Origin: a bacterium
Lineage (GTDB): Bacteria > UBA4055
Assembly: GCA_029559475.1 (NCBI GenBank)
Contig: JAKQBN010000013.1
Location: 1-64,000, forward strand
Direction: 5' to 3'
DNA: 64,000 nt
The notes under the pieces were generated by a model. The model ran no database searches. It saw only the letters and a list, made by a program, of their open reading frames with translations, and was not told the DNA's origin. A program made the position numbers and the translations under genes. Below, piece by piece: positions 1-64,000 of this stretch. Within the stretch, counting starts at the first letter, position 1, and the number at the start of each line of letters is the position of its first letter.

Positions 1-1
1 G

Positions 2-721
2 CTTGACGGCAACTACGATAAAGCAATAAAAGAGTATGAGAAAATAATTGATAAATATCCCGAAAGCTCTGAAGCTCTGGTCGCGTACGCAAAACTGCCT
101 GAGAATTATCAGCAGTCAAATTACAGCTTTGATCTTCTGCTAGCAGTATATGACAGCAAAATAGAAAATGAGGACTCAAATAAAAAATTCTTTAAAGAAC
201 TCAAAGTATCTTCGCATATTAAAGCTAAGAATTATGATTCTGCAATAGCATTATCTGAGGAAATGAAACTTGAAGCTGATACAGAAGAAGAAATTATTCT
301 TTGCGACATAGATATAGCGATAGCGAATATGCTGAAAAATTCAAACAGCAAATCAGGTAATAAATTAGATGAGTCTGCATTGAACTATCTACAGGATAAA
401 CTTAACGGAAGCAGAAGCAACACTAATCCTTCGGATGTAGCTGAAGCTACTGTTCCTTCGGGAGTAAAACTCTACCAGAACTACCCGAACCCGTTCAATC
501 CTGTCACGCAGATCAGGTTTGATCTAGCTAATACATCAGAAGTTAAACTCAGTGTTTACAATGTTAACGGACAGGTTGTAGCTGAACTGACTAACGGAGT
601 TATGAATGCTGGCAACCATTCAGTTGAATTCGACGGAAGCTGTCTGAATTCAGGAGTGTATTATTATACTCTGGTAGCTGATGGTAAAACTATGACTCAA
701 AAAATGGTATTGACCAAATAG
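2..721 (+). CDS. TPR-repeat secreted protein with T9SS type A C-terminal sorting domain (5'-truncated by window edge)
   Basis: Frame +2 is open from base 2 and reads LDGNYDKAIKEYEKIIDKYPES (TPR-like); C-terminus LYQNYPNPFNPVTQIRF...NSGVYYYTLVADGKTMTQKMVLTK. The ORF track's ATG at 263 is internal. Confidence 0.85.
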   Translation, partial: LDGNYDKAIKEYEKIIDKYPESSEALVAYAKLPENYQQSNYSFDLLLAVYDSKIENEDSNKKFFKELKVSSHIKAKNYDSAIALSEEMKLEADTEEEIILCDIDIAIANMLKNSNSKSGNKLDESALNYLQDKLNGSRSNTNPSDVAEATVPSGVKLYQNYPNPFNPVTQIRFDLANTSEVKLSVYNVNGQVVAELTNGVMNAGNHSVEFDGSCLNSGVYYYTLVADGKTMTQKMVLTK

Positions 722-742
722 TGACATTTGTCCTATCGAAAT

Positions 743-772
743 AAAAGGCACTTCGTTTGAAGTGCCTTTTTT
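743..772. terminator. Bidirectional rho-independent terminator between convergent genes
   Basis: AAAAGGCACTT-cgtttg-AAGTGCCTTTT followed by T's. Confidence 0.85.
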
Positions 773-777
773 GTATA

Positions 778-2871
778 CTACCTTTGTTTGGCCAGCGGAT
801 CGTTTTCTAGATCGAACCAGTCGATCATGGCCTTGAACATATTATTTACTTCTCCCTCTGCATTAGTCATAAAATACAACGGAAAAGCGAAGAAAGCTGT
901 CCGGTACTTGTCTCCGTCCGCAATATACCTCGTAGCTGTCGCGCCTGTTTTTCCGGTTATGAATCCTGAGTTATCCCCGTCGGTCAGTACGGGATCGGTA
1001 TATTTTAGAGAATGATATAAAGTATCTGTGCCTGCATACTCGAAAACCACATTCTCTCTTCCCTGATCACGCGGCAGATCGTAAACAGACCTGTATTTAT
1101 ATACTCCTTCGCCTTTGAAAGCCTCAATAACAGGTATCCCTGTCAGCACCGAACCGTTGTCTTTTAATTGAAATGTCATTAAAACGTTAAAGGGTCCGAG
1201 ATTCGTGGAGTAATTGGTCCAGCAGTCATTAACTTTTGCGCTGTCGATCTTTAATTCCTTTATATCTGCATCAGCTATATGGTCGTATGGTGTCACACCT
1301 ATAAAATCGTAGTTGTCCTGCAGGTAATAATCAGCCGGAGTTACGTTCTGGCCCTGGACTCCTATGTTCCAGACAGACTGACTGAACCATGTTTTCGTTT
1401 CCGGGAAGGTCATTGCGTAAATTCCGAAGTAATCATGGAAGAAATTCTTTGTTACATCGGATAAACTAGTCAAAGTCGAAGATACGGCATCAAAGATCAC
1501 TCTCGTCGGTTCTTTGTAGTCATTCACTTCAAGTATATACGGCTGTTTTCTCATAAGCCCGCAGTGTCCGGCTATGAATATCTTTCCGCCGGCATTCATG
1601 TACTGACTCAAAAACTTTATATAACCGGGATTCTCGGTTGTTGCGTTATAATCGACCCCTTTCTCGTTGCTTCTGTCATCAGAAGCGATAACTAAAAGCC
1701 TGTATTGAATCAGCTCCTGAATGGAAGGAGTATAGGAACATGCGGTCAATGTGTCGATCGATGTTATTATCGTATCGTTGCCGATCAATGCGAACGTTGT
1801 ATCGAAACTGACGATTTCAGTCTGAACAGAGAATTCAGTCATTTTATATTTCTTTAAAAGATCGCCTGAAGTTTCGCTGTAGCCTGCTGTGTTTAATAAT
1901 GACCTGTAAAATTCCGTTACAAGGGCTCCGTCGGGATTCCCTTCATAATATTTAGATAGCGTGCTTGTATGCAATGCAGGATCCGTATCGTTTATAAAAA
2001 GTATTCCTTTATCGAAAGATGGCGTGAATACCGAGAATTTTACAGAGAAACCTGTCTCTCCGGGATCAAGCGCATCGTCCCTTACGAATACCGTAAAAGT
2101 ATAATTTCCTTCAGGATCGTTATAAAATATCTCGTCGCATAATTCGGCTTTGCAGAAATCTCCCCAGCCGGATTGATCGACAAGAACGCTGTCTGATCCT
2201 TCGTTCTCCCAGAGCACCCACTTGAATTCAAGCTTCGCGTTAATATTTTCATCCGTTCCCCACCAGCTAAAATCTAAAGGTATCGAATTCGGGTTCGATT
2301 CCGGCAGTATGATCCTGCTGTCTTCGATCACTTTGACTGATTCTACACTTAAAAATTCAAGTACTTCCGACTCGAGTTTCTTTATTACCGGCTTTTTATT
2401 CATCCGCATAAAAAGTTTTCCGGCTACAGGCGATCTTGTTCCTGCAGAATTCACGGCATAAACGAAGATCTTTGAAAGTCCCGCCCTTAATTTAATAACT
2501 GTGCTGTCCGGTGCTGTATAAACAGAATCAATGTAGTTCATTTTATCGCTGTTGAAAGCAGCCATCGGGAATGAAATATCCGCATATAATTTTTTCGTGC
2601 TGATCCACTTCTCTGCCGCCAGACTTGATAATGCTGTTTGGGCGGTTATTGAAGTATCTGTCGTTACGCAGTAATGATAAGTCATGTCCGTCTCATTTCC
2701 GACTATGCCGAACCAGCCGACCCTTGTAAAAGAACTGACGATGTTCGTGCCTGCATCGGAGATCGAGATCGAAGGTGAAGCATTTTCAGGCGCGGAGCCT
2801 TCATAATCAGTTGAGCAGGATATTATAACTAAAACAGATATTATTGTAGTTATCATCTTCATTTTCTTCAC
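778..2871 (-). CDS. Secreted lipoprotein, uncharacterised
   Basis: Long ORF; signal peptide with lipobox-like VIISC (MKKMKMITTIISVLVIISCSTDYEG). Confidence 0.8.
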   Translation of the reverse strand: MKKMKMITTIISVLVIISCSTDYEGSAPENASPSISISDAGTNIVSSFTRVGWFGIVGNETDMTYHYCVTTDTSITAQTALSSLAAEKWISTKKLYADISFPMAAFNSDKMNYIDSVYTAPDSTVIKLRAGLSKIFVYAVNSAGTRSPVAGKLFMRMNKKPVIKKLESEVLEFLSVESVKVIEDSRIILPESNPNSIPLDFSWWGTDENINAKLEFKWVLWENEGSDSVLVDQSGWGDFCKAELCDEIFYNDPEGNYTFTVFVRDDALDPGETGFSVKFSVFTPSFDKGILFINDTDPALHTSTLSKYYEGNPDGALVTEFYRSLLNTAGYSETSGDLLKKYKMTEFSVQTEIVSFDTTFALIGNDTIITSIDTLTACSYTPSIQELIQYRLLVIASDDRSNEKGVDYNATTENPGYIKFLSQYMNAGGKIFIAGHCGLMRKQPYILEVNDYKEPTRVIFDAVSSTLTSLSDVTKNFFHDYFGIYAMTFPETKTWFSQSVWNIGVQGQNVTPADYYLQDNYDFIGVTPYDHIADADIKELKIDSAKVNDCWTNYSTNLGPFNVLMTFQLKDNGSVLTGIPVIEAFKGEGVYKYRSVYDLPRDQGRENVVFEYAGTDTLYHSLKYTDPVLTDGDNSGFITGKTGATATRYIADGDKYRTAFFAFPLYFMTNAEGEVNNMFKAMIDWFDLENDPLAKQR

Positions 2872-2872
2872 C

Positions 2873-5800
2873 TTACCTTATGACCGTGAATTTGCCGACA
2901 TAGTCGTCTTTTTTATCATCTGCATCCTGAACAGAGAATAAATACATCCCCGAAGAGACAGTATCACCGTTCTCATTGTTGAGATACCATACCTGCTTGT
3001 ACTTATGCTCCGCATCGGCATCGCTTCCGTTGTGCCCGATCGTTTTTACAAGGTCCCCTGCAAGCGTAAATATTCTTATTACGCAGTTCTCGGGTATGTT
3101 AGTGAACACGGCCATCAGTTTGTCTTCCTTCCAGTATGAAGGATCTATCACATTTCCCCATTCTTCAGCGGTATATAATCTGTCGGCTTTGACAGGATTA
3201 GGCACGATCTTCGGATCTTTAGACGGAGCTTTGACAACATTCGACAACATTATTGCATTTAAAACAGGATCGGAGAACTGCGGGATCACGCCGTATTTTG
3301 GATCGCCGAAATCTCCTGCCGTTACGGCTACAAGATCCCTCGCTTCGAAAATGCTTTTATTTAATGTGAACGTGTAATTCCTTACTTCGCCGGCAGTTTC
3401 GATCTGGCTGACATCCTTATCGACTTCGTATTTGTACTGACCGCTGATCACATGGTCCTCATACATTGAATTATTGTTCAGGAACGGAACAAGTTGCCAG
3501 ATCTTTCCTTCTGAGGTGATCACGGTCGAGTCATTTGCGACGAGAGTGTTGTATCGCTGCTGATCTACCGGGATTTTAAAATAATCATCCGGATCTGCGA
3601 TATTCTGATAGGAATAATCGATTTTATCAGCTGTAAAGACCGGCAAGAAACTTCCGCCGCTCCCTTCTCTCGATATCATTATCCTGTAGCCCTCAAAATC
3701 GTTCAGAAAAGAAAATCTGTCTGTGTTATGCTCAGGCCCGGTTCTGATATATTCACCTTCGCTGTTCTTAAAGTGCGAAGACCATTTTAAAATAACTTCG
3801 TCAGTGTTTTTTTCGACTGTAAAAACAGGAGGCGGAGGAGCTGACGGGCCTTTGAAATCCGGAACGCCGTCTCCCTGATCTACTTTTCCGTTGCCGAATC
3901 CGTATCTTACCATCGAATTTACGGGTACGATGCCGTCGTCTTTAGTATATTTTATCATTTCACCGTACATAGCCGTTTCCGTCTGATGCCCGAACGGAAG
4001 AAGCTTATCCTCATTTTCAGCTGTCCATCCGTAGATATCAGGCTTTGGAGAAGTGAACTGGGTCAGCTCATTGTCGCATTCTCCTTCATCAGGAAGGATA
4101 TAGTCTTCGCCGAACCACCAGCATACGCCGTTCGATCCGTATTGGGCGAAAAGCCCGTCTTTTCCGACGTCTTCCCCGCACCAGCCGTCACCTTTAGTGA
4201 CACCGTTCTTTGTTACGGGAGTATCGTACAGGGGGGTATCATATAATCTTTCAGCCCAGGCAGCGCTTGAAAAAGCGTCATACCAGCCCTGTTCATATAA
4301 CGACGCGTCAAGGCCGTCTTCCATATCAACGATCGAATCATCGGCATAATTCGGGTCCTGATCGAGAGAAGTATTGAAGTTCCTGCCGGTTATGAACGCA
4401 AAAGTGAATCTTATCGAATCCCCGTAAGCGAATTTCCACGCTTCTTTAGTAATATAACTTTCAGGTATGCCGTCTGAATTCGTATCAACAGCTACATTTA
4501 TATTTGTATTCTCTCCGAGAGGGCCGAAAGACAGAATGTATTTGACGTCAATTCCGTTCGCATGATCGTTCAGAGCCTGGATCGTCCCGTCAGGGAATTC
4601 AGTACCTCCCGCAACTACCCACTTTCTCCATTTTTCAGCCTGATCGTAGCCTGTGCCAATAAGATAATCGGGATCTTGATATGTTCCTAAATAAACCTGC
4701 CTTATGTCCAACGGGCTGTAATCCGCTTCGCCGTTCGACATCACCATATATCTGCCCTTATCGCCCAAAGGCCTTCCTTCCGTTCTGCCACCCCAGAGCG
4801 GGTATGCTCCGTCTATGCCGTCTACATGCAGTCCGTCCTGATTGTAGTCGTCATATCCTTTCTGCTGCATATTAAGATCATACTTCCAGTCCGAATGAAG
4901 GTTGTCCTTCCACCTCGGCCCCCAGTCCCAGCTCTCGTCTTCAGAGTTCGCTACATATAGATTATAAGAATACTTCATCGACGGATCTGGATTTTTCAAA
5001 ACTTTTAAAGCCGCCACCCCGGTCGCACCGTTTAACGGATATCCTGTCGGAGGTTCCATTGTTGCTGAGTAATATTCCTGACCGTTATAACATCTTCCGT
5101 CATTATCCGCTGTCCATGCAAGATCAAGATCGACCGTTCTGTTCTCTCCAGTGGCGGGATCGATGAATTTATCCCATTTGTGAACGAATCCGCCTATATC
5201 GTCAGCATGGCAGTACGTCCATTCCCCGTTTATTATACCGACATCGAGATCGGTGTACATTCCGGCGAAAAAATTGTAAATATCCTTTTCGTCAGCATTT
5301 CTGTTGAAGATCGTAAAATCGGCTATTATAAGATTTTCGGCATAAGGATTATTCCATGCGTAAGTTTTCTGTTTAACCTCAATTCCGAGAGGTTTATGCA
5401 ACATTTCGTCAAAATCTATACCTGTATCGTATATATTAGAATATTTATCCGAATACCATGTAGTGAACTGTTCGTCGGCTGTCGCTGCGGGATCATAGAC
5501 ATCCTGCATCAGGCAGTTCGTTTTTCCGTATGTATCTGATGTTTCAATTATCTTCCCCTTTGAAGTTCCTTCCGGATCATCGTAAAAATCTCTAGGCCAT
5601 AGTTCTTTCGGCATATCCTCTGTTCCGCTAAAACCGGTCCACCCTTCATAGGCTGTCGTTACAAGAGGATCTCCGAACACTTTCGCAGGGATCTTTATAT
5701 CAACTGAATCGTTTTCCAGATATCCGCCGAACATCAGTCCGGCAGCGAACAGGTACTGCTCATTACTGCCTCCCGGCATATTGCCTGAAACTGCAGTCTG

Positions 5801-6004
5801 ACCTGTACAGGGGTCATCAAATTTCAGCGGATTGCCGAAAAATCCGTTATTCGTTACGTTAAGCCAGAATTGCCCGGCAACATGCACGCGGTTCTCCCTG
5901 TTCGCAACTGTCTTTGATCCGGAATCTTTCATTACCGGATTAAGCGCAGCGCATTGGAGAATAAAAACTAATGTTAACAGACTTACTGTAATGGTTCTAC
6001 TCAT
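2873..6004 (-). CDS. Large secreted protein with FlgD-like/T9SS-like C-terminal beta domain
   Basis: 1043 aa ORF, signal peptide; C-terminus CVIRIFTLAGDLVKTI...NENGDTVSSGMYLFSVQD...KFTVIR. Confidence 0.8.
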   Translation of the reverse strand: MSRTITVSLLTLVFILQCAALNPVMKDSGSKTVANRENRVHVAGQFWLNVTNNGFFGNPLKFDDPCTGQTAVSGNMPGGSNEQYLFAAGLMFGGYLENDSVDIKIPAKVFGDPLVTTAYEGWTGFSGTEDMPKELWPRDFYDDPEGTSKGKIIETSDTYGKTNCLMQDVYDPAATADEQFTTWYSDKYSNIYDTGIDFDEMLHKPLGIEVKQKTYAWNNPYAENLIIADFTIFNRNADEKDIYNFFAGMYTDLDVGIINGEWTYCHADDIGGFVHKWDKFIDPATGENRTVDLDLAWTADNDGRCYNGQEYYSATMEPPTGYPLNGATGVAALKVLKNPDPSMKYSYNLYVANSEDESWDWGPRWKDNLHSDWKYDLNMQQKGYDDYNQDGLHVDGIDGAYPLWGGRTEGRPLGDKGRYMVMSNGEADYSPLDIRQVYLGTYQDPDYLIGTGYDQAEKWRKWVVAGGTEFPDGTIQALNDHANGIDVKYILSFGPLGENTNINVAVDTNSDGIPESYITKEAWKFAYGDSIRFTFAFITGRNFNTSLDQDPNYADDSIVDMEDGLDASLYEQGWYDAFSSAAWAERLYDTPLYDTPVTKNGVTKGDGWCGEDVGKDGLFAQYGSNGVCWWFGEDYILPDEGECDNELTQFTSPKPDIYGWTAENEDKLLPFGHQTETAMYGEMIKYTKDDGIVPVNSMVRYGFGNGKVDQGDGVPDFKGPSAPPPPVFTVEKNTDEVILKWSSHFKNSEGEYIRTGPEHNTDRFSFLNDFEGYRIMISREGSGGSFLPVFTADKIDYSYQNIADPDDYFKIPVDQQRYNTLVANDSTVITSEGKIWQLVPFLNNNSMYEDHVISGQYKYEVDKDVSQIETAGEVRNYTFTLNKSIFEARDLVAVTAGDFGDPKYGVIPQFSDPVLNAIMLSNVVKAPSKDPKIVPNPVKADRLYTAEEWGNVIDPSYWKEDKLMAVFTNIPENCVIRIFTLAGDLVKTIGHNGSDADAEHKYKQVWYLNNENGDTVSSGMYLFSVQDADDKKDDYVGKFTVIR

Positions 6005-6079
6005 GATCCCACCTCACTTTGGCTAAATATTTACATGTATTATATTACCGAAATAAAATAAAAAAAACAATAAGAATTA

Positions 6080-7624
6080 TTATTTGTTTTTTGAGACGAG
6101 AAATAAAACACCGAACACGATACCGGTAATGACAGTTTTAATAGTAAGTAGAATATACGGATTTTGAGTTATATCTGCATAAATGGCTTTGGTCAAAAAG
6201 ACTCCCGTCAGCAGCACGCCGATAATTATCTGGACGAGGTTGTCTTTTTTCATGAAAAAGGTCCTATCTGTGTCAATAAGACCTGACATTTCCTTTCCGA
6301 TGTATTTATGCAGCATTATCATATTATATAAAAGAGACACCGAAGTTGCGAAAGCGATACCGGAATGTCCCATCGGAGTGAATACGGCTAGTATATATGA
6401 TAGAACTACATTTATTATTGCGCTAGCTACCGATACTTTAAGCGAATGAATGTTTTTATGAACAAGAGACAGAACTCTCATATAGTACCCGGAATAACTC
6501 AGAGGAATCAGCCCGAGCGAGTACATTATAAAAGCCTGTGATGTCAACCTGGCGGATTCAGAATTGAACGCTCCTCTCTGATATACGATCTTTATAATTT
6601 CGTCAGATGCGCCGATACAGATCACTGTTACCGGAACGAGTACGAGAAAATACAGCCTGCAACCTTTAAAATAAAGATCGCTGAATTTTTGCCTGTCATT
6701 CTCCGTCTTGATCTTGTTTAAAAGCGGGTTCAAGCCGCGTGTTATTGATAGTCCGATTATAGCTCCGGGAAGCTGAAAGAGTCTTTGCGCGTAAAATAGA
6801 GACGATGTGGCTCCCGTGTGAAGCATTGTGGCGACAAGCCTGTCTATGAATTCGGCGCTCTTATTGAACACGGCATTCAGCCCGATTATTTTCGTTTCTC
6901 TCTTGATTATGCCGTAATCATTCGTACTGTCTTTAAAAGCATAACTGTATTTTACTTTTGCTTCATCTTTGAAATCTTTTGATATCAGGAAAGGGATATG
7001 CACAATGAATTGAAGAAAAGCTCCGACAAGATATCCGACCGCAATGGAATAGCCTCCGATGTAAGGTTCGAACCATACTATCCCCGCTATAACTCCCACG
7101 CTGAGCATTATAGGCGCGAATCCGAATATCCAGTTCCTTTCAAAAAAATTCAACAGGCTGCCGACGAATGCCGCGAGCCCAATGAATACCATAAAAGGCA
7201 TCATTATCAATATAAGCTCGAGTGAAAGATCATAATCGAAATCGCCTTTGAACTCGAATGCTTTGAGAACCATGAATATCAGCGGAGTAATAAGGTAAAG
7301 CAGCGTCATTACTGCCAGAAGCGCGAAAAAGAACCAGTTGAAGACTACTGAAAGAAATTTCCACGACCTTTCCTTTTCACCTTTGTCATATATTGTTTTG
7401 AAAGGCGGCATGAACGCCCTTTCGACCATATCTTCGCCAAGTATCTGCCTGAACAGATTGGGGAACATAAGCGCAAATGAAAAAGCGTCTGCAACCCTTG
7501 AAGTCCCGAAGAACCATCCTACCACCATTTCGCGGACGAATCCGAAAATTCTGGACAGAAATGTGCCGGTAAATATCTGAATTATATTTTTTCTGATCCG
7601 GCTTCTGTCTTTATTATCTGTCAA
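6080..7624 (-). CDS. murJ: Lipid II flippase MurJ (MviN family)
   Basis: N-terminus GTFLSRIFGFVREMVVGWFFGTSRVADAFSFALMFPNLFRQILGED is characteristic; multi-TM. Confidence 0.93.
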   Translation of the reverse strand: MTDNKDRSRIRKNIIQIFTGTFLSRIFGFVREMVVGWFFGTSRVADAFSFALMFPNLFRQILGEDMVERAFMPPFKTIYDKGEKERSWKFLSVVFNWFFFALLAVMTLLYLITPLIFMVLKAFEFKGDFDYDLSLELILIMMPFMVFIGLAAFVGSLLNFFERNWIFGFAPIMLSVGVIAGIVWFEPYIGGYSIAVGYLVGAFLQFIVHIPFLISKDFKDEAKVKYSYAFKDSTNDYGIIKRETKIIGLNAVFNKSAEFIDRLVATMLHTGATSSLFYAQRLFQLPGAIIGLSITRGLNPLLNKIKTENDRQKFSDLYFKGCRLYFLVLVPVTVICIGASDEIIKIVYQRGAFNSESARLTSQAFIMYSLGLIPLSYSGYYMRVLSLVHKNIHSLKVSVASAIINVVLSYILAVFTPMGHSGIAFATSVSLLYNMIMLHKYIGKEMSGLIDTDRTFFMKKDNLVQIIIGVLLTGVFLTKAIYADITQNPYILLTIKTVITGIVFGVLFLVSKNK

Positions 7625-7632
7625 AACGCCGC

Positions 7633-8436
7633 CTAATAAGCTTTAATATACATTTGTAATGCTACCATAAAATATACGATCCCGGCGATCTTTTTAAAAG
7701 TATCGTCTTTACTTTTGATATTGAGCCTGGCTCCAAGCTGAGCAGTAAATAATGTGCCTAATGATATAAGAAGAAAAATGGTTAAGAACATCGAGAACGG
7801 GATATGATCGAATGCGCCTATGAAGTATCTGCCTCCGAGGGATGCTAGAGAATTAAATACCATTACTATAGCGGCAATCCCGACAGCTTTTTTAAGATCG
7901 AAATTCAAAATTACCGCTAATACCGGAACAAGAACTGATCCGCCCCCAATTCCCGTCATGGCTGATATTGTGCCCATGAACAGACCTGAAAGGAAAAGCA
8001 GGAAAAAATTAAAATTGGGCTGTTTCTTCAAATTGCCTTCATCGTCTGTTTCACGGTCAAGAAAGAAGATCCTTATGGCAAGAATCGAAAGTACAAGTGA
8101 GAAAAAGAACATTCTGTTCCTGTCACATATAATCCCGCAGATATAATTGCCCGGTATAGGTCCCATCACAGATCCGAGAACTATCGGGAGTATTGCTTTT
8201 TTATAATAATTACCTTCCCTAAAATGCTTGTATGAGGCGTTCGATGATGCCGCGAATACTACGCCTAACGAAATAGTTGATGCGGTAAGAAAAAGATCGC
8301 ACGATCCGACCGTTCCGTCAAGATAATAAACGAGAACGGGAACTGCTATCACTCCGCCGCCTATGCCAAGATAACCGCTAAGGAATCCTGCTGTGAGACC
8401 TGTTGAAAACAATATTAGAATATCAGTGAAATTCAA
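7633..8436 (-). CDS. TauE/SafE family sulfite exporter-like permease
   Basis: Two GxxxGxLxxxxGIGGGxxxVPVL repeats (GFLSGYLGIGGGVIAVPVL and GTISAMTGIGGGSVLVPVL). Confidence 0.9.
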   Translation of the reverse strand: MNFTDILILFSTGLTAGFLSGYLGIGGGVIAVPVLVYYLDGTVGSCDLFLTASTISLGVVFAASSNASYKHFREGNYYKKAILPIVLGSVMGPIPGNYICGIICDRNRMFFFSLVLSILAIRIFFLDRETDDEGNLKKQPNFNFFLLFLSGLFMGTISAMTGIGGGSVLVPVLAVILNFDLKKAVGIAAIVMVFNSLASLGGRYFIGAFDHIPFSMFLTIFLLISLGTLFTAQLGARLNIKSKDDTFKKIAGIVYFMVALQMYIKAY

Positions 8437-8445
8437 TAATTTCCT

Positions 8446-9369
8446 CTAAATGCCGGCTTCCTCTTTTCCTTCAAGTCTGATCTTTTCGATGTCTTTTACA
8501 ATCCCGTATATTAATTTGTTCGTCTGAACGCTAACACCATTCTTCTCTCCGATCCTGATGATCTCACCGTTAATAAAATCTATCTCATTCGGCCGTTTTT
8601 TAAAATAATCCTGAAGCATAGAAGTTCTGTTATCAGACCTGATAAAAGAATTAACATCTGCGACCGAAAGCGAAATACTGTAACCTTCCGACTTCGCTAC
8701 TGCCCTGCCTTCCCTCAAAAGAGATTCCTTTAATCCGTTCTGAAGATCGTCGGCAATGATTTTATTTTTAGCCCTGAAAATGACTGACAGCGGATTTACT
8801 ATCGAATTTATTATCAGCTTTTTCCAAATGGATTTGTCCAGGCTTTTCGTTATCCTGCATTGAAGGAATGTGCTCTCGAATATCCTTCCGTACTCAGAGT
8901 CTCCGAATGCCTTCTCGGCTTTTAGACCGCCGGGGAATAGTTCAATATTTCCCGGTGCAGTTAGTACTGCTCCGAAAGTAACAACAGCCTGATATACGTT
9001 TTCTGACGGAAGGATCCCTGAAAGAGTCTTCCGGGCTATGTCCTTTACCCCGTATCCGTTTTGTACAAGCAGAAGCGTTGTTGATTCCCTGATGAGATGT
9101 TTTATGTTTAAAAGAGAATTTTCGAGGCCGGTTATTTTTACCGAAACGATAAGAAGAGTATTTTCGAGACTGTTGACAGCGGATTCTTCCGCATGAGCTT
9201 TCACATTTTTATTTACGCATCCTGTTATCGTGCATCCGTCCTTATTGATCGCCTTGACGTGATCCTTTCTCCCGATGAGCGTCGTCTGCCCGTAATATTT
9301 TTCTGCGAGAGCAGCGCCGATTACAGTTCCGACCCCTCCTACACCCAGTATAACGATCCTATTCTTCAT
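8446..9369 (-). CDS. 2-dehydropantoate 2-reductase / ketopantoate reductase family
   Basis: N-terminal Rossmann motif ILGVGGVGTVIGAALA; LLVQNGYG and KLIINSIVNPLSVIF motifs. Confidence 0.85.
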   Translation of the reverse strand: MKNRIVILGVGGVGTVIGAALAEKYYGQTTLIGRKDHVKAINKDGCTITGCVNKNVKAHAEESAVNSLENTLLIVSVKITGLENSLLNIKHLIRESTTLLLVQNGYGVKDIARKTLSGILPSENVYQAVVTFGAVLTAPGNIELFPGGLKAEKAFGDSEYGRIFESTFLQCRITKSLDKSIWKKLIINSIVNPLSVIFRAKNKIIADDLQNGLKESLLREGRAVAKSEGYSISLSVADVNSFIRSDNRTSMLQDYFKKRPNEIDFINGEIIRIGEKNGVSVQTNKLIYGIVKDIEKIRLEGKEEAGI

Positions 9370-10609
9370 TTTTAAGCTCCTTTATTGTAAAAGGTGAGAA
9401 ATTATCGCTAAATTCTCCATAATGCGTAAAACCCTGATCATAAAGTTTTTTGAGCTGTCTGCCGAACTTCTTTTCTTTCCTTGCAACTGAAACAATGCAC
9501 TTATTAATTATCTTCTGGCTTTCAGCTTCCGAATATACTTTCTTCGCGTCATGAACTTCAGGATCGAAAATGATCGCGATCTTCTTCTCTCCGCTTTTTT
9601 CACCTGATCTTTTTTCCATCATAATATCCACGATTCTCTCGAATCCAATCGAGAATCCGCAGGCAGCGACATCGGTACCGAGCCTCTTCCCTATCATTTT
9701 ATCGTATCTTCCGCCCCCGCTGACCGAACCCGGGTAACCGTCGATCTTGATCTCATAGATCATGCCTGTATAATAACCCATACCTCTGACAAGCGTCGGA
9801 GCGAATTTGATCCTGTATCTGCCGTCAGCTACGAGGCTTACAGCTTCTATTACCTTTTTGACTTCTTCATTTAAATATAGATGGTTGAATTCTGCTGCCT
9901 CGAACTGCGTAACATCATTTATCATCGCGCTAATTGCACCGCTGTTGAAGTCCTTGCTTTTAAGTTCTTCCGAAACCCCGTTCACGCCAATTTTGTCGAG
10001 TTTATCAAGCGTAATAAAAACGTTGTCGTGATCCTTTTCTCCAAAACCCCATTTACCAGCCATCATATGAAGGATTTTTCTGTCGTTTATATGTATCGTA
10101 AAATCTTTGAAACCCAGGTTTAAAAGCGCTTGCGAAGAAGCTATCAGAAGATCGATCTCCGCCGTATAATCTTTTTCTCCTATTGTATCGATGTCGCACT
10201 GCATGAACTGCCTGTAGCGCCCCTTTTGAGGTCTTTCCGCCCTGAATACATAATCGGTCTGGATCACTTTGAAAGGAAGCGGAATATTTCCCTGATTGTT
10301 GGCATAGATCCTTGTAAGCGGAACGGTCAGGTCGAACCTTAAGCCCTCCTCTGAAAGATCCTTTTCATCTTTAACTGAAGCCAGATCCAGCTTCTCTCCC
10401 CGTTTTAAAACCTTGAATATCAGCTTTTCGTTCTCGCCTCCGTCCCCGCCTGTAAGAAGTTCGAGATGCTCAAGCGCGGGAGTTTCGATCTTTCTGTATC
10501 CGAATGAAGTATAGGTATCTATTATAATTCTTTTAACTTTCTCTCTGAGCTCCGCTTCATCAGGCAGAAAATCTTTCATGCCTCTGACTGGATTTGTGTT
10601 CACTTTCAT
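9359..10609 (-). CDS. hisS: Histidyl-tRNA synthetase
   Basis: GMKDFLPDEAELR, LRFDLTVPLTR, FRAERPQKGRYRQFMQCDIDTIG, GGGRYDKMIG, GFSIGFERI class II HisRS motifs. Confidence 0.96.
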   Translation of the reverse strand: MKVNTNPVRGMKDFLPDEAELREKVKRIIIDTYTSFGYRKIETPALEHLELLTGGDGGENEKLIFKVLKRGEKLDLASVKDEKDLSEEGLRFDLTVPLTRIYANNQGNIPLPFKVIQTDYVFRAERPQKGRYRQFMQCDIDTIGEKDYTAEIDLLIASSQALLNLGFKDFTIHINDRKILHMMAGKWGFGEKDHDNVFITLDKLDKIGVNGVSEELKSKDFNSGAISAMINDVTQFEAAEFNHLYLNEEVKKVIEAVSLVADGRYRIKFAPTLVRGMGYYTGMIYEIKIDGYPGSVSGGGRYDKMIGKRLGTDVAACGFSIGFERIVDIMMEKRSGEKSGEKKIAIIFDPEVHDAKKVYSEAESQKIINKCIVSVARKEKKFGRQLKKLYDQGFTHYGEFSDNFSPFTIKELKNEE

Positions 10610-10665
10610 AATTCCGCGTTCCCTTATATACTTTACATTCTAAATATAAGCTCTAAAGTCCCGGA

Positions 10666-11862
10666 TTGAAACAATTTTTATTTCTGATTTTTATTTACCT
10701 TAATTACAATTATTCTTATATTCTGCCGATGAATAAAATTTATCTTTTAATACTGATGTCCGCTTCTATCATGATCGTTTTTTACGGCAGAATTGATATT
10801 GCAGACGCACCTTTCGACTCCATTCCGGACATAAAGAACTATCGGCTTATGGCTGAAGCTGCTCCCGGTCTGGACGATACTGTTTCGAGGAATTTCGGCT
10901 ACAGGATATTATTGCCGTATACCGCCGGGCTGATGCCTTTCGGTGTAGATACGAATTTCTATATCATTACAGTAATTCTTTCACTTCTGCTGCCTCTGAT
11001 ATTTTTCCGGTTCCTTAAAGCATACGGTTTGAAAGATGAAACTTCATTCTATCTTACTCTTCTGTTCCTCGCAGGAAGATATACTTACGGGTTCGCTGTC
11101 TGGGACTTTTACGATGTTCACGATCTTTTTACGTATATACTTATCTTACTCTTTCTTATCGCATTAAAAAGCAACAGCTTCCTGAACCTGAGTATCATTT
11201 TAAGTATCGGCGTTCTGAACAGAGAAACGGTTCTGTTCCTTGTTCCATCAGCAATTTTCTATTATGCTGTTATAAAAAGGGATAAAAAGAGATCCGCTAC
11301 ATTCCTGCTCTCTATACTAGCTCCTGTCGTGATCCTTATTTTACTGCGCTCACTTATAACTACTGAATCAGCTGCAGGAAAAGGCATTATCTATTCTCTG
11401 GGAAAACTCAGATTCGACGAATCTCAAAAACTTCTTGATCCTGTTACTTACTACAGGATAATAAACACGTTCATACCTCTTACATTTATACCAATGATTT
11501 TTTTTGAGACGTCCAGGAAATTCTTTAAGGAGAATTTCCATCTTCTGATTCTCACGGCTACTTACGTTGCAAGCTGCTTTCTGGCCGGTGATACAGAAAG
11601 GCTGATAGTGCCGGCATTTCCCGTTTTCTTTCTTCTTCTCGGGATCATTTTTGAAAAACACGGGTTCTACAGCTTAAAACAGAGGCTGTTCATACTTATG
11701 ATGTGCATAGTTTCCATACCTCACCATATATTCTTCAGATACCGGCTTCCTCACAGGGACTGGAAGGTGGCTGTTTCACTTATAACTCTTACGGCGGTCA
11801 CAGTATTTTTTTATAGGCTAAAAAGGAAAAATCGTGTTCTCGATAATAATTCCGACATATAA
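10666..11862 (+). CDS. Multi-TM integral membrane protein (uncharacterised; possibly envelope polysaccharide related)
   Basis: 398 aa hydrophobic ORF, overlapping a GT2 gene; start could instead be 10729 (MNKIYLL). Confidence 0.7.
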   Translation: MKQFLFLIFIYLNYNYSYILPMNKIYLLILMSASIMIVFYGRIDIADAPFDSIPDIKNYRLMAEAAPGLDDTVSRNFGYRILLPYTAGLMPFGVDTNFYIITVILSLLLPLIFFRFLKAYGLKDETSFYLTLLFLAGRYTYGFAVWDFYDVHDLFTYILILLFLIALKSNSFLNLSIILSIGVLNRETVLFLVPSAIFYYAVIKRDKKRSATFLLSILAPVVILILLRSLITTESAAGKGIIYSLGKLRFDESQKLLDPVTYYRIINTFIPLTFIPMIFFETSRKFFKENFHLLILTATYVASCFLAGDTERLIVPAFPVFFLLLGIIFEKHGFYSLKQRLFILMMCIVSIPHHIFFRYRLPHRDWKVAVSLITLTAVTVFFYRLKRKNRVLDNNSDI

Positions 11863-12643
11863 CAGACCTGACAACCTGAACAGAACAGTAAATTCGATCC
11901 TGTCACTGAATATAAAGCGGGAATTCGAGATCATTATTGTGAATGATTTCCCTGGCGGAAATATCCAGACGTTCGGCGACAGAAGGATAAGGATCATCAA
12001 TAATCCTGTAAATCTTGGGCGTTCGAAGTCAAGGAACGCGGGAGCGACAGCCGCAGTTTATCCGGTTTTGTTCTTCATAGACGATGATATCGAAGTAAAA
12101 GCCGATATCTTTGAAAAGCATCTTATAGAATTAGAAAATGGAAATTCGGCAGTATTTTCCAACGTGATAAATGTGAGAACTGACGGTGCTTTTTCCAACC
12201 TAAATGAGTTTTTAAATACTCGCGGTGCTAATAAGAGCAACATAAGCGCCGAAGTTAAAAGCAATTATTTTACTTCCGCATTCTGCAGCATAAAAAAGGA
12301 TTTTTTTGATCATATCGGGAAGTTCGACGAGAATTTCAGCGGCTACGGGTGGGAAGACCCCGAGCTCGGTATTAGAATTGAAAAGAACGGCGGACGGATT
12401 TCGTTCGTAAAAACAGGATCGTTGATCCATTACCACGACAAGTCTGTTGATGAGTGGGTATATCAGATCGAGAACGCAGGCGCGAATTTAAAATATCTTA
12501 TTAAAAAGCATCCCGAATTTGCGAACCGCATTCACTACAGACTTCTTGTATCCCCTTTGGGATACCTGTTCTTTAATTCTGCGTTGAGCCGCATCAGCTT
12601 ATCGTTCATGTTCTATTCAGCTGTAAGAAAAAGCCTTAAATAA
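11834..12643 (+). CDS. Family 2 glycosyltransferase
   Basis: FSIIIPTYNRPDNLNRTVNSIL, LFFIDDDIEV (DxD-like), GYGWEDPELGIRIEKNGGRI; GTG start preceded by AAAGGAA. Confidence 0.9.
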   Translation: MFSIIIPTYNRPDNLNRTVNSILSLNIKREFEIIIVNDFPGGNIQTFGDRRIRIINNPVNLGRSKSRNAGATAAVYPVLFFIDDDIEVKADIFEKHLIELENGNSAVFSNVINVRTDGAFSNLNEFLNTRGANKSNISAEVKSNYFTSAFCSIKKDFFDHIGKFDENFSGYGWEDPELGIRIEKNGGRISFVKTGSLIHYHDKSVDEWVYQIENAGANLKYLIKKHPEFANRIHYRLLVSPLGYLFFNSALSRISLSFMFYSAVRKSLK

Positions 12644-12648
12644 AATCA

Positions 12649-12676
12649 AAAAAGCAGGTCGTTTAACCTGCTTTTT
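12649..12676. terminator. Rho-independent terminator between convergent genes
   Basis: AAAAAGCAGGTcgtttaACCTGCTTTTT. Confidence 0.85.
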
Positions 12677-12716
12677 AAAATCTTACAGCAATATCATTTT
12701 GATGATTATCTGTAAA

Positions 12717-12917
12717 TTAGTTGCCTGCTGCTGCCGGAACTACTTCTTCAACAGCTGCCGCTGCACTGTCAACAACTGCATCTGCCTGCTCAACAACTTC
12801 CTGAGCTGCCTGTTCAACTACGGGAGTAACTTCTTTTACTACTTCTTCTTTTTTCGCACAGTTAACGATCAGGATCAGCGCGCTTAAAGCTACTAACACC
12901 ATTGCAAATTTTTTCAT
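12717..12917 (-). CDS. Small Ala/Val/Glu-rich lipoprotein (66 aa)
   Basis: MKKFAMVLVALSALILIVNCAKKEEVV: signal peptide plus lipobox-like Cys; low-complexity remainder; flanked by terminator. Confidence 0.6.
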   Translation of the reverse strand: MKKFAMVLVALSALILIVNCAKKEEVVKEVTPVVEQAAQEVVEQADAVVDSAAAAVEEVVPAAAGN

Positions 12918-13027
12918 TTTATCTCCTCTCCTTTAAGGGAATTTTATTTGGGCTGAAATATACTATTTGAAAATTAAAAGTCAATAGAATTTTTATTGTA
13001 TTTTATGAAATATTCTTTCTCTCAAAG

Positions 13028-14284
13028 CTAATCTATTGTTGAATCAACAATTCCGTCGCTGAATTTTATTTCAATCTTTCGTCCGTTAACGACACTTTTT
13101 GATGAAGTGATAATTTTCGAAGTAATTTTATCTCTTACTATGGCGTAACCTCTGTTCATAACCGATTCCGGATTGAGGGACCTGAAAACATTTTCATAAT
13201 TTCCGATCCTGATCTTTTCGGCTTCGAGATAATCCGAATAGAATCCTTTAAGATCGTCCTCTATCCCGTCGATAAGAATATAATTGTTCTTTATGATGTC
13301 TTCCGGCATCCTGAAAGCATGAGAATACTCGATCCCTTTAATGATCTCTTTCTGATATGCGAAATATGAAACAGCCAGATTCTTTATCCTTGAGCCGTAA
13401 TGATCCAGCGACTGCAATTCATCCCTGACATTAATGCTTATTATCTCTGCGGCCTGAGAAGGAGTAGCCGCTCTAACGTCTGCGGTAAAATCCGAAATAG
13501 AGAAATCGATCTCGTGACCCACAGCGGAAATAACAGGCAGTTCCGAATTGCAAACTGCTCTTGCCACGATCTCCTCATTAAAAGTCCAGAGATCCTCTAA
13601 TGATCCTCCGCCTCTTCCAATTATTATGACGTCGGCAAAATCTTTGTGGCTGTTAAAGTATTCGATACCTTCTACGATCTCCGATTCCGTACTTTTTCCC
13701 TGAACTCTTGCGTTATACAAATAAATGTTCAGGTACGGCGCTCTTGCCCTTACTACTTTGATTATATCCTGAAAAGCGGCTCCGGTTTCTGCCGTTACAA
13801 CTCCGACTTTGCTTATATAATACGGAAGTTTTCTTTTTCTGGAAGGGTCGAAAAGACCTTCTTCATAGAGTTTCTTTTTCAGCGCTTCGAATTTTGCCTG
13901 CAGATCGCCTATCCCGGAGACTATCATTTTTTTTACATCGATCTGATACCTTCCTCCGCCTTCATATACAGATACCGAACCGCAGACCGTCACTCTTATG
14001 CCGTTTTCGGGATCGAAACCCAGTTTATCTCCGGTACTTCGCCACATAACGCAGCTTATCACGGCTTTATCATCCTTCAAACTGAAATAATGATGTCCCG
14101 AACTGTGCTTCTTGTAATTCGATATCTCGCCCTCCACCCAGATATCTGAAAATGCGGCTTCAAGAGTGTTCTTTATCTTAATAGTGATTTCGTGAACGGA
14201 GTAGGGAGCTTCGCTGTTTTTTACCTGAGCTTCTTTCTTCTCTTCATCCGCTGATTCATTTATGTATGAAAACAGATCTGTCAT
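13028..14284 (-). CDS. xseA: Exodeoxyribonuclease VII large subunit
   Basis: YSVHEITIKIKNTLEAAFSDIWVEGEISNYK, SGHHYFSLKD, IIIGRGGGSLEDLWTFNEE, VISAVGHEIDFSISDFTADVRAATPSQAAE. Confidence 0.96.
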   Translation of the reverse strand: MTDLFSYINESADEEKKEAQVKNSEAPYSVHEITIKIKNTLEAAFSDIWVEGEISNYKKHSSGHHYFSLKDDKAVISCVMWRSTGDKLGFDPENGIRVTVCGSVSVYEGGGRYQIDVKKMIVSGIGDLQAKFEALKKKLYEEGLFDPSRKRKLPYYISKVGVVTAETGAAFQDIIKVVRARAPYLNIYLYNARVQGKSTESEIVEGIEYFNSHKDFADVIIIGRGGGSLEDLWTFNEEIVARAVCNSELPVISAVGHEIDFSISDFTADVRAATPSQAAEIISINVRDELQSLDHYGSRIKNLAVSYFAYQKEIIKGIEYSHAFRMPEDIIKNNYILIDGIEDDLKGFYSDYLEAEKIRIGNYENVFRSLNPESVMNRGYAIVRDKITSKIITSSKSVVNGRKIEIKFSDGIVDSTID

Positions 14285-14290
14285 ACCGCC

Positions 14291-17200
14291 TTAATTCCCT
14301 GAAATAGTCAGAACTGCTCTGAGTTCGAATTTATGGTTCGTGTTAACTACGCTTTTTGCGTTGTAGCTTTTTGTCTCATTATAATTATATGAATATGAAG
14401 CGGTTCCGTTCAGCTTTCTAGATATTTTATATGTAATATCAGGGGTTATCGTAAAATTAGATGATTTGACTCCCTTTTCCAGACTTTCGTATTCTTTTAG
14501 AGCTATATCGTAAATATGCCTGTTATTAGAATTGAAAGACATCGACAGATTATAATTGATGTCGTTGTCAAGACGCTTACCGTTGAAAGGCCAGAAATTA
14601 AACGGAACGCTGAATCCCCCCTTCTGATTGTATCCTGCCGTAACCCTGAGCTCGCGGGTATATTTTTTTTCGCCCGACTGAATAGATTTTTCATTATCAG
14701 TATATGTGTAAGCCTCTTTCATTTCGAATGAATAATTGTAGCTGGCGCTGAAATTGAATCCGTTCTTTAATCCCAGTTTGAATCCCGCGAGAGGGCTGAA
14801 TCCAGACGAGTAAGCTACTGACCTGATCTTCAGATCAGAACCGGAAAGATCGGGTATTCCTGTCAGATAAAGACCCGGAGTCGCTCCGTCCACATACCAT
14901 TGTGAGCTTTCGCTGCCGGTCTTTGCGTGCGATATGCTTATTGATGTTATCTGATCCTTAGCCTTGAGCAGTTCCTGAAGTCCTGATATGCCTATCGAAT
15001 AGTTGGGTATCAGATAAACTGTAGCACCCGTTTTTTTATGCTCCTCGTCAGTCACCCAGGGCCATATGAATTTCGTTTCGGAATCGTTACCTGTAAAACC
15101 TTCGTTGTTGTTGTCTCTGTAAGCCCGTGAGAACTGATAGGAGATTCCGTCCAGACTAAGATTTTTCGTAAGTCCGAGCTTTGTCGATCCGTTAAGAGCC
15201 CAGCTTCCGCTCCATGATGAAGAAGTAAATTCGGAATCTTCAGGCCTGTTGGCGAATCCGAAAATGAAAGCGGGATTAGCCTGATCAAGAGATGGTATAT
15301 CATTGAATGAATTTTCACGTCCCTGCGTATAAGAAAGCGATAGATCAGAAAGGTTTTCTTTAAAGAAGCCCATGACCGATTTCCTGTTGCCCTGTCCTGA
15401 AGGAATTGAATTTCTAGTCAGTCTTGTAGTACCGCCGGCAGTAGCGGGATCTTTCTTTTCCGAAGTTCTTAAAGTATCGTTCGGATTAATTTTATCCTTA
15501 TCGCTCGGTAATTCCTGGCTTTCCTGCTGTACAGCTGTCTTTTTCGAAAATAAAAATTCAGTGCCTTTTTGTATGCTCTGTATAATTTCTTTAGTTTTTA
15601 TACGGCTGTTCATTTTAGAATCATATCTGTTCTTTACGTTATTTGATATGGTTCTGGAGCTTAAATTACCCGACCACGAATAAGATGTTTTAAAGTTAAA
15701 GTCATTGTTCATATATTTAGAAACGTTCAGCTTCAATGTGTTATTAAATGACGATTCAAGATTTGTCAGCTCGCCGAATTCAAGCGAGAAAAGATCACCG
15801 ATATCCCTGTTGTAAGTTGTGACGACAGTATCAGCGCCCGCGCTGTCTCTCTCGACCGCTTTTTTGTACATATCCGACTTCAGCACCATATTAAAACCCG
15901 AATTAATAAAAGGCAGCGGTGTCAGACTTGTAGAAAAGTTCCGCGTGAGTAAAAAGCTCCTGCTTTCCGTATAATTATTTCTTCTCGATAAAGACCTGTT
16001 CTCGGACTGACCGGTCTGAACCGAAAAATTATAGCTGGACGGGAAGAAATTTAATTTCGCATCGCTTATGCTTTTGAAGAATGCGATGTTCTTTCCCCAG
16101 AAGAACGGGCTGAAGCTGAACCACGATTCCGGAAGTCCGAGACTGTATGCGAGATTGTAGTTGTAGCTTTCTGATTCCTGACTGATGTAGCTGGCGTTCG
16201 ACCCTTCCGAAAAAGATGCGTTGCCGCTGAAAGAAAGATTGTCTGCAGTATACTTTACAAAAGGATTTGTCGATTTAGTTGTTTTTCTTATTGAGAAATC
16301 GTACTGATGCCTTGTGTTCTCTGTTCTTACGGAGTCAGGGATATCGTTCTCATCTACTAAAATATCGGTAGATCCCTGATATTTTGTATAAGAGCTGGAA
16401 TTCGCATAGCTGTATCTGACAGGAAAACTTAATCCGAGCTTTTTCGGAGCGAATTTGTCCAGGTTCATTGATGTGTTAACGCTTAAGTTAGTCTGATTAA
16501 CTCCGTTCCCTCTGCTGTCCTCTATTCTGTGGAATTCCTGATCCTGCTTCGTTATTTCGGCATCGACTGAAGCCAGATCGGCAAATTCAATTCGTCCTTT
16601 TGCCCTCATGGCCGTGCCCGGATCTTTTACAACGTTCGCAAGCCTTAATTCGTTTATCCATATCTCTGTATTAAGCTCAGTAGCCGCTGAATCGAGAACA
16701 CCTGTGGAGAAATATTTTACGCTCTGAAGTGTCGGATTCCCTCTTATTCCGATATATCTTTTAATATATTCGTCATTATGCGGCTTTAAAAAGATAGAAT
16801 CGGTCGGCATACTCTGATCGGATCTGAGGGTTTTCAGGCTTGTTAATTCGCTCAAAGTGATTATCATCTGGTTGTTTACCGGCTCATCCTTCCAGCCGTT
16901 CACCAGCTTCGATCTGTACTCGTAGTAATTCACAGAGTCCGTTCCGAACCTGTAAATAAAATACAAAGGTCTTGTTTCATCCCAGTCAGGATCGTCAGCC
17001 TCGGTTCCGCCGTGAATGAACATCTTTATCTCTTCATACTGAAGATAGTTTTCGCCTTTTATTATCTCCTTTGTGATTAAAGCCTGCCTGCCGTTCTCAT
17101 ATTCATTCTGCGACATATAAGGTCCGAGAGTAATGTTCAGCGAGAGTGACTGTTCCGGTTCTTCAAAGCCGTCATCGTCCAGTTTTTTTACTCCCGGCGG

Positions 17201-20200
17201 TGAATAATATCTTCCCTTGTCATCCTCGTTATTTATTGTCTTGGCTTCGATCTTACCTTTATTCGCGCCTTTTGCCGCCCATTCATTTCCTACAAAATCG
17301 AGAGTAACGAAATTGATCTTCGTGGCGAAAACCGTATCTGCGGAATTGTTGACCCACAATTTAAGATATTTCATCTTCGACAGGTCAGGCTCTTTATTTA
17401 AGAATGAAGTAAATTTCTCAATAGGTATCCTGTAAAGCGCGAAATTCGAGCCCGGACTGTACTCTGTACTGATAACGAAATTCTCTTCGGGAACAGGGTT
17501 TGACTTGAGCTGAACAGTATATCTATAAGCCCTGATGGAAGTATCAAGGTTTCCCCCGCCGTCAAGATCTTCCGAATCAAGTTTACCGTTACCCTCTGTC
17601 TTTATATAATCCCAGTAGTCGTCTATCTGAGAATCCGGCGTGGGTGTATCAGCGGACTCTTTCGGATGATCATCGAAAGAATAGAATTCATAAGTTTCCT
17701 TATCTCTGGGAGATTCGGGGTCATATTCATAAAGCGCATTAAAATCTAAAGTTCCCGACATCATATCGATACCGATATCCTCGTTGTCGTCCCCGACATC
17801 AAGGACGCCGTTCATTATCATGTCTTCCGAGTTCAGCTGGCCGTTAGGTATAACATCTTCGTTCAAATCCCCAATATCGATATTAAGAATAATATCTTTA
17901 TTAGTAGATGCAAGAAATTCAATGTATTTTACCTCCCTCATGTCCTGATAGGATGAATGGAGATATTTCATCATTCCGCCCCATGTATCATCGGGATCTG
18001 TCAGGCTTCCCTGGACTGCACCGTTTTTCGTAGTAGGTTTAAATGTAACGTTGAGAGTATTGACCTTATCGTTCTTTTCATTGCCTGAAACATCAAGATA
18101 TATCTCCTCTTTTGTGAGCTTATCTTCATCCTTAGGATTATACCAGTAGAACGCCAGTTCGTCTTTCGCGGAATAAGCTTTTAAGTAGTAATTGGTCGGA
18201 ATGCCAAGAGAAAGTGCTTCTCCGGTCTGGCTGTAGAATTCTGCAGGAGCGTAATCGTCAGGATATGATGCGTCCGACCATGCGCTGTAATTTATTCCCA
18301 GGGATTTTTTTATCCTGCTGTTCTCGAAATCGTCTATGTAAGCCGCATTCAGAGGATTCGGATCAGGTATTATCTGTGCGATCTCGCCCTCAAAAGATAT
18401 CTTGGACTCTTTGTCGGTCTCGACAAGAGGCATCCAGTCTATAGCGGATGTTATATATGGCGCATTAAAAGATGTCTGTCCGTTAAGGTCTAGAACAAGG
18501 TTCCTTTTAGGTTCATTCCCCACATGGACTTTTTCCTCGTTCGTTTCTTCAGAAAGATAAAGAACCGTTCCGCCAATATATGAATTTTTGTTTATCGTAT
18601 ATTCGATCCTGTTCCCGAGAAGCATTTTCTGATCGAGCTGGAAGATCGATGCGGATTCGTAAAGTATCTCTATATCGGCTGTAAGATATCTGTCATTAAT
18701 GATCGTCAGCTGACCTGAATTGTAGTTTATTATGTAGTCCGCGTCCTTTTTCAAAGTGGTCGCTCCGGATCTGACCACCTCTGAGCCTTCGAGCACGTTG
18801 AATCCCAGCTCATAAGTGTTCGACCTGCTCGAAAACTCAAATTTAAGTACGAATTCCGATGCCGAATAGAAAGGATCGGTATATATCTGAGGATCGGTAA
18901 AAAGCGTGTCCACTAGACCTTCTGTATAAATAATACTGTTGTCATCAGGCATAAAAGGCGTCTGGTTCGGGAAAAAGAACTCGCCGTTTGCGGAATTCAG
19001 AAATCCCAGATCCACTTCGTCGTTAACTTCCTTGTTGTTGACCTCATACCAGTAAAGATAAGGCTTTGGAACATTGGACTTATCATACTCTTCCGTTCTG
19101 AGCCCTCCGGCAGCGTTTTTCTGGATCGTCAGTTTGAACTCGTCCCTGCTTATGTCAACTCCGTCTAATGAATAAACGTTCTTCCATTCAAGCTCCGTCC
19201 AGGGCATGTTCCAGTCCTGCCCGTATTCACCGACGATCTGTAAAGAAAGTTTGGTTTCACTATCTCTTTTTCCGATCTCGATTATGTCGGAAGGATCTGA
19301 CAGGCTCTGTTTAACATACTTAACGGCAAGTATGTCTCCGCTCGAAAGATAGAAAGACTTCAGCCTTATATAACCCAGTTCGTAATTGATCTCATAATAT
19401 TCTTCTTCGACAAGTTTTACGAAAAGATCGCTCTTATACAAATTCTGGTAATCCCCTATAGAATCATTTGGAAGTTTAGTATAGTCGATATATATATCTG
19501 CCTGTGCCTGAGTTCCTGTTTCCCTTCTTGTTACGTAAAGTTCCAGAGTGTGATTCTGGATCTTGTAAGGTGCTGATATAAGGCTTCTGTGATCTATAAA
19601 TCTCCAGTAGTTCTCTTCCGTGGCCATATTGGCTTTAAAAAGAGGTTCAATAAAAAAATATTTGTATCTTAGATAATCTTTCGCGTTCTTCAGTTTTTCC
19701 TGTTTTCTGACGCCGCCTTTAACCTCTATCTGATTTTTCTGCCCTTTCTCAAAAGACGCTATCGATGTCGATTTGAACTTTCCGACTTTTGTTTCCGCTT
19801 TCAGCCCGAACAAACCTTTATTTACGCCGCTGAAGCTGACATATCTTGTCCCCGGAAGGCTTAAACCTATATTTCCGGCTTCAAGCTTCTGGATTATCTC
19901 GTCGCTTTCGCCCGTATAAGTTATCTTCAGCGAATTCTCGAAATCGAACGATTCGGTATTTTGAGCTATGTCGACTTCTACTTTTGAACCTACTTTACCT
20001 CTGATCGAAATGTTCTGTGTTTGATCCAGTGTAAAATCAAAACTTGAGTTTTCCATGTTCGGAAGATCGGTGTAGCTTTTCTGCCCGATTATGCTTATCG
20101 AGAGAGATCCTTTAACACGAAGACCGATATTGCTTCCTCCGAATACCCTGTGGAAAGTTTTCGATTTTATCTTGAAAGGTATGTCAAGCGCGATCTCATC

Positions 20201-20605
20201 GCCGTCGTAAAGAGCTGACGACATCGCAACTCCCAAATAATTGGCGACTGAACCGAGCCAGATGTTACGGTCCTCGAAAGCGGTTTTCTGCTCTATAAAA
20301 TCCGAAAACTTCATTATTCTCGATCTTGCGATATCGTTGTCGAACAGCCTCTGATAAATAATTACGTACTGGAATGATGAATCTATTCTGACTTCTTCGG
20401 CTACGGTCTTATTTTCAATATCGAAAAGCACCGAGTCTCTTTTAAATTTTGTAAGGAAATTAATTCTGTATTTCGGGAATATTTCCGCCTGATTCGATAT
20501 CGTATCTGGAACAGCTATAGAGAACATTTGAGCAGAAAGCGAAGAGCACAATAAGAGAACCGCCGCAAAGATCAGCTGATAAATATTTAAACCCGTGATC
20601 TTCAA
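14291..20605 (-). CDS. sprA: Cell-surface protein SprA (T9SS translocon/gliding motility family)
   Basis: 2104 aa; signal peptide; IKGKV-type motifs SIRGKVGSKVEVDIAQNTE and KITYTGESDEIIQKLEAGNIGLSLPGTRYVSFSG diagnostic of SprA as recalled; repeated outer-membrane-like beta-strands at C-terminus. Confidence 0.88.
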   Translation of the reverse strand: MKITGLNIYQLIFAAVLLLCSSLSAQMFSIAVPDTISNQAEIFPKYRINFLTKFKRDSVLFDIENKTVAEEVRIDSSFQYVIIYQRLFDNDIARSRIMKFSDFIEQKTAFEDRNIWLGSVANYLGVAMSSALYDGDEIALDIPFKIKSKTFHRVFGGSNIGLRVKGSLSISIIGQKSYTDLPNMENSSFDFTLDQTQNISIRGKVGSKVEVDIAQNTESFDFENSLKITYTGESDEIIQKLEAGNIGLSLPGTRYVSFSGVNKGLFGLKAETKVGKFKSTSIASFEKGQKNQIEVKGGVRKQEKLKNAKDYLRYKYFFIEPLFKANMATEENYWRFIDHRSLISAPYKIQNHTLELYVTRRETGTQAQADIYIDYTKLPNDSIGDYQNLYKSDLFVKLVEEEYYEINYELGYIRLKSFYLSSGDILAVKYVKQSLSDPSDIIEIGKRDSETKLSLQIVGEYGQDWNMPWTELEWKNVYSLDGVDISRDEFKLTIQKNAAGGLRTEEYDKSNVPKPYLYWYEVNNKEVNDEVDLGFLNSANGEFFFPNQTPFMPDDNSIIYTEGLVDTLFTDPQIYTDPFYSASEFVLKFEFSSRSNTYELGFNVLEGSEVVRSGATTLKKDADYIINYNSGQLTIINDRYLTADIEILYESASIFQLDQKMLLGNRIEYTINKNSYIGGTVLYLSEETNEEKVHVGNEPKRNLVLDLNGQTSFNAPYITSAIDWMPLVETDKESKISFEGEIAQIIPDPNPLNAAYIDDFENSRIKKSLGINYSAWSDASYPDDYAPAEFYSQTGEALSLGIPTNYYLKAYSAKDELAFYWYNPKDEDKLTKEEIYLDVSGNEKNDKVNTLNVTFKPTTKNGAVQGSLTDPDDTWGGMMKYLHSSYQDMREVKYIEFLASTNKDIILNIDIGDLNEDVIPNGQLNSEDMIMNGVLDVGDDNEDIGIDMMSGTLDFNALYEYDPESPRDKETYEFYSFDDHPKESADTPTPDSQIDDYWDYIKTEGNGKLDSEDLDGGGNLDTSIRAYRYTVQLKSNPVPEENFVISTEYSPGSNFALYRIPIEKFTSFLNKEPDLSKMKYLKLWVNNSADTVFATKINFVTLDFVGNEWAAKGANKGKIEAKTINNEDDKGRYYSPPGVKKLDDDGFEEPEQSLSLNITLGPYMSQNEYENGRQALITKEIIKGENYLQYEEIKMFIHGGTEADDPDWDETRPLYFIYRFGTDSVNYYEYRSKLVNGWKDEPVNNQMIITLSELTSLKTLRSDQSMPTDSIFLKPHNDEYIKRYIGIRGNPTLQSVKYFSTGVLDSAATELNTEIWINELRLANVVKDPGTAMRAKGRIEFADLASVDAEITKQDQEFHRIEDSRGNGVNQTNLSVNTSMNLDKFAPKKLGLSFPVRYSYANSSSYTKYQGSTDILVDENDIPDSVRTENTRHQYDFSIRKTTKSTNPFVKYTADNLSFSGNASFSEGSNASYISQESESYNYNLAYSLGLPESWFSFSPFFWGKNIAFFKSISDAKLNFFPSSYNFSVQTGQSENRSLSRRNNYTESRSFLLTRNFSTSLTPLPFINSGFNMVLKSDMYKKAVERDSAGADTVVTTYNRDIGDLFSLEFGELTNLESSFNNTLKLNVSKYMNNDFNFKTSYSWSGNLSSRTISNNVKNRYDSKMNSRIKTKEIIQSIQKGTEFLFSKKTAVQQESQELPSDKDKINPNDTLRTSEKKDPATAGGTTRLTRNSIPSGQGNRKSVMGFFKENLSDLSLSYTQGRENSFNDIPSLDQANPAFIFGFANRPEDSEFTSSSWSGSWALNGSTKLGLTKNLSLDGISYQFSRAYRDNNNEGFTGNDSETKFIWPWVTDEEHKKTGATVYLIPNYSIGISGLQELLKAKDQITSISISHAKTGSESSQWYVDGATPGLYLTGIPDLSGSDLKIRSVAYSSGFSPLAGFKLGLKNGFNFSASYNYSFEMKEAYTYTDNEKSIQSGEKKYTRELRVTAGYNQKGGFSVPFNFWPFNGKRLDNDINYNLSMSFNSNNRHIYDIALKEYESLEKGVKSSNFTITPDITYKISRKLNGTASYSYNYNETKSYNAKSVVNTNHKFELRAVLTISGN

Positions 20606-22446
20606 GATATCTGTTTTTCCCTTATTACTTCTCTGATCTCAGCTTTTACCTCGTCTCCGATCCCGCTTTTTAATAAAATCATCAGTACGGAATTTAATTC
20701 CGGATCGGAATCCTTCGATCTGCAGTAATCGGTGAACATCTTAGCAAGATAATTATTTATAAGCCCTGAATCTATCACAGTTTTCATAAGTTTTACTGTT
20801 TCAGTAATATCATTAGTTGCTGTCAGTATGTAAAGACGAGTCTCATAATAGACGGTTTTAACCGCGTCATCAGTTTCTTTCCCGATATCATATTCCGCAT
20901 CAGACAGCTTGTAAGATCTATCGGTCTTGTGCGCGGTCATACTTTTATAAAGTTCAAGAATGTCCTTTTTATCCCTGACAGCTTTTACATCGGAAACCGC
21001 TTTTAATAGATCATTGTCCTGATCGGTTATCACCTGATCTCTGATCATCATGTCTGATTTTTTTATAAACTGGTCAGGATCTCCTTTCAATAACTCAAGA
21101 ACAGCTTCAAGAAATTTCAGGTCGTTCAGCTCGTTTGTGTACCTTTTGTCTTTAGAGATCGTTGCTGTTACCTTTTTCAGAAGCTCTTCCGCCACAATAA
21201 AATCCTTTTTTGCGATCTTGAGTTTTATGTAGTCTTTCCAGTATTGACGGTTCTCATTCGGTGATATAAGTGCTTTGGTATAAAGAGCATCGGCATTATC
21301 AAGACTGTCCAGGCTGTTATGGTAAATTTCAGCGAGCTGAAGGTCTTTATCTTCGAGCCTGCTTTTCTTTAAAACTTTTACAGCCTCATCTGCTTTCCCC
21401 GAGAGAATCAGGCTCTTAATATACAATTCAGTAAAATCATCGGTTCTGTCGCCTGAAAGACCTGCCGCTCTTTCAAAGAATGAGACAGCCTCGGCATATT
21501 TTTTTTCGCTGTATAATCTCACCGCGAAATCGGCAAGAAGCAGCTCTTTACTCCCGCTCTTATCCTTTTGGTCCAGCACCGAAAGAGCTTTTTCATACTT
21601 TCCCTGATTAAAATACAGCTCTGATAACAATTCTGAATTTGAGGGCGTTAACTTTTGTTTTTCCGCAGCTGAGAGAACGCTGTCCTTATATTGAGGGTCA
21701 TCGAAAAGAGCGAACAATTCTGCGGACGGATTTATTGACCGCTGATCATCTGTTCCTGAAGAGCTTTCGTTAACCTCAGCCATTTTAAACAGCTCCGATA
21801 CGGCTCTGGTTATCCTTTCCGTCGAAAGATATATGTAAAAAAGCTCTTCTGAATAAGCGATGCTGCTCTTCGATTCTTTTCTTAGTGAAAGATATAGTTT
21901 TTCGGCTTTTTCGTAGCGGGCGGATTTAAAAAAAATATATGCCTTTATTGAAGATATCAGATCTTTACTGGCCTCGGCTCTGTCGATCTCGTCTATGATC
22001 AGAGATGCCTGATCGTCCCTCTCTGTTCTGAAGAACAGTTCCGCAAGAAGAGCTTTTATCATTAACGGATAAACTCTCTCGGCATCATTTTTATCGATAA
22101 ATCCCGGTTTTGAAGGATATTTGACAGCGGCCTCTTTGAGCCTGACCTCGCACTCCTTGATCCTTCCGGTCCTTATAGCGGCTTCGGTGAACCCCGACAG
22201 CACTCTGAAATCATTATCGTAATTACGCAACAGCTGCAGATACGAATTATATGCGGAAGCGTAATTTCCTTTCTTTTCAAGATCGCTGACGTACGAAAGC
22301 TGCCTTTCTAAAATTTTCAGCTCGTTCTGTCTGACAGATTCAGCTTTCAGAAACGGTTCATTCTTCCTGACCTGCTGCGGTAACGCAGAAATAAAAACGG
22401 TTAGAAAAATTATTATTAAGACCGATCTATTCAAAAAAACACTCAC
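20602..22446 (-). CDS. TPR-repeat exported protein
   Basis: Signal peptide (LIIIFLTVFISALPQ); TPR-like repeats (NYASAYNSYLQLLRNY, GKYEKALSVLDQ, KKYAEAVSFFERAAGLS); ATGA overlap with sprA. Confidence 0.8.
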   Translation of the reverse strand: MSVFLNRSVLIIIFLTVFISALPQQVRKNEPFLKAESVRQNELKILERQLSYVSDLEKKGNYASAYNSYLQLLRNYDNDFRVLSGFTEAAIRTGRIKECEVRLKEAAVKYPSKPGFIDKNDAERVYPLMIKALLAELFFRTERDDQASLIIDEIDRAEASKDLISSIKAYIFFKSARYEKAEKLYLSLRKESKSSIAYSEELFYIYLSTERITRAVSELFKMAEVNESSSGTDDQRSINPSAELFALFDDPQYKDSVLSAAEKQKLTPSNSELLSELYFNQGKYEKALSVLDQKDKSGSKELLLADFAVRLYSEKKYAEAVSFFERAAGLSGDRTDDFTELYIKSLILSGKADEAVKVLKKSRLEDKDLQLAEIYHNSLDSLDNADALYTKALISPNENRQYWKDYIKLKIAKKDFIVAEELLKKVTATISKDKRYTNELNDLKFLEAVLELLKGDPDQFIKKSDMMIRDQVITDQDNDLLKAVSDVKAVRDKKDILELYKSMTAHKTDRSYKLSDAEYDIGKETDDAVKTVYYETRLYILTATNDITETVKLMKTVIDSGLINNYLAKMFTDYCRSKDSDPELNSVLMILLKSGIGDEVKAEIREVIREKQIS

Positions 22447-22491
22447 ACTTCTTTTATTAATCTGATTTAAACTTATAATATACTTTAATTT

Positions 22492-23244
22492 TCATACATT
22501 GTTCAAATTATTACCGACCAGCCTTTTTTCCGTTCTGTTAAGAAGGTAACGTGTCATCAGTAAGAATACGAACGCTGAAATGATAAGCACAAAGCTCTCC
22601 CTGTTGGGATATTCCCGAGTAAATCCTGCTGAAAAGCTGTAATAAAATCCAAGCATCCTCGAATATCCCATAAATGATATTAGGACGAATAATGATACAA
22701 AGAACATCAGTCCTGTAATTCTTTTAACGTCCGGCTGAAAGTCATTTTCCGGATCAAAGAAATTGACTGCGAATGAAACAGAAAAAAATGAAAGGGCCGG
22801 TATCGTAAAGATCATGTAAAAAGCCGTAGCTGCTAAAAAGCTCATATCGTAAAATGAGTCGAGCCCGCAGAAATAAACTGCGGAAAAAAGGAAAGGAACT
22901 GCCGTGACAATTGCTAATATTGATGCTGAGTAAGCTTTGCTTCTTACAAAAACGCTCTCTCCGAATGGTAAAAGTTTCGCGAGCGTAAAATTATTCTTTT
23001 CTTTCGGAAGAGAAAAAGAGAGAACGAGTATTATCGAAGTGATAACGGGAAAATACGATACTAGCATAAAGCTCTGCATATAAGTGAAATGCGAGGAGAT
23101 CCTGCTTTTTCCCGGAATAACTGTATCTTTGCCAAGATAAGCGATCAAAAAGATCTCTAGAATAAAGATCGCAATAACTGCATACACGGCACTTCTGCTG
23201 CAAAAAATCAGTTTTATATCTTTCTTCAGAACTTTCAGGCTCAT
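22492..23244 (-). CDS. ABC transporter permease-like membrane protein
   Basis: About 6 hydrophobic helices, ABC-2 like architecture; immediately follows the ATPase gene. Confidence 0.7.
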   Translation of the reverse strand: MSLKVLKKDIKLIFCSRSAVYAVIAIFILEIFLIAYLGKDTVIPGKSRISSHFTYMQSFMLVSYFPVITSIILVLSFSLPKEKNNFTLAKLLPFGESVFVRSKAYSASILAIVTAVPFLFSAVYFCGLDSFYDMSFLAATAFYMIFTIPALSFFSVSFAVNFFDPENDFQPDVKRITGLMFFVSLFVLISFMGYSRMLGFYYSFSAGFTREYPNRESFVLIISAFVFLLMTRYLLNRTEKRLVGNNLNNV

Positions 23245-23874
23245 TTATTCAATTTTCCCTTTTGAAATTACAGCCTGAACATCAGTTATATTCTCAAGAT
23301 AGCCTTTATGAGAAGATGCAGCTATGACAGACACATCGATACCGGCAAGATCCCTCAGAAGTTTATTAATTCTGAACACATCATCATCGCCCATTCCGTT
23401 GAACGGCTCGTCAATAATGAAAAGAGACGGTGAATGGATCAGCCCGGTAAAGAACTTCACTGTCTGCAGCTGTCCAGAAGTCAATGAAAATATTTTCTTA
23501 GACCACATATCGCTCATGTCAAAATAATTCGAGAACCATTCGGATTTGATCTTTAATTCCGGTTCCGGAACTTTGTACTGATCCAGAAGCAGAAGCGACA
23601 TCTCTTTTACGGTTAATTCCCGGTAAAGAATGTTGTCGAAAGGCACGTAACCTATTTTCTTTCTGTATGTGTTCCTCAGTTCGGTGATTCCTATTTCGAT
23701 CGAGCCTGAATAATTTTTAATAATGCCTGAAAGAATTTGGGTAAACAGAGTCTTTCCCGAAGCTGATCCGCCATAGATCCCGAGACGTTTTCCGGATTCG
23801 GCGTTAAGGTTCATGCATTCAACTGAAAATCCGCTTTTTTTCTCTATATATTTCAGGTTTCGTATTTTAATCAT
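23245..23874 (-). CDS. ABC transporter ATP-binding protein
   Basis: Walker A GGSASGKT, signature LTSGQLQ (variant of LSGGQ), Walker B SLFIIDEPFNGM. Confidence 0.88.
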   Translation of the reverse strand: MIKIRNLKYIEKKSGFSVECMNLNAESGKRLGIYGGSASGKTLFTQILSGIIKNYSGSIEIGITELRNTYRKKIGYVPFDNILYRELTVKEMSLLLLDQYKVPEPELKIKSEWFSNYFDMSDMWSKKIFSLTSGQLQTVKFFTGLIHSPSLFIIDEPFNGMGDDDVFRINKLLRDLAGIDVSVIAASSHKGYLENITDVQAVISKGKIE

Positions 23875-24274
23875 TAGTCATATACTTATACTTATTCAGG
23901 ATCCTTCTGTCTTTCTTTGTAGGTCTCCCCTTATGCTTCATTTCTTCCTGATTCTGCCTGTCCTGCTCTTCGATTATCTTCATCAGCTCGTTCATTTCTT
24001 TCGGAGGTTCGGGTTTATTCACTGCCTCGTATAATCCTCTGGCATCTTCTTTTGACACGGATTTGTCCGTTATCTTTTTTACTATGAACTTCAGATAACT
24101 GTTATCGTGTTTGACAGTCAGTTCATCACCCGTTTTAATAAGCTTTGCCGGTTTGACTCTTTCACCGTTCACTCTTACTTTGCCGCTCTCGACCGCTTCA
24201 GCTGCCAGTTCTCTCTGCTTATAGAACCTGGCGACTTTAAGCCATTTGTCTATTCTTATGCTTGCTTCTTCCAT
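23867..24274 (-). CDS. S4-domain RNA-binding protein (Hsp15/HslR-like)
   Basis: RIDKWLKVARFYKQRELAAEAVESGKVRVNGERVKPAKLIKTGDELTV. Confidence 0.88.
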   Translation of the reverse strand: MEEASIRIDKWLKVARFYKQRELAAEAVESGKVRVNGERVKPAKLIKTGDELTVKHDNSYLKFIVKKITDKSVSKEDARGLYEAVNKPEPPKEMNELMKIIEEQDRQNQEEMKHKGRPTKKDRRILNKYKYMTND

Positions 24275-24278
24275 AAAA

Positions 24279-25334
24279 TTATTCCAGCGGTTTAAAATTC
24301 TCTTTTCCGGTCAGTGAAAGAATGAACCGGCAGATCAGGTCTATGGTTTTTTCTATATCGCTGTAGCTTGCAGTTTCAACCGGAGAATGCATATATCTGA
24401 GAGGGAGAGAAACTAATGCGACCGGAACCCCCCTGTTCGTAAATCTGATTCTGTCGGCATCTGTACCGGTGATCTTCGGAGTAAGCTCTATCTGAACATC
24501 ACATTTTATTTCTTCAGCGGCCTTAAAAAGTAGGCTGTTGATCTTTTTGTTTATCGGTGACCCTTTAGCCAGAACAGGTCCGCCGCCTATCTTATATTCG
24601 CCGTACTTTGAAGTATTGACTCCAGGATAATCAGTCGCAAAAGTAACATCGCAGACAATGGCCATTGACGGTTCTATTCCCGCCGCCGCGAAATACGCTC
24701 CCTGAAGTCCTATCTCTTCGCTTGTCGTGCTGACGGAATATACTCCTGCGTTAAACTTTTTACCCGAAAGCTTTTTTATGACTTCGGCAACAATAAAGCA
24801 GCCCGTTTTGTCGTCAAGCCCTTTTGATGAAATTTTACCGTTAAAGAGTTCCATCGGTTCAGTATAATAGACCGCGAAATCTCCGGTCCTGACTTTTTTT
24901 AAAGCTTCTTTCCTGTCTTTGAAGCCGCAGTCAATATAAAGGTCTTCATATTCAAATTTTTCTTTAAGACCGCCGTGATGTTCTGCGTTTACTCCTATAA
25001 CTCCTTTTATCTTTTCTTTTTCGCCGAGAATTTCAACTTTCAGACCGGAAGCGATTTTATGGCTGATCCCGCCCACAGGCCCAAAATAAATGAAGCCGTT
25101 ATCGTCTATTCTGTTGATTATAAAACCTATCTCGTCGCAGTGACCAGCAAGAAGTACTTTCATCTTCGCGCCGGGATTTAAGATCGCGATCGCGTTACCG
25201 CCTATGTCAGTTTCAACTCTGTCGGCGAAATTTTTAACATATGACATCCATTTTCTCTGAATGTCATTCTCGTAGCCCGAAGGCGACGGAGTATTAAGAA
25301 GTTCTAAGAGGAACTTTTTTGAGTTTTTATCCAT
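24279..25334 (-). CDS. M42 family metallopeptidase (glutamyl aminopeptidase / FrvX-like)
   Basis: LLAGHCDEIGFII, GLDDKTGCFIVAEVIKKL, STTSEEIGLQGAYFAA, PLRYMHSPVETAS. Confidence 0.92.
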   Translation of the reverse strand: MDKNSKKFLLELLNTPSPSGYENDIQRKWMSYVKNFADRVETDIGGNAIAILNPGAKMKVLLAGHCDEIGFIINRIDDNGFIYFGPVGGISHKIASGLKVEILGEKEKIKGVIGVNAEHHGGLKEKFEYEDLYIDCGFKDRKEALKKVRTGDFAVYYTEPMELFNGKISSKGLDDKTGCFIVAEVIKKLSGKKFNAGVYSVSTTSEEIGLQGAYFAAAGIEPSMAIVCDVTFATDYPGVNTSKYGEYKIGGGPVLAKGSPINKKINSLLFKAAEEIKCDVQIELTPKITGTDADRIRFTNRGVPVALVSLPLRYMHSPVETASYSDIEKTIDLICRFILSLTGKENFKPLE

Positions 25335-25396
25335 AGCCGCAACTCCTTCTTTATTAAAATACGAAATATATTTGAAATTATCGGTTTCTGCAAATA

Positions 25397-25424
25397 GAAA
25401 AAGGCTCAGTTTTGAGCCTTTTTC
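25397..25424 (-). terminator. Rho-independent terminator downstream of gdhA
   Basis: GAAAAAGGCTCA-gttt-TGAGCCTTTTTC. Confidence 0.8.
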
Positions 25425-25448
25425 TTTTGTATGTGATAAAATCCGATC

Positions 25449-26789
25449 CTAGTAACCGAGGTCGATCATTGCATCCGCTACTTTTTTGAAGCCGGCGATG
25501 TTGGATCCTTTTACATAGTTTACAAAACCTTTTTTGTCTTTTCCGTATTTAACGCCTGCGTCATGAATATTTTTCATGATAGTTTTAAGCTTGGCATCAA
25601 CTTCTTCTTTAGACCATGCTAATTTCATAGAGTTCTGGCTCATTTCAAGTCCTGAAGTAGCTACTCCGCCGGCATTAGCTGCTTTACCGGGTGCGAAAGC
25701 GATCTGCTCGTGTATGAAATATTCGACCGCGTCTGCAGTACAGCCCATATTAGATGTTTCAACTACATATTTACATCCGTTTTTAACCAGCTTTTTCGCA
25801 TCGTCGAGGTTCAGCTCGTTCTGAATTGCGCACGGGAAAGCCATATCGCATTTTACTTCCCATGGTTTTTTGCCTGCGAAGAATTTTGCGCCCGGGAATT
25901 TCTTAGCGTAAGGAGCAACAACGTCGTTATTCGATGCTCTTAACTCAAGCAGGTAATCGAATTTTGCCTGTGTGTTAACTCCATCCTTGTCGTAAATATA
26001 CCCGTCAGGTCCGGAGATCGTAACTACCGTACCACCAAGTTCAGTGGCTTTTATTACAGTACCCCAGGTTACGTTGCCGAAACCTGAACATGCTATTGTT
26101 TTACCTTTCATTTTATCTTTTTTGTATTTGAGCATTTCGTCAGCATAGTATACCGATCCGAATCCTGTTGCTTCGGGTCTGATCAGCGATCCGCCCCAGT
26201 TAAGACCTTTACCTGTTAAAACGCCTGTGTTCTCATCTCTTAACCTTTTGTACTGGCCGTACATGAAACCGATTTCTCTTCCGCCGACACCAATGTCTCC
26301 TGCGGGAACGTCAGTTTCCGGTCCGATATATTTCTGAAGTTCTGTCATGAACGAACGGCAGAATCTTAATACTTCATTGTCTGATTTGCCTTTAGGATTG
26401 AAATCGGAACCGCCTTTACCTCCGCCCATGGGAAGAGTTGTAAGACTGTTCTTGAACATCTGCTCGAATCCGAGGAATTTCAGTCCGCCGAGAGTTACGC
26501 TCGGATGGAATCTTAAACCGCCTTTATACGGGCCGATAGCGTTGTTGAACTGAACTCTGTAGCCTTTGTTGACCTGAACCTCGCCCTTATCGTCTTCCCA
26601 CTCTACTTTGAACATGAACACTCTGTCCGGTTCTGTGATCCTGTCGAGTATTTTGGCTTTCAGATAACGCGGGTTTTCGTTGACCATGTCAATAACTGAT
26701 TCGACAACCTCTTTTGCAGCCTGAATGAATTCGGGTTGAGCCGGGTTTTTTCTCTCTAGTTCCGCCATGAATTCTTTTAGTTTGTACAT
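25449..26789 (-). CDS. gdhA: NADP-type glutamate dehydrogenase
   Basis: GYRVQFNNAIGPYKGGLRFHPSVTLGGLKFLGFEQMFKNSLTTLPMGGGKGGSDFNPKGKSD; PAGDIGVGGREIGFMYGQY. Confidence 0.97.
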   Translation of the reverse strand: MYKLKEFMAELERKNPAQPEFIQAAKEVVESVIDMVNENPRYLKAKILDRITEPDRVFMFKVEWEDDKGEVQVNKGYRVQFNNAIGPYKGGLRFHPSVTLGGLKFLGFEQMFKNSLTTLPMGGGKGGSDFNPKGKSDNEVLRFCRSFMTELQKYIGPETDVPAGDIGVGGREIGFMYGQYKRLRDENTGVLTGKGLNWGGSLIRPEATGFGSVYYADEMLKYKKDKMKGKTIACSGFGNVTWGTVIKATELGGTVVTISGPDGYIYDKDGVNTQAKFDYLLELRASNNDVVAPYAKKFPGAKFFAGKKPWEVKCDMAFPCAIQNELNLDDAKKLVKNGCKYVVETSNMGCTADAVEYFIHEQIAFAPGKAANAGGVATSGLEMSQNSMKLAWSKEEVDAKLKTIMKNIHDAGVKYGKDKKGFVNYVKGSNIAGFKKVADAMIDLGY

Positions 26790-26924
26790 TTTTTCCTCGC
26801 ATGTTTTATTTCTTTTATAGTATTGTTACTTTTTTTCACAATACCACGCATTTTGTCACAAATATATATATAGTCTATATATCGGTCAAGAGAAATTTTA
26901 ACAATCTTTTTTATATAAAATGAA

Positions 26925-26947
26925 AAGGAGCGCACAAAGCGCTCCTT
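26925..26947 (-). terminator. Rho-independent terminator of tRNA-Leu transcript
   Basis: AAGGAGCGC-acaaa-GCGCTCCTT; T-rich on the minus-strand 3' side. Confidence 0.8.
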
Positions 26948-26950
26948 GAA

Positions 26951-27033
26951 TGCGGATAGAGGGATTTGAACCCCCACACCGTAAGGCACCAGATCCTAAG
27001 TCTGGCGTGTCTGCCAGTTCCACCATACCCGCA
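26951..27033 (-). tRNA. tRNA-Leu(TAG)
   Basis: Minus strand TGCGGGTATGGTGGAACTGGCAGACACGCCAGACTTAGGATCTGGTGCCTTACGGTGTGGGGGTTCAAATCCCTCTATCCGCA: 7-bp acceptor stem (one G-T), anticodon loop CTTAGGA, long variable arm, GGTTCAAATCC T-arm. Confidence 0.96.
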
Positions 27034-27171
27034 AAACAGCGCAAATATAGTTATTCACGTTTTCATTGTCAAGCAATTTTTTGACAGAAATATTAAATTG
27101 CATTTGCTGTTTTTATAGTTTAAATTATACTGCCGTTAACCGGTATTGTTTAAATTGAGACGGAGGAATTA

Positions 27172-28710
27172 ATGCTTGAAAAAGTAAAGCTTCTAGTTGC
27201 GAAAATGAGACATCTTGAAAAGGGCGGCGGAGAAGACAAGATAATCAAAAGGAAAGAAAAAGGTCTTATGACCGCAAGGGAGAGAATTGAATATCTTCTT
27301 GATAAAAATACTTTTAATGAAATTGACCTTTTTGTTGAACATCAGGCCAGGGATTTCGGGCTGGATAAACAAAAACTCGCAGGAGACGGCGTAGTTACCG
27401 GATTCGGCAAGATTGACGGACGTCCCGTCTGCATATTCGCTCAGGATTTTACTGTAGCCGGCGGTTCGCTTGGAAAAATGCATGCCGCTAAAATTACCAA
27501 AGTAATGGATATAGCTTCGAATATGGGTATGCCTATAATCGGAATTAACGATTCAGGAGGTGCGAGGATCCAGGAAGGCGTTGACTCTCTTGCAGGCTAC
27601 GGAGAAATATTTTATAGAAATACAATAAACAGCGGCAAGATACCGCAGATATCAGTTATAATGGGTCCCTGCGCAGGCGGAGCGGTATACTCTCCTGCCA
27701 TAACGGATTTCGTTTTCATGGTCGATAAACTTTCTCAGATGTTCATTACAGGACCGAAAGTGATCGAATCCGTGTTAAATGAAAAGATAGATCCCGAAAG
27801 CCTTGGAGGTGCAAGGGTACATAACGAAATTACAGGGAACGCGCACTTTTTCGGAACTTCTGAAAAACAGACCCTGGAACAGATAAAAGACCTCCTCAGC
27901 TATCTTCCTTCATCTTGGGATAAGCCTCTTCCTGAAACCAGGCCGAGACCGCCCAAAAGCAAAAAAAGCATTCAAAAGATACTTCCTAAAGAAGTTAAGT
28001 TCTCGTACGATATGAAGGACATTATTGAACTTCTGGTAGATGATTCGCAGTTCCTTGAAGTTCAGCAGCTTTTCGCACCGAATATTACAGTAGGGTTCGC
28101 GCGCATGGACGGAAAGCCGGTGGGTATTGTGGCCAACAATCCTAAATATCTTGCCGGAGTTCTTGATGTTGATTCCAGCGATAAAGCAGCGAGATTCGTC
28201 AGGTTCTGCGATTCTTTCGGAATTCCGATCATTACCCTTGTCGATCTTCCCGGTTACCTTCCGGGCATAGATCAGGAGCATTACGGAGTCATCAGACACG
28301 GCGCAAAACTTCTTTTCGCTTATTCAGAGGCTACTGTTCCTACCGTTACTATTATTGTAAGAAAAGCTTACGGCGGTGGATATATCGCAATGGCCTCAAA
28401 ACATCTGAGGACAGATTTTGTCTACGCATGGCCGACCGCAGAGATAGCCGTAATGGGAGCCGAGGGTGCCTGCAATATAATCTTCGCAAAAGAGATAGCT
28501 GAAGCAAAAAATCCGGATGAGATGAAAAAAGCTAAAGTTGAGGAATATAAGGAAAAATATTCAAATCCGTACAATGCGGCCTCAAAAGCTTACGTCGATG
28601 CCGTAATAACTCCAGATGAAACAAGAGAAAGGATCATCGCATCTCTTGAGCTTGCTAAACACAAGGAAAAACTGAAAAAGCTTCACAAGCACGATTCTAT
28701 TCCGCTTTGA
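27172..28710 (+). CDS. Acyl-CoA carboxyltransferase subunit (propionyl-/methylmalonyl-CoA type)
   Basis: GLMTARERIEYLLDKNTFNEID, GGSLGKMHAAKITKVMD, INDSGGARIQEGVDSLAGYGEIF, RKAYGGGYIAMASKHL. Confidence 0.93.
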   Translation: MLEKVKLLVAKMRHLEKGGGEDKIIKRKEKGLMTARERIEYLLDKNTFNEIDLFVEHQARDFGLDKQKLAGDGVVTGFGKIDGRPVCIFAQDFTVAGGSLGKMHAAKITKVMDIASNMGMPIIGINDSGGARIQEGVDSLAGYGEIFYRNTINSGKIPQISVIMGPCAGGAVYSPAITDFVFMVDKLSQMFITGPKVIESVLNEKIDPESLGGARVHNEITGNAHFFGTSEKQTLEQIKDLLSYLPSSWDKPLPETRPRPPKSKKSIQKILPKEVKFSYDMKDIIELLVDDSQFLEVQQLFAPNITVGFARMDGKPVGIVANNPKYLAGVLDVDSSDKAARFVRFCDSFGIPIITLVDLPGYLPGIDQEHYGVIRHGAKLLFAYSEATVPTVTIIVRKAYGGGYIAMASKHLRTDFVYAWPTAEIAVMGAEGACNIIFAKEIAEAKNPDEMKKAKVEEYKEKYSNPYNAASKAYVDAVITPDETRERIIASLELAKHKEKLKKLHKHDSIPL

Positions 28711-28735
28711 TCTTTTTCCCATATCAATTAATTAA

Positions 28736-29188
28736 ATGATGAAGGCTGATATGTCGAACAAAGATGATAAAGATAATATTGACGATAAAAATAATCCGGC
28801 TGCAGAGACTTCCGCTGAAAAAGATGACGGAAAAGATGAAATTCTTGAAGAAGAGCTAATCTATACTGAGAACGATATTGTGACTCTGGACGGGGAGGAA
28901 TATCACACGAATTTTACGAACAAATATCTGACCGCAAAAAATTATGTTCCAAGGCTGAAAGATGTTGAAATGAGGGCATTTCTCCCGGGTCAGATAATCA
29001 AAGTTTACATCAAGAAAAAGAAAAAAGTTAAAGCCTTTGAAAAACTTATATCGTTCGAGGCAATGAAAATGATAAACGAAATTACTTTGAACGACGATGT
29101 AAAGATCGATGAAGTGTTCGTAAAAAAAGGCGACACTGTTGAAAAGAATCAGCTTCTGTTCAAATATAAAGTGATACCGAAAAAGTAA
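28736..29188 (+). CDS. Biotin carboxyl carrier protein (biotin/lipoyl attachment domain)
   Basis: FEAMKM biotinylation motif (Lys codon 29066-29068) and MRAFLPGQIIKVYIKKKKKVKAFEKLISFEAMKM; acidic N-terminal linker; start may be 28751. Confidence 0.9.
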   Translation: MMKADMSNKDDKDNIDDKNNPAAETSAEKDDGKDEILEEELIYTENDIVTLDGEEYHTNFTNKYLTAKNYVPRLKDVEMRAFLPGQIIKVYIKKKKKVKAFEKLISFEAMKMINEITLNDDVKIDEVFVKKGDTVEKNQLLFKYKVIPKK

Positions 29189-29209
29189 TAATTTAATAAA
29201 CGTACTGTC

Positions 29210-31249
29210 ATGGAATTAATGTCGCCTGCGGGCAACAGTGAATCTTTTTATGCCGCCGTTAATGGCGGTGCTGAAGCCGTTTATCTTGGGTTGAACCTTT
29301 TTAACGCGCGTAAACCGGCAAGAAATTTTTCATTCGAAGAAATTTCCGGAATAATTTCATTTGCGCATGCTAAAAATGTCAAAGTCTATATTACTTTAAA
29401 TACCGACCTAAAATCGTCCGAGCTTGAAAATGCTTCCAAAATTCTATCCTTTCTGAATGAAATTAAAGCTGATGCAATTATCGTAAAAGATATTGCTCTT
29501 ATTTATCTGATAGACAAATATTTCTCTCCTTTCGAATTTCATTTAAGCACGCAGTTCGGAATTTCGAACACTGCCGGTATGTTCATGGCGGAAAAGCTTG
29601 GAGCGTCAAGGGTGGTTCTCGCCCGTGAACTGAATCTTGATGAAATCAAAGCTCTGAGTGAGCCTTTTTATCCGAAAACGGAAGTTTTTGTTCAGGGTTC
29701 GATGTGCTTTTCATTTTCAGGAAAATGCCTGATGTCGAGCTGGTTCGGGGGGAAATCCGCGAACAGGGGCAGCTGCCAGGCGCCTTGCAGATTTAGGTTT
29801 GAAAAAGAACTCAGCGGAGATTTCAAACCCTATTTTTCAATGAAGGATCTTAATCTTTCTAATGATCTGACAGATCTTGAAAAAGCCGGTGTAGCAGCTC
29901 TCAAGATTGAAGGACGGCTTAAAAGCGCCGAATGGGTGGGTGAAATAACAAAATATTATAGAAATCTGCTCGACAATAAAGTTTCTGACGGTTCAGATCC
30001 TTCGCGTTTTTCCGGACGGGAGCAGGGAAGCGGATTTTACGGCGGGCTTGAAAACCTTATTACATCGAAAAATTCAGGCACTGTTAAAATGGAGATCAGT
30101 TCTAAACCTCAGGACCGCCGCGAAAGGCACAACGGTTACGATCTCCGGATAACCGCAGATTCTGAAATATACATTAATATCCTTACTGATCTCGGGGATG
30201 CGGAGTACAGGACCAAAGTTAAGAAACTGGTTAATGAAAAAAGAGGCATAAACCTTTCTGAGATAGAAACCCGGCTCAGAGACGTTTCTTTCGGTAATCT
30301 TTATTTGAACAGAATAAGCCTGAACAACGATATTTTGATAACAAAATCCCAGCTCAATAATATCGTGTCCGATCTTGGAGCTATAATTGCCCCGCTGAGC
30401 AGAAAAGAGATCAAATTCTTAAAGAACATCAAGCTGCCTTTCAAACTTGAATACGAGCTGGCTAATCCTGAATGTAACCCGAAAAATTCCATAGAAGTAT
30501 GTTTCGGAAACGCAAATATACTCAAGATATTCGCGGATGATATTGATAAAATATCTAATGAGATCAAGGATTCAGGTATAAAGAAAGTTATAGTTTCTCA
30601 TGCGCATTTTTCGGACATCGCAAAGATAAAAGAGCTTTCAAACAGGGTCAGGGTCGAAATATCCCTCTTCCCCATTCTTTTTGAGAACGATCTCGAAGAC
30701 TGCAGAAAGATCATAACGGAACTTGAACATACTAATAATATTTCTTACGAGGCGAACGATATAGGCCATTTAAGGCTGCTTAAAAATACATCTAAGAAGA
30801 TCGACTGCGGCCCGGGTCTGTCACCCTACAATTTTATTGCTGTAAAACAGCTTGAAAAGCTCGGTCTCGATTCCACCCACATTCCGCTTGAAGCCGATAT
30901 TGAAACGATCGACGGATTAAAAAATTCTTCGCTGCCTTTAAGGATGACTATCTTTTCGAAGATCCCGCTGTTCTACACAAGAGCCGCATCTGAAAACTTC
31001 AATGAAGGCACATCATTCACTGAACGGGAAAATTATAGATTTTCAGTTCATAAATTTAACGACATAAGCATATTCAGCTCAGATGACTATTTTACTATAC
31101 AAGATATCGACCTTTCATTTTTGAAAGTTCACGAGATCATAATCGATCTCTCCGGTGAAACCGACATTCTCAACAAATTTCAGGCACTTAAAAGGGATCC
31201 GTCAAAATTCCCCGGTCTGAATTTCAATCTGAAGAGAAGGCTGTTCTGA
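29210..31249 (+). CDS. U32 family peptidase (RlhA/collagenase-like)
   Basis: MELMSPAGNSESFYAAVNGGAEAVYLGLNLFNARKPARNF; GSMCFSFSGKCLMSSWFGGKSANRGSCQAPCRF; LKIEGRLKSAEWV. Confidence 0.92.
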   Translation: MELMSPAGNSESFYAAVNGGAEAVYLGLNLFNARKPARNFSFEEISGIISFAHAKNVKVYITLNTDLKSSELENASKILSFLNEIKADAIIVKDIALIYLIDKYFSPFEFHLSTQFGISNTAGMFMAEKLGASRVVLARELNLDEIKALSEPFYPKTEVFVQGSMCFSFSGKCLMSSWFGGKSANRGSCQAPCRFRFEKELSGDFKPYFSMKDLNLSNDLTDLEKAGVAALKIEGRLKSAEWVGEITKYYRNLLDNKVSDGSDPSRFSGREQGSGFYGGLENLITSKNSGTVKMEISSKPQDRRERHNGYDLRITADSEIYINILTDLGDAEYRTKVKKLVNEKRGINLSEIETRLRDVSFGNLYLNRISLNNDILITKSQLNNIVSDLGAIIAPLSRKEIKFLKNIKLPFKLEYELANPECNPKNSIEVCFGNANILKIFADDIDKISNEIKDSGIKKVIVSHAHFSDIAKIKELSNRVRVEISLFPILFENDLEDCRKIITELEHTNNISYEANDIGHLRLLKNTSKKIDCGPGLSPYNFIAVKQLEKLGLDSTHIPLEADIETIDGLKNSSLPLRMTIFSKIPLFYTRAASENFNEGTSFTERENYRFSVHKFNDISIFSSDDYFTIQDIDLSFLKVHEIIIDLSGETDILNKFQALKRDPSKFPGLNFNLKRRLF

Positions 31250-32169
31250 TGGACTATTCTGAAATTATTAACAGAATAGGCGACCATTGGAAACTGAAAT
31301 ACGGAAAAAAGATCTTCAAAATTACAATGCACGGTGATTTTACCTGCCCGAACTTGGATGGTACTGTCGGAAACGAAGGCTGCATCTACTGCAATATGAA
31401 AGCGCTTGAACCCTATATCGATCTCAAAGAAAATAGTGAAATTGAACATCACATGAAATATCTGAAAGAACGGAACGGCGCTGAAGGATTCATCGCCTAT
31501 TTTCAGGATTATTCTTCGACATATCCCGTTCAAAGTATAGAAGATAAATTCAAATATCTGGATCAGCTCTATCGCAATGCTGTCTCCCATCCCGATATCG
31601 TCGGAATTTCAGTCTCGACAAGACCGGATGCGATCTCTAAAACCGAACTTGAAATCTTAAAATCCTTAAATACCGATGTCACTATCGAGCTGGGTCTTCA
31701 GACGATAAATGAAAGTGACCTTGAATGGATAGGCAGAGGACATACGGTCAAACAATTTACGGATGCTGTTGAACTTATTTCAGGCTACGGATTTGATATA
31801 GTTGCTCACATAATTCTCGGTCTGCCGAATGAAACCGACGAAGAAATAATTGAACTTGCTCGTTTTATAAACTCAAGTAAATTGAATGGTGTCAAGATCC
31901 ATCAGCTTACTGTTCTCAAGAATACAAGGCTGGAGAAGCTGTATAATGATAATAAGGCGCCTGAGATTCTGTCTGAAAATGAGTATTTCAGAAGGCTCGG
32001 GATACTTGTTTCGTATCTGAAAAAAGATGTTGTTATTCACAGGCTCTACACAGACGCGCCTTCAAAAGACCTTGTCGCACCGCTCTGGTGTTCCAATAAA
32101 ACCGGACTTCAGGACAGGATATTCAAGTATTTTATTGAAAACGGAATAAGACAAGGTTCAATTCGTTGA
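31249..32169 (+). CDS. TIGR01212/YhcC-type radical SAM protein
   Basis: KITMHGDFTCPNLDGTVGNEGCIYCN; GFIAYFQDYSSTYP; SVSTRPDAI; ELGLQTINESDLEWIGRGHT; HIILGLPNET. Confidence 0.93.
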   Translation: MDYSEIINRIGDHWKLKYGKKIFKITMHGDFTCPNLDGTVGNEGCIYCNMKALEPYIDLKENSEIEHHMKYLKERNGAEGFIAYFQDYSSTYPVQSIEDKFKYLDQLYRNAVSHPDIVGISVSTRPDAISKTELEILKSLNTDVTIELGLQTINESDLEWIGRGHTVKQFTDAVELISGYGFDIVAHIILGLPNETDEEIIELARFINSSKLNGVKIHQLTVLKNTRLEKLYNDNKAPEILSENEYFRRLGILVSYLKKDVVIHRLYTDAPSKDLVAPLWCSNKTGLQDRIFKYFIENGIRQGSIR

Positions 32170-32235
32170 AGAAAGAGAAAGACAGACCTTCGAAAGAATA
32201 GGATTGCACAGGATCTATAAATTCTCCATAACTAA

Positions 32236-32544
32236 CTAATCATTATCTTTTCCCAAATTGAATTCAAAATTTTTCTCACCAGTACCTGAATCCTTTTTCC
32301 TATTAGATGTTTTTGTGACATTAAAGCTGTTGCTGAACAGAAGTCTGCTGAGAACAAGCAATCCGATCGCTTGCCAGAAGCTGATCTCTTTAACTCCAAA
32401 GATATCGCTTATTGTCTCAGCCCAAATCCATTGAACGAACAAACCTGCAAGAAAAAATAAACCAGCCAAAGCTGCAATGATTATTGGAGCAATCAGAGTG
32501 ATGAATAAAACTTTGTGCTTTTTAAATGATTTTGAAAAGCTCAT
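32236..32544 (-). CDS. Small two-TM membrane protein, sigma-factor-associated
   Basis: 102 aa; ISFWQAIGLLVLSRLLF motif; third gene in sigma operon. Confidence 0.7.
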   Translation of the reverse strand: MSFSKSFKKHKVLFITLIAPIIIAALAGLFFLAGLFVQWIWAETISDIFGVKEISFWQAIGLLVLSRLLFSNSFNVTKTSNRKKDSGTGEKNFEFNLGKDND

Positions 32545-32553
32545 TTTGCCCTC

Positions 32554-32820
32554 CTAGAAATTTAATTTAATTTTTATGTTATTCTTTTTAATGAATTTTT
32601 CATTCATGAACCATAGTACTTCGAAGAATGGGATTAAACCTGCTATCTTCAACATGACTCTATTAATAATTATTGTTAATATGCTGTTTTGATTTTCAAT
32701 TTCTTTTGACTCTGACAAACATCTAGATTTTGAATAATCAAGAATGCTCGTTTTAAGTGTTTCTGAAATTTCAGGCTGCTTTAATTCTTTCAATATATTC
32801 TCAAGTTCTTTTACCTTCAT
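32554..32820 (-). CDS. Small single-TM protein, candidate anti-sigma factor
   Basis: 88 aa, abuts sigma gene (start at 32820, sigma stop at 32821), charged N-terminus plus hydrophobic segment. Confidence 0.65.
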   Translation of the reverse strand: MKVKELENILKELKQPEISETLKTSILDYSKSRCLSESKEIENQNSILTIIINRVMLKIAGLIPFFEVLWFMNEKFIKKNNIKIKLNF

Positions 32821-33381
32821 TTATGCCTCCTCATAATATTGTTTAAGGTACTTTACCGCATACAGGTATCGACCGGTAACTGTATTCCTGCTTAGTTTTT
32901 TTATTTCTGCTATCTCTGAAAAAGAAAAACCTGAATATACATGAAGATGCAAAATAGTATGAAATTCGTTTTTCTTTTCTGATAATTTCTTCATAGCAGT
33001 TTTTAGTTTCTCAAGATTGGGCTTTTTATCGAATTCAGTCTCGAAATCAGAAATATCCTCGGGCAGTTCTCTGCCCCCTTCGTAATCAATCTCCTCGGCA
33101 TAAGATATTGAGTCTTTAAATTTATCTCTCACTCTGCTGCTAATCACATTCATTGCGATTGCGAACAAATAGCTTTTCGGTTTATCTATCTCTCTTTCAA
33201 AAAGCGCATTTATAAATTTCCTGAATGTTTCCTGGAAAATATCATCTGCAAAATCTGGATATGTTTTTCCGCAGATGAATCCGTAAAGTTTATCCTTGTA
33301 CCTGTCGAAGAATTTCTCAAAAGCTAAACTATCTCCTCTTTTAACATACATATCCAGTAATTCTTTATCGCTTTTCATCAT
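32821..33381 (-). CDS. RNA polymerase sigma-70 family factor (ECF-type)
   Basis: Region 2 DRYKDKLYGFICGKTYPDFADDIFQETFRKF; region 4 HVYSGFSFSEIAEIKKLSRNTVTGRYLYAVKYLKQ. Confidence 0.92.
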   Translation of the reverse strand: MMKSDKELLDMYVKRGDSLAFEKFFDRYKDKLYGFICGKTYPDFADDIFQETFRKFINALFEREIDKPKSYLFAIAMNVISSRVRDKFKDSISYAEEIDYEGGRELPEDISDFETEFDKKPNLEKLKTAMKKLSEKKNEFHTILHLHVYSGFSFSEIAEIKKLSRNTVTGRYLYAVKYLKQYYEEA

Positions 33382-33476
33382 CTCCTGCCGGATTTTTCCT
33401 TTTCGATAACATAGACTCCTTTTTTAACAACTGGTTGTAATAAATTTTATAAAATAATTCAAATTCTTTCGTATAG

Positions 33477-34766
33477 CTACTTTCCCAAAAGCCATTTCCA
33501 TGCTGGAATAATTCTTATTTCGTAACCGTTAATTTCTTCTGATCCCTCATCGTTAAATGTTATAACAGTCAGATCTTTTACTTTTAAAAACTCAGCCGAC
33601 TTAATAAGCGCTCTATATTCCCTCTTTTTAACTTCTTCGTCGTTAAGATTGTAGCTAACTTGTATCAGGCTTTGAATCTTTTTGCCTTTAGAAACTACAA
33701 AATCAACTTCATAACCTTCTTTGGTACGATAATAGTTAATTTGAGCTTTCCTTCTGTGAAGCTCAAGATAGACAATGTTTTCTAAAGCTCTCGTTTCGTC
33801 AATTCCTTCGCCGTAACAAACCGAATTGGCCAGCGCCCAGTCTGCGCAATAGATCTTTCTGTAGTTCCTGAGCCTTATTTTTTCGGACCTGCTGTAAATC
33901 TCGACGGCATATATCATGAATGCGTCTGAAAGGTAAGAAAGGTATTTGTAAAGAGTTTCGTTGGAGAAAGAGAAACCTGCATCTTTTAAATTGCCTGCTA
34001 TTTTGTTTACAGTCATCGGACAGGCGGTTCTTGATATCAGCGAATCTGCAAAAGAGCGAAGAAGGGTTAAATTAATGTTATCTTCATTATGCGCCTCCGC
34101 AATGTCTCTTAATATCATTGTGTCCCAATATGACCTGAGCATATCTCCGTGAAGTTTTTCAGATATATTGAAAAGTCCCGGCATTCCACCCTGTTCAAGG
34201 TATATTTTAAAATATCTTCTCAGGAAACCTATACCTTTAGATGAAGCGGTATCTTCTTCAATATTATAATGTCTTAAAAATTCTCTAAATGAGAAAGGTG
34301 TAAGTTCAAAGGGAAAAAATTTACCTCTCAAAGCTGAAGAGTATTCGCCTCTCTGAAGGGTTGCAGTAGAACCTGTGATAAGTACCCTGTGTGTGTTTGA
34401 TTCTATAAGATAAAGAATGTAATCTTCCCATCCTTTTATTCTGTGTATTTCATCAAAGATAAACAAGACTGTCTCTTTATTCCTTTTTTCTGGATAAAGG
34501 CCATAATAGGCATCATCTATAAGACTGAGTTTATCTGAGGTTATATTTATAATTCTATGATCATTGAACTGGATCCGGCATACATTTTTTTTATCTGTTT
34601 CATATTCTGACTGAAATGTTCTATAAGTTTTACCGCTTCTTCTTGTGCCTACGATCCCTACAGCTACATTCGGTATGAATTCGATCTCAAGATCCCTTTC
34701 GGTCAAGGCTTCTTTTTCTCTTTGCTGGTTGTCGGTAATTATTCTCTGAAATATTTCCATATTCAT
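33477..34766 (-). CDS. AAA_14/DUF4143 ATP-binding protein
   Basis: GTRRSGKTY Walker A, LFIFDEIHRIKGWEDYILYLIE, ITGSTATLQRGEYSSALRGKFFPFELTPFSFREFL, C-terminal EGYEVDFVVSKGKKIQSLIQVSYNL. Confidence 0.9.
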   Translation of the reverse strand: MNMEIFQRIITDNQQREKEALTERDLEIEFIPNVAVGIVGTRRSGKTYRTFQSEYETDKKNVCRIQFNDHRIINITSDKLSLIDDAYYGLYPEKRNKETVLFIFDEIHRIKGWEDYILYLIESNTHRVLITGSTATLQRGEYSSALRGKFFPFELTPFSFREFLRHYNIEEDTASSKGIGFLRRYFKIYLEQGGMPGLFNISEKLHGDMLRSYWDTMILRDIAEAHNEDNINLTLLRSFADSLISRTACPMTVNKIAGNLKDAGFSFSNETLYKYLSYLSDAFMIYAVEIYSRSEKIRLRNYRKIYCADWALANSVCYGEGIDETRALENIVYLELHRRKAQINYYRTKEGYEVDFVVSKGKKIQSLIQVSYNLNDEEVKKREYRALIKSAEFLKVKDLTVITFNDEGSEEINGYEIRIIPAWKWLLGK

Positions 34767-34802
34767 GACTGCACCTCTCTAATTCATTCTTTTCAAAAGG
34801 TA

Positions 34803-34831
34803 AATATAATATATTATCTTTCTTTTTGCAA
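34803..34831 (-). promoter_or_regulatory. Candidate sigma-70-like promoter for the AAA_14 gene
   Basis: Minus strand TTGCAA - 17 nt - TATATT. Confidence 0.4.
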
Positions 34832-34988
34832 GATAGATAAATGCAAATATCTTTCTTTTGTTTAGTTTTCCATTCAAATTCCCAACTCCCCTTTTCATCC
34901 CATAAATTCTCCGTTCTATCGGATTTAATATGTGATTTTCCCGGCAGAGTGTTAACTTTTATCAAAAGTAAAAAACCGGGAGGTTATT

Positions 34989-36710
34989 ATGTTGAAGAAA
35001 ATCACAGCCGCGCTTATATTTGTAGTAGCGCTGGCATTAAACGGAGGTCTTATGGATATCAAAACGGCTGTTACGAACGGCGATCTTACGCTTGTAAGGT
35101 CGATGATCGAAGGGGACAAAAGTCTTCTTGAATCGAAGATCGACACTTATTTCACGCCTTTGAACCTGGCCAGCTACGAAGGGAAAACCGACATCGTTAA
35201 ATATCTTCTTTCGAAAGGTGCTGACATCGATACGAAAGATAAGGAAGGAAGCAATCCGCTTCAGAACGCGGCTGCAAGAGGTCATTTCGAGATCGTAAAG
35301 CTGCTTGTAGAAAAAGGCAGCAATGTAAATTACAAAGATGACAATGGCGTTACTCCCCTTCATTTCGGATGCATGTCCGGAAATCTTGATATTGTAAAAT
35401 ATCTGGTGGAAAAAGGTGCGGATTTAAATGCAACGTCAAAGATCGGAAGAAAGCCTGCGGTCGACGCGGTTTTCGGCGGTAACTTTGAAGTTCTGAAATA
35501 TCTGGAAAGTAAAGGCGCAAGTATGAAAGGTCTTGAAGCCGGTGCAGGAAGCACTCCGCTTCACATCGCTACCGGAAGAGGTAATATAGACATGATTAAG
35601 TACTTTGTATCTAAAGGATACGATGTTAATAAAAAGAACGATGCGAGCCAGACGCCTTTTACATGGGCCATAGGCGGCGGAAATACTGAGATCCTTAGAC
35701 TGTTTATTGAGAATGGTGCCGATGTTAACTTTAAAGACAGATTAACAGGTAAAACCACACTCCATTTTGCCAGTGTGAGAGGTAATGCGGAGCTGGCGGA
35801 TTTTTTGGTTAAAAAAGGCGCGGATGTAAACATCAAAGATAATAACGGTAAAACACCTTTGTTCTACGCTTCATATTATGATAATGAAATAATAGAAAAA
35901 TTACTTAAAAAGAGTAAAGCTGAATCTATTGACACTTCAAGCCTGAACAAGGGTCTGGATCTAACCGGCGGCGATGCTAAGATATTCTATTTCTTTCACA
36001 GCGGAATGGGTGTAAAGACAAAAGATCATCTTCTCATTTTCGACTATTTTGAAGATGCAAGAGCGGTAAAACCGACTAATCCGAACATCAACAACGGATA
36101 TGTAACTCCGGCAGATATTAAAGATCAAAATGTGATAGTATTCATCTCGCATGAGCACGAAGATCATTTCTTCCCTGCGGTTTTTGAATGGGCAAAAGTT
36201 TGTAAAAACATCAGTTTCGTAGCAGGATTTGATCCTAAATCAGATGTCAGGAACCTGAATATTATTACAGGAAGAAATAAACTCACTGTAGGCGGAGTTG
36301 ATATTACGACGATACCTTCAACGGACACCGGAGTCGCTTTTTTTGTAAAAGCTGATGGAATTTCGGTCTATCATTCGGGAGATCATGCAAACATGACGCA
36401 GGATATGAGCGGACCTTTTGACGAAGAAATTGACTATTTAGTCTCAACCTGCGGAAAAGCGGACATTGCTTTCTTCCCTGTTACAGGATGCAATTTTAGA
36501 GATCATGCCGCTTTAAAAGCAGGCGTCAAATATGCAATTGAAAAAATGAATCCGGGAATTACCGTTCCTATGCACGCTTGGGATAACGAAATCCAATTAA
36601 GACTTTTTAGAGACGAAGCGGTCAAAGAAGGCGTGAAAGCCGAGTTCTTCTGTCCGGAAAGCAAAGGGGACAGATTTATTTTCAACAAAAAATCTATCGG
36701 TATGAATTGA
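34989..36710 (+). CDS. Exported ankyrin-repeat protein fused to a metallo-beta-lactamase-fold domain
   Basis: Signal peptide MLKKITAALIFVVALALNGG; about 8 ankyrin repeats (e.g. NGVTPLHFGCMSGNLDIVKYLVEKGADLN); C-terminal SHEHEDHF (HxHxDH) and YHSGDHA motifs. Confidence 0.88.
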   Translation: MLKKITAALIFVVALALNGGLMDIKTAVTNGDLTLVRSMIEGDKSLLESKIDTYFTPLNLASYEGKTDIVKYLLSKGADIDTKDKEGSNPLQNAAARGHFEIVKLLVEKGSNVNYKDDNGVTPLHFGCMSGNLDIVKYLVEKGADLNATSKIGRKPAVDAVFGGNFEVLKYLESKGASMKGLEAGAGSTPLHIATGRGNIDMIKYFVSKGYDVNKKNDASQTPFTWAIGGGNTEILRLFIENGADVNFKDRLTGKTTLHFASVRGNAELADFLVKKGADVNIKDNNGKTPLFYASYYDNEIIEKLLKKSKAESIDTSSLNKGLDLTGGDAKIFYFFHSGMGVKTKDHLLIFDYFEDARAVKPTNPNINNGYVTPADIKDQNVIVFISHEHEDHFFPAVFEWAKVCKNISFVAGFDPKSDVRNLNIITGRNKLTVGGVDITTIPSTDTGVAFFVKADGISVYHSGDHANMTQDMSGPFDEEIDYLVSTCGKADIAFFPVTGCNFRDHAALKAGVKYAIEKMNPGITVPMHAWDNEIQLRLFRDEAVKEGVKAEFFCPESKGDRFIFNKKSIGMN

Positions 36711-36764
36711 TTTCGATAGAAAAATAGTTTATTATTACCTTAAAATTACATCGGGGTAAAAATT

Positions 36765-37799
36765 ATGAGCAGCGATATGACCTATAAAAAGTTCGGTGGT
36801 TTTAAAGCCGTAGTTAAAGAATTCAACATGATGAAGCGTACTGAGCTGAACGATATTTTTACCCTGATGAATAATTCATTTAAAGATTTTATAAAAGGGC
36901 CGGCTTTCTGTAAGATCAACTACATTTCCAGCGTGACCGAAGGTTATTTGGTTGAAGCCGGATACCCTGTGGACGACAGCCTTGAGACCGCAGGTGATTT
37001 TTTACTTAAAGATTTTGGTGAACTTAAAGTGCTCGCTGTTGTAGCTGATCAGGGGCTGAAGAACCTTTCGGAAAAATATACCGAAGTTTACGGTTACGCA
37101 TATAAAAAAGGAATGATCTCTGACGAATTCGTGATAGAAGTCTATCCTGAAGGTAGAACGGAAGGTAAAGTAGAACTTCTTTTCGTAGAGCATTTGTGGA
37201 CAGAATTATTCCTGAAAAACTGCAGGTCGATTTTGAATCATACGGATAACGATGAAATCAACAAATCCGCATCAGGTATATGCTCAGAAATAGAAATGGG
37301 CGAACGGTTCGAAAGAATAAAAAAAATGGTCGATATAGTTGACAGAAATAAAGAACATGCCAAATATAAAATATTATCGGGCTGTTCCCATATTTTCCCG
37401 ACCGATCAGCTCAAAAAACTCAGAAACACTTATGTCGAAGCTGAAAAGAAAGGATCAGATCCCGTTGATGCGGTAATTGAATTCATGAAAGCCGATCCCG
37501 GCTGGGCAGAACCGCCTGTCAGAAACGGGAACGAAATATACGCAGAAAAAAAGCCCCGTGACCCTAAAGCATTTGCCGAAGCAAAGACCGATCTCGAAAG
37601 AAAAAAGGCTTACTGCTTCTGTCCGCCAATAAGAGAGAATTTAGATAAAGGCATGAGCAAAACCTATTGCTACTGCGGAGCCGGATGGTACCGCCAGCAG
37701 TGGGAAGCCGCCACAAATAAAGAAGTCAGGGTGGAGATCCTGACTTCGATATTGAACGGCGATGATAAATGCAGCTTTAAAGTTATTTTACCGGAATAA
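36765..37799 (+). CDS. Cys-rich protein, possibly DUF6144 / L-2-amino-thiazoline-4-carboxylate hydrolase-like
   Basis: C-terminal AYCFCPPIRENLDKGMSKTYCYCGAGWYRQQWEAATNKEVRVEILTSILNGDDKCSFKVILP. Confidence 0.65.
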   Translation: MSSDMTYKKFGGFKAVVKEFNMMKRTELNDIFTLMNNSFKDFIKGPAFCKINYISSVTEGYLVEAGYPVDDSLETAGDFLLKDFGELKVLAVVADQGLKNLSEKYTEVYGYAYKKGMISDEFVIEVYPEGRTEGKVELLFVEHLWTELFLKNCRSILNHTDNDEINKSASGICSEIEMGERFERIKKMVDIVDRNKEHAKYKILSGCSHIFPTDQLKKLRNTYVEAEKKGSDPVDAVIEFMKADPGWAEPPVRNGNEIYAEKKPRDPKAFAEAKTDLERKKAYCFCPPIRENLDKGMSKTYCYCGAGWYRQQWEAATNKEVRVEILTSILNGDDKCSFKVILPE

Positions 37800-37802
37800 A
37801 AA

Positions 37803-39575
37803 TTATTTTATCAATAACATTTTCTTACTTAGCTTAGTGCTTCCTGTTTCGAGGGTATAGAAATATATTCCGCTGTTGAGATTTTCTGCATTGAAATAAA
37901 CTTCGTGCTTACCGACTGATACTGTACCGTTCACAAGCTCTTTTACAAACTGTCCTTCTGAATTGAAAACCGACAGTGTGACCTGTTCTTCCTTCGGAAG
38001 CGAGAAACTGATCTCAGTTTCAGGATTGAACGGGTTCGGATAGTTCTGTGATAATGAAATATATGAAGGTAAAGAATTAGTTTCAATTGTAGACGGCATC
38101 ATTATCTGCATCGGGTTGCCGGTTCCGGGCGCAAGACTTTCAAATCCGCTTACTACAGGCGATGAAGAATTGTCTAGTAAAAATGTACGCATATCTCCCC
38201 AGTATGTATCAGGTATCATATAAGGTCTTGATTTATCTTCTACGATTATTTGAATTTCATCTCCGCTTTCCCAAGAGTAAACAAAATTACCTGGATTAAA
38301 ATAAAACACCGAATAAATTCCGCCAAGCATGGTAAATCCGCATCCCGGACTGTCCTTGTCTAATATTTCAGCCGGATTGTCGTTATTCCATACTTTGAAT
38401 TCTATGTTTGCATAAGGCTCGGTGCTAAAATCCAGTTCGCTCCCGTCAACATCAACGAGATGATAATAGATCACTCTCGGTCCGCCGCCTGTTAGACCTT
38501 TATTCGGATGAATCTGACCCGAAACGGTATCTGTATTGTCTGTAATCACTTTCGATGAAGGCCATACAGCAGCTTCCGTTACACTTGCGAGCAAAGCCAT
38601 GCCAGGTTCCACATCGAAAATGTTCGCCCACCCGAATACGGATTCTGCGCTCGTAGAGAACTGCTGTGTGGAATTGTTGTATTTTGAGATAGCATTACAT
38701 ACTGCAATGTCGTTTCCTAGTAATTCTGTATCCGTTAATCCGGCTTTTGACAACGGTACGCAGATCGGATTATTATCGGTCCCGGCGGTAGTTATCAGGT
38801 TGTACTGAACTGCAATGCTATCACCCTCCACTATGAAATCAAAATTGTTCTTAGCATTAATCAGGTATGCCCCGCCTGTCTGAACAGAAAAGTCTGTTAA
38901 CCAGCCTAGACCGGGATAATAACCCGCTGTTTCCCAACCCTGTGCAACAGGATCAAATTTCGATACTGCGTCAATATTTGTGTGTGTCGGGTCGAAATCG
39001 CTTGCATTAGTCCAGCCGTTTTGAACCGGAAGTCCGACAAAATTCAGGTCGGTACCTGTGGTCGTCACGCACGGATATATGAAAGTTTTTGTATCAGAAC
39101 CTGATTCCCATGTTAGCATGTAAGGCATTCCTGAGCCTTCAATACCGAGATCTTCAAACCCTAGCTCAACAAATGGCTCATCACCTTCGATAACATAATC
39201 TGCAAGAGCTGAACAATGACCACCAGAGCCGTCATTCCAGTCGATCATCTCTATATGAAGAATGTTGCCGACTCCCCAAGCAGGAAAATGCTGAAGGTCA
39301 ACCATAGATACTCCTCTTAATGGGTATTCTACAGGATCGGGATACATCGCAACACCGCATTGAGCAAGACTGTCCGCCTGTGTAATTAATGTAAAGCCAC
39401 CTATTGACGGACCGGTTCCCTGGTTTAACCATGCCCTGTAGGTAACACCGTCAATATTCTCATTTGTAAACTCATTTCCGGAACGATCAAGCATACCGAA
39501 ATATATTACTTTCGGCATTGATGCAAAAACATTAATTGCACTCAAAATAGCAATTACAATAATTAACTTTTTCAT
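37803..39575 (-). CDS. Secreted protein with duplicated modules and T9SS type A sorting domain
   Basis: Signal peptide; C-terminus ISLSQNYPNPFNPETEISFSLPKEEQVTLSVFNSEGQFVKEL...SGIYFYTLETGSTKLSKKMLLIK. Confidence 0.88.
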   Translation of the reverse strand: MKKLIIVIAILSAINVFASMPKVIYFGMLDRSGNEFTNENIDGVTYRAWLNQGTGPSIGGFTLITQADSLAQCGVAMYPDPVEYPLRGVSMVDLQHFPAWGVGNILHIEMIDWNDGSGGHCSALADYVIEGDEPFVELGFEDLGIEGSGMPYMLTWESGSDTKTFIYPCVTTTGTDLNFVGLPVQNGWTNASDFDPTHTNIDAVSKFDPVAQGWETAGYYPGLGWLTDFSVQTGGAYLINAKNNFDFIVEGDSIAVQYNLITTAGTDNNPICVPLSKAGLTDTELLGNDIAVCNAISKYNNSTQQFSTSAESVFGWANIFDVEPGMALLASVTEAAVWPSSKVITDNTDTVSGQIHPNKGLTGGGPRVIYYHLVDVDGSELDFSTEPYANIEFKVWNNDNPAEILDKDSPGCGFTMLGGIYSVFYFNPGNFVYSWESGDEIQIIVEDKSRPYMIPDTYWGDMRTFLLDNSSSPVVSGFESLAPGTGNPMQIMMPSTIETNSLPSYISLSQNYPNPFNPETEISFSLPKEEQVTLSVFNSEGQFVKELVNGTVSVGKHEVYFNAENLNSGIYFYTLETGSTKLSKKMLLIK

Positions 39576-39649
39576 AATACTTCTCCTATTTTACTCTCCT
39601 GATAGTAAAATACTAAAATATTATGATAAAACAAATAATAATTATAAAA

Positions 39650-42600
39650 TTATTTATCGTAACCTTTTTCTTCTCTCAGATTCAAAGCATCTTTGAATGA
39701 CATAGTTTGAGTACCTGAACATCTGCATGAAAATCCGTCTATGAATGAATATACAACAGGGAGAACGAGAAGAGTAAGTATAGTGGCGAAACCGAGACCG
39801 AAAACGATGCTGACAGCCATAGGTTTCCACATTTTGACCGACTCTGAAGAAGATATTATCATAGGTACAAGCCCGAAAATGGTTGTAATTGTAGTAAGAA
39901 GTATCGGCCTGAGCCTTGTTTTACCTGCGTTTATCAGGCTGTTCCACCTGTCGGTGCCAGACTCTCTTTCTTTATTGATAAAATCGACCATTACGATCGA
40001 ATCGTTCACGACGATCCCTGCAAGAGCCACTACCGCAATCATAGATAGAATTGAGAATGGTGTATGAGTGCTTATAAGACCGATTATAACTCCTATAAAT
40101 GCGAACGGTATAGTGATCATAACTATTAAAGGCTGAATGTACGACTTGAACTGTGCGCCAAGGATCATATAGATCATAATCATAGCCAATAGAAAAGCGA
40201 TGTAAAGTGATCCGAAACTTTTCTTTCTCTCATCCGCCGCGCCACCTGCTTCGATCTTGTAGCCGGGATGATCTTTTTCAAAATTCTCCAGCGCTCCTGA
40301 AATGTTCTTGATCTTGTTACCGAAAAGCAGTTCGTTTGCTTCATCAGGAGTTCTCATGAATGTTTTGCCGCCTGAAGTATAAGAACCTGTGCTTGCCGTA
40401 ATTGTGATCGCCCTTTTTCCGTCCCTTCTCGATATTCTTGAGATAGTATTAGATATCTCGAATTTCGCCACATCTTTTAGAATTACCTTCTTACCGGTTT
40501 TTGTATTGATTTTCAGATTCTCGATCTTATCCGCGGTATCGAACTGATGCTCGGGAAGAATTACTCTGATATTATATTTTTCTGACCTTTCGCTGTACTC
40601 CGAGATTATCTTTCCTACTGAAGAGACCCTAACGAACGAAGCAATCTCGGAAAGGCTTATACCATAAATGGCAAGTTTATCATAATCCGGATAAATTTTT
40701 AACTCCTTTTTGCCCGAATCGAAATTGTCGTCAATATCGGTTACGCCTTCGATCCCCGACAAAGTTCTCTTAACATTTTCAGAAAGCTCCTCGAGTTTCT
40801 TGAGGTCGTCTCCGGTGATCCTTAATTCGACATCTTCACCTGTGGGCGGACCTGATCTTCCGGTAAAGAATTTATAGCTTACGATCTCAGGTATTCCGTT
40901 CAGAAATTTTCTGATATCGCCTGTTACTACATTGAGATCTACGGTAAGACTGTCGGCGTCGATAAGATCGAGCCTGAATTCCATAAGATTAGTCCCTTCG
41001 TCCCAGAACGATCTGTCCTGCTGCTGGCCGATGTTGGTATTCAGCGACTGGAAATTCTCCTGATACGGCAGAGACATCAGATATTTCTCGATCCTTGATG
41101 CCAGCGAATCTGTCTGGTCGAGATGTGCTCCCGAGAACGTTTCGGCTTTCACTGTAAGCGTGGCCGGAGCTGTTTTCGGGAAAAATTCGAACTTTATATA
41201 CCCTCTTACCACTGTAATTAATGAAATAATTAAAGCTATTATCAAAAGCGACATAACAAGAGTTCTTCTTTTTAAAAATCCGATAAGCAGACGGCCGTAG
41301 CTTTTGACGACCTTTTTAAAAAAATGACTCTCGGCCTTTATTTTATCGTGAGGTTTTGCGAAATCGGCAAGATGCGACGGCAGCATCAGCACAGCTTCGA
41401 AAAGCGAAGTAAAAAGTGCTATTGATACAACTATCGGAAATACGGATAGGAATTTTCCCATATTCCCTTCTAGCATTAAAAGCGGAAGAAAAGCCGCAAT
41501 TGTGGTCATGACTGCTGCTACGATCGGCCATAGTATTTCTTTCGTACCTGCCACAGCGGCGTCTTTCGGACTCATTCCAATCTCGATGTTCCTGTGAACA
41601 TTTTCAATTACGACGATCGCGTCATCAACTACCATACCTAGAACCAGAACAAGAGCAAACAGGCTTAGATTATTTATTGTTATTCCGAAATAATGCATCA
41701 GCCAGAAAGTCATCAGGAAAGAAAAAGGTATACCCCACGCGGCTAAAATTGCGTATCTCCAGCCGATAAATATTAAAAGCGTCAGAAAAACCAGTATCAC
41801 ACCGAAAACGGCCGATGAAGACAGCGTGCTTATATTTCTGTTTACTTCTATAGATTCGTCGTTAATTATCTTAGCATTCACATTTGAATATTTATCTTTA
41901 ACGGTAACTACATATTTTTTTATGTTCTCTATGATGTCGAGAATATTCCCATCAGCGTTCTGATATACATAAAGATTTATGCTTTCTTTTCCGTTCAGTC
42001 GAGTTTTAACGTTTATATCTTCATAAGTGTCTGTGACCGCCGCGATGTCTCTGACCCTTATCACACTTCCGTTATCGAATGCTTTGAGCACGACGAACTC
42101 TATCTGGTCAACGGATAAGAACTCCCCCATCGTCCTTATTAAAACTTCTGAATTACCCGCAAAAATGCTGCCTCCCGGCAGATTGAGATTTCTGGCTCTG
42201 ACCGCAGTTTCAATATCTGAAAAACTGATGTTGAAATATTCCATTTTGTTGATGTCAGGCTCTATCCTGATCTCTCTGTTCTTTGAGCCTTTGAGCTCAA
42301 CTTTGGACACATAATTTATTTTCGCCAGATCGTCCTTAATATTCTCGGCGATCCTCTTTATTCCGTCAGGAGTATATGATTCGCCTTCTACAGCTATAGT
42401 ACAGACCGATTTCATCTCCCTGATGCTGATATTCTGCATATACGGTTCGCTTGCATCTTCCGGAAGGTTCTTAACTTTATCCAGCTCTCTCGAAACATCC
42501 GCCCAAGCTTTGTCAATATCGGCATTCGTAGTAAGGTTTAGTGTTACTACGGCTCTTCCCTCGTACGCGACTGAAGTTATATAGTCAATATCTGTTATAT

Positions 42601-42817
42601 CCGAGAGTTCATCTTCGATCTCCTTTATGATAAGAGACTCGATCTCGTCCGGCGCGACTCCGGGATATGTTACCGTGATCATGAACATCCCCCATTCTAT
42701 CTGAGGCATGGATTCTTTAGGAATTCTGTAAGTATAAAATATTCCGAGAATGATTATTATTATCATGGCCATATTGACCAGAACTGGATTTTCTACCGAG
42801 AATTTTGGAAGGTTCAT
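39650..42817 (-). CDS. RND-family efflux transporter permease (AcrB-like)
   Basis: MNLPKFSVENPVLVNMAMIIIIILGIFYTYRIPKESMPQIEW; LVLGMVVDDAIVVIENVHRN; VALAGIVVNDSIVMVDFINKER. Confidence 0.95.
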   Translation of the reverse strand: MNLPKFSVENPVLVNMAMIIIIILGIFYTYRIPKESMPQIEWGMFMITVTYPGVAPDEIESLIIKEIEDELSDITDIDYITSVAYEGRAVVTLNLTTNADIDKAWADVSRELDKVKNLPEDASEPYMQNISIREMKSVCTIAVEGESYTPDGIKRIAENIKDDLAKINYVSKVELKGSKNREIRIEPDINKMEYFNISFSDIETAVRARNLNLPGGSIFAGNSEVLIRTMGEFLSVDQIEFVVLKAFDNGSVIRVRDIAAVTDTYEDINVKTRLNGKESINLYVYQNADGNILDIIENIKKYVVTVKDKYSNVNAKIINDESIEVNRNISTLSSSAVFGVILVFLTLLIFIGWRYAILAAWGIPFSFLMTFWLMHYFGITINNLSLFALVLVLGMVVDDAIVVIENVHRNIEIGMSPKDAAVAGTKEILWPIVAAVMTTIAAFLPLLMLEGNMGKFLSVFPIVVSIALFTSLFEAVLMLPSHLADFAKPHDKIKAESHFFKKVVKSYGRLLIGFLKRRTLVMSLLIIALIISLITVVRGYIKFEFFPKTAPATLTVKAETFSGAHLDQTDSLASRIEKYLMSLPYQENFQSLNTNIGQQQDRSFWDEGTNLMEFRLDLIDADSLTVDLNVVTGDIRKFLNGIPEIVSYKFFTGRSGPPTGEDVELRITGDDLKKLEELSENVKRTLSGIEGVTDIDDNFDSGKKELKIYPDYDKLAIYGISLSEIASFVRVSSVGKIISEYSERSEKYNIRVILPEHQFDTADKIENLKINTKTGKKVILKDVAKFEISNTISRISRRDGKRAITITASTGSYTSGGKTFMRTPDEANELLFGNKIKNISGALENFEKDHPGYKIEAGGAADERKKSFGSLYIAFLLAMIMIYMILGAQFKSYIQPLIVMITIPFAFIGVIIGLISTHTPFSILSMIAVVALAGIVVNDSIVMVDFINKERESGTDRWNSLINAGKTRLRPILLTTITTIFGLVPMIISSSESVKMWKPMAVSIVFGLGFATILTLLVLPVVYSFIDGFSCRCSGTQTMSFKDALNLREEKGYDK

Positions 42818-42834
42818 TCTAATCCTCTTCTGCT

Positions 42835-43926
42835 TTAATTTTTATTTTCTTCGGTGAAGATCCTGACGCTTGTTCCGTCTGACAGTGATTCGATACCTGA
42901 GGTTATTAATGTTTCGCCCGGTTCGAGCCCGGTTGTTATAACGACGCGGTTACCGTATTTTTTACCTATGGAGATCTCTTTCTTTACGGCTTTATAATTA
43001 GCGCTAACGGTATATACATAATACTTTCCGTATTCTTCTATAATGTTGTCAAAATCCGTATAAATAACATTTTCCAGCTTAGATGACTCGATCTGCCCCC
43101 GCACTATCATGCCCGGCAGAAGTTCTTTTCCGGGGTTCTCTATAATTATTTCGACAGGATAGTTACCTGTCGCGTCCGGTTTCTTACCTATACCTGTAAC
43201 GGTCCCGTGTACCGATTTTTCGTTGCCGTTTTGGAAAACTATTACATTATTCCCGTTTTTAACAGAAACAACATCATTCTCGGTTATGCCTGTCTTTATT
43301 AACAACTTTGAACAGTCTATTATTGAAGCTACTGCCTGCCCTGTAGCTACGAACTGACCTTCTTTGATGTTGATCTGTGCTATTGAACCGTCAACAGGCG
43401 ATATGAATTTTGAATTCTCGAAGTTTATTCTCGCACGTTCAAGACCTGCTCTAGCCGCCTCGACCGAAGCCTCAGCTTTTTTTAATGAACTTTCAGAATT
43501 TGTGAGTTCGAATTTTGACACTTTGTCAGTTTCGTAGAGTTTTCTGGAAGCTTCTGTTTTTATTCTTACAGCGTCGAGATTAGCCTCTGCGGATTTTAGC
43601 TCGGACGCCGTCTGGTCGTAAGTGATCCTATAATTTTCGGAGTCAAGGTAAGCTATGGCTTCGCCTTTACTTATTCTCTCCCCGAGATTTTTTTCTATCG
43701 TTCTTACTTTTCCTGCGACTTCACTGTAATAAACTATATCGGTTATTCCTTCTAGTTTTCCTGTTATTTCAGCGTAAAGCTGAAGAGGTTTCTGCTGTAC
43801 TGTCTCTGTTTTTACAGAGGGGATCGTGTTATCCGGCGAATTATCCTGCTTTTTTGACTTGTCATCTGTTTTCGTGCAAGACAGAATTAATAACACAGTT
43901 AAAATTATCATCACATATTTTTTCAT
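42835..43926 (-). CDS. RND efflux periplasmic adaptor (membrane fusion protein)
   Basis: Lipobox VLLILSC; GKVRTIEKNLGERISKGEAIAYLDSENYRI; FISPVDGSIAQINIKEGQFVATGQAVASI. Confidence 0.92.
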   Translation of the reverse strand: MKKYVMIILTVLLILSCTKTDDKSKKQDNSPDNTIPSVKTETVQQKPLQLYAEITGKLEGITDIVYYSEVAGKVRTIEKNLGERISKGEAIAYLDSENYRITYDQTASELKSAEANLDAVRIKTEASRKLYETDKVSKFELTNSESSLKKAEASVEAARAGLERARINFENSKFISPVDGSIAQINIKEGQFVATGQAVASIIDCSKLLIKTGITENDVVSVKNGNNVIVFQNGNEKSVHGTVTGIGKKPDATGNYPVEIIIENPGKELLPGMIVRGQIESSKLENVIYTDFDNIIEEYGKYYVYTVSANYKAVKKEISIGKKYGNRVVITTGLEPGETLITSGIESLSDGTSVRIFTEENKN

Positions 43927-44021
43927 TTTATCACCCTAAATTTAAATATTTTTTTCCCGGTTTTAATTCTTTTTGTGTTAACGTTGAATTATGCAATTAA
44001 TTTTAACGAATTTCAATATAA

Positions 44022-44654
44022 TTATATTGCCGCAAAAGCCCTTACTGGCGAACCGTCAGCATTCTCTATCTTTAAAGGTATGCAGTAGAAATCGAACAAT
44101 CCGGCAGGTAACTTATATAGACCCTTGAGATTCTCGATAATGCATATATCCTTCGATAGAATGATCTTATGAAGTTTCATATCAGTTGAAGTTACAGGAT
44201 CAATAGAGATATAATCTAACCCGATAGCCTTCAATCTGAATTTTGTCAGCCTTTCCGCGGCTTCTTCTGTAAGTACCGGATAACTTTCTAGATAGCTTTT
44301 CTTATTCCACTTTTTGCTCCAGCCTGAATTGAAAAGAACGAAATCTGCTTTTAAGATCAGTTTCTCGAATTCATTAATAAATCCTGCTGTTATTTCTTTT
44401 TCTTTAGAGCAGTTAATGCATACAGCTTTCCCGATAAAATTGCTTATCGGAAATTTATCGAGCGTTCTCCCTTCTTTAATCATGTGGTAAGGAGCGTCAA
44501 TATGTGTACCGTTGTGGGTAATTGTTTTAAGCTCCAGTACCGCATAGCCTGTCTTTTCATGTGTATCCGCCTTTCTCAGACTGACTTTCGGGCTGCCGGG
44601 ATATACATTGATCTTTTCATTCATAGTATGGGTAAGGTCTATAATCTTTTTCAT
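44022..44654 (-). CDS. Cyclase family protein (kynurenine formamidase-like)
   Basis: MKKIIDLTHTMNEKINVYPGSP, THNGTHIDAPYHMIKEGRTLD (HxGTHxDxPxH). Start taken at internal Met because the ORF-track start (44690) gives an atypical N-terminus. Confidence 0.88.
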   Translation of the reverse strand: MKKIIDLTHTMNEKINVYPGSPKVSLRKADTHEKTGYAVLELKTITHNGTHIDAPYHMIKEGRTLDKFPISNFIGKAVCINCSKEKEITAGFINEFEKLILKADFVLFNSGWSKKWNKKSYLESYPVLTEEAAERLTKFRLKAIGLDYISIDPVTSTDMKLHKIILSKDICIIENLKGLYKLPAGLFDFYCIPLKIENADGSPVRAFAAI

Positions 44655-44691
44655 AGCTTTTCCTGTTATAATCCGCACAAATATAATCATG

Positions 44692-45348
44692 TTTTATGAC
44701 TTTGAAAAGCTTATTTTTAGTTCTATATTTAACAGGTTGAATTATAAAGAGCTGAAAATGTCGCATAATAAACATAGAGCTGAAAAATGTCCTCACTGTA
44801 GACTTTTTAAAGCTATATGCATCTGCGGAGATATTAAAGTTTACAGCCTTAGAACCCGTGTGACCCTGATGATGCATGTGAAGGAGGTTAAACGTGCGAC
44901 CAACACCGGGAAATTAGCCTCATTGATGCTTTCCAACAGCTCAACTGTGCTTATCGGCGAACCGGACAGACCTGCTAAAAGAGACGATATTGTGCTTGAT
45001 GGATATGAAAACCTTGTTCTTTATCCGAACGCTACGCAGATTATCGAAAGATCATTTCTCGATACACTTGAAAAGCCTGTGAATCTGATCGTTCTTGACG
45101 GCAATTATAATCAGGCCGGTAAAATGTTCCGTTCAGAGATAATTGAAGGCGTAAAAAGGGTCAGACTTCCTGCCGGACAGAAAAGCGATTATGAGATCCG
45201 CAAATCACGAAATATTGAAAGGATCTCGACCATTGAGGCTATCGTTAATGCGATAGAGATCATTGAGAACGGTCCGTGCGTCGATCATATCCGCAGGATA
45301 TTTCTTAAAATGGTCAATGACCTGCAGACCAAGACCGGCATGTTTTAG
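44692..45348 (+). CDS. DTW-domain protein (tRNA-uridine aminocarboxypropyltransferase family), variant motif
   Basis: KCPHCRLFKAICICGDI, MMHVKEVKRATNTGKLASLML, LIVLDGNYNQAGKM in place of DGTW; start could be 44758. Confidence 0.82.
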   Translation, partial: FYDFEKLIFSSIFNRLNYKELKMSHNKHRAEKCPHCRLFKAICICGDIKVYSLRTRVTLMMHVKEVKRATNTGKLASLMLSNSSTVLIGEPDRPAKRDDIVLDGYENLVLYPNATQIIERSFLDTLEKPVNLIVLDGNYNQAGKMFRSEIIEGVKRVRLPAGQKSDYEIRKSRNIERISTIEAIVNAIEIIENGPCVDHIRRIFLKMVNDLQTKTGMF

Positions 45349-45526
45349 CTTATACTTATCAATAAAAACCAGTATTTCTTAGCCTGTCATCATTCATCGA
45401 GAAGCGAAATCCGTTTACCGTCTTTGCCCGCATGTACGATACCAGCTCCATAATAGCGATTTAAAGGATGAAGCAGGATGAGCTTAGAGATGAAGTTATG
45501 ATTAGCTTTTCTGCTCAAATAAAATT

Positions 45527-46978
45527 CTAAACTTGTCTTATAGCTTTATCGAGAGCGTCCTGAAGCATGGATTCTTCGGGTGTTCTTATAAAACCGTTAT
45601 CCGTCAGTGACTTCGTCAAATTTCTTGAATATTCAATATCGGCTTTAGCCTTATTATAGGCTTCCTGCCATGAAATTTGCACCCTCGCGACCCCGTCTTT
45701 TATCGCCTGAACAGCCACATCGGCGGCCTCTATCGGAAAGACATCCGCCTCATCCATGGTCGGAACGATATTTTCGGGATCGATCCCTCTCTTTTCGGCA
45801 TAATCAGCCAACGAATGGGCAGCCGCGATAGCCATGTTGTCCGTGATCTTTCTTGCTCTGATAAGAAGAGCACCTTTGAGTATACCGGGAAATCCGATCG
45901 AATTATTCACCTGGTTAGGAAAATCACCTCTGCCTGTCGCCACGATAAAAGCACCGGCTTCTTTAGCGGCATAAGGATAAATTTCAGGCACGGGGTTCGC
46001 GCATGAAAAAACGATAGCTTTATCTGCCATAGAAGCTATCCATTCCTTTTTTACAGTATCAGGGCCCGGTGTCGAAAGCGCAATGAGCGCATCCGCGCCC
46101 TTCATAGCTTCTTCTATGGTCAATATCTGATCTTTATTTGTTGACTTGCAGAGTTCCCATTTCCTGTAATATCTATTGTCCGCTTCAATGTCCGCTCGGC
46201 CTTTGTGAAGTGATCCCTTAGAATCGAATATGATAATTTTACCGGGATCGCCGCCGTCCGTGATTATCAGACGGGCAATCGTCGTGTTCGAGGCTCCGGC
46301 GCCTAAAAGAACGATCCTCGCGTCGCCAAGTTTTTTTCCGGCGAGCTTAAGCGCATTGATCAGTCCGGCCAGTGTAACGCTCGCCGTTCCCTGCGCGTCG
46401 TCGTGCCAGACGGGTATTTCGCATTCTTCGCGGAGCACATCCAGCACTTTAAAGCAGTTCGGCTGGGAAATATCCTCCAGATTGACCGCTCCGAAAGAAT
46501 GCTGAAGCATTTTAACGAAATCTATTATCCTGTCCGGATCGTTCTTTCCGTTCTTCCCTCTGCTGTCGATGCAGAGAGGAACTGCGTCCACGCCGCCCAG
46601 GTATTTCATCAGAAAGGCTTTGCCTTCCATAACACCGAGGCCCCCGGGCGGTGTGCAGTCGCCGTCGCCGAGAACGCGTGTCGAATCACTTACGACAGCA
46701 ACGAGATTCCCGCGATTAGAAAGATCGAAAGACGCATCATTATCATCCCTTATATCTGTTGATACTTTCGACACACCGGGAGTATAATAAACATTGAACC
46801 AGTTGAAACCGAAAACACCGGCTTTGGGAACCGTCTGTATCTTCCCCTGATAGAATTTGTGGACAGAAACCGAAAGTTCTTTTAAAAACAATGTTTTCGC
46901 TTTAGCGATCTGATCCTGCGAAAAATCATCGGGAAAGGCTTTATCCAGATTGGATAGATCGGTTTTTATCTTCTCCAT
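45527..46978 (-). CDS. NAD(P)-dependent malic enzyme
   Basis: VYYTPGVSKVSTDIRDD, AVVSDSTRVLGDGDCTPPGGLGVMEGKAFLMKYLGGVDAVPLCID, PVWHDDAQGTASVTLAGLINALKL. Confidence 0.94.
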   Translation of the reverse strand: MEKIKTDLSNLDKAFPDDFSQDQIAKAKTLFLKELSVSVHKFYQGKIQTVPKAGVFGFNWFNVYYTPGVSKVSTDIRDDNDASFDLSNRGNLVAVVSDSTRVLGDGDCTPPGGLGVMEGKAFLMKYLGGVDAVPLCIDSRGKNGKNDPDRIIDFVKMLQHSFGAVNLEDISQPNCFKVLDVLREECEIPVWHDDAQGTASVTLAGLINALKLAGKKLGDARIVLLGAGASNTTIARLIITDGGDPGKIIIFDSKGSLHKGRADIEADNRYYRKWELCKSTNKDQILTIEEAMKGADALIALSTPGPDTVKKEWIASMADKAIVFSCANPVPEIYPYAAKEAGAFIVATGRGDFPNQVNNSIGFPGILKGALLIRARKITDNMAIAAAHSLADYAEKRGIDPENIVPTMDEADVFPIEAADVAVQAIKDGVARVQISWQEAYNKAKADIEYSRNLTKSLTDNGFIRTPEESMLQDALDKAIRQV

Positions 46979-47478
46979 TGCTCAATACCCCTTACAAAAA
47001 TATCGTTGCCGTAAATGTCGTTGGCCACTATACATGGAAAATTCTCGACTTCCAGTATCCTGACAGCTTCGTGACCGAGCTCCTCAAAAGCTATTACTGT
47101 TGATTTCTTAATTGCAGAAGTCAGAACGACTGCCGCTCCGCCGACCGCGACAAGATAAACAGCCTTGTGCTTTTTCATGGACTCTATCACTGCCCTGTCC
47201 CTCTGCCCTTTTCCTATAGTTGCTTTCAGCCCTTTTTCGATAAGCTGTGGTGTGTACGGATCCAGCCTGTAACTTGAAGTCGGACCTGCCGATCCTATGA
47301 CCCTTCCTTCCGGTTCGGGTGTCGGTCCTGTATAATAAATTATCTGGCCTCTAACATTGAAAGGCAGTTTTTCATTTTTTATCATCATATATAAAAATCT
47401 TTTATGAGCTTCGTCTCTCATGGCGTAAATAGTGCCGGATATAAATACTTTATCCCCTGCTTTAAGTTCACTCAGCAC
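46966..47478 (-). CDS. Class I fumarate hydratase, beta subunit
   Basis: IIYYTGPTPEPEGRVIGSAGPTSSYRLDPYTPQLIEKGLKATIGKGQRD. Confidence 0.93.
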   Translation of the reverse strand: MLSELKAGDKVFISGTIYAMRDEAHKRFLYMMIKNEKLPFNVRGQIIYYTGPTPEPEGRVIGSAGPTSSYRLDPYTPQLIEKGLKATIGKGQRDRAVIESMKKHKAVYLVAVGGAAVVLTSAIKKSTVIAFEELGHEAVRILEVENFPCIVANDIYGNDIFVRGIEQWRR

Positions 47479-47527
47479 ATTCAGTCTGAGCGGAGCTTTT
47501 AAGTAATGCGTTTTGATCTTATACCTC

Positions 47528-48373
47528 CTACAGGATTATCGTTTTGTGCCTGTTCGCGTGACATTGAATATTCACTGCGACGGGCAGACTTGCGATGTGA
47601 CATGGCTCGATCATTATATGAACTGAAAGAGCTGTAATTGTTCCTCCAAGTCCCATCGGTCCGATTCCGAGTCTGTTTATATCTTTTAGTAGCTCTTTTT
47701 CAAGTTGAGCCCAGTTTGGATCTTTATTCGGTTTTCCGGTTTCTCTCAGAAGAGCTTTCTTTGACAATATCGCGCATCTTTCCAGATTACCGCCTACTCC
47801 GACTCCAACAATGATCGGAGGGCACGGCCTTCCTCCCGAGCCTCTTACTTTTTCCAGAACGAAGTTTTTTATCTCCTTAAGTCCGTCAGAAGCCCTGAGC
47901 ATCCTTACCTCGCTCATGTTCTCGGCTCCGCTACCTTTAGGCATAACCGTCAGTGATAATTTATTCCCAGGAACGATATCGGTGTGAATTATCGCAGGCG
48001 TATTATCGTTCGTGTTCAGTCTTTTGAATACGGGATCGGATATCACTGATTTTCTTAGGTATCCTTCAGTATATCCCTGCCTTACTCCCTCGTTAACGGC
48101 TTCAGAAAAGATCCCTCCTGTTATGTGTAAGTCCTGACCTATTTCAGCGAATACTACTGCTATTCCCGTATCCTGACAGACAGGCATTTTTTCTTTTTTC
48201 GCCATTTCTTGATTTTTTATAATTACTGATAGCACTTCTTTTCCTATATCCGACTGCTCTTCCTCAAAAGCTTTTTTGATCCTGTCTTTCAGGTCGGTCG
48301 TTGTGGAATAATTAGCTTCAATACAAAGATTTTTTACCGCTTTTATGATCTCTTCAGTTTTTATTTCACGCAT
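47528..48373 (-). CDS. Class I fumarate hydratase, alpha subunit
   Basis: PVCQDTGIAVVFAEIGQDLHITGG, MPKGSGAENMSEVRML, PCPPIIVGVGVGGNLERCAILSKKALLR, GIGPMGLGGTITALSVHI. Confidence 0.95.
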   Translation of the reverse strand: MREIKTEEIIKAVKNLCIEANYSTTTDLKDRIKKAFEEEQSDIGKEVLSVIIKNQEMAKKEKMPVCQDTGIAVVFAEIGQDLHITGGIFSEAVNEGVRQGYTEGYLRKSVISDPVFKRLNTNDNTPAIIHTDIVPGNKLSLTVMPKGSGAENMSEVRMLRASDGLKEIKNFVLEKVRGSGGRPCPPIIVGVGVGGNLERCAILSKKALLRETGKPNKDPNWAQLEKELLKDINRLGIGPMGLGGTITALSVHIMIEPCHIASLPVAVNIQCHANRHKTIIL

Positions 48374-49257
48374 TCAGGCTCCGCTTTATTTGACGGTTTT
48401 GCTTTTAGTATTAAATAACTCCCCGCAGCAGACAGCATAAGTCCGACATAAAAGTTCGCTCTTACGGGCTGAGAAATGATAATGTAGTATAAAAGAGCTG
48501 CTACGGCCGGTTTGAATAAAAATATCAGCGATGAGGCGACAGGTCCCATTTTTTTAATCGCTGTTAAAAAAGTAATGTAACTTATTCCAGTCACGAAAAT
48601 TCCGAGATATAGAATTTTTAATACTCTGATACCTGAATCGAAGATCACGGGCGACACATCAGCTGAACCTTTGATAAGAAAATAGATCATTATAAAAATA
48701 AGTCCGAAGAAGAAAGACCCGATGTTGACTGTCATAGGCTTATACTTTGCCACTGCATCCCTGTTGAGGATAGTAAAATATGCAAAAGAAACCGCCCCCG
48801 CCAAAGCAAACAGTGCGCCGGTCTCGAATCTGATACTGTTAAAATCCTTTATCAGAACTGCCGATAATCCAATGATACCGAGTATAAAGCCTGATACTTT
48901 CCGGTATGATAGTATCTCGTGCTTCATTATTAAAGAAATTATGTAAACAAAGATGGGATTGGATGATATTATCAGCGCTACCACGGCAGGGTCAGCATAT
49001 TTAATGGCATACTGAAGCATTGTCATCGAAAAAAATATGTTAATAAAACCTAGAACTGCATAAGAGCCATAATCCCGGATCCCGGGTTTCTTAAGATCTT
49101 TAATATCTCCCGTGATCACTGCATATAAAACAATTCCTGCCAGACCGATAAAAAATCTTATAAAAGTCATTTCAAAAGGTCCGAGGTAATTCATAAGATC
49201 CTTTGAAACGACCTCGATCGAACTGAAGAAAATTAAAGTGATGACAAAATAAAGCAA
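48361..49257 (-). CDS. EamA/DMT-family transporter
   Basis: 10-TM-like ORF with two EamA repeats; GPFEMTFIRFFIGLAGIVLY, ADPAVVALIISSNPIFVYIISLIM. Confidence 0.85.
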   Translation of the reverse strand: MLYFVITLIFFSSIEVVSKDLMNYLGPFEMTFIRFFIGLAGIVLYAVITGDIKDLKKPGIRDYGSYAVLGFINIFFSMTMLQYAIKYADPAVVALIISSNPIFVYIISLIMKHEILSYRKVSGFILGIIGLSAVLIKDFNSIRFETGALFALAGAVSFAYFTILNRDAVAKYKPMTVNIGSFFFGLIFIMIYFLIKGSADVSPVIFDSGIRVLKILYLGIFVTGISYITFLTAIKKMGPVASSLIFLFKPAVAALLYYIIISQPVRANFYVGLMLSAAGSYLILKAKPSNKAEPECVK

Positions 49258-49489
49258 GTGTACTCCTTATCATCGAGTAAACGAGGAAGTTAAGATTTTA
49301 ATTGTATTAATTCAATAGCGATATGACAACTTTTTTTCTTATTTTGATCTAACTTATAAAAAACGGAAATAACAATGAATCTGACCAAATCAATAAACAA
49401 TAAAATGATAGCCGGCATCAGAAGAATAAATCAAGCCTGCAGTTGAAATCCAGAGTTTTTTCTTTCTGTTCTTTAGATAAAATAATATC

Positions 49490-49518
49490 TTGACTAAAAT
49501 ATACAAAAAAATTATTTT
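49490..49518 (+). promoter_or_regulatory. Candidate promoter upstream of ptb-buk
   Basis: TTGACT - 17 nt - TATTTT, about 50 nt before the start codon. Confidence 0.4.
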
Positions 49519-49569
49519 TGAGAACTTTCAGTACGAATTGAAATAATTAATTAAAAATAAGGGGAGATC

Positions 49570-50475
49570 ATGCCTGTTACAAAACTTGAACAAATGTTCG
49601 AAATCCTGAAGTCAAAACCTAAAAAAAGACTCGTTGCCGCTTATGCAATTGATTCTCATACTATAGAAGCCGTTAACGCAGCGGTCGATCTCGGTATAGT
49701 AGAAGGAACACTTGTCGGATCTAAAGCTGAGATAGAAAAAGTCTGTAAGGCTGAAAAGATAGACATAAGTAAATTTCAGATCGTGGATGAGGCTGATGAA
49801 ATGAAAGCGACACAGAAAGCTGTTGCTATCATAAATGAAGGTAAAGCAGATTTTATCATGAAAGGTCTCGTCAGCACCGATAAATATATGAGAGCCATAC
49901 TTGACAAGGAAAAAGGACTGATGCCTCCAAAAGCGATTCTCAGCCATGTAACAGTTGTAGAAGTTCCTACGTACCCGAAACTCCTTATCGTCAGCGACGT
50001 AGCAATAATACCTGCTCCGGATCTTCCCCAGAAAATAGCGATAACCAATTACGTTATAAATACTGCCGGCGTGCTCGGAATTGAAAAACCGAAAGTAGCT
50101 ATGATCGCCGCAACAGAACAGATGTCTGCCGGAATGCCTGCCTGTGTTGACGCGGCAATAATATCCAAAATGTGCGACCGCGGACAGATTAAGAACGCTT
50201 TCGTTGACGGGCCGCTTGCAATGGACGTAGCTATAGATGCAGAAAGCGTGAAGATAAAGAAACTTGTAAGCCCTGTCGCAGGTGATGCCGACTGTCTCGT
50301 TTTCCCGAATATCGAATCAGGTAACGTGTTCTTCAAAACCTGTACGAAATTTGCGGGCGGAGAACTTGCGGCTGTTGTCGTAGGCGCTAAATGCCCGGCG
50401 GTATTAACTTCCAGAGGCGACAGCTCGAAAACGAAAACTTATTCGATCGCGCTTGCCTGCATGATGTCAAAATAA
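49570..50475 (+). CDS. ptb: Phosphate butyryltransferase (Ptb) family
   Basis: PTA/PTB-family ORF: FIMKGLVSTDKYMRAILDKEKGL, LSHVTVVEVPTYPKLLIVSDVAIIPAPDL, NAFVDGPLAMDVAID; adjacent to butyrate kinase. Confidence 0.88.
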   Translation: MPVTKLEQMFEILKSKPKKRLVAAYAIDSHTIEAVNAAVDLGIVEGTLVGSKAEIEKVCKAEKIDISKFQIVDEADEMKATQKAVAIINEGKADFIMKGLVSTDKYMRAILDKEKGLMPPKAILSHVTVVEVPTYPKLLIVSDVAIIPAPDLPQKIAITNYVINTAGVLGIEKPKVAMIAATEQMSAGMPACVDAAIISKMCDRGQIKNAFVDGPLAMDVAIDAESVKIKKLVSPVAGDADCLVFPNIESGNVFFKTCTKFAGGELAAVVVGAKCPAVLTSRGDSSKTKTYSIALACMMSK

Positions 50476-50509
50476 ATATTAATATTAACATAAAAAAACG
50501 GAGTGAGAG

Positions 50510-51586
50510 ATGGAAACAAGAATGATCCTGGCAATAAATCCCGGGTCCACATCTACAAAGATCGCTGTTTACGACGGGGAAAAACAGATTTTTCTGAAAA
50601 ATCTTAAACATACTGTTGAAGAACTCGCGCCTTTCAAAAAGATCACTGATCAGTTCGATTTCAGAAAAGATGTCATTCTGAAAGAGCTGAAAGAAGCCGG
50701 CATACAGCTTGAAACATTAAAGATCATCGTCGGCAGAGGCGGTCTTGTTAAACCGGTTCCTTCAGGAGTGTTTCTCGTCAATGAGAAGATGAAACATGAT
50801 CTTAAGAACAGCAATAAAGAACACGCAAGTAATCTTGGCGGTCTTATAGCTGATGACATTGTAAAATCATTAAATAACGGAGCTGTAGCGGTCATAGCAG
50901 ATCCGGTCGTAGTTGATGAACTTGATGATGTTGCGAGGATATCAGGTCATCCGCTGTTCCACAGAGTATCGATATTCCACGCACTGAACCAGAAAGCTGT
51001 AGCCAGAAAATACGCTAAAAGCGTTACAAAGAAATATGAAGACGTGAATGTAATAGTCGCGCATCTCGGAGGAGGAATTTCTGTAGGTGCTCACAGAAAA
51101 GGCAGGGTAATAGACGTGAATCAGGCTCTTGACGGCGAAGGTCCGTTCAGCCCCGAAAGAAGCGGTACTTTACCAGTCGGAGATGTATGCGCTATGGCAT
51201 TCAGCGGAAAATACACTCATGAAGAAATGAAACTTATGTTCAAAGGAAAAGGCGGATTCGCAGCTTATCTCGGAACTAACGATGCTTATGAAGTTGAAAA
51301 AAGATGCATGGCCGGCGACCAGGAAGCTATCAAGATCCACGATGCGATGATCTATCAGGTCGCGAAAGACATCGGCGCTTATTCTACTGTGCTTAAAGGC
51401 GAAGTTGACGCTATAATCCTTACGGGCGGGATAGCCTACAATAAGGATTTTAACGTGAAGATAGAAGAAAGAGTGGCTTGGATAGCGCCTGTTGTGGTTT
51501 ATCCCGGCGAAGACGAAATGGCAGCTTTAGCCATGAACGGCCTTATGGTGATCGAGAAAGAGATCGATCCGGTAATCTATACATAG
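50510..51586 (+). CDS. buk: Butyrate kinase
   Basis: ILAINPGSTSTKIAVYDGEK, IVGRGGLVKPVPSGVFLVNEKM, VAHLGGGISVGAHRKGRVIDVNQALDGEGPFSPERSGTLP. Confidence 0.95.
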   Translation: METRMILAINPGSTSTKIAVYDGEKQIFLKNLKHTVEELAPFKKITDQFDFRKDVILKELKEAGIQLETLKIIVGRGGLVKPVPSGVFLVNEKMKHDLKNSNKEHASNLGGLIADDIVKSLNNGAVAVIADPVVVDELDDVARISGHPLFHRVSIFHALNQKAVARKYAKSVTKKYEDVNVIVAHLGGGISVGAHRKGRVIDVNQALDGEGPFSPERSGTLPVGDVCAMAFSGKYTHEEMKLMFKGKGGFAAYLGTNDAYEVEKRCMAGDQEAIKIHDAMIYQVAKDIGAYSTVLKGEVDAIILTGGIAYNKDFNVKIEERVAWIAPVVVYPGEDEMAALAMNGLMVIEKEIDPVIYT

Positions 51587-51610
51587 TTAATTATTATTCC
51601 TATGCAGAAC

Positions 51611-51634
51611 TAAAGCCCCGATCCCGGGGCTTTA
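51611..51634. terminator. Terminator between convergent buk and SIS-domain gene
   Basis: TAAAGCCCCG-atcc-CGGGGCTTTA followed by T-rich sequence. Confidence 0.8.
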
Positions 51635-51650
51635 ATTTTATCTCAAATGA

Positions 51651-52241
51651 TCATTGCTCATAATTTTCAGGGAACATGGTTCTTTCTATGCCTTCAACGA
51701 CAGTATGAAGTATGAACATGTGGATCTCCTGTATCCTGTCGCTGGTACGACCGTTAACTATGATCTCTATGCCCGCTTTTCCTTTAAGATCTCCTCCATC
51801 CTTACCCAGAAAAAGCACAGTATGCATTTTATGGTCAGAAGCTTTATGAAGGGCTTTTATAATATTAGGCGAGTTTCCGCTTGTTGAAAGCCCTATAAAA
51901 ACATCACCTTTCATTCCGAGCGCTTCAATGCTTCTTGAAAAGATTTCTTCGAAGCCGTAATCGTTCGAAGTACAAGTGATGTGCGAGGGATCCGATAAAG
52001 CTATTGCAGGCAGCGGTTTCCTGTCTGATCTGAACCTTCCCGTAAGTTCTTCGGCGAAATGCATTGCGTCGGTCATTGATCCTCCGTTTCCGCAGATAAT
52101 TACTTTTCTGCCGGTATCGAATGCTCCTATGATCAGTTTAACAACAGCGTCGATCTTCTCAAAATTCTTTTCAATGTTTATAAATTCGCCTAAAAGCCTG
52201 TAACCTTCGGCAAAAGATTCCTCGATCTTTTTTCTGGGCAT
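51651..52241 (-). CDS. SIS-domain sedoheptulose-7-phosphate isomerase-like protein
   Basis: GRKVIICGNGGSMTDAMHFAEELTGRF, DVFIGLSTSGNSPNIIKAL. Confidence 0.9.
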   Translation of the reverse strand: MPRKKIEESFAEGYRLLGEFINIEKNFEKIDAVVKLIIGAFDTGRKVIICGNGGSMTDAMHFAEELTGRFRSDRKPLPAIALSDPSHITCTSNDYGFEEIFSRSIEALGMKGDVFIGLSTSGNSPNIIKALHKASDHKMHTVLFLGKDGGDLKGKAGIEIIVNGRTSDRIQEIHMFILHTVVEGIERTMFPENYEQ

Positions 52242-52252
52242 AACATTCTCCC

Positions 52253-52975
52253 TTATATGTTATTTTTTAAAAGCTGATCTTCAGGCACATCGCCGAATTC
52301 TTTTGCGGGAACTCCGGCATAAATTTTTCCGGCCGGAACATCTTTTGTCACAAGCGCTCCTGCCGCGACCATTGCGTCCTCTCCTATCGTAATTCCGGGA
52401 AGGATTGTCGCATGAACTCCTATTCTTCCGCCTCTTTTAACAGTTACGCCCTTAAAATATTTGAATCTTTCTTTCGATCTTCCGGCATAATTATCATTGC
52501 TTGTAGCTACACAAGGCGCAATAAAACAATAATCTTCAATAACAGACATGGCTGTAATGTATGTATTCGATTCGATCTTACACTTTTTCCCGACTGAGCA
52601 TTTTGATTCTATAAGCACCCCTCTTCCTATTATCGTCATCTCCCCTACGCTAACATTGAACTGGACCGCAGCCTGATCCGCAATAAGAACTTTATCTCCT
52701 ATATCAGCTCCTGCGTATACAACAACTCCCGCACCAATTAGTACACCGTTCCCTATCTTTGCAGGAGGAGGTACTTCATCTGTAGCCATAGCCGAATTAG
52801 GAGATTTCAATTTGCTTTTTCCGATAACAGAATTGTCATCTATCCTTACATTATCACCTATTGTCGTACCGTCGTGAATAACAACATTATTACCGAAAAT
52901 GCAGTTTTTTCCGATTTGTACATCAGCTCCAATAAAAAAGTTGGATCCGGTTTTAGGCTGATTTAATTCTTTCAT
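52253..52975 (-). CDS. Left-handed beta-helix hexapeptide-repeat acyltransferase
   Basis: Multiple hexapeptide repeats (IGADVQIGKNCIFGNNVVIHDGTTIGDNVRIDDN...); VHATILPGITIGEDAMVAAGALVTKDVPAGKIYAGVPAKEFG. Start moved from 53026 to internal Met (MKELNQP). Confidence 0.9.
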   Translation of the reverse strand: MKELNQPKTGSNFFIGADVQIGKNCIFGNNVVIHDGTTIGDNVRIDDNSVIGKSKLKSPNSAMATDEVPPPAKIGNGVLIGAGVVVYAGADIGDKVLIADQAAVQFNVSVGEMTIIGRGVLIESKCSVGKKCKIESNTYITAMSVIEDYCFIAPCVATSNDNYAGRSKERFKYFKGVTVKRGGRIGVHATILPGITIGEDAMVAAGALVTKDVPAGKIYAGVPAKEFGDVPEDQLLKNNI

Positions 52976-53111
52976 TCGTCCCCCGGTATTTAATAGAGTT
53001 GCAGTAAATAATATGAAAATAAACATATGATCCGCAAGAAAAATATTTATTCAATTTACAAAACCGAATAAATTCATTATTTTTCTTTCAAAGAACTGGG
53101 GGATTACAATA

Positions 53112-55577
53112 ATGAAATACTTGCTTTTAATAATCACAATCCTATATTCATTTTCTTTCGCAGGGCTTATAAACATCAATCCGGATCCCGACGGAGAACC
53201 ATGGTGGATCGGCGGTATATCAGAACCTTCAGAAGAACTCATGCAGAGAATAAATTCACTGCCCGAGCTTAAACTTACCGATATCTACAAACATAGAAAA
53301 GATCCCCTTCCGGTTTCGGTCGATAATTCGTCTCTCCAGTTTTTCAGACCTGTTTTCAGCCAGTCCGGAGGAAGCTGCGGTCAGGCCAGCGGAATAGGAT
53401 ATAACTTTACTTATGAAATGAATTTAGTAAGAAATACTTCAGCTTCAGATTCATCCAACCAATACCCGACTCATCACACATATAATTTTTTAAATGAAGG
53501 CGACGGCGGGATCGGTTCATGGTATTTTGACGGATGGGATATAATAAAGTCAAACGGCTGCCCCGACCTGAAGACTTACGGCGGTATTTACCCTGACGAT
53601 CCGACTTACAGGCATCAGCTTTGGACCGACGGCTATGACAAATATGAAAAAGGCATGAATAACCGTGTACAGGAGCAGTTCACTATCCCTGTCGACACTC
53701 CTGAAGGTTTAGAGACTCTGAAGCAGTATTTAGTCGATCACGCTGAAGGATCGCTATACGGCGGCATCGTGAATTTCGCGGCCGGGATCGGCGGAACATA
53801 TAAAATAGGAAGAATAGCTGCCGGTCTTCCCCATGCTAACGAATACATTATCAGGCAGTGGCATTATGAAATGAACCACGCCATGACTATTGTTGGATAT
53901 GACGATTCTGTCAGAGTGGACTGCAACGCCGACGGAAAATATACGAACAATAAAGATATCAACGGCGATAGCGTTGTAGATATGAAGGACTGGGAGATAG
54001 GAGCTCTTCTTATGGTAAATTCCTACGGTACCGACTGGCCGAATACGGGAATGGGCGGAAAATGCTGGATTTCATACAGAACTCTGGCTATGGATATTTC
54101 AGTTGGCGGAATTTGGGGAAATGCCGTCCATTCGATGAGAGTAAGAGAATCTTTTTCGCCTTCGCTAAAACTAAAGGCAAAGATAGAACACACGAACCGC
54201 TCAGCCTTGAAAGTTTATGCCGGTATTTCGCAGGACACGACTGATACTGAGCCGGCAAACAGTACTTTATTTCCTCTCTTTCTTTATCAGGGCGGTGAAT
54301 ACGGAATGCGCGGGGATAGTGACACACTTGAGTTCGGGCTGGATATAACACCTCTCCTTTCGTATGTTGTGCCCGGACAGCCTGCTAAATTATTCCTCTG
54401 CATCGGCGAGAACGATCCCGGTTCAATTTATGACGGATCTGTTCTTTCTTTCTCTGTCTTCGAAGCTGATTCAACCGAAACTGCATCTACTTCAATGCCG
54501 ATAACAATTAATAATCACGCTACAACGTACATACCCTTGATATTATCGCCGCAATTCGACGCACCTTTAATAACAACAGCGTATTTACCTTCTGCGGTCA
54601 GGGGAGAATTATACTCGACGGTATTGGCTGCTCAGAACGGTACACAACCTTATACATGGTCTCTTTCGATCGATTATACCGAACTGACTAATGATAGCCT
54701 TTTCCCTTATCTGAACGACAGCCTTATTGTTACAAGCGATCCCGATGACGGCATAGCTGAAGTCGATCTCGGATTCGATTTTCCTTTCTACGGGAAAATT
54801 TACAACGGTATAACAGTAAGTACAGACGGCTCGATACTTTTCGGAGATGAATTCGAAAGCGTGCGTAGCGAAGGCGCTATTATGAAAACCCGGACTATTA
54901 CGCCTTACGGCTCCGACCTTATGAGCTACGATATTTACGGTGAAGGAATATTTATTTATAAAACGGCAAATTATGCTGTGATACGATGGCTTACATCTTT
55001 ATATGACATGCCTGAAGTCGACCTTGAATTCGCCGTAAAGCTATCTTCTGACGGAAGGATCGAATTCTTTTACGCTGACGATCTAACAACCGGCCTTTCA
55101 TGGGCGGCAGGTATCTCGGGCGGCAACCCGAACAGCACCGTAATTTCTGCTTTATCCGGAACCGCGGATCCTTCAGGAATGAAAACAGCGTTCGCTCCGG
55201 ATCCTTTCCCATATGGTATAGAGCTGAGTTCAGATGGTATTTTAGCCGGCACGTTATCAGGCGATCCCGGTACATGGTATCTTAACTTTATTGTTAAGGA
55301 CAACAGCAATATTTCATCGTTCAAAACTCTAGAATTCAGGCTTATTGAACCTCTTTTAACACCTTCCGGACTCACGATATCAGTTTCTTATGATAGTGTA
55401 CGGCTTGACTGGATACAGGTAGACGGAGCAGAATCTTACAGCATCTACAGATGCGATCAGCCCTTCGGTTCATTTTCAAAAATTGCATCTTCACCGGATC
55501 TTTATTATATTGACAGCCCGATCTTGGGATATGACAAGCTGTTCTATTATGTAATAGCTGAGAAGTATAAAAAATAA
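53112..55577 (+). CDS. Secreted papain-like (C1 family) cysteine peptidase with dockerin-like insertion and Ig/Fn3-like C-terminal domains
   Basis: Signal peptide; catalytic-like GGSCGQASG (Cys), NHAMTIVGYDD (His), LMVNSYGTDWP (Asn); internal DCNADGKYTNNKDINGDSVVDMKDWE. Confidence 0.82.
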   Translation: MKYLLLIITILYSFSFAGLININPDPDGEPWWIGGISEPSEELMQRINSLPELKLTDIYKHRKDPLPVSVDNSSLQFFRPVFSQSGGSCGQASGIGYNFTYEMNLVRNTSASDSSNQYPTHHTYNFLNEGDGGIGSWYFDGWDIIKSNGCPDLKTYGGIYPDDPTYRHQLWTDGYDKYEKGMNNRVQEQFTIPVDTPEGLETLKQYLVDHAEGSLYGGIVNFAAGIGGTYKIGRIAAGLPHANEYIIRQWHYEMNHAMTIVGYDDSVRVDCNADGKYTNNKDINGDSVVDMKDWEIGALLMVNSYGTDWPNTGMGGKCWISYRTLAMDISVGGIWGNAVHSMRVRESFSPSLKLKAKIEHTNRSALKVYAGISQDTTDTEPANSTLFPLFLYQGGEYGMRGDSDTLEFGLDITPLLSYVVPGQPAKLFLCIGENDPGSIYDGSVLSFSVFEADSTETASTSMPITINNHATTYIPLILSPQFDAPLITTAYLPSAVRGELYSTVLAAQNGTQPYTWSLSIDYTELTNDSLFPYLNDSLIVTSDPDDGIAEVDLGFDFPFYGKIYNGITVSTDGSILFGDEFESVRSEGAIMKTRTITPYGSDLMSYDIYGEGIFIYKTANYAVIRWLTSLYDMPEVDLEFAVKLSSDGRIEFFYADDLTTGLSWAAGISGGNPNSTVISALSGTADPSGMKTAFAPDPFPYGIELSSDGILAGTLSGDPGTWYLNFIVKDNSNISSFKTLEFRLIEPLLTPSGLTISVSYDSVRLDWIQVDGAESYSIYRCDQPFGSFSKIASSPDLYYIDSPILGYDKLFYYVIAEKYKK

Positions 55578-55588
55578 ACGAGGAACGC

Positions 55589-58150
55589 ATGAAAAAATTA
55601 GTAATTGCGCTTATGGTTTTATCAGCAGGCTTAGTTTTCGGCGAGCTTGTGAATCTTAATCCGGATCCGAACGGAGAACAGTGGCTGGCAGGAGGATGGA
55701 AAATACCTTCAGCTGAAGAAATGAAGATCATAGATTCATATCCTAAACTAAGGCTGCCGGAAAAGTATAAAGGTAAAGAAATTCCTTATAAACTGGACAA
55801 TTCACAGCTACAGTATTTCCGGCCGATATTCAACCAGATGGGCGGAAGCTGCGCGCAGGCAAGCGGTGTCGGATATAATTTCACATACGAAATGAATTCA
55901 ATAAACGGCACAAGCGCAAATATTACAGACAACCAGTACCCTACTCACTATACTTATAATTTTCTGAACAGCGGATCAGGTGACATCGGTTCGACCTATT
56001 TCGGAGGATGGGATATAATCAATGCAGGAGGAATTCCGAACGTAACTACATACGGAGGTATGTGGCCGTCAACCGATTCGGAAACCATGCATAAATTATG
56101 GATGAACGGGTTTGATAAATATGAATCGGGGATGAGCAGAAGGATCCTGGAAGTTATTACAATTCCTGTAAACACGCCTGAAGGCCTTGAGACTTTAAAA
56201 CAGTATTTTAATGATTACTGCGACGGTTCCGCGACCGGCGGAATTGTGAATTTTGCAGCTGGTGTAAGCTGGGTCAGTATCAGCGTTCTTCCTGAAGGTA
56301 CCGAGAATGCCGGTCAGTCAGTTCTCTGGAAATGGGATTCATCAGTAAATCACGCCATGACTTTTGTCGGATATAATGATTCTATTAAATGCGATTATAA
56401 CGGCGACGGCAGATTTACGAACGATCTTGACTGGGCCGGCGGAATAGATTCGAACGGAGTTAACATTCCTGACGGCAAAGTAGACATGAAAGACTGGGAG
56501 ATCGGCGCGGTGCTGATGGCTAATTCATGGGGATTAGGCTGGGTGAACGGAGGAAAGATATGGGTCGCCTACAGAACTTTGGCTATGAGTCTTGCTGAGG
56601 GAGGAATATGGACTAATGCGGTTCATACTATAAGGATAAGGGATGATTTCTCGCCGTCACTTTATATGAAAGCGACCATAAGCTTCAGCGACAGGGAGGA
56701 ACTGAAAATTTTCGCGGGTGTTTCATCAGATACGCTTGCCTCTGTACCGGATCATGTTTTAAGTTTTCCGCATTTTAACAGCCAGGGCGGTGAGTATCCT
56801 ATGACAGGTACAGCTAATTCACTTGAAATAGGCCTGGATATCAGTCCCCTTCTTTCATTCGTAGCACCGGATCAGAAAGCAAAATTCTTCATTTGCGTTG
56901 AACATAGCGAGAAAGGTGTTACTTCAGGCAGAGGAAACATTTCATCTTTCTCGGTTATAGACAGCAACGGAACCCAGTATGTAAGCCCGCAGACAAACGA
57001 GACGATTATTCCTAACTCAACCTCATATGCAGGAGTAACAGCCTCTTTCATTTTTGACGCTCCCGAGATCGCTGATGAAACTCTTCCTCAAGCGCTTCCG
57101 GGCATTCAGTACAACCACCAGCTTTCTGTTCAGAACGGAACTGCTCCCTATAAATGGGACGTGATTTGCGATTATTCTGAAACAGAAAATTACGGAGAGT
57201 TCGACGCAACTGCAGATACACCTATAACTTTTACAAACGATGATGACAGTGATGCTGTGATAGAACTGCCTTTCCTGTTCCCGTTCTACGGAGTTCTTTA
57301 CGATAAGGTCACAGTCATAACAGACGGTTCAATAAAGCTGGAAGAAGGGTTCGATTATATCAGGACCGAAGGTGATATAATGTCATTCAAAACTATAACC
57401 TGCTATGGTGCGGATCTTATGATCTATCCGGACCAGGGAGACGGAGTTTTTTATTCCGTAAACGACAGCTGCCTTACTGTAAGATGGAAAACCTCGATGT
57501 ATGATCTTCCTGATGTCAATCTGGAATTTGAGACAAAGATATATTCAGACTCCAGAATTGAATTCTTTTACGGGGATTCTCTGACAACAGGGATAGCCTG
57601 GGCATCCGGAATATCTAACGGAAAAGTGACCGACGCTATAATATCTTCAACTTCCGGCCTGAATGATGCTTCAGTAATGAAAACCGCTTTCGAAACCGAT
57701 CCTTATCCTTACGGCTTAAGCTTGAGCCCGGACGGCATTTTCGGCGGAATTATCAGTACTGCGGGTAAAACATGGAATGTAAAATTCAGAGTTACTGATG
57801 ATAGAAACATTTCAGGAATAAAAGTACTGCCCTTCAGCACTGCTACCGGGATCGGAGACGACGAACCGGCCGGAATTTCGGATTTTATACTTGATCAGAA
57901 CTATCCGAATCCGTTTAATCCTGTTACAACTATAAGATTCGAACTGAAGAACACTATTAATGTATCTCTTCATATATATAATACGCGGGGAGAGAAGGTT
58001 GATACTCTTATAGAGAATGAAATTCTTAAGAAAGGATCTTACAAATATGAATGGAAAACTGCGGAAAGACTTTCTTCCGGGGTTTATTATTTCGGACTTG
58101 AGACCGATAAGGGATACAGGCAGATAAGAAAAATGACTCTGATCAAATAA
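55589..58150 (+). CDS. Paralogous secreted papain-like cysteine peptidase with T9SS type A sorting domain
   Basis: GGSCAQASG, NHAMTFVGYND, LMANSWGLGW; C-terminus FILDQNYPNPFNPVTTIRFELKNT...SSGVYYFGLETDKGYRQIRKMTLIK. Confidence 0.87.
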   Translation: MKKLVIALMVLSAGLVFGELVNLNPDPNGEQWLAGGWKIPSAEEMKIIDSYPKLRLPEKYKGKEIPYKLDNSQLQYFRPIFNQMGGSCAQASGVGYNFTYEMNSINGTSANITDNQYPTHYTYNFLNSGSGDIGSTYFGGWDIINAGGIPNVTTYGGMWPSTDSETMHKLWMNGFDKYESGMSRRILEVITIPVNTPEGLETLKQYFNDYCDGSATGGIVNFAAGVSWVSISVLPEGTENAGQSVLWKWDSSVNHAMTFVGYNDSIKCDYNGDGRFTNDLDWAGGIDSNGVNIPDGKVDMKDWEIGAVLMANSWGLGWVNGGKIWVAYRTLAMSLAEGGIWTNAVHTIRIRDDFSPSLYMKATISFSDREELKIFAGVSSDTLASVPDHVLSFPHFNSQGGEYPMTGTANSLEIGLDISPLLSFVAPDQKAKFFICVEHSEKGVTSGRGNISSFSVIDSNGTQYVSPQTNETIIPNSTSYAGVTASFIFDAPEIADETLPQALPGIQYNHQLSVQNGTAPYKWDVICDYSETENYGEFDATADTPITFTNDDDSDAVIELPFLFPFYGVLYDKVTVITDGSIKLEEGFDYIRTEGDIMSFKTITCYGADLMIYPDQGDGVFYSVNDSCLTVRWKTSMYDLPDVNLEFETKIYSDSRIEFFYGDSLTTGIAWASGISNGKVTDAIISSTSGLNDASVMKTAFETDPYPYGLSLSPDGIFGGIISTAGKTWNVKFRVTDDRNISGIKVLPFSTATGIGDDEPAGISDFILDQNYPNPFNPVTTIRFELKNTINVSLHIYNTRGEKVDTLIENEILKKGSYKYEWKTAERLSSGVYYFGLETDKGYRQIRKMTLIK

Positions 58151-58242
58151 ATATGCGGAATTATTTTTGTTGCTTAGAGTAAATTAATTATTTATATTGA
58201 CCCCGCAAATTAAGTATCGCGCCTTAAAGGAGGTGAAACGTA

Positions 58243-58446
58243 GTGATACACATTAAAGTAAGAGACGGAGAACATTTCGAAAAAGCCCTCAAAAGATTTA
58301 CAAAAACTTTTGAAAAAAGCGGCGTACTCGCTGAATTAAGGCTTAGAGAAAGATACGAAAAACCTACTTGGGTGAACAGAAGAGAAAGGATCCAGGCTAC
58401 GAGAAAGCAGCAGAAGATCACAAGGATGCAGAACAGAGGTTTCTAA
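58243..58446 (+). CDS. rpsU: 30S ribosomal protein S21
   Basis: [59 protein letters not shown] start, strong SD AAAGGAGG. Confidence 0.95.
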
Positions 58447-58470
58447 TTCATTATTATTTATAGAATAAAA

Positions 58471-58497
58471 AAGAGTGACGCGTCACTCTTTTTTTAT
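58471..58497 (+). terminator. Rho-independent terminator after rpsU
   Basis: AAGAGTGACGCGTCACTCTT then TTTTT. Confidence 0.88.
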
Positions 58498-58529
58498 TAT
58501 ATTAACAGGTATATAATGAAGGAGATGAA

Positions 58530-59246
58530 ATGAACTTTATAGATATTCTCGTTGTGGTGGTTATAGCTTTATTCGCCGTTATCGGTTTTTTGAAGGGTTT
58601 CATTCCGCAGCTGTTCCAGTTCGCCGGCATCTTCTGCGCTTTTTATTTTAATACTCCTGTAAGCAGATTTATCTCCTCAGCTGTTTCGGATGAACCGGAG
58701 GGCGTATTACTGATGCTTGTTCAGATCGCCGCATTCCTGTTTATATTCGGAGTGTTTTTCGTTGCCGGGATGATCATCAGTAAAACAGTTGATTCTGTGC
58801 TTACGTCTCTGCCTAACAGAATAGCCGGTATAATTTTCGGAGCCGTTAACGGATTTTTCGTTGTATGCCTTATATTTATAATCATAAGAGCTTTTCCTGC
58901 AGGCGATACTTTTTTAAAGAAATACGTTACTCCAGATAAATTCACGGATGATATAATAGATCAGAGCATTGAGCTGGCCGGAAATGATCTTTCCGCCCAA
59001 GGATTGAAGAATAAAGCGAATGAAGCTGTTAAGAATGCTTTTACGGAAAGTAAGACTGATAATGTTGATTCTTCAGCTGCCGATACAACAGAAACAGAGG
59101 CTACAAAAATTTATTCCAGGCTAGGATACGGAGCATACAGAATATCAATGCTGATGGATCCGTTCGTCCAGAATACAAAATCCGTACTTTCAAAAAAATA
59201 TGAAGACGTCATTGAAATAAAGACACAGGATAAAATAAATGGATAA
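58530..59246 (+). CDS. CvpA family membrane protein
   Basis: FIDILVVVVIALFAVIGFLKGFIPQLFQFAGIFCAFYF; GIIFGAVNGFFVVCLIF. Confidence 0.88.
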   Translation: MNFIDILVVVVIALFAVIGFLKGFIPQLFQFAGIFCAFYFNTPVSRFISSAVSDEPEGVLLMLVQIAAFLFIFGVFFVAGMIISKTVDSVLTSLPNRIAGIIFGAVNGFFVVCLIFIIIRAFPAGDTFLKKYVTPDKFTDDIIDQSIELAGNDLSAQGLKNKANEAVKNAFTESKTDNVDSSAADTTETEATKIYSRLGYGAYRISMLMDPFVQNTKSVLSKKYEDVIEIKTQDKING

Positions 59247-61689
59247 CAGTTTTTCATCGAGGCTGAACAAAGTTATTGATCTGTCTAAAGAAATAACTAT
59301 TCAGAACGGACACGACACAGTTTATCCCGGCCATCTTGCTATGGGAATTCTGAGGCTGAATGAAGGCGGCGCTGTAAATATTCTGAATAAACTGAACTGT
59401 GATCTGGCTGCACTATACAGAGACCTCGCTAACGGAATGACAAAGAACAAAGAGCTGATCAAGCTCGGATTTATACCGCTCAGCCACGAAAGCGACAGGA
59501 TATTGTCACAGGCGGTTATCGAAGCTGCTGAAATGTCCGGAACTTATACCGGAACTGAACATCTTCTGTTATCTCTGACTAAAGCAGTAAACACTTTTAC
59601 GGAAAGGATCTTAAGATTTCACGGAATAACATATCAGAGAGTAAAACAGGTACTTCTTACAGGCAGCGGATTAAAATCCGGGAAAATCCCGGCAATGGAT
59701 AAGAACGAACCGCAGACCGAAATTTCAATAGATATGTTCTCGCATGACATTACTCAGCTTGCAAGGGACGGAAAACTTGACCCGGTAATAGGAAGAAATG
59801 AGGAGATCGAACGCATAGTTCAGATTCTTTCAAGAAGGAAGAAGAATAATCCGATTCTTATAGGAGAACCGGGAACTGGAAAGACCGCCATAGTCGAAGG
59901 TCTGGCAGTTAAGATAATAGAGAAATCAGTACCTTCAGTTCTGCTGGGTAAAAGGATACTCGGCCTCGATCTCGGTATGCTTATAGCCGGAACAAAGTAC
60001 AGGGGGCAGTTCGAAGAAAGAGTTAAAGCGATAATTAAAGAGATCGAGAATGACAGGAACACTATCCTGTTCCTCGATGAAATTCATACTATTGTCGGAG
60101 CAGGAAGCACTACAGGATCGATGGATGCCTCGAATATGTTCAAACCAGCACTTGCACGTGGTGATATTCAGTGCATAGGTGCAACTACGCTGGATGAGTA
60201 CAGAACAACGATCGAAAAGGACGGCGCGCTGGAAAGAAGGTTTCAGAAAGTGCTTGTCGATCCGCCCTCGATACAGGAAACTTATGATATCCTGAAGGGT
60301 CTTCAGACTAAATATGAAAGCCATCATAAGGTGAAATATTCCGATGAGAGCCTTGCCGCGGCCGCTGAATTAAGCGACAGATACATACCCGACAGATTTC
60401 TTCCGGATAAAGCTATAGATGTAATCGATGAAGCAGGTGCGAAAAAGCACCTTTCGATAAAAGTGCCTTCGAAGATCGCTGAACTAGAAAGTCAGATAGA
60501 TACTCTGAATAAAGAAAAAATTTTCAAGATCGAAAAGCAGCAGTTCGAGAAAGCAGCTGTGCTCAGAGATAAAATTAATGAATTGAAAATTAAACTCGAA
60601 AAGGAAAGGGATCACTGGCATAAATCCCTCTCCAACAAAGTTTTCAATATATCGGTTGATAATATAAGAGATATCATTTCGATGATGACATCCATACCCA
60701 TTTCAAAGCTGGAAGTTTCAGAAAGCAACAGGCTTAACCGCATATCGAAATCTATATCAAAGAGAATAATAGATCAGCCGGAAGCGGTGGAAGCAGTTAT
60801 CCGCAGAGTAAAAAGATCAAGAACAGGTTTTAAAGATCCTAAAAGACCCATAGGGTCGTTTTTATTTCTGGGACCGACTGGAGTCGGTAAAACTGAATTT
60901 GCCAAAGTACTCTCGGAAGAAATTTTCGAATCCGACAAGGGTCTTATAAAAATTGATATGAGCGAATACATGGAAAAGTTTAACGTCTCGAGGATGATCG
61001 GATCTCCCCCGGGTTATGTCGGCTACGGTGAAGGCGGCCAGCTCAGCGAGCAGGTAAGAAGGCATCCTTATTCTGTAGTACTTTTCGATGAAATAGAAAA
61101 AGCGCATCCCGATGTTTTCGGCATGCTTCTTCAGGTTCTTGACGAAGGTACTCTGACCGACGGGAACGGCAGAAAAATTGATTTTAAGAACACTATAATT
61201 ATTTTCACTTCGAATGTGGGTACGAAAAATTTCTCGAATTCTGAAAATATAGGATTCGGAAGCAAGGGCAGTTTTGAGGAAAAAGAAATAAAAATGAAAG
61301 AAACGACTAGAAAAACAGCCGAGAAATATTTCAGACCGGAGTTCCTGAACAGGATCGACGAAGTTATAGTTTTCAATCATCTGTCTGAAAACGCAGTTCT
61401 TCAGATAATTTCCAATCATATTGAAAATTCGTGCGATAAATTATCGAAGATAGATATAAACCTTACAGTTTCGCCAAAGGTAAAGAACTATATTATGGAT
61501 GAATCTTATGACATCGAAAGCGGTGCTAGACCTCTCAAAAGAGCTGTTGAAAATCTGATCGAGGACCCGGTGGCGGAAAAAATCGTTTCAGGCGAGTTCA
61601 AATACGGAGATTCAGTCAGCATTAATGTATGTAAAAATAAACTTATTTATAGTAAATCTGCCAAATCAGCCGTCAGATACGAAAAGTGA
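59239..61689 (+). CDS. clpC: ClpC-type ATP-dependent Clp protease ATP-binding subunit
   Basis: Clp_N repeats, GEPGTGKTAIVEGLA, GTKYRGQFEERVKAI, UVR-like KQQFEKAAVLRDKINELK, LFLGPTGVGKTEFAK, GSPPGYVGYGEGGQLSEQVRR. Confidence 0.95.
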   Translation: MDNSFSSRLNKVIDLSKEITIQNGHDTVYPGHLAMGILRLNEGGAVNILNKLNCDLAALYRDLANGMTKNKELIKLGFIPLSHESDRILSQAVIEAAEMSGTYTGTEHLLLSLTKAVNTFTERILRFHGITYQRVKQVLLTGSGLKSGKIPAMDKNEPQTEISIDMFSHDITQLARDGKLDPVIGRNEEIERIVQILSRRKKNNPILIGEPGTGKTAIVEGLAVKIIEKSVPSVLLGKRILGLDLGMLIAGTKYRGQFEERVKAIIKEIENDRNTILFLDEIHTIVGAGSTTGSMDASNMFKPALARGDIQCIGATTLDEYRTTIEKDGALERRFQKVLVDPPSIQETYDILKGLQTKYESHHKVKYSDESLAAAAELSDRYIPDRFLPDKAIDVIDEAGAKKHLSIKVPSKIAELESQIDTLNKEKIFKIEKQQFEKAAVLRDKINELKIKLEKERDHWHKSLSNKVFNISVDNIRDIISMMTSIPISKLEVSESNRLNRISKSISKRIIDQPEAVEAVIRRVKRSRTGFKDPKRPIGSFLFLGPTGVGKTEFAKVLSEEIFESDKGLIKIDMSEYMEKFNVSRMIGSPPGYVGYGEGGQLSEQVRRHPYSVVLFDEIEKAHPDVFGMLLQVLDEGTLTDGNGRKIDFKNTIIIFTSNVGTKNFSNSENIGFGSKGSFEEKEIKMKETTRKTAEKYFRPEFLNRIDEVIVFNHLSENAVLQIISNHIENSCDKLSKIDINLTVSPKVKNYIMDESYDIESGARPLKRAVENLIEDPVAEKIVSGEFKYGDSVSINVCKNKLIYSKSAKSAVRYEK

Positions 61690-61945
61690 AAATTGACCTT
61701 TATGTGAACAAGTTGTCAACAATGTCTGATTCAGGAAAAATTTTATGAAAATTTTTCTTGACACAGAGCTTGTATCCTGATTTAATTCAGCTCAACAGAT
61801 ATTTAAAAATTATATATAAAACACTTTAACTGTTACAATTACCCGTTGTCTTTCAATGTCAAGAAAAAAATCAGGAATTTTTTTTAAAAATTTATCGGTT
61901 TACGCTGTTATTATTTTGTGAATAAGTTTGTGAAAACAACCGGAT

Positions 61946-62686
61946 TTACTGTTTCTTTCGCACTTTATAAATACCTTCATAGCTTCTCCCCAGTATTCCC
62001 TGAGGAGTTTTTACTATTATAAACATGTTCGGTTTTAAAACTAATTTCGTTTCCAGAAAAGCAATAGCGTTCTTTGCGCTTTCTGCTTTGTACATCATAA
62101 TTCTCATTTCCTTTCCGTTCTTGACTTTCTTTTCCTCTGAAATGAATTCCGCTTCAGGTTTTATATCATTCGCTGTATTTTTCTCATCGATTATATTTTT
62201 TTCGGCACTTTCTTCCTTTTCTTCCGGAACCGTTTTTTCAACTTCCTTTTCAACTTCCTTTTCAACTTCCTTTTTAACTTCTTTTTTATTCTTCTGAACC
62301 GGTCTCTTTTCGTTTATCAGCGCACCTTTATTCTTTAAAAAAGCATTTTTAGCTTCGTCGTACATATCTTCAGTCATTCCTGATCCGCAAAGTACAGCCT
62401 CAAACTCCTCACTCCCTGTTGAATAATAGCCGTATATAAAAGGTAAAGTACAGATTAATTCCTCAGAATCTTCGGCGATCTTTATGCAGCTGATCTCCAT
62501 TAGAGCTCTTACAGCATCTGTTTCGTCAATAAATTTATATAGCAGAAAAGGATCGAACTTTTTACTGTTCTTTCTTTCGAGCCAGTACCCGGTAGCCTGT
62601 TCAACACTGCTATGAAATGTTCCCCGGTTGTCTGACTGGAGGAATCTTGAATCCTTCTTTTTGATTAACTTCTCTAAAAATCCCAT
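61946..62686 (-). CDS. Uncharacterised Lys/Glu-rich protein with repeat linker
   Basis: 246 aa; central KKEVKKEVEKEVEKEVEKTVPEEKEE separates two globular-looking segments. Confidence 0.65.
   Translation of the reverse strand: MGFLEKLIKKKDSRFLQSDNRGTFHSSVEQATGYWLERKNSKKFDPFLLYKFIDETDAVRALMEISCIKIAEDSEELICTLPFIYGYYSTGSEEFEAVLCGSGMTEDMYDEAKNAFLKNKGALINEKRPVQKNKKEVKKEVEKEVEKEVEKTVPEEKEESAEKNIIDEKNTANDIKPEAEFISEEKKVKNGKEMRIMMYKAESAKNAIAFLETKLVLKPNMFIIVKTPQGILGRSYEGIYKVRKKQ
62235..62282. repeat. 4 x 12-bp in-frame tandem repeat
   Basis: TTTTCAACTTCC x3 plus one degenerate TTTTTAACTTCT; encodes (EVEK/EVKK)n on the minus strand. Confidence 0.9.
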
Positions 62687-62693
62687 TTAGCAG

Positions 62694-63128
62694 CTACAGC
62701 TCCTTGATCATTTTTACGTGTTCAATCCCGGCCTCGAAGAAATTATCCCCGACCGGTTCATATCCGAGCTTCAGATAAAAAGGAACGGCGTGAATCTGAG
62801 AGTTCAGATAAAGGCTTTTAATACCTTTTTTCATGGCCGTTTCTTCTAGCTTATTCATTATCATAGAGCCGAAATTCATTCCTCGGAATTCTTCGAGAAC
62901 TGCGATCCTTCCTATATGGCCGTCCTTCTGCATTCTGCCGGTAGCTATCGGCTGACCGTTCTTGGTGAGAAGAACATGATAAGATCCTCCGTCTTTCCCG
63001 TCAATTTCTATTTCTTCCGGCACGTTCTGCCCTTCGATAAAAACCTTATGTCTGACAGATCTTATTTGATCTTTGAAAGTATTATAATCAGCTTCGAATA
63101 TATCCAGCATTTTTCTTCCTTTGTGCAT
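62694..63128 (-). CDS. GNAT family N-acetyltransferase
   Basis: IRSVRHKVFIEGQNVPEEIEIDGKD, GRIAVLEEFRGMNFGSMIMNKLE, FYLKLGYEPVGDNFFEAGIEHVKM. Confidence 0.92.
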   Translation of the reverse strand: MHKGRKMLDIFEADYNTFKDQIRSVRHKVFIEGQNVPEEIEIDGKDGGSYHVLLTKNGQPIATGRMQKDGHIGRIAVLEEFRGMNFGSMIMNKLEETAMKKGIKSLYLNSQIHAVPFYLKLGYEPVGDNFFEAGIEHVKMIKEL

Positions 63129-63232
63129 TTTATAGCAAATTAACCAATTTTAACTCTTTTGACAAATATTTTTATACTAATTTTAATTAATTATTATTAC
63201 CTTTATTAGCGCATATTAAAAGGAAAAACGAA

Positions 63233-63877
63233 ATGACTGAAAATGATTTAAACGATCTGAAACGAACTTACAAAAATATTAAACCGGATATTATTGAGAG
63301 ACTGAAATTATTCAGGGAAAATTTCTCCAAAATGGATAATAATGATATTTTCGCCGAACTTTCATTCTGTACTCTTACACCTCAGTCGAAAGCTAAATCC
63401 TGCTGGAAATGCATAGAATCTATTCGCGACAGCCGCATGCTCTACGAGGGCTGCGCTGACGAATTGAGAAACAGCATAAAAGGCGTCAGATTTCATAATA
63501 ATAAAAGCGCATACATCGTTCATAATAGAGACTTCGTTTTTAAAATGGATTTTAAGAAGTTCATCATAGAAAATTCTCATGATATAATCAATTTAAGAAA
63601 ATGGCTTGTTGACAATATCAAAGGCTACAGCTATAAAGAAGCCGGCCATTTTTTGAGGAATATAGGATTAGGTTCGGAAATAGCCATTCTCGACAGGCAC
63701 ATTCTTAAAAATCTGGTTTTATTCGGCGTAATAGACGAAATTCCAAAATCATTGAACGAAAAGAAATATCTTGAGACCGAAGCTAAAATGTCTTCTTTTT
63801 CAAAAAGAATAAAAATACCTATGGACCATCTCGATATTCTTTTATGGTACAAACAGACTGGAGAAATTTTTAAATAA
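63233..63877 (+). CDS. N-glycosylase/DNA lyase (Ogg2-like 8-oxoguanine DNA glycosylase)
   Basis: FAELSFCTLTPQSKAKSCWKCI; HhH-like GHFLRNIGLGSEIAILDRHILKNL (catalytic-like K/D); C-terminal DILLWYKQTGEIFK. Confidence 0.88.
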   Translation: MTENDLNDLKRTYKNIKPDIIERLKLFRENFSKMDNNDIFAELSFCTLTPQSKAKSCWKCIESIRDSRMLYEGCADELRNSIKGVRFHNNKSAYIVHNRDFVFKMDFKKFIIENSHDIINLRKWLVDNIKGYSYKEAGHFLRNIGLGSEIAILDRHILKNLVLFGVIDEIPKSLNEKKYLETEAKMSSFSKRIKIPMDHLDILLWYKQTGEIFK

Positions 63878-63892
63878 AAAATGGAGATAGAA

Positions 63893-64000
63893 ATGATCAA
63901 GGTGAACGACCGCGAAATATCTGAAAGAGATTTTGATATGGCCTGCATGGAAAGAAAATATGTGTTCAGAAAAGAAAAACTTGAGAAAGCTGATATCGAA
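63893..64000 (+). CDS. Unidentified CDS truncated by window end
   Basis: MIKVNDREISERDFDMACMERKYVFRKEKLEKADIE open to the window end, preceded by GGAGATAGAA. Confidence 0.6.
   Translation, partial: MIKVNDREISERDFDMACMERKYVFRKEKLEKADIE

Follow-up and report, generated by a model that had tools for sequence, protein, structure and literature searches.

Calcium is already known from enzymes of the papain superfamily, among them calpain (family C2) and LapG, whose metal sites differ from those considered here and are not known to be EF-type loops between the catalytic His and Asn. Both are calcium-requiring cysteine peptidases of the papain-like or a related type, as cited in PMC10318531. In the CHAP domain of LysGH15, an EF-hand-like calcium loop with few flanking helices is located inside a papain-superfamily catalytic domain, as it is here; however, LysGH15 is a CHAP amidase with a single loop at another place (D45-D56), and there calcium controls lysis (PMC4022735). 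Cwp84 of Clostridioides difficile (4ci7) is an extracellular C1A enzyme in which the papain fold is followed by a beta-sandwich (lectin-like) domain, the same arrangement as in protein 2 of the present study, and a Foldseek alignment of the two extends over about 500-520 columns, including the peptidase and the lectin-like domains. Its calcium is situated in the lectin-like domain and coordinated by Leu339, Glu448, Lys460 and Asn487, whereas EF-type loops between His and Asn are not reported in the accessible part of that publication (PMC4089489). Finally, type I dockerins (PF00404) share the calcium loop DxNxDGxVDxxD and represent the best Pfam match for many of the inserts described below, but they are domains of about 57 residues with two loop-helix units and are usually terminal, whereas here adjacent loops with a 12-residue period are found inside an enzyme. 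The literature searched, in which most subscription journals lie outside the coverage, contained nothing apt on EF-hand or dockerin inserts in C1 peptidases or on Delongbacteria peptidases, nor any account of a peptidase family that constantly carries a double EF-type loop between His and Asn.

The window, i.e. the whole stretch of 64,000 nucleotides that was analysed, belongs to a draft genome of 2.28 Mb, and the MAGs nearest to it in public databases carry the name Candidatus Delongbacteria. It harbours two neighbouring genes on the + strand with 11 bases between them, which encode the paralogous proteins 1 and 2 (Table 1); a third paralogue (L003) is encoded elsewhere in the same genome. 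Because a strong terminator-like stem follows, the gene pair looks like one transcription unit; the overall number of terminator-like sites is not above that in shuffles. Also in the window, at 49570-51586, a phosphate butyryltransferase-like gene lies beside a butyrate kinase gene, which likely belong to a butyrate or branched-chain acid energy pathway.

Table 1. Features of the peptidase gene pair (positions in the window; residue numbers are those of the individual proteins)
Feature	Position	Strand	Description
Protein 1	53112-55577	+	821 aa; signal-like N-terminus, then a C1A-like peptidase domain carrying the double acidic loop, a beta-sandwich and an FN3-like C-terminus; T9SS tail absent
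Oxyanion Gln84, protein 1	53361-53363	+	QSGGSC context
Catalytic Cys89, protein 1	53376-53378	+	QSGGSC; Cys invariant in 101 sequences
Catalytic His256, protein 1	53877-53879	+	NHAMTIVGY; His invariant in 101 sequences
Double Ca-type loop, protein 1	53919-53996	+	DCNADGKYTNNKDINGDSVVDMKDWE; residues 270-295, D270...E295
Catalytic Asn303, protein 1	54018-54020	+	NSYG; Asn in 97/101 sequences
Protein 2	55589-58150	+	853 aa, paralogue; C1A-like domain, beta-sandwich, T9SS tail
Catalytic Cys88, protein 2	55850-55852	+	101-sequence alignment
Catalytic His255, protein 2	56351-56353	+	101-sequence alignment
Loop insert, protein 2	56393-56500	+	residues 269-304, D269...E304; loop 1 DYNGDGRFTNDLD, loop 2 interrupted
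Private insertion, protein 2 loop 2	56441-56470	+	GIDSNGVNIP; 10 residues, 1/101 sequences
Catalytic Asn312, protein 2	56522-56524	+	NSWG; 101-sequence alignment
Type IX secretion C-terminal sorting domain, protein 2	57902-58123	+	PF18962, TIGR04183
Terminator-like stem	58467-58494	+	12 pairs, then T run; 3' of the two-gene unit

When proteins 1 and 2 were searched as single sequences, no peptidase was matched in Pfam, NCBIfam or the PDB, and neither of them reached the cut-off of PF00112 (Peptidase_C1), for which the best value among 25 relatives was E 0.013. Hence, the proteins are termed C1A-like instead of being filed as Pfam members, and the C1 assignment is based on a profile search, sequence motifs and the fold. 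The profile of the 25 relatives gave weak matches to xylellain and ficins, in which the NSWG motif was the aligned part. In a family alignment of 101 sequences (A2), which provides the numbering for Q58, C63, H230, D244-E279 and N287 used in the following, Gln58, Cys63 and His230 are identical in all members and Asn287 in 97 of them; the catalytic His stands within HAMTxxGY and the catalytic Asn within NSWG. In four members (L103, L109, L111, L113) the catalytic Asn is replaced by Gln or Asp, with Cys and His intact, and their activity is possibly altered or lost. AlphaFold modelled protein 1 from 25 sequences with a pLDDT of 82, and protein 2 from 101 sequences with a pLDDT of 94.7 and a pTM of 0.93. 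Both models were compared with the PDB by Foldseek, and the top matches of both were all papain-like C1A structures, namely cathepsins, falcipains, ficin, xylellain and Cwp84, with TM values that reached about 0.75 when scaled to the target length. By predicted fold and conserved residues, proteins 1 and 2 are papain-fold, C1A-like peptidases with putative activity, so that the preliminary description was right in regarding them as tandem papain-like peptidases, and its assignment of the catalytic His and Asn agrees with the alignment and the fold.

Between these two residues the family carries an acidic insert, roughly 29 residues long, whose consensus after GY[ND]D is SIRYDYNGDGQYTNDIDINGDGIVDMRDWEIGG, followed by a strand leading to NSWG (101 members). 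This position had been proposed before and is confirmed by the 101-sequence alignment; the peptides quoted at that time are present in both proteins, and the coordinates given for them (53920-53997 and about 56391-56500) deviate by no more than two bases from those in Table 1. Ordinary C1 peptidases in the sampled genomes have 8-24 residues from the GY/GW motif to NSWG and lack the loop, in accordance with the short linker previously assumed for such enzymes; an ordinary C1 enzyme encoded in the source genome (L117) is also without it. The ligand-type residues of the insert are conserved as strictly across the family as the catalytic residues: D244, D248, D256, D270, D277 and E279 are each found in 101/101 sequences and N246 in 98/101, the spacer residues are variable, as in calcium loops, and the alignment columns of the insert have an average entropy of 0.97 bits vs. 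1.82 elsewhere. Furthermore, when protein 1 was shuffled 20,000 times, the strict double motif came up only once, which together with the six residues identical in 101 relatives makes clear that it is more than chance. The idea that the insert is unique to this locus was rejected, since it is a fixed trait in the family alignment.

Loop 1 is formed by D244 (position 1), N246 (position 3) and D248 (position 5), with D256 at position 13; its position 12 provides no ligand, being I, L or V in most members and K in protein 1. Loop 2 consists of D256, N258, D270, x, D274 and D277, shows standard spacing if the insertion private to protein 2 is disregarded, and contains the full EF ligand set (1,3,5,9,12) in protein 1 and most relatives. 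The two loops abut with a repeat period of exactly 12 residues. According to the AlphaFold models there is no helix between them, the sole helix being a short one of 3 residues at the end of loop 2. The insert forms the tip of the beta-hairpin between His and Asn and, judged from the strand lengths, probably lies about 20 Å or more from the active site. In protein 2, loop 2 is split by GIDSNGVNIP, its N3 is replaced by Ala, and the spacing as written is unlike EF. The insertion is absent from the other 100 sequences, including a relative with 77% identity to protein 2, and the model confidence falls to about 74-83 there. An assembly artefact is unlikely because the insertion is in frame; possibly, one calcium site has recently degenerated or been remodelled. 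Given this disruption, at least one paralogue may bind one ion only or bind differently. The EF-hand/dockerin spacing claimed for both proteins in the preliminary description hence applies to loop 2 of protein 1, but neither to loop 1, owing to its position 12, nor to loop 2 of protein 2 with its ten-residue interruption and missing Asn.

The likeness to calcium loops was evaluated with an insert-only profile (45 sequences, 33-residue stretch), which is so short that weak individual scores are expected and the evidence lies in the uniformity of the match list. Searched against the PDB at E<=10, it matched 48 chains, which with few exceptions belong to EF-hand proteins or dockerins, and the matches were aligned on the calcium loops of CaBP1, KChIP, polcalcin, calsenilin, GCAP, cellulosomal dockerins and others. 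In Pfam searches with the 45 insert peptides, Dockerin_1 matched 37 of them, while up to 29 were matched by EF-hand models (best value 2.2e-6), and the insert of protein 1 scored 13.8 bits with Dockerin_1 vs. the curated cut-off of 22.9. We rejected a true dockerin domain, since the loops abut without loop-helix repeats, the Dockerin_1 cut-off is not reached, and the source genome contains no Dockerin_1 match above it. What remains of the earlier term dockerin-like are residues typical of EF-hand and dockerin calcium loops. The acidic loops are almost certainly built for holding calcium.

The two-loop family is present in Delongbacteria, Cloacimonadota, Bacteroidota, Chlorobi and others, and represents a large bacterial group that is apparently undescribed. 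More distant genomes encode a sister family with one canonical EF loop, DxNxNxxVDxGE, on an identical hairpin (e.g. HAMTIVGYDDTIWADINKNNVVDPGEKGALRIANSWG). These single-loop C1 peptidases (L209-L218, L225), which occur in mostly large genomes (5-13 Mb), share the flanking distances and a similar downstream domain with the two-loop family but lack the second loop. The distance from His to Gly amounts to about 22 residues without a loop and 37 where a single canonical EF loop with a terminal Glu is present, and it reaches 51 with two loops. In both loop-bearing forms the first Asp is at Tyr+7 and the last Glu at Asn-8 without any gap, corresponding to D244 and E279 in the two-loop form. Because these anchors are gap-free on both sides, the comparison suggests that 14 residues with the second loop were inserted inside the first one, whereby D1, N3 and E12 of the old loop were kept. 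Such an event would explain why E279 is invariant although it lies outside loop 2, and why loop 1 is without a position-12 ligand. Tentatively, and with somewhat less than even confidence, we propose a nested two-ion EF-type site, in which a complete loop would lie inside the older single loop and E279, about 25 residues past the first Asp, would close site 1.

Proteins 1 and 2 alike have a hydrophobic, signal-like N-terminus, and the source genome encodes PorV and PorU and shows 39 matches to T9SS tails. These features, together with the tail on protein 2, make both proteins probably extracellular, in line with the setting supposed earlier. Protein 2 is predicted to be exported likely via type IX secretion; the export route of protein 1 is putative, since it has no T9SS tail. 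In several tandem arrays of Delongbacteria (53112-58150 in the window, L012/L021, L011/L018/L036 and L014/L019), the last gene is T9SS-tailed and the upstream neighbours often end FN3-like and untailed; exceptions are the array L046 with two tail-less copies and L037, an upstream copy with a tail. The tail-less copies might be exported together with their tailed partner. Moreover, some members of relatives' arrays (L016, L029, L030) are split or contain in-frame stops or frame changes, which suggests copy turnover within the arrays.

The His-Asn hairpin is a structural spine of the right-hand domain of papain, and calcium is plentiful outside the cell but scarce inside. We consider it probable that proteins 1 and 2 are secreted C1A-like peptidases in which the turn of this hairpin is replaced by a compact, two-loop EF-hand-like calcium module that stabilises them outside the cell; calcium-dependent stabilisation as such is likely. 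In this proposal, the helix-poor module with its two tightly packed loops would take up two Ca2+ in the calcium-rich extracellular space, site 1 involving D244, N246, D248 and the distant invariant E279, and site 2, nested within it, D256, N258, D270, D274 and D277. Located at the hairpin tip, the module would keep both strands in register and lock the hairpin bearing His and Asn, and the enzyme would become fully folded, protease-resistant and active only once outside. Full folding only after export is plausible because of the calcium difference across the cell boundary, and would mean stabilisation rather than signalling.

The preliminary description had also envisaged an internal calcium switch or a tether. 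As a regulatory on/off switch, the calcium-free loop would misalign His and Asn, as in the LysGH15 CHAP domain and calpain, and keep the enzyme silent until export. The insert indeed sits between two catalytic residues, and for a CHAP domain, which belongs to the papain superfamily, a 12-residue EF-hand-like loop has been published as a calcium switch (PMC4022735). However, the loop is predicted at the hairpin tip, about 8 or more residues from Asn and probably far from the groove, and constantly high Ca2+ outside the cell would leave little to sense, so that we regard a switch as unlikely. Stabilisation is the simpler reading of an insert probably that distant from the active site, compared to a switch or a tether.

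Very improbable in our opinion is a docking or tethering element which, like dockerin and cohesin, would hold the peptidase to a partner or the cell surface: although Dockerin_1 is the best Pfam name by number of members, the loop-helix pair is absent, the genome is without a dockerin above the cut-off, and the surface sorting of protein 2 is already served by a dedicated T9SS tail. Equally hard to credit is a mere solvent-exposed acidic loop without specific metal binding. Calcium binding is predicted only, and protein 2 tolerates a 10-residue insertion, but 101 sequences from several phyla agree without exception at six acidic positions while the spacers vary, and the insert profile matches calcium loops almost exclusively.

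Few enzymes have been studied as well as the papain-like peptidases, and the literature searched gave no description of a calcium module between His and Asn. If true, stabilisation by such a module would explain how a large family of extracellular peptidases in Bacteroidota-related bacteria is kept stable. It would also supply a reliable sequence signature for a group whose members 1 and 2 the Pfam C1 model misses at its cut-off, and a natural series with no, one and two loops in which the building of metal sites into a conserved fold could be studied. Should the nested site be true as well, zero, one and two loops at one papain-like hairpin would represent the stepwise build-up of a metal-dependent fold.
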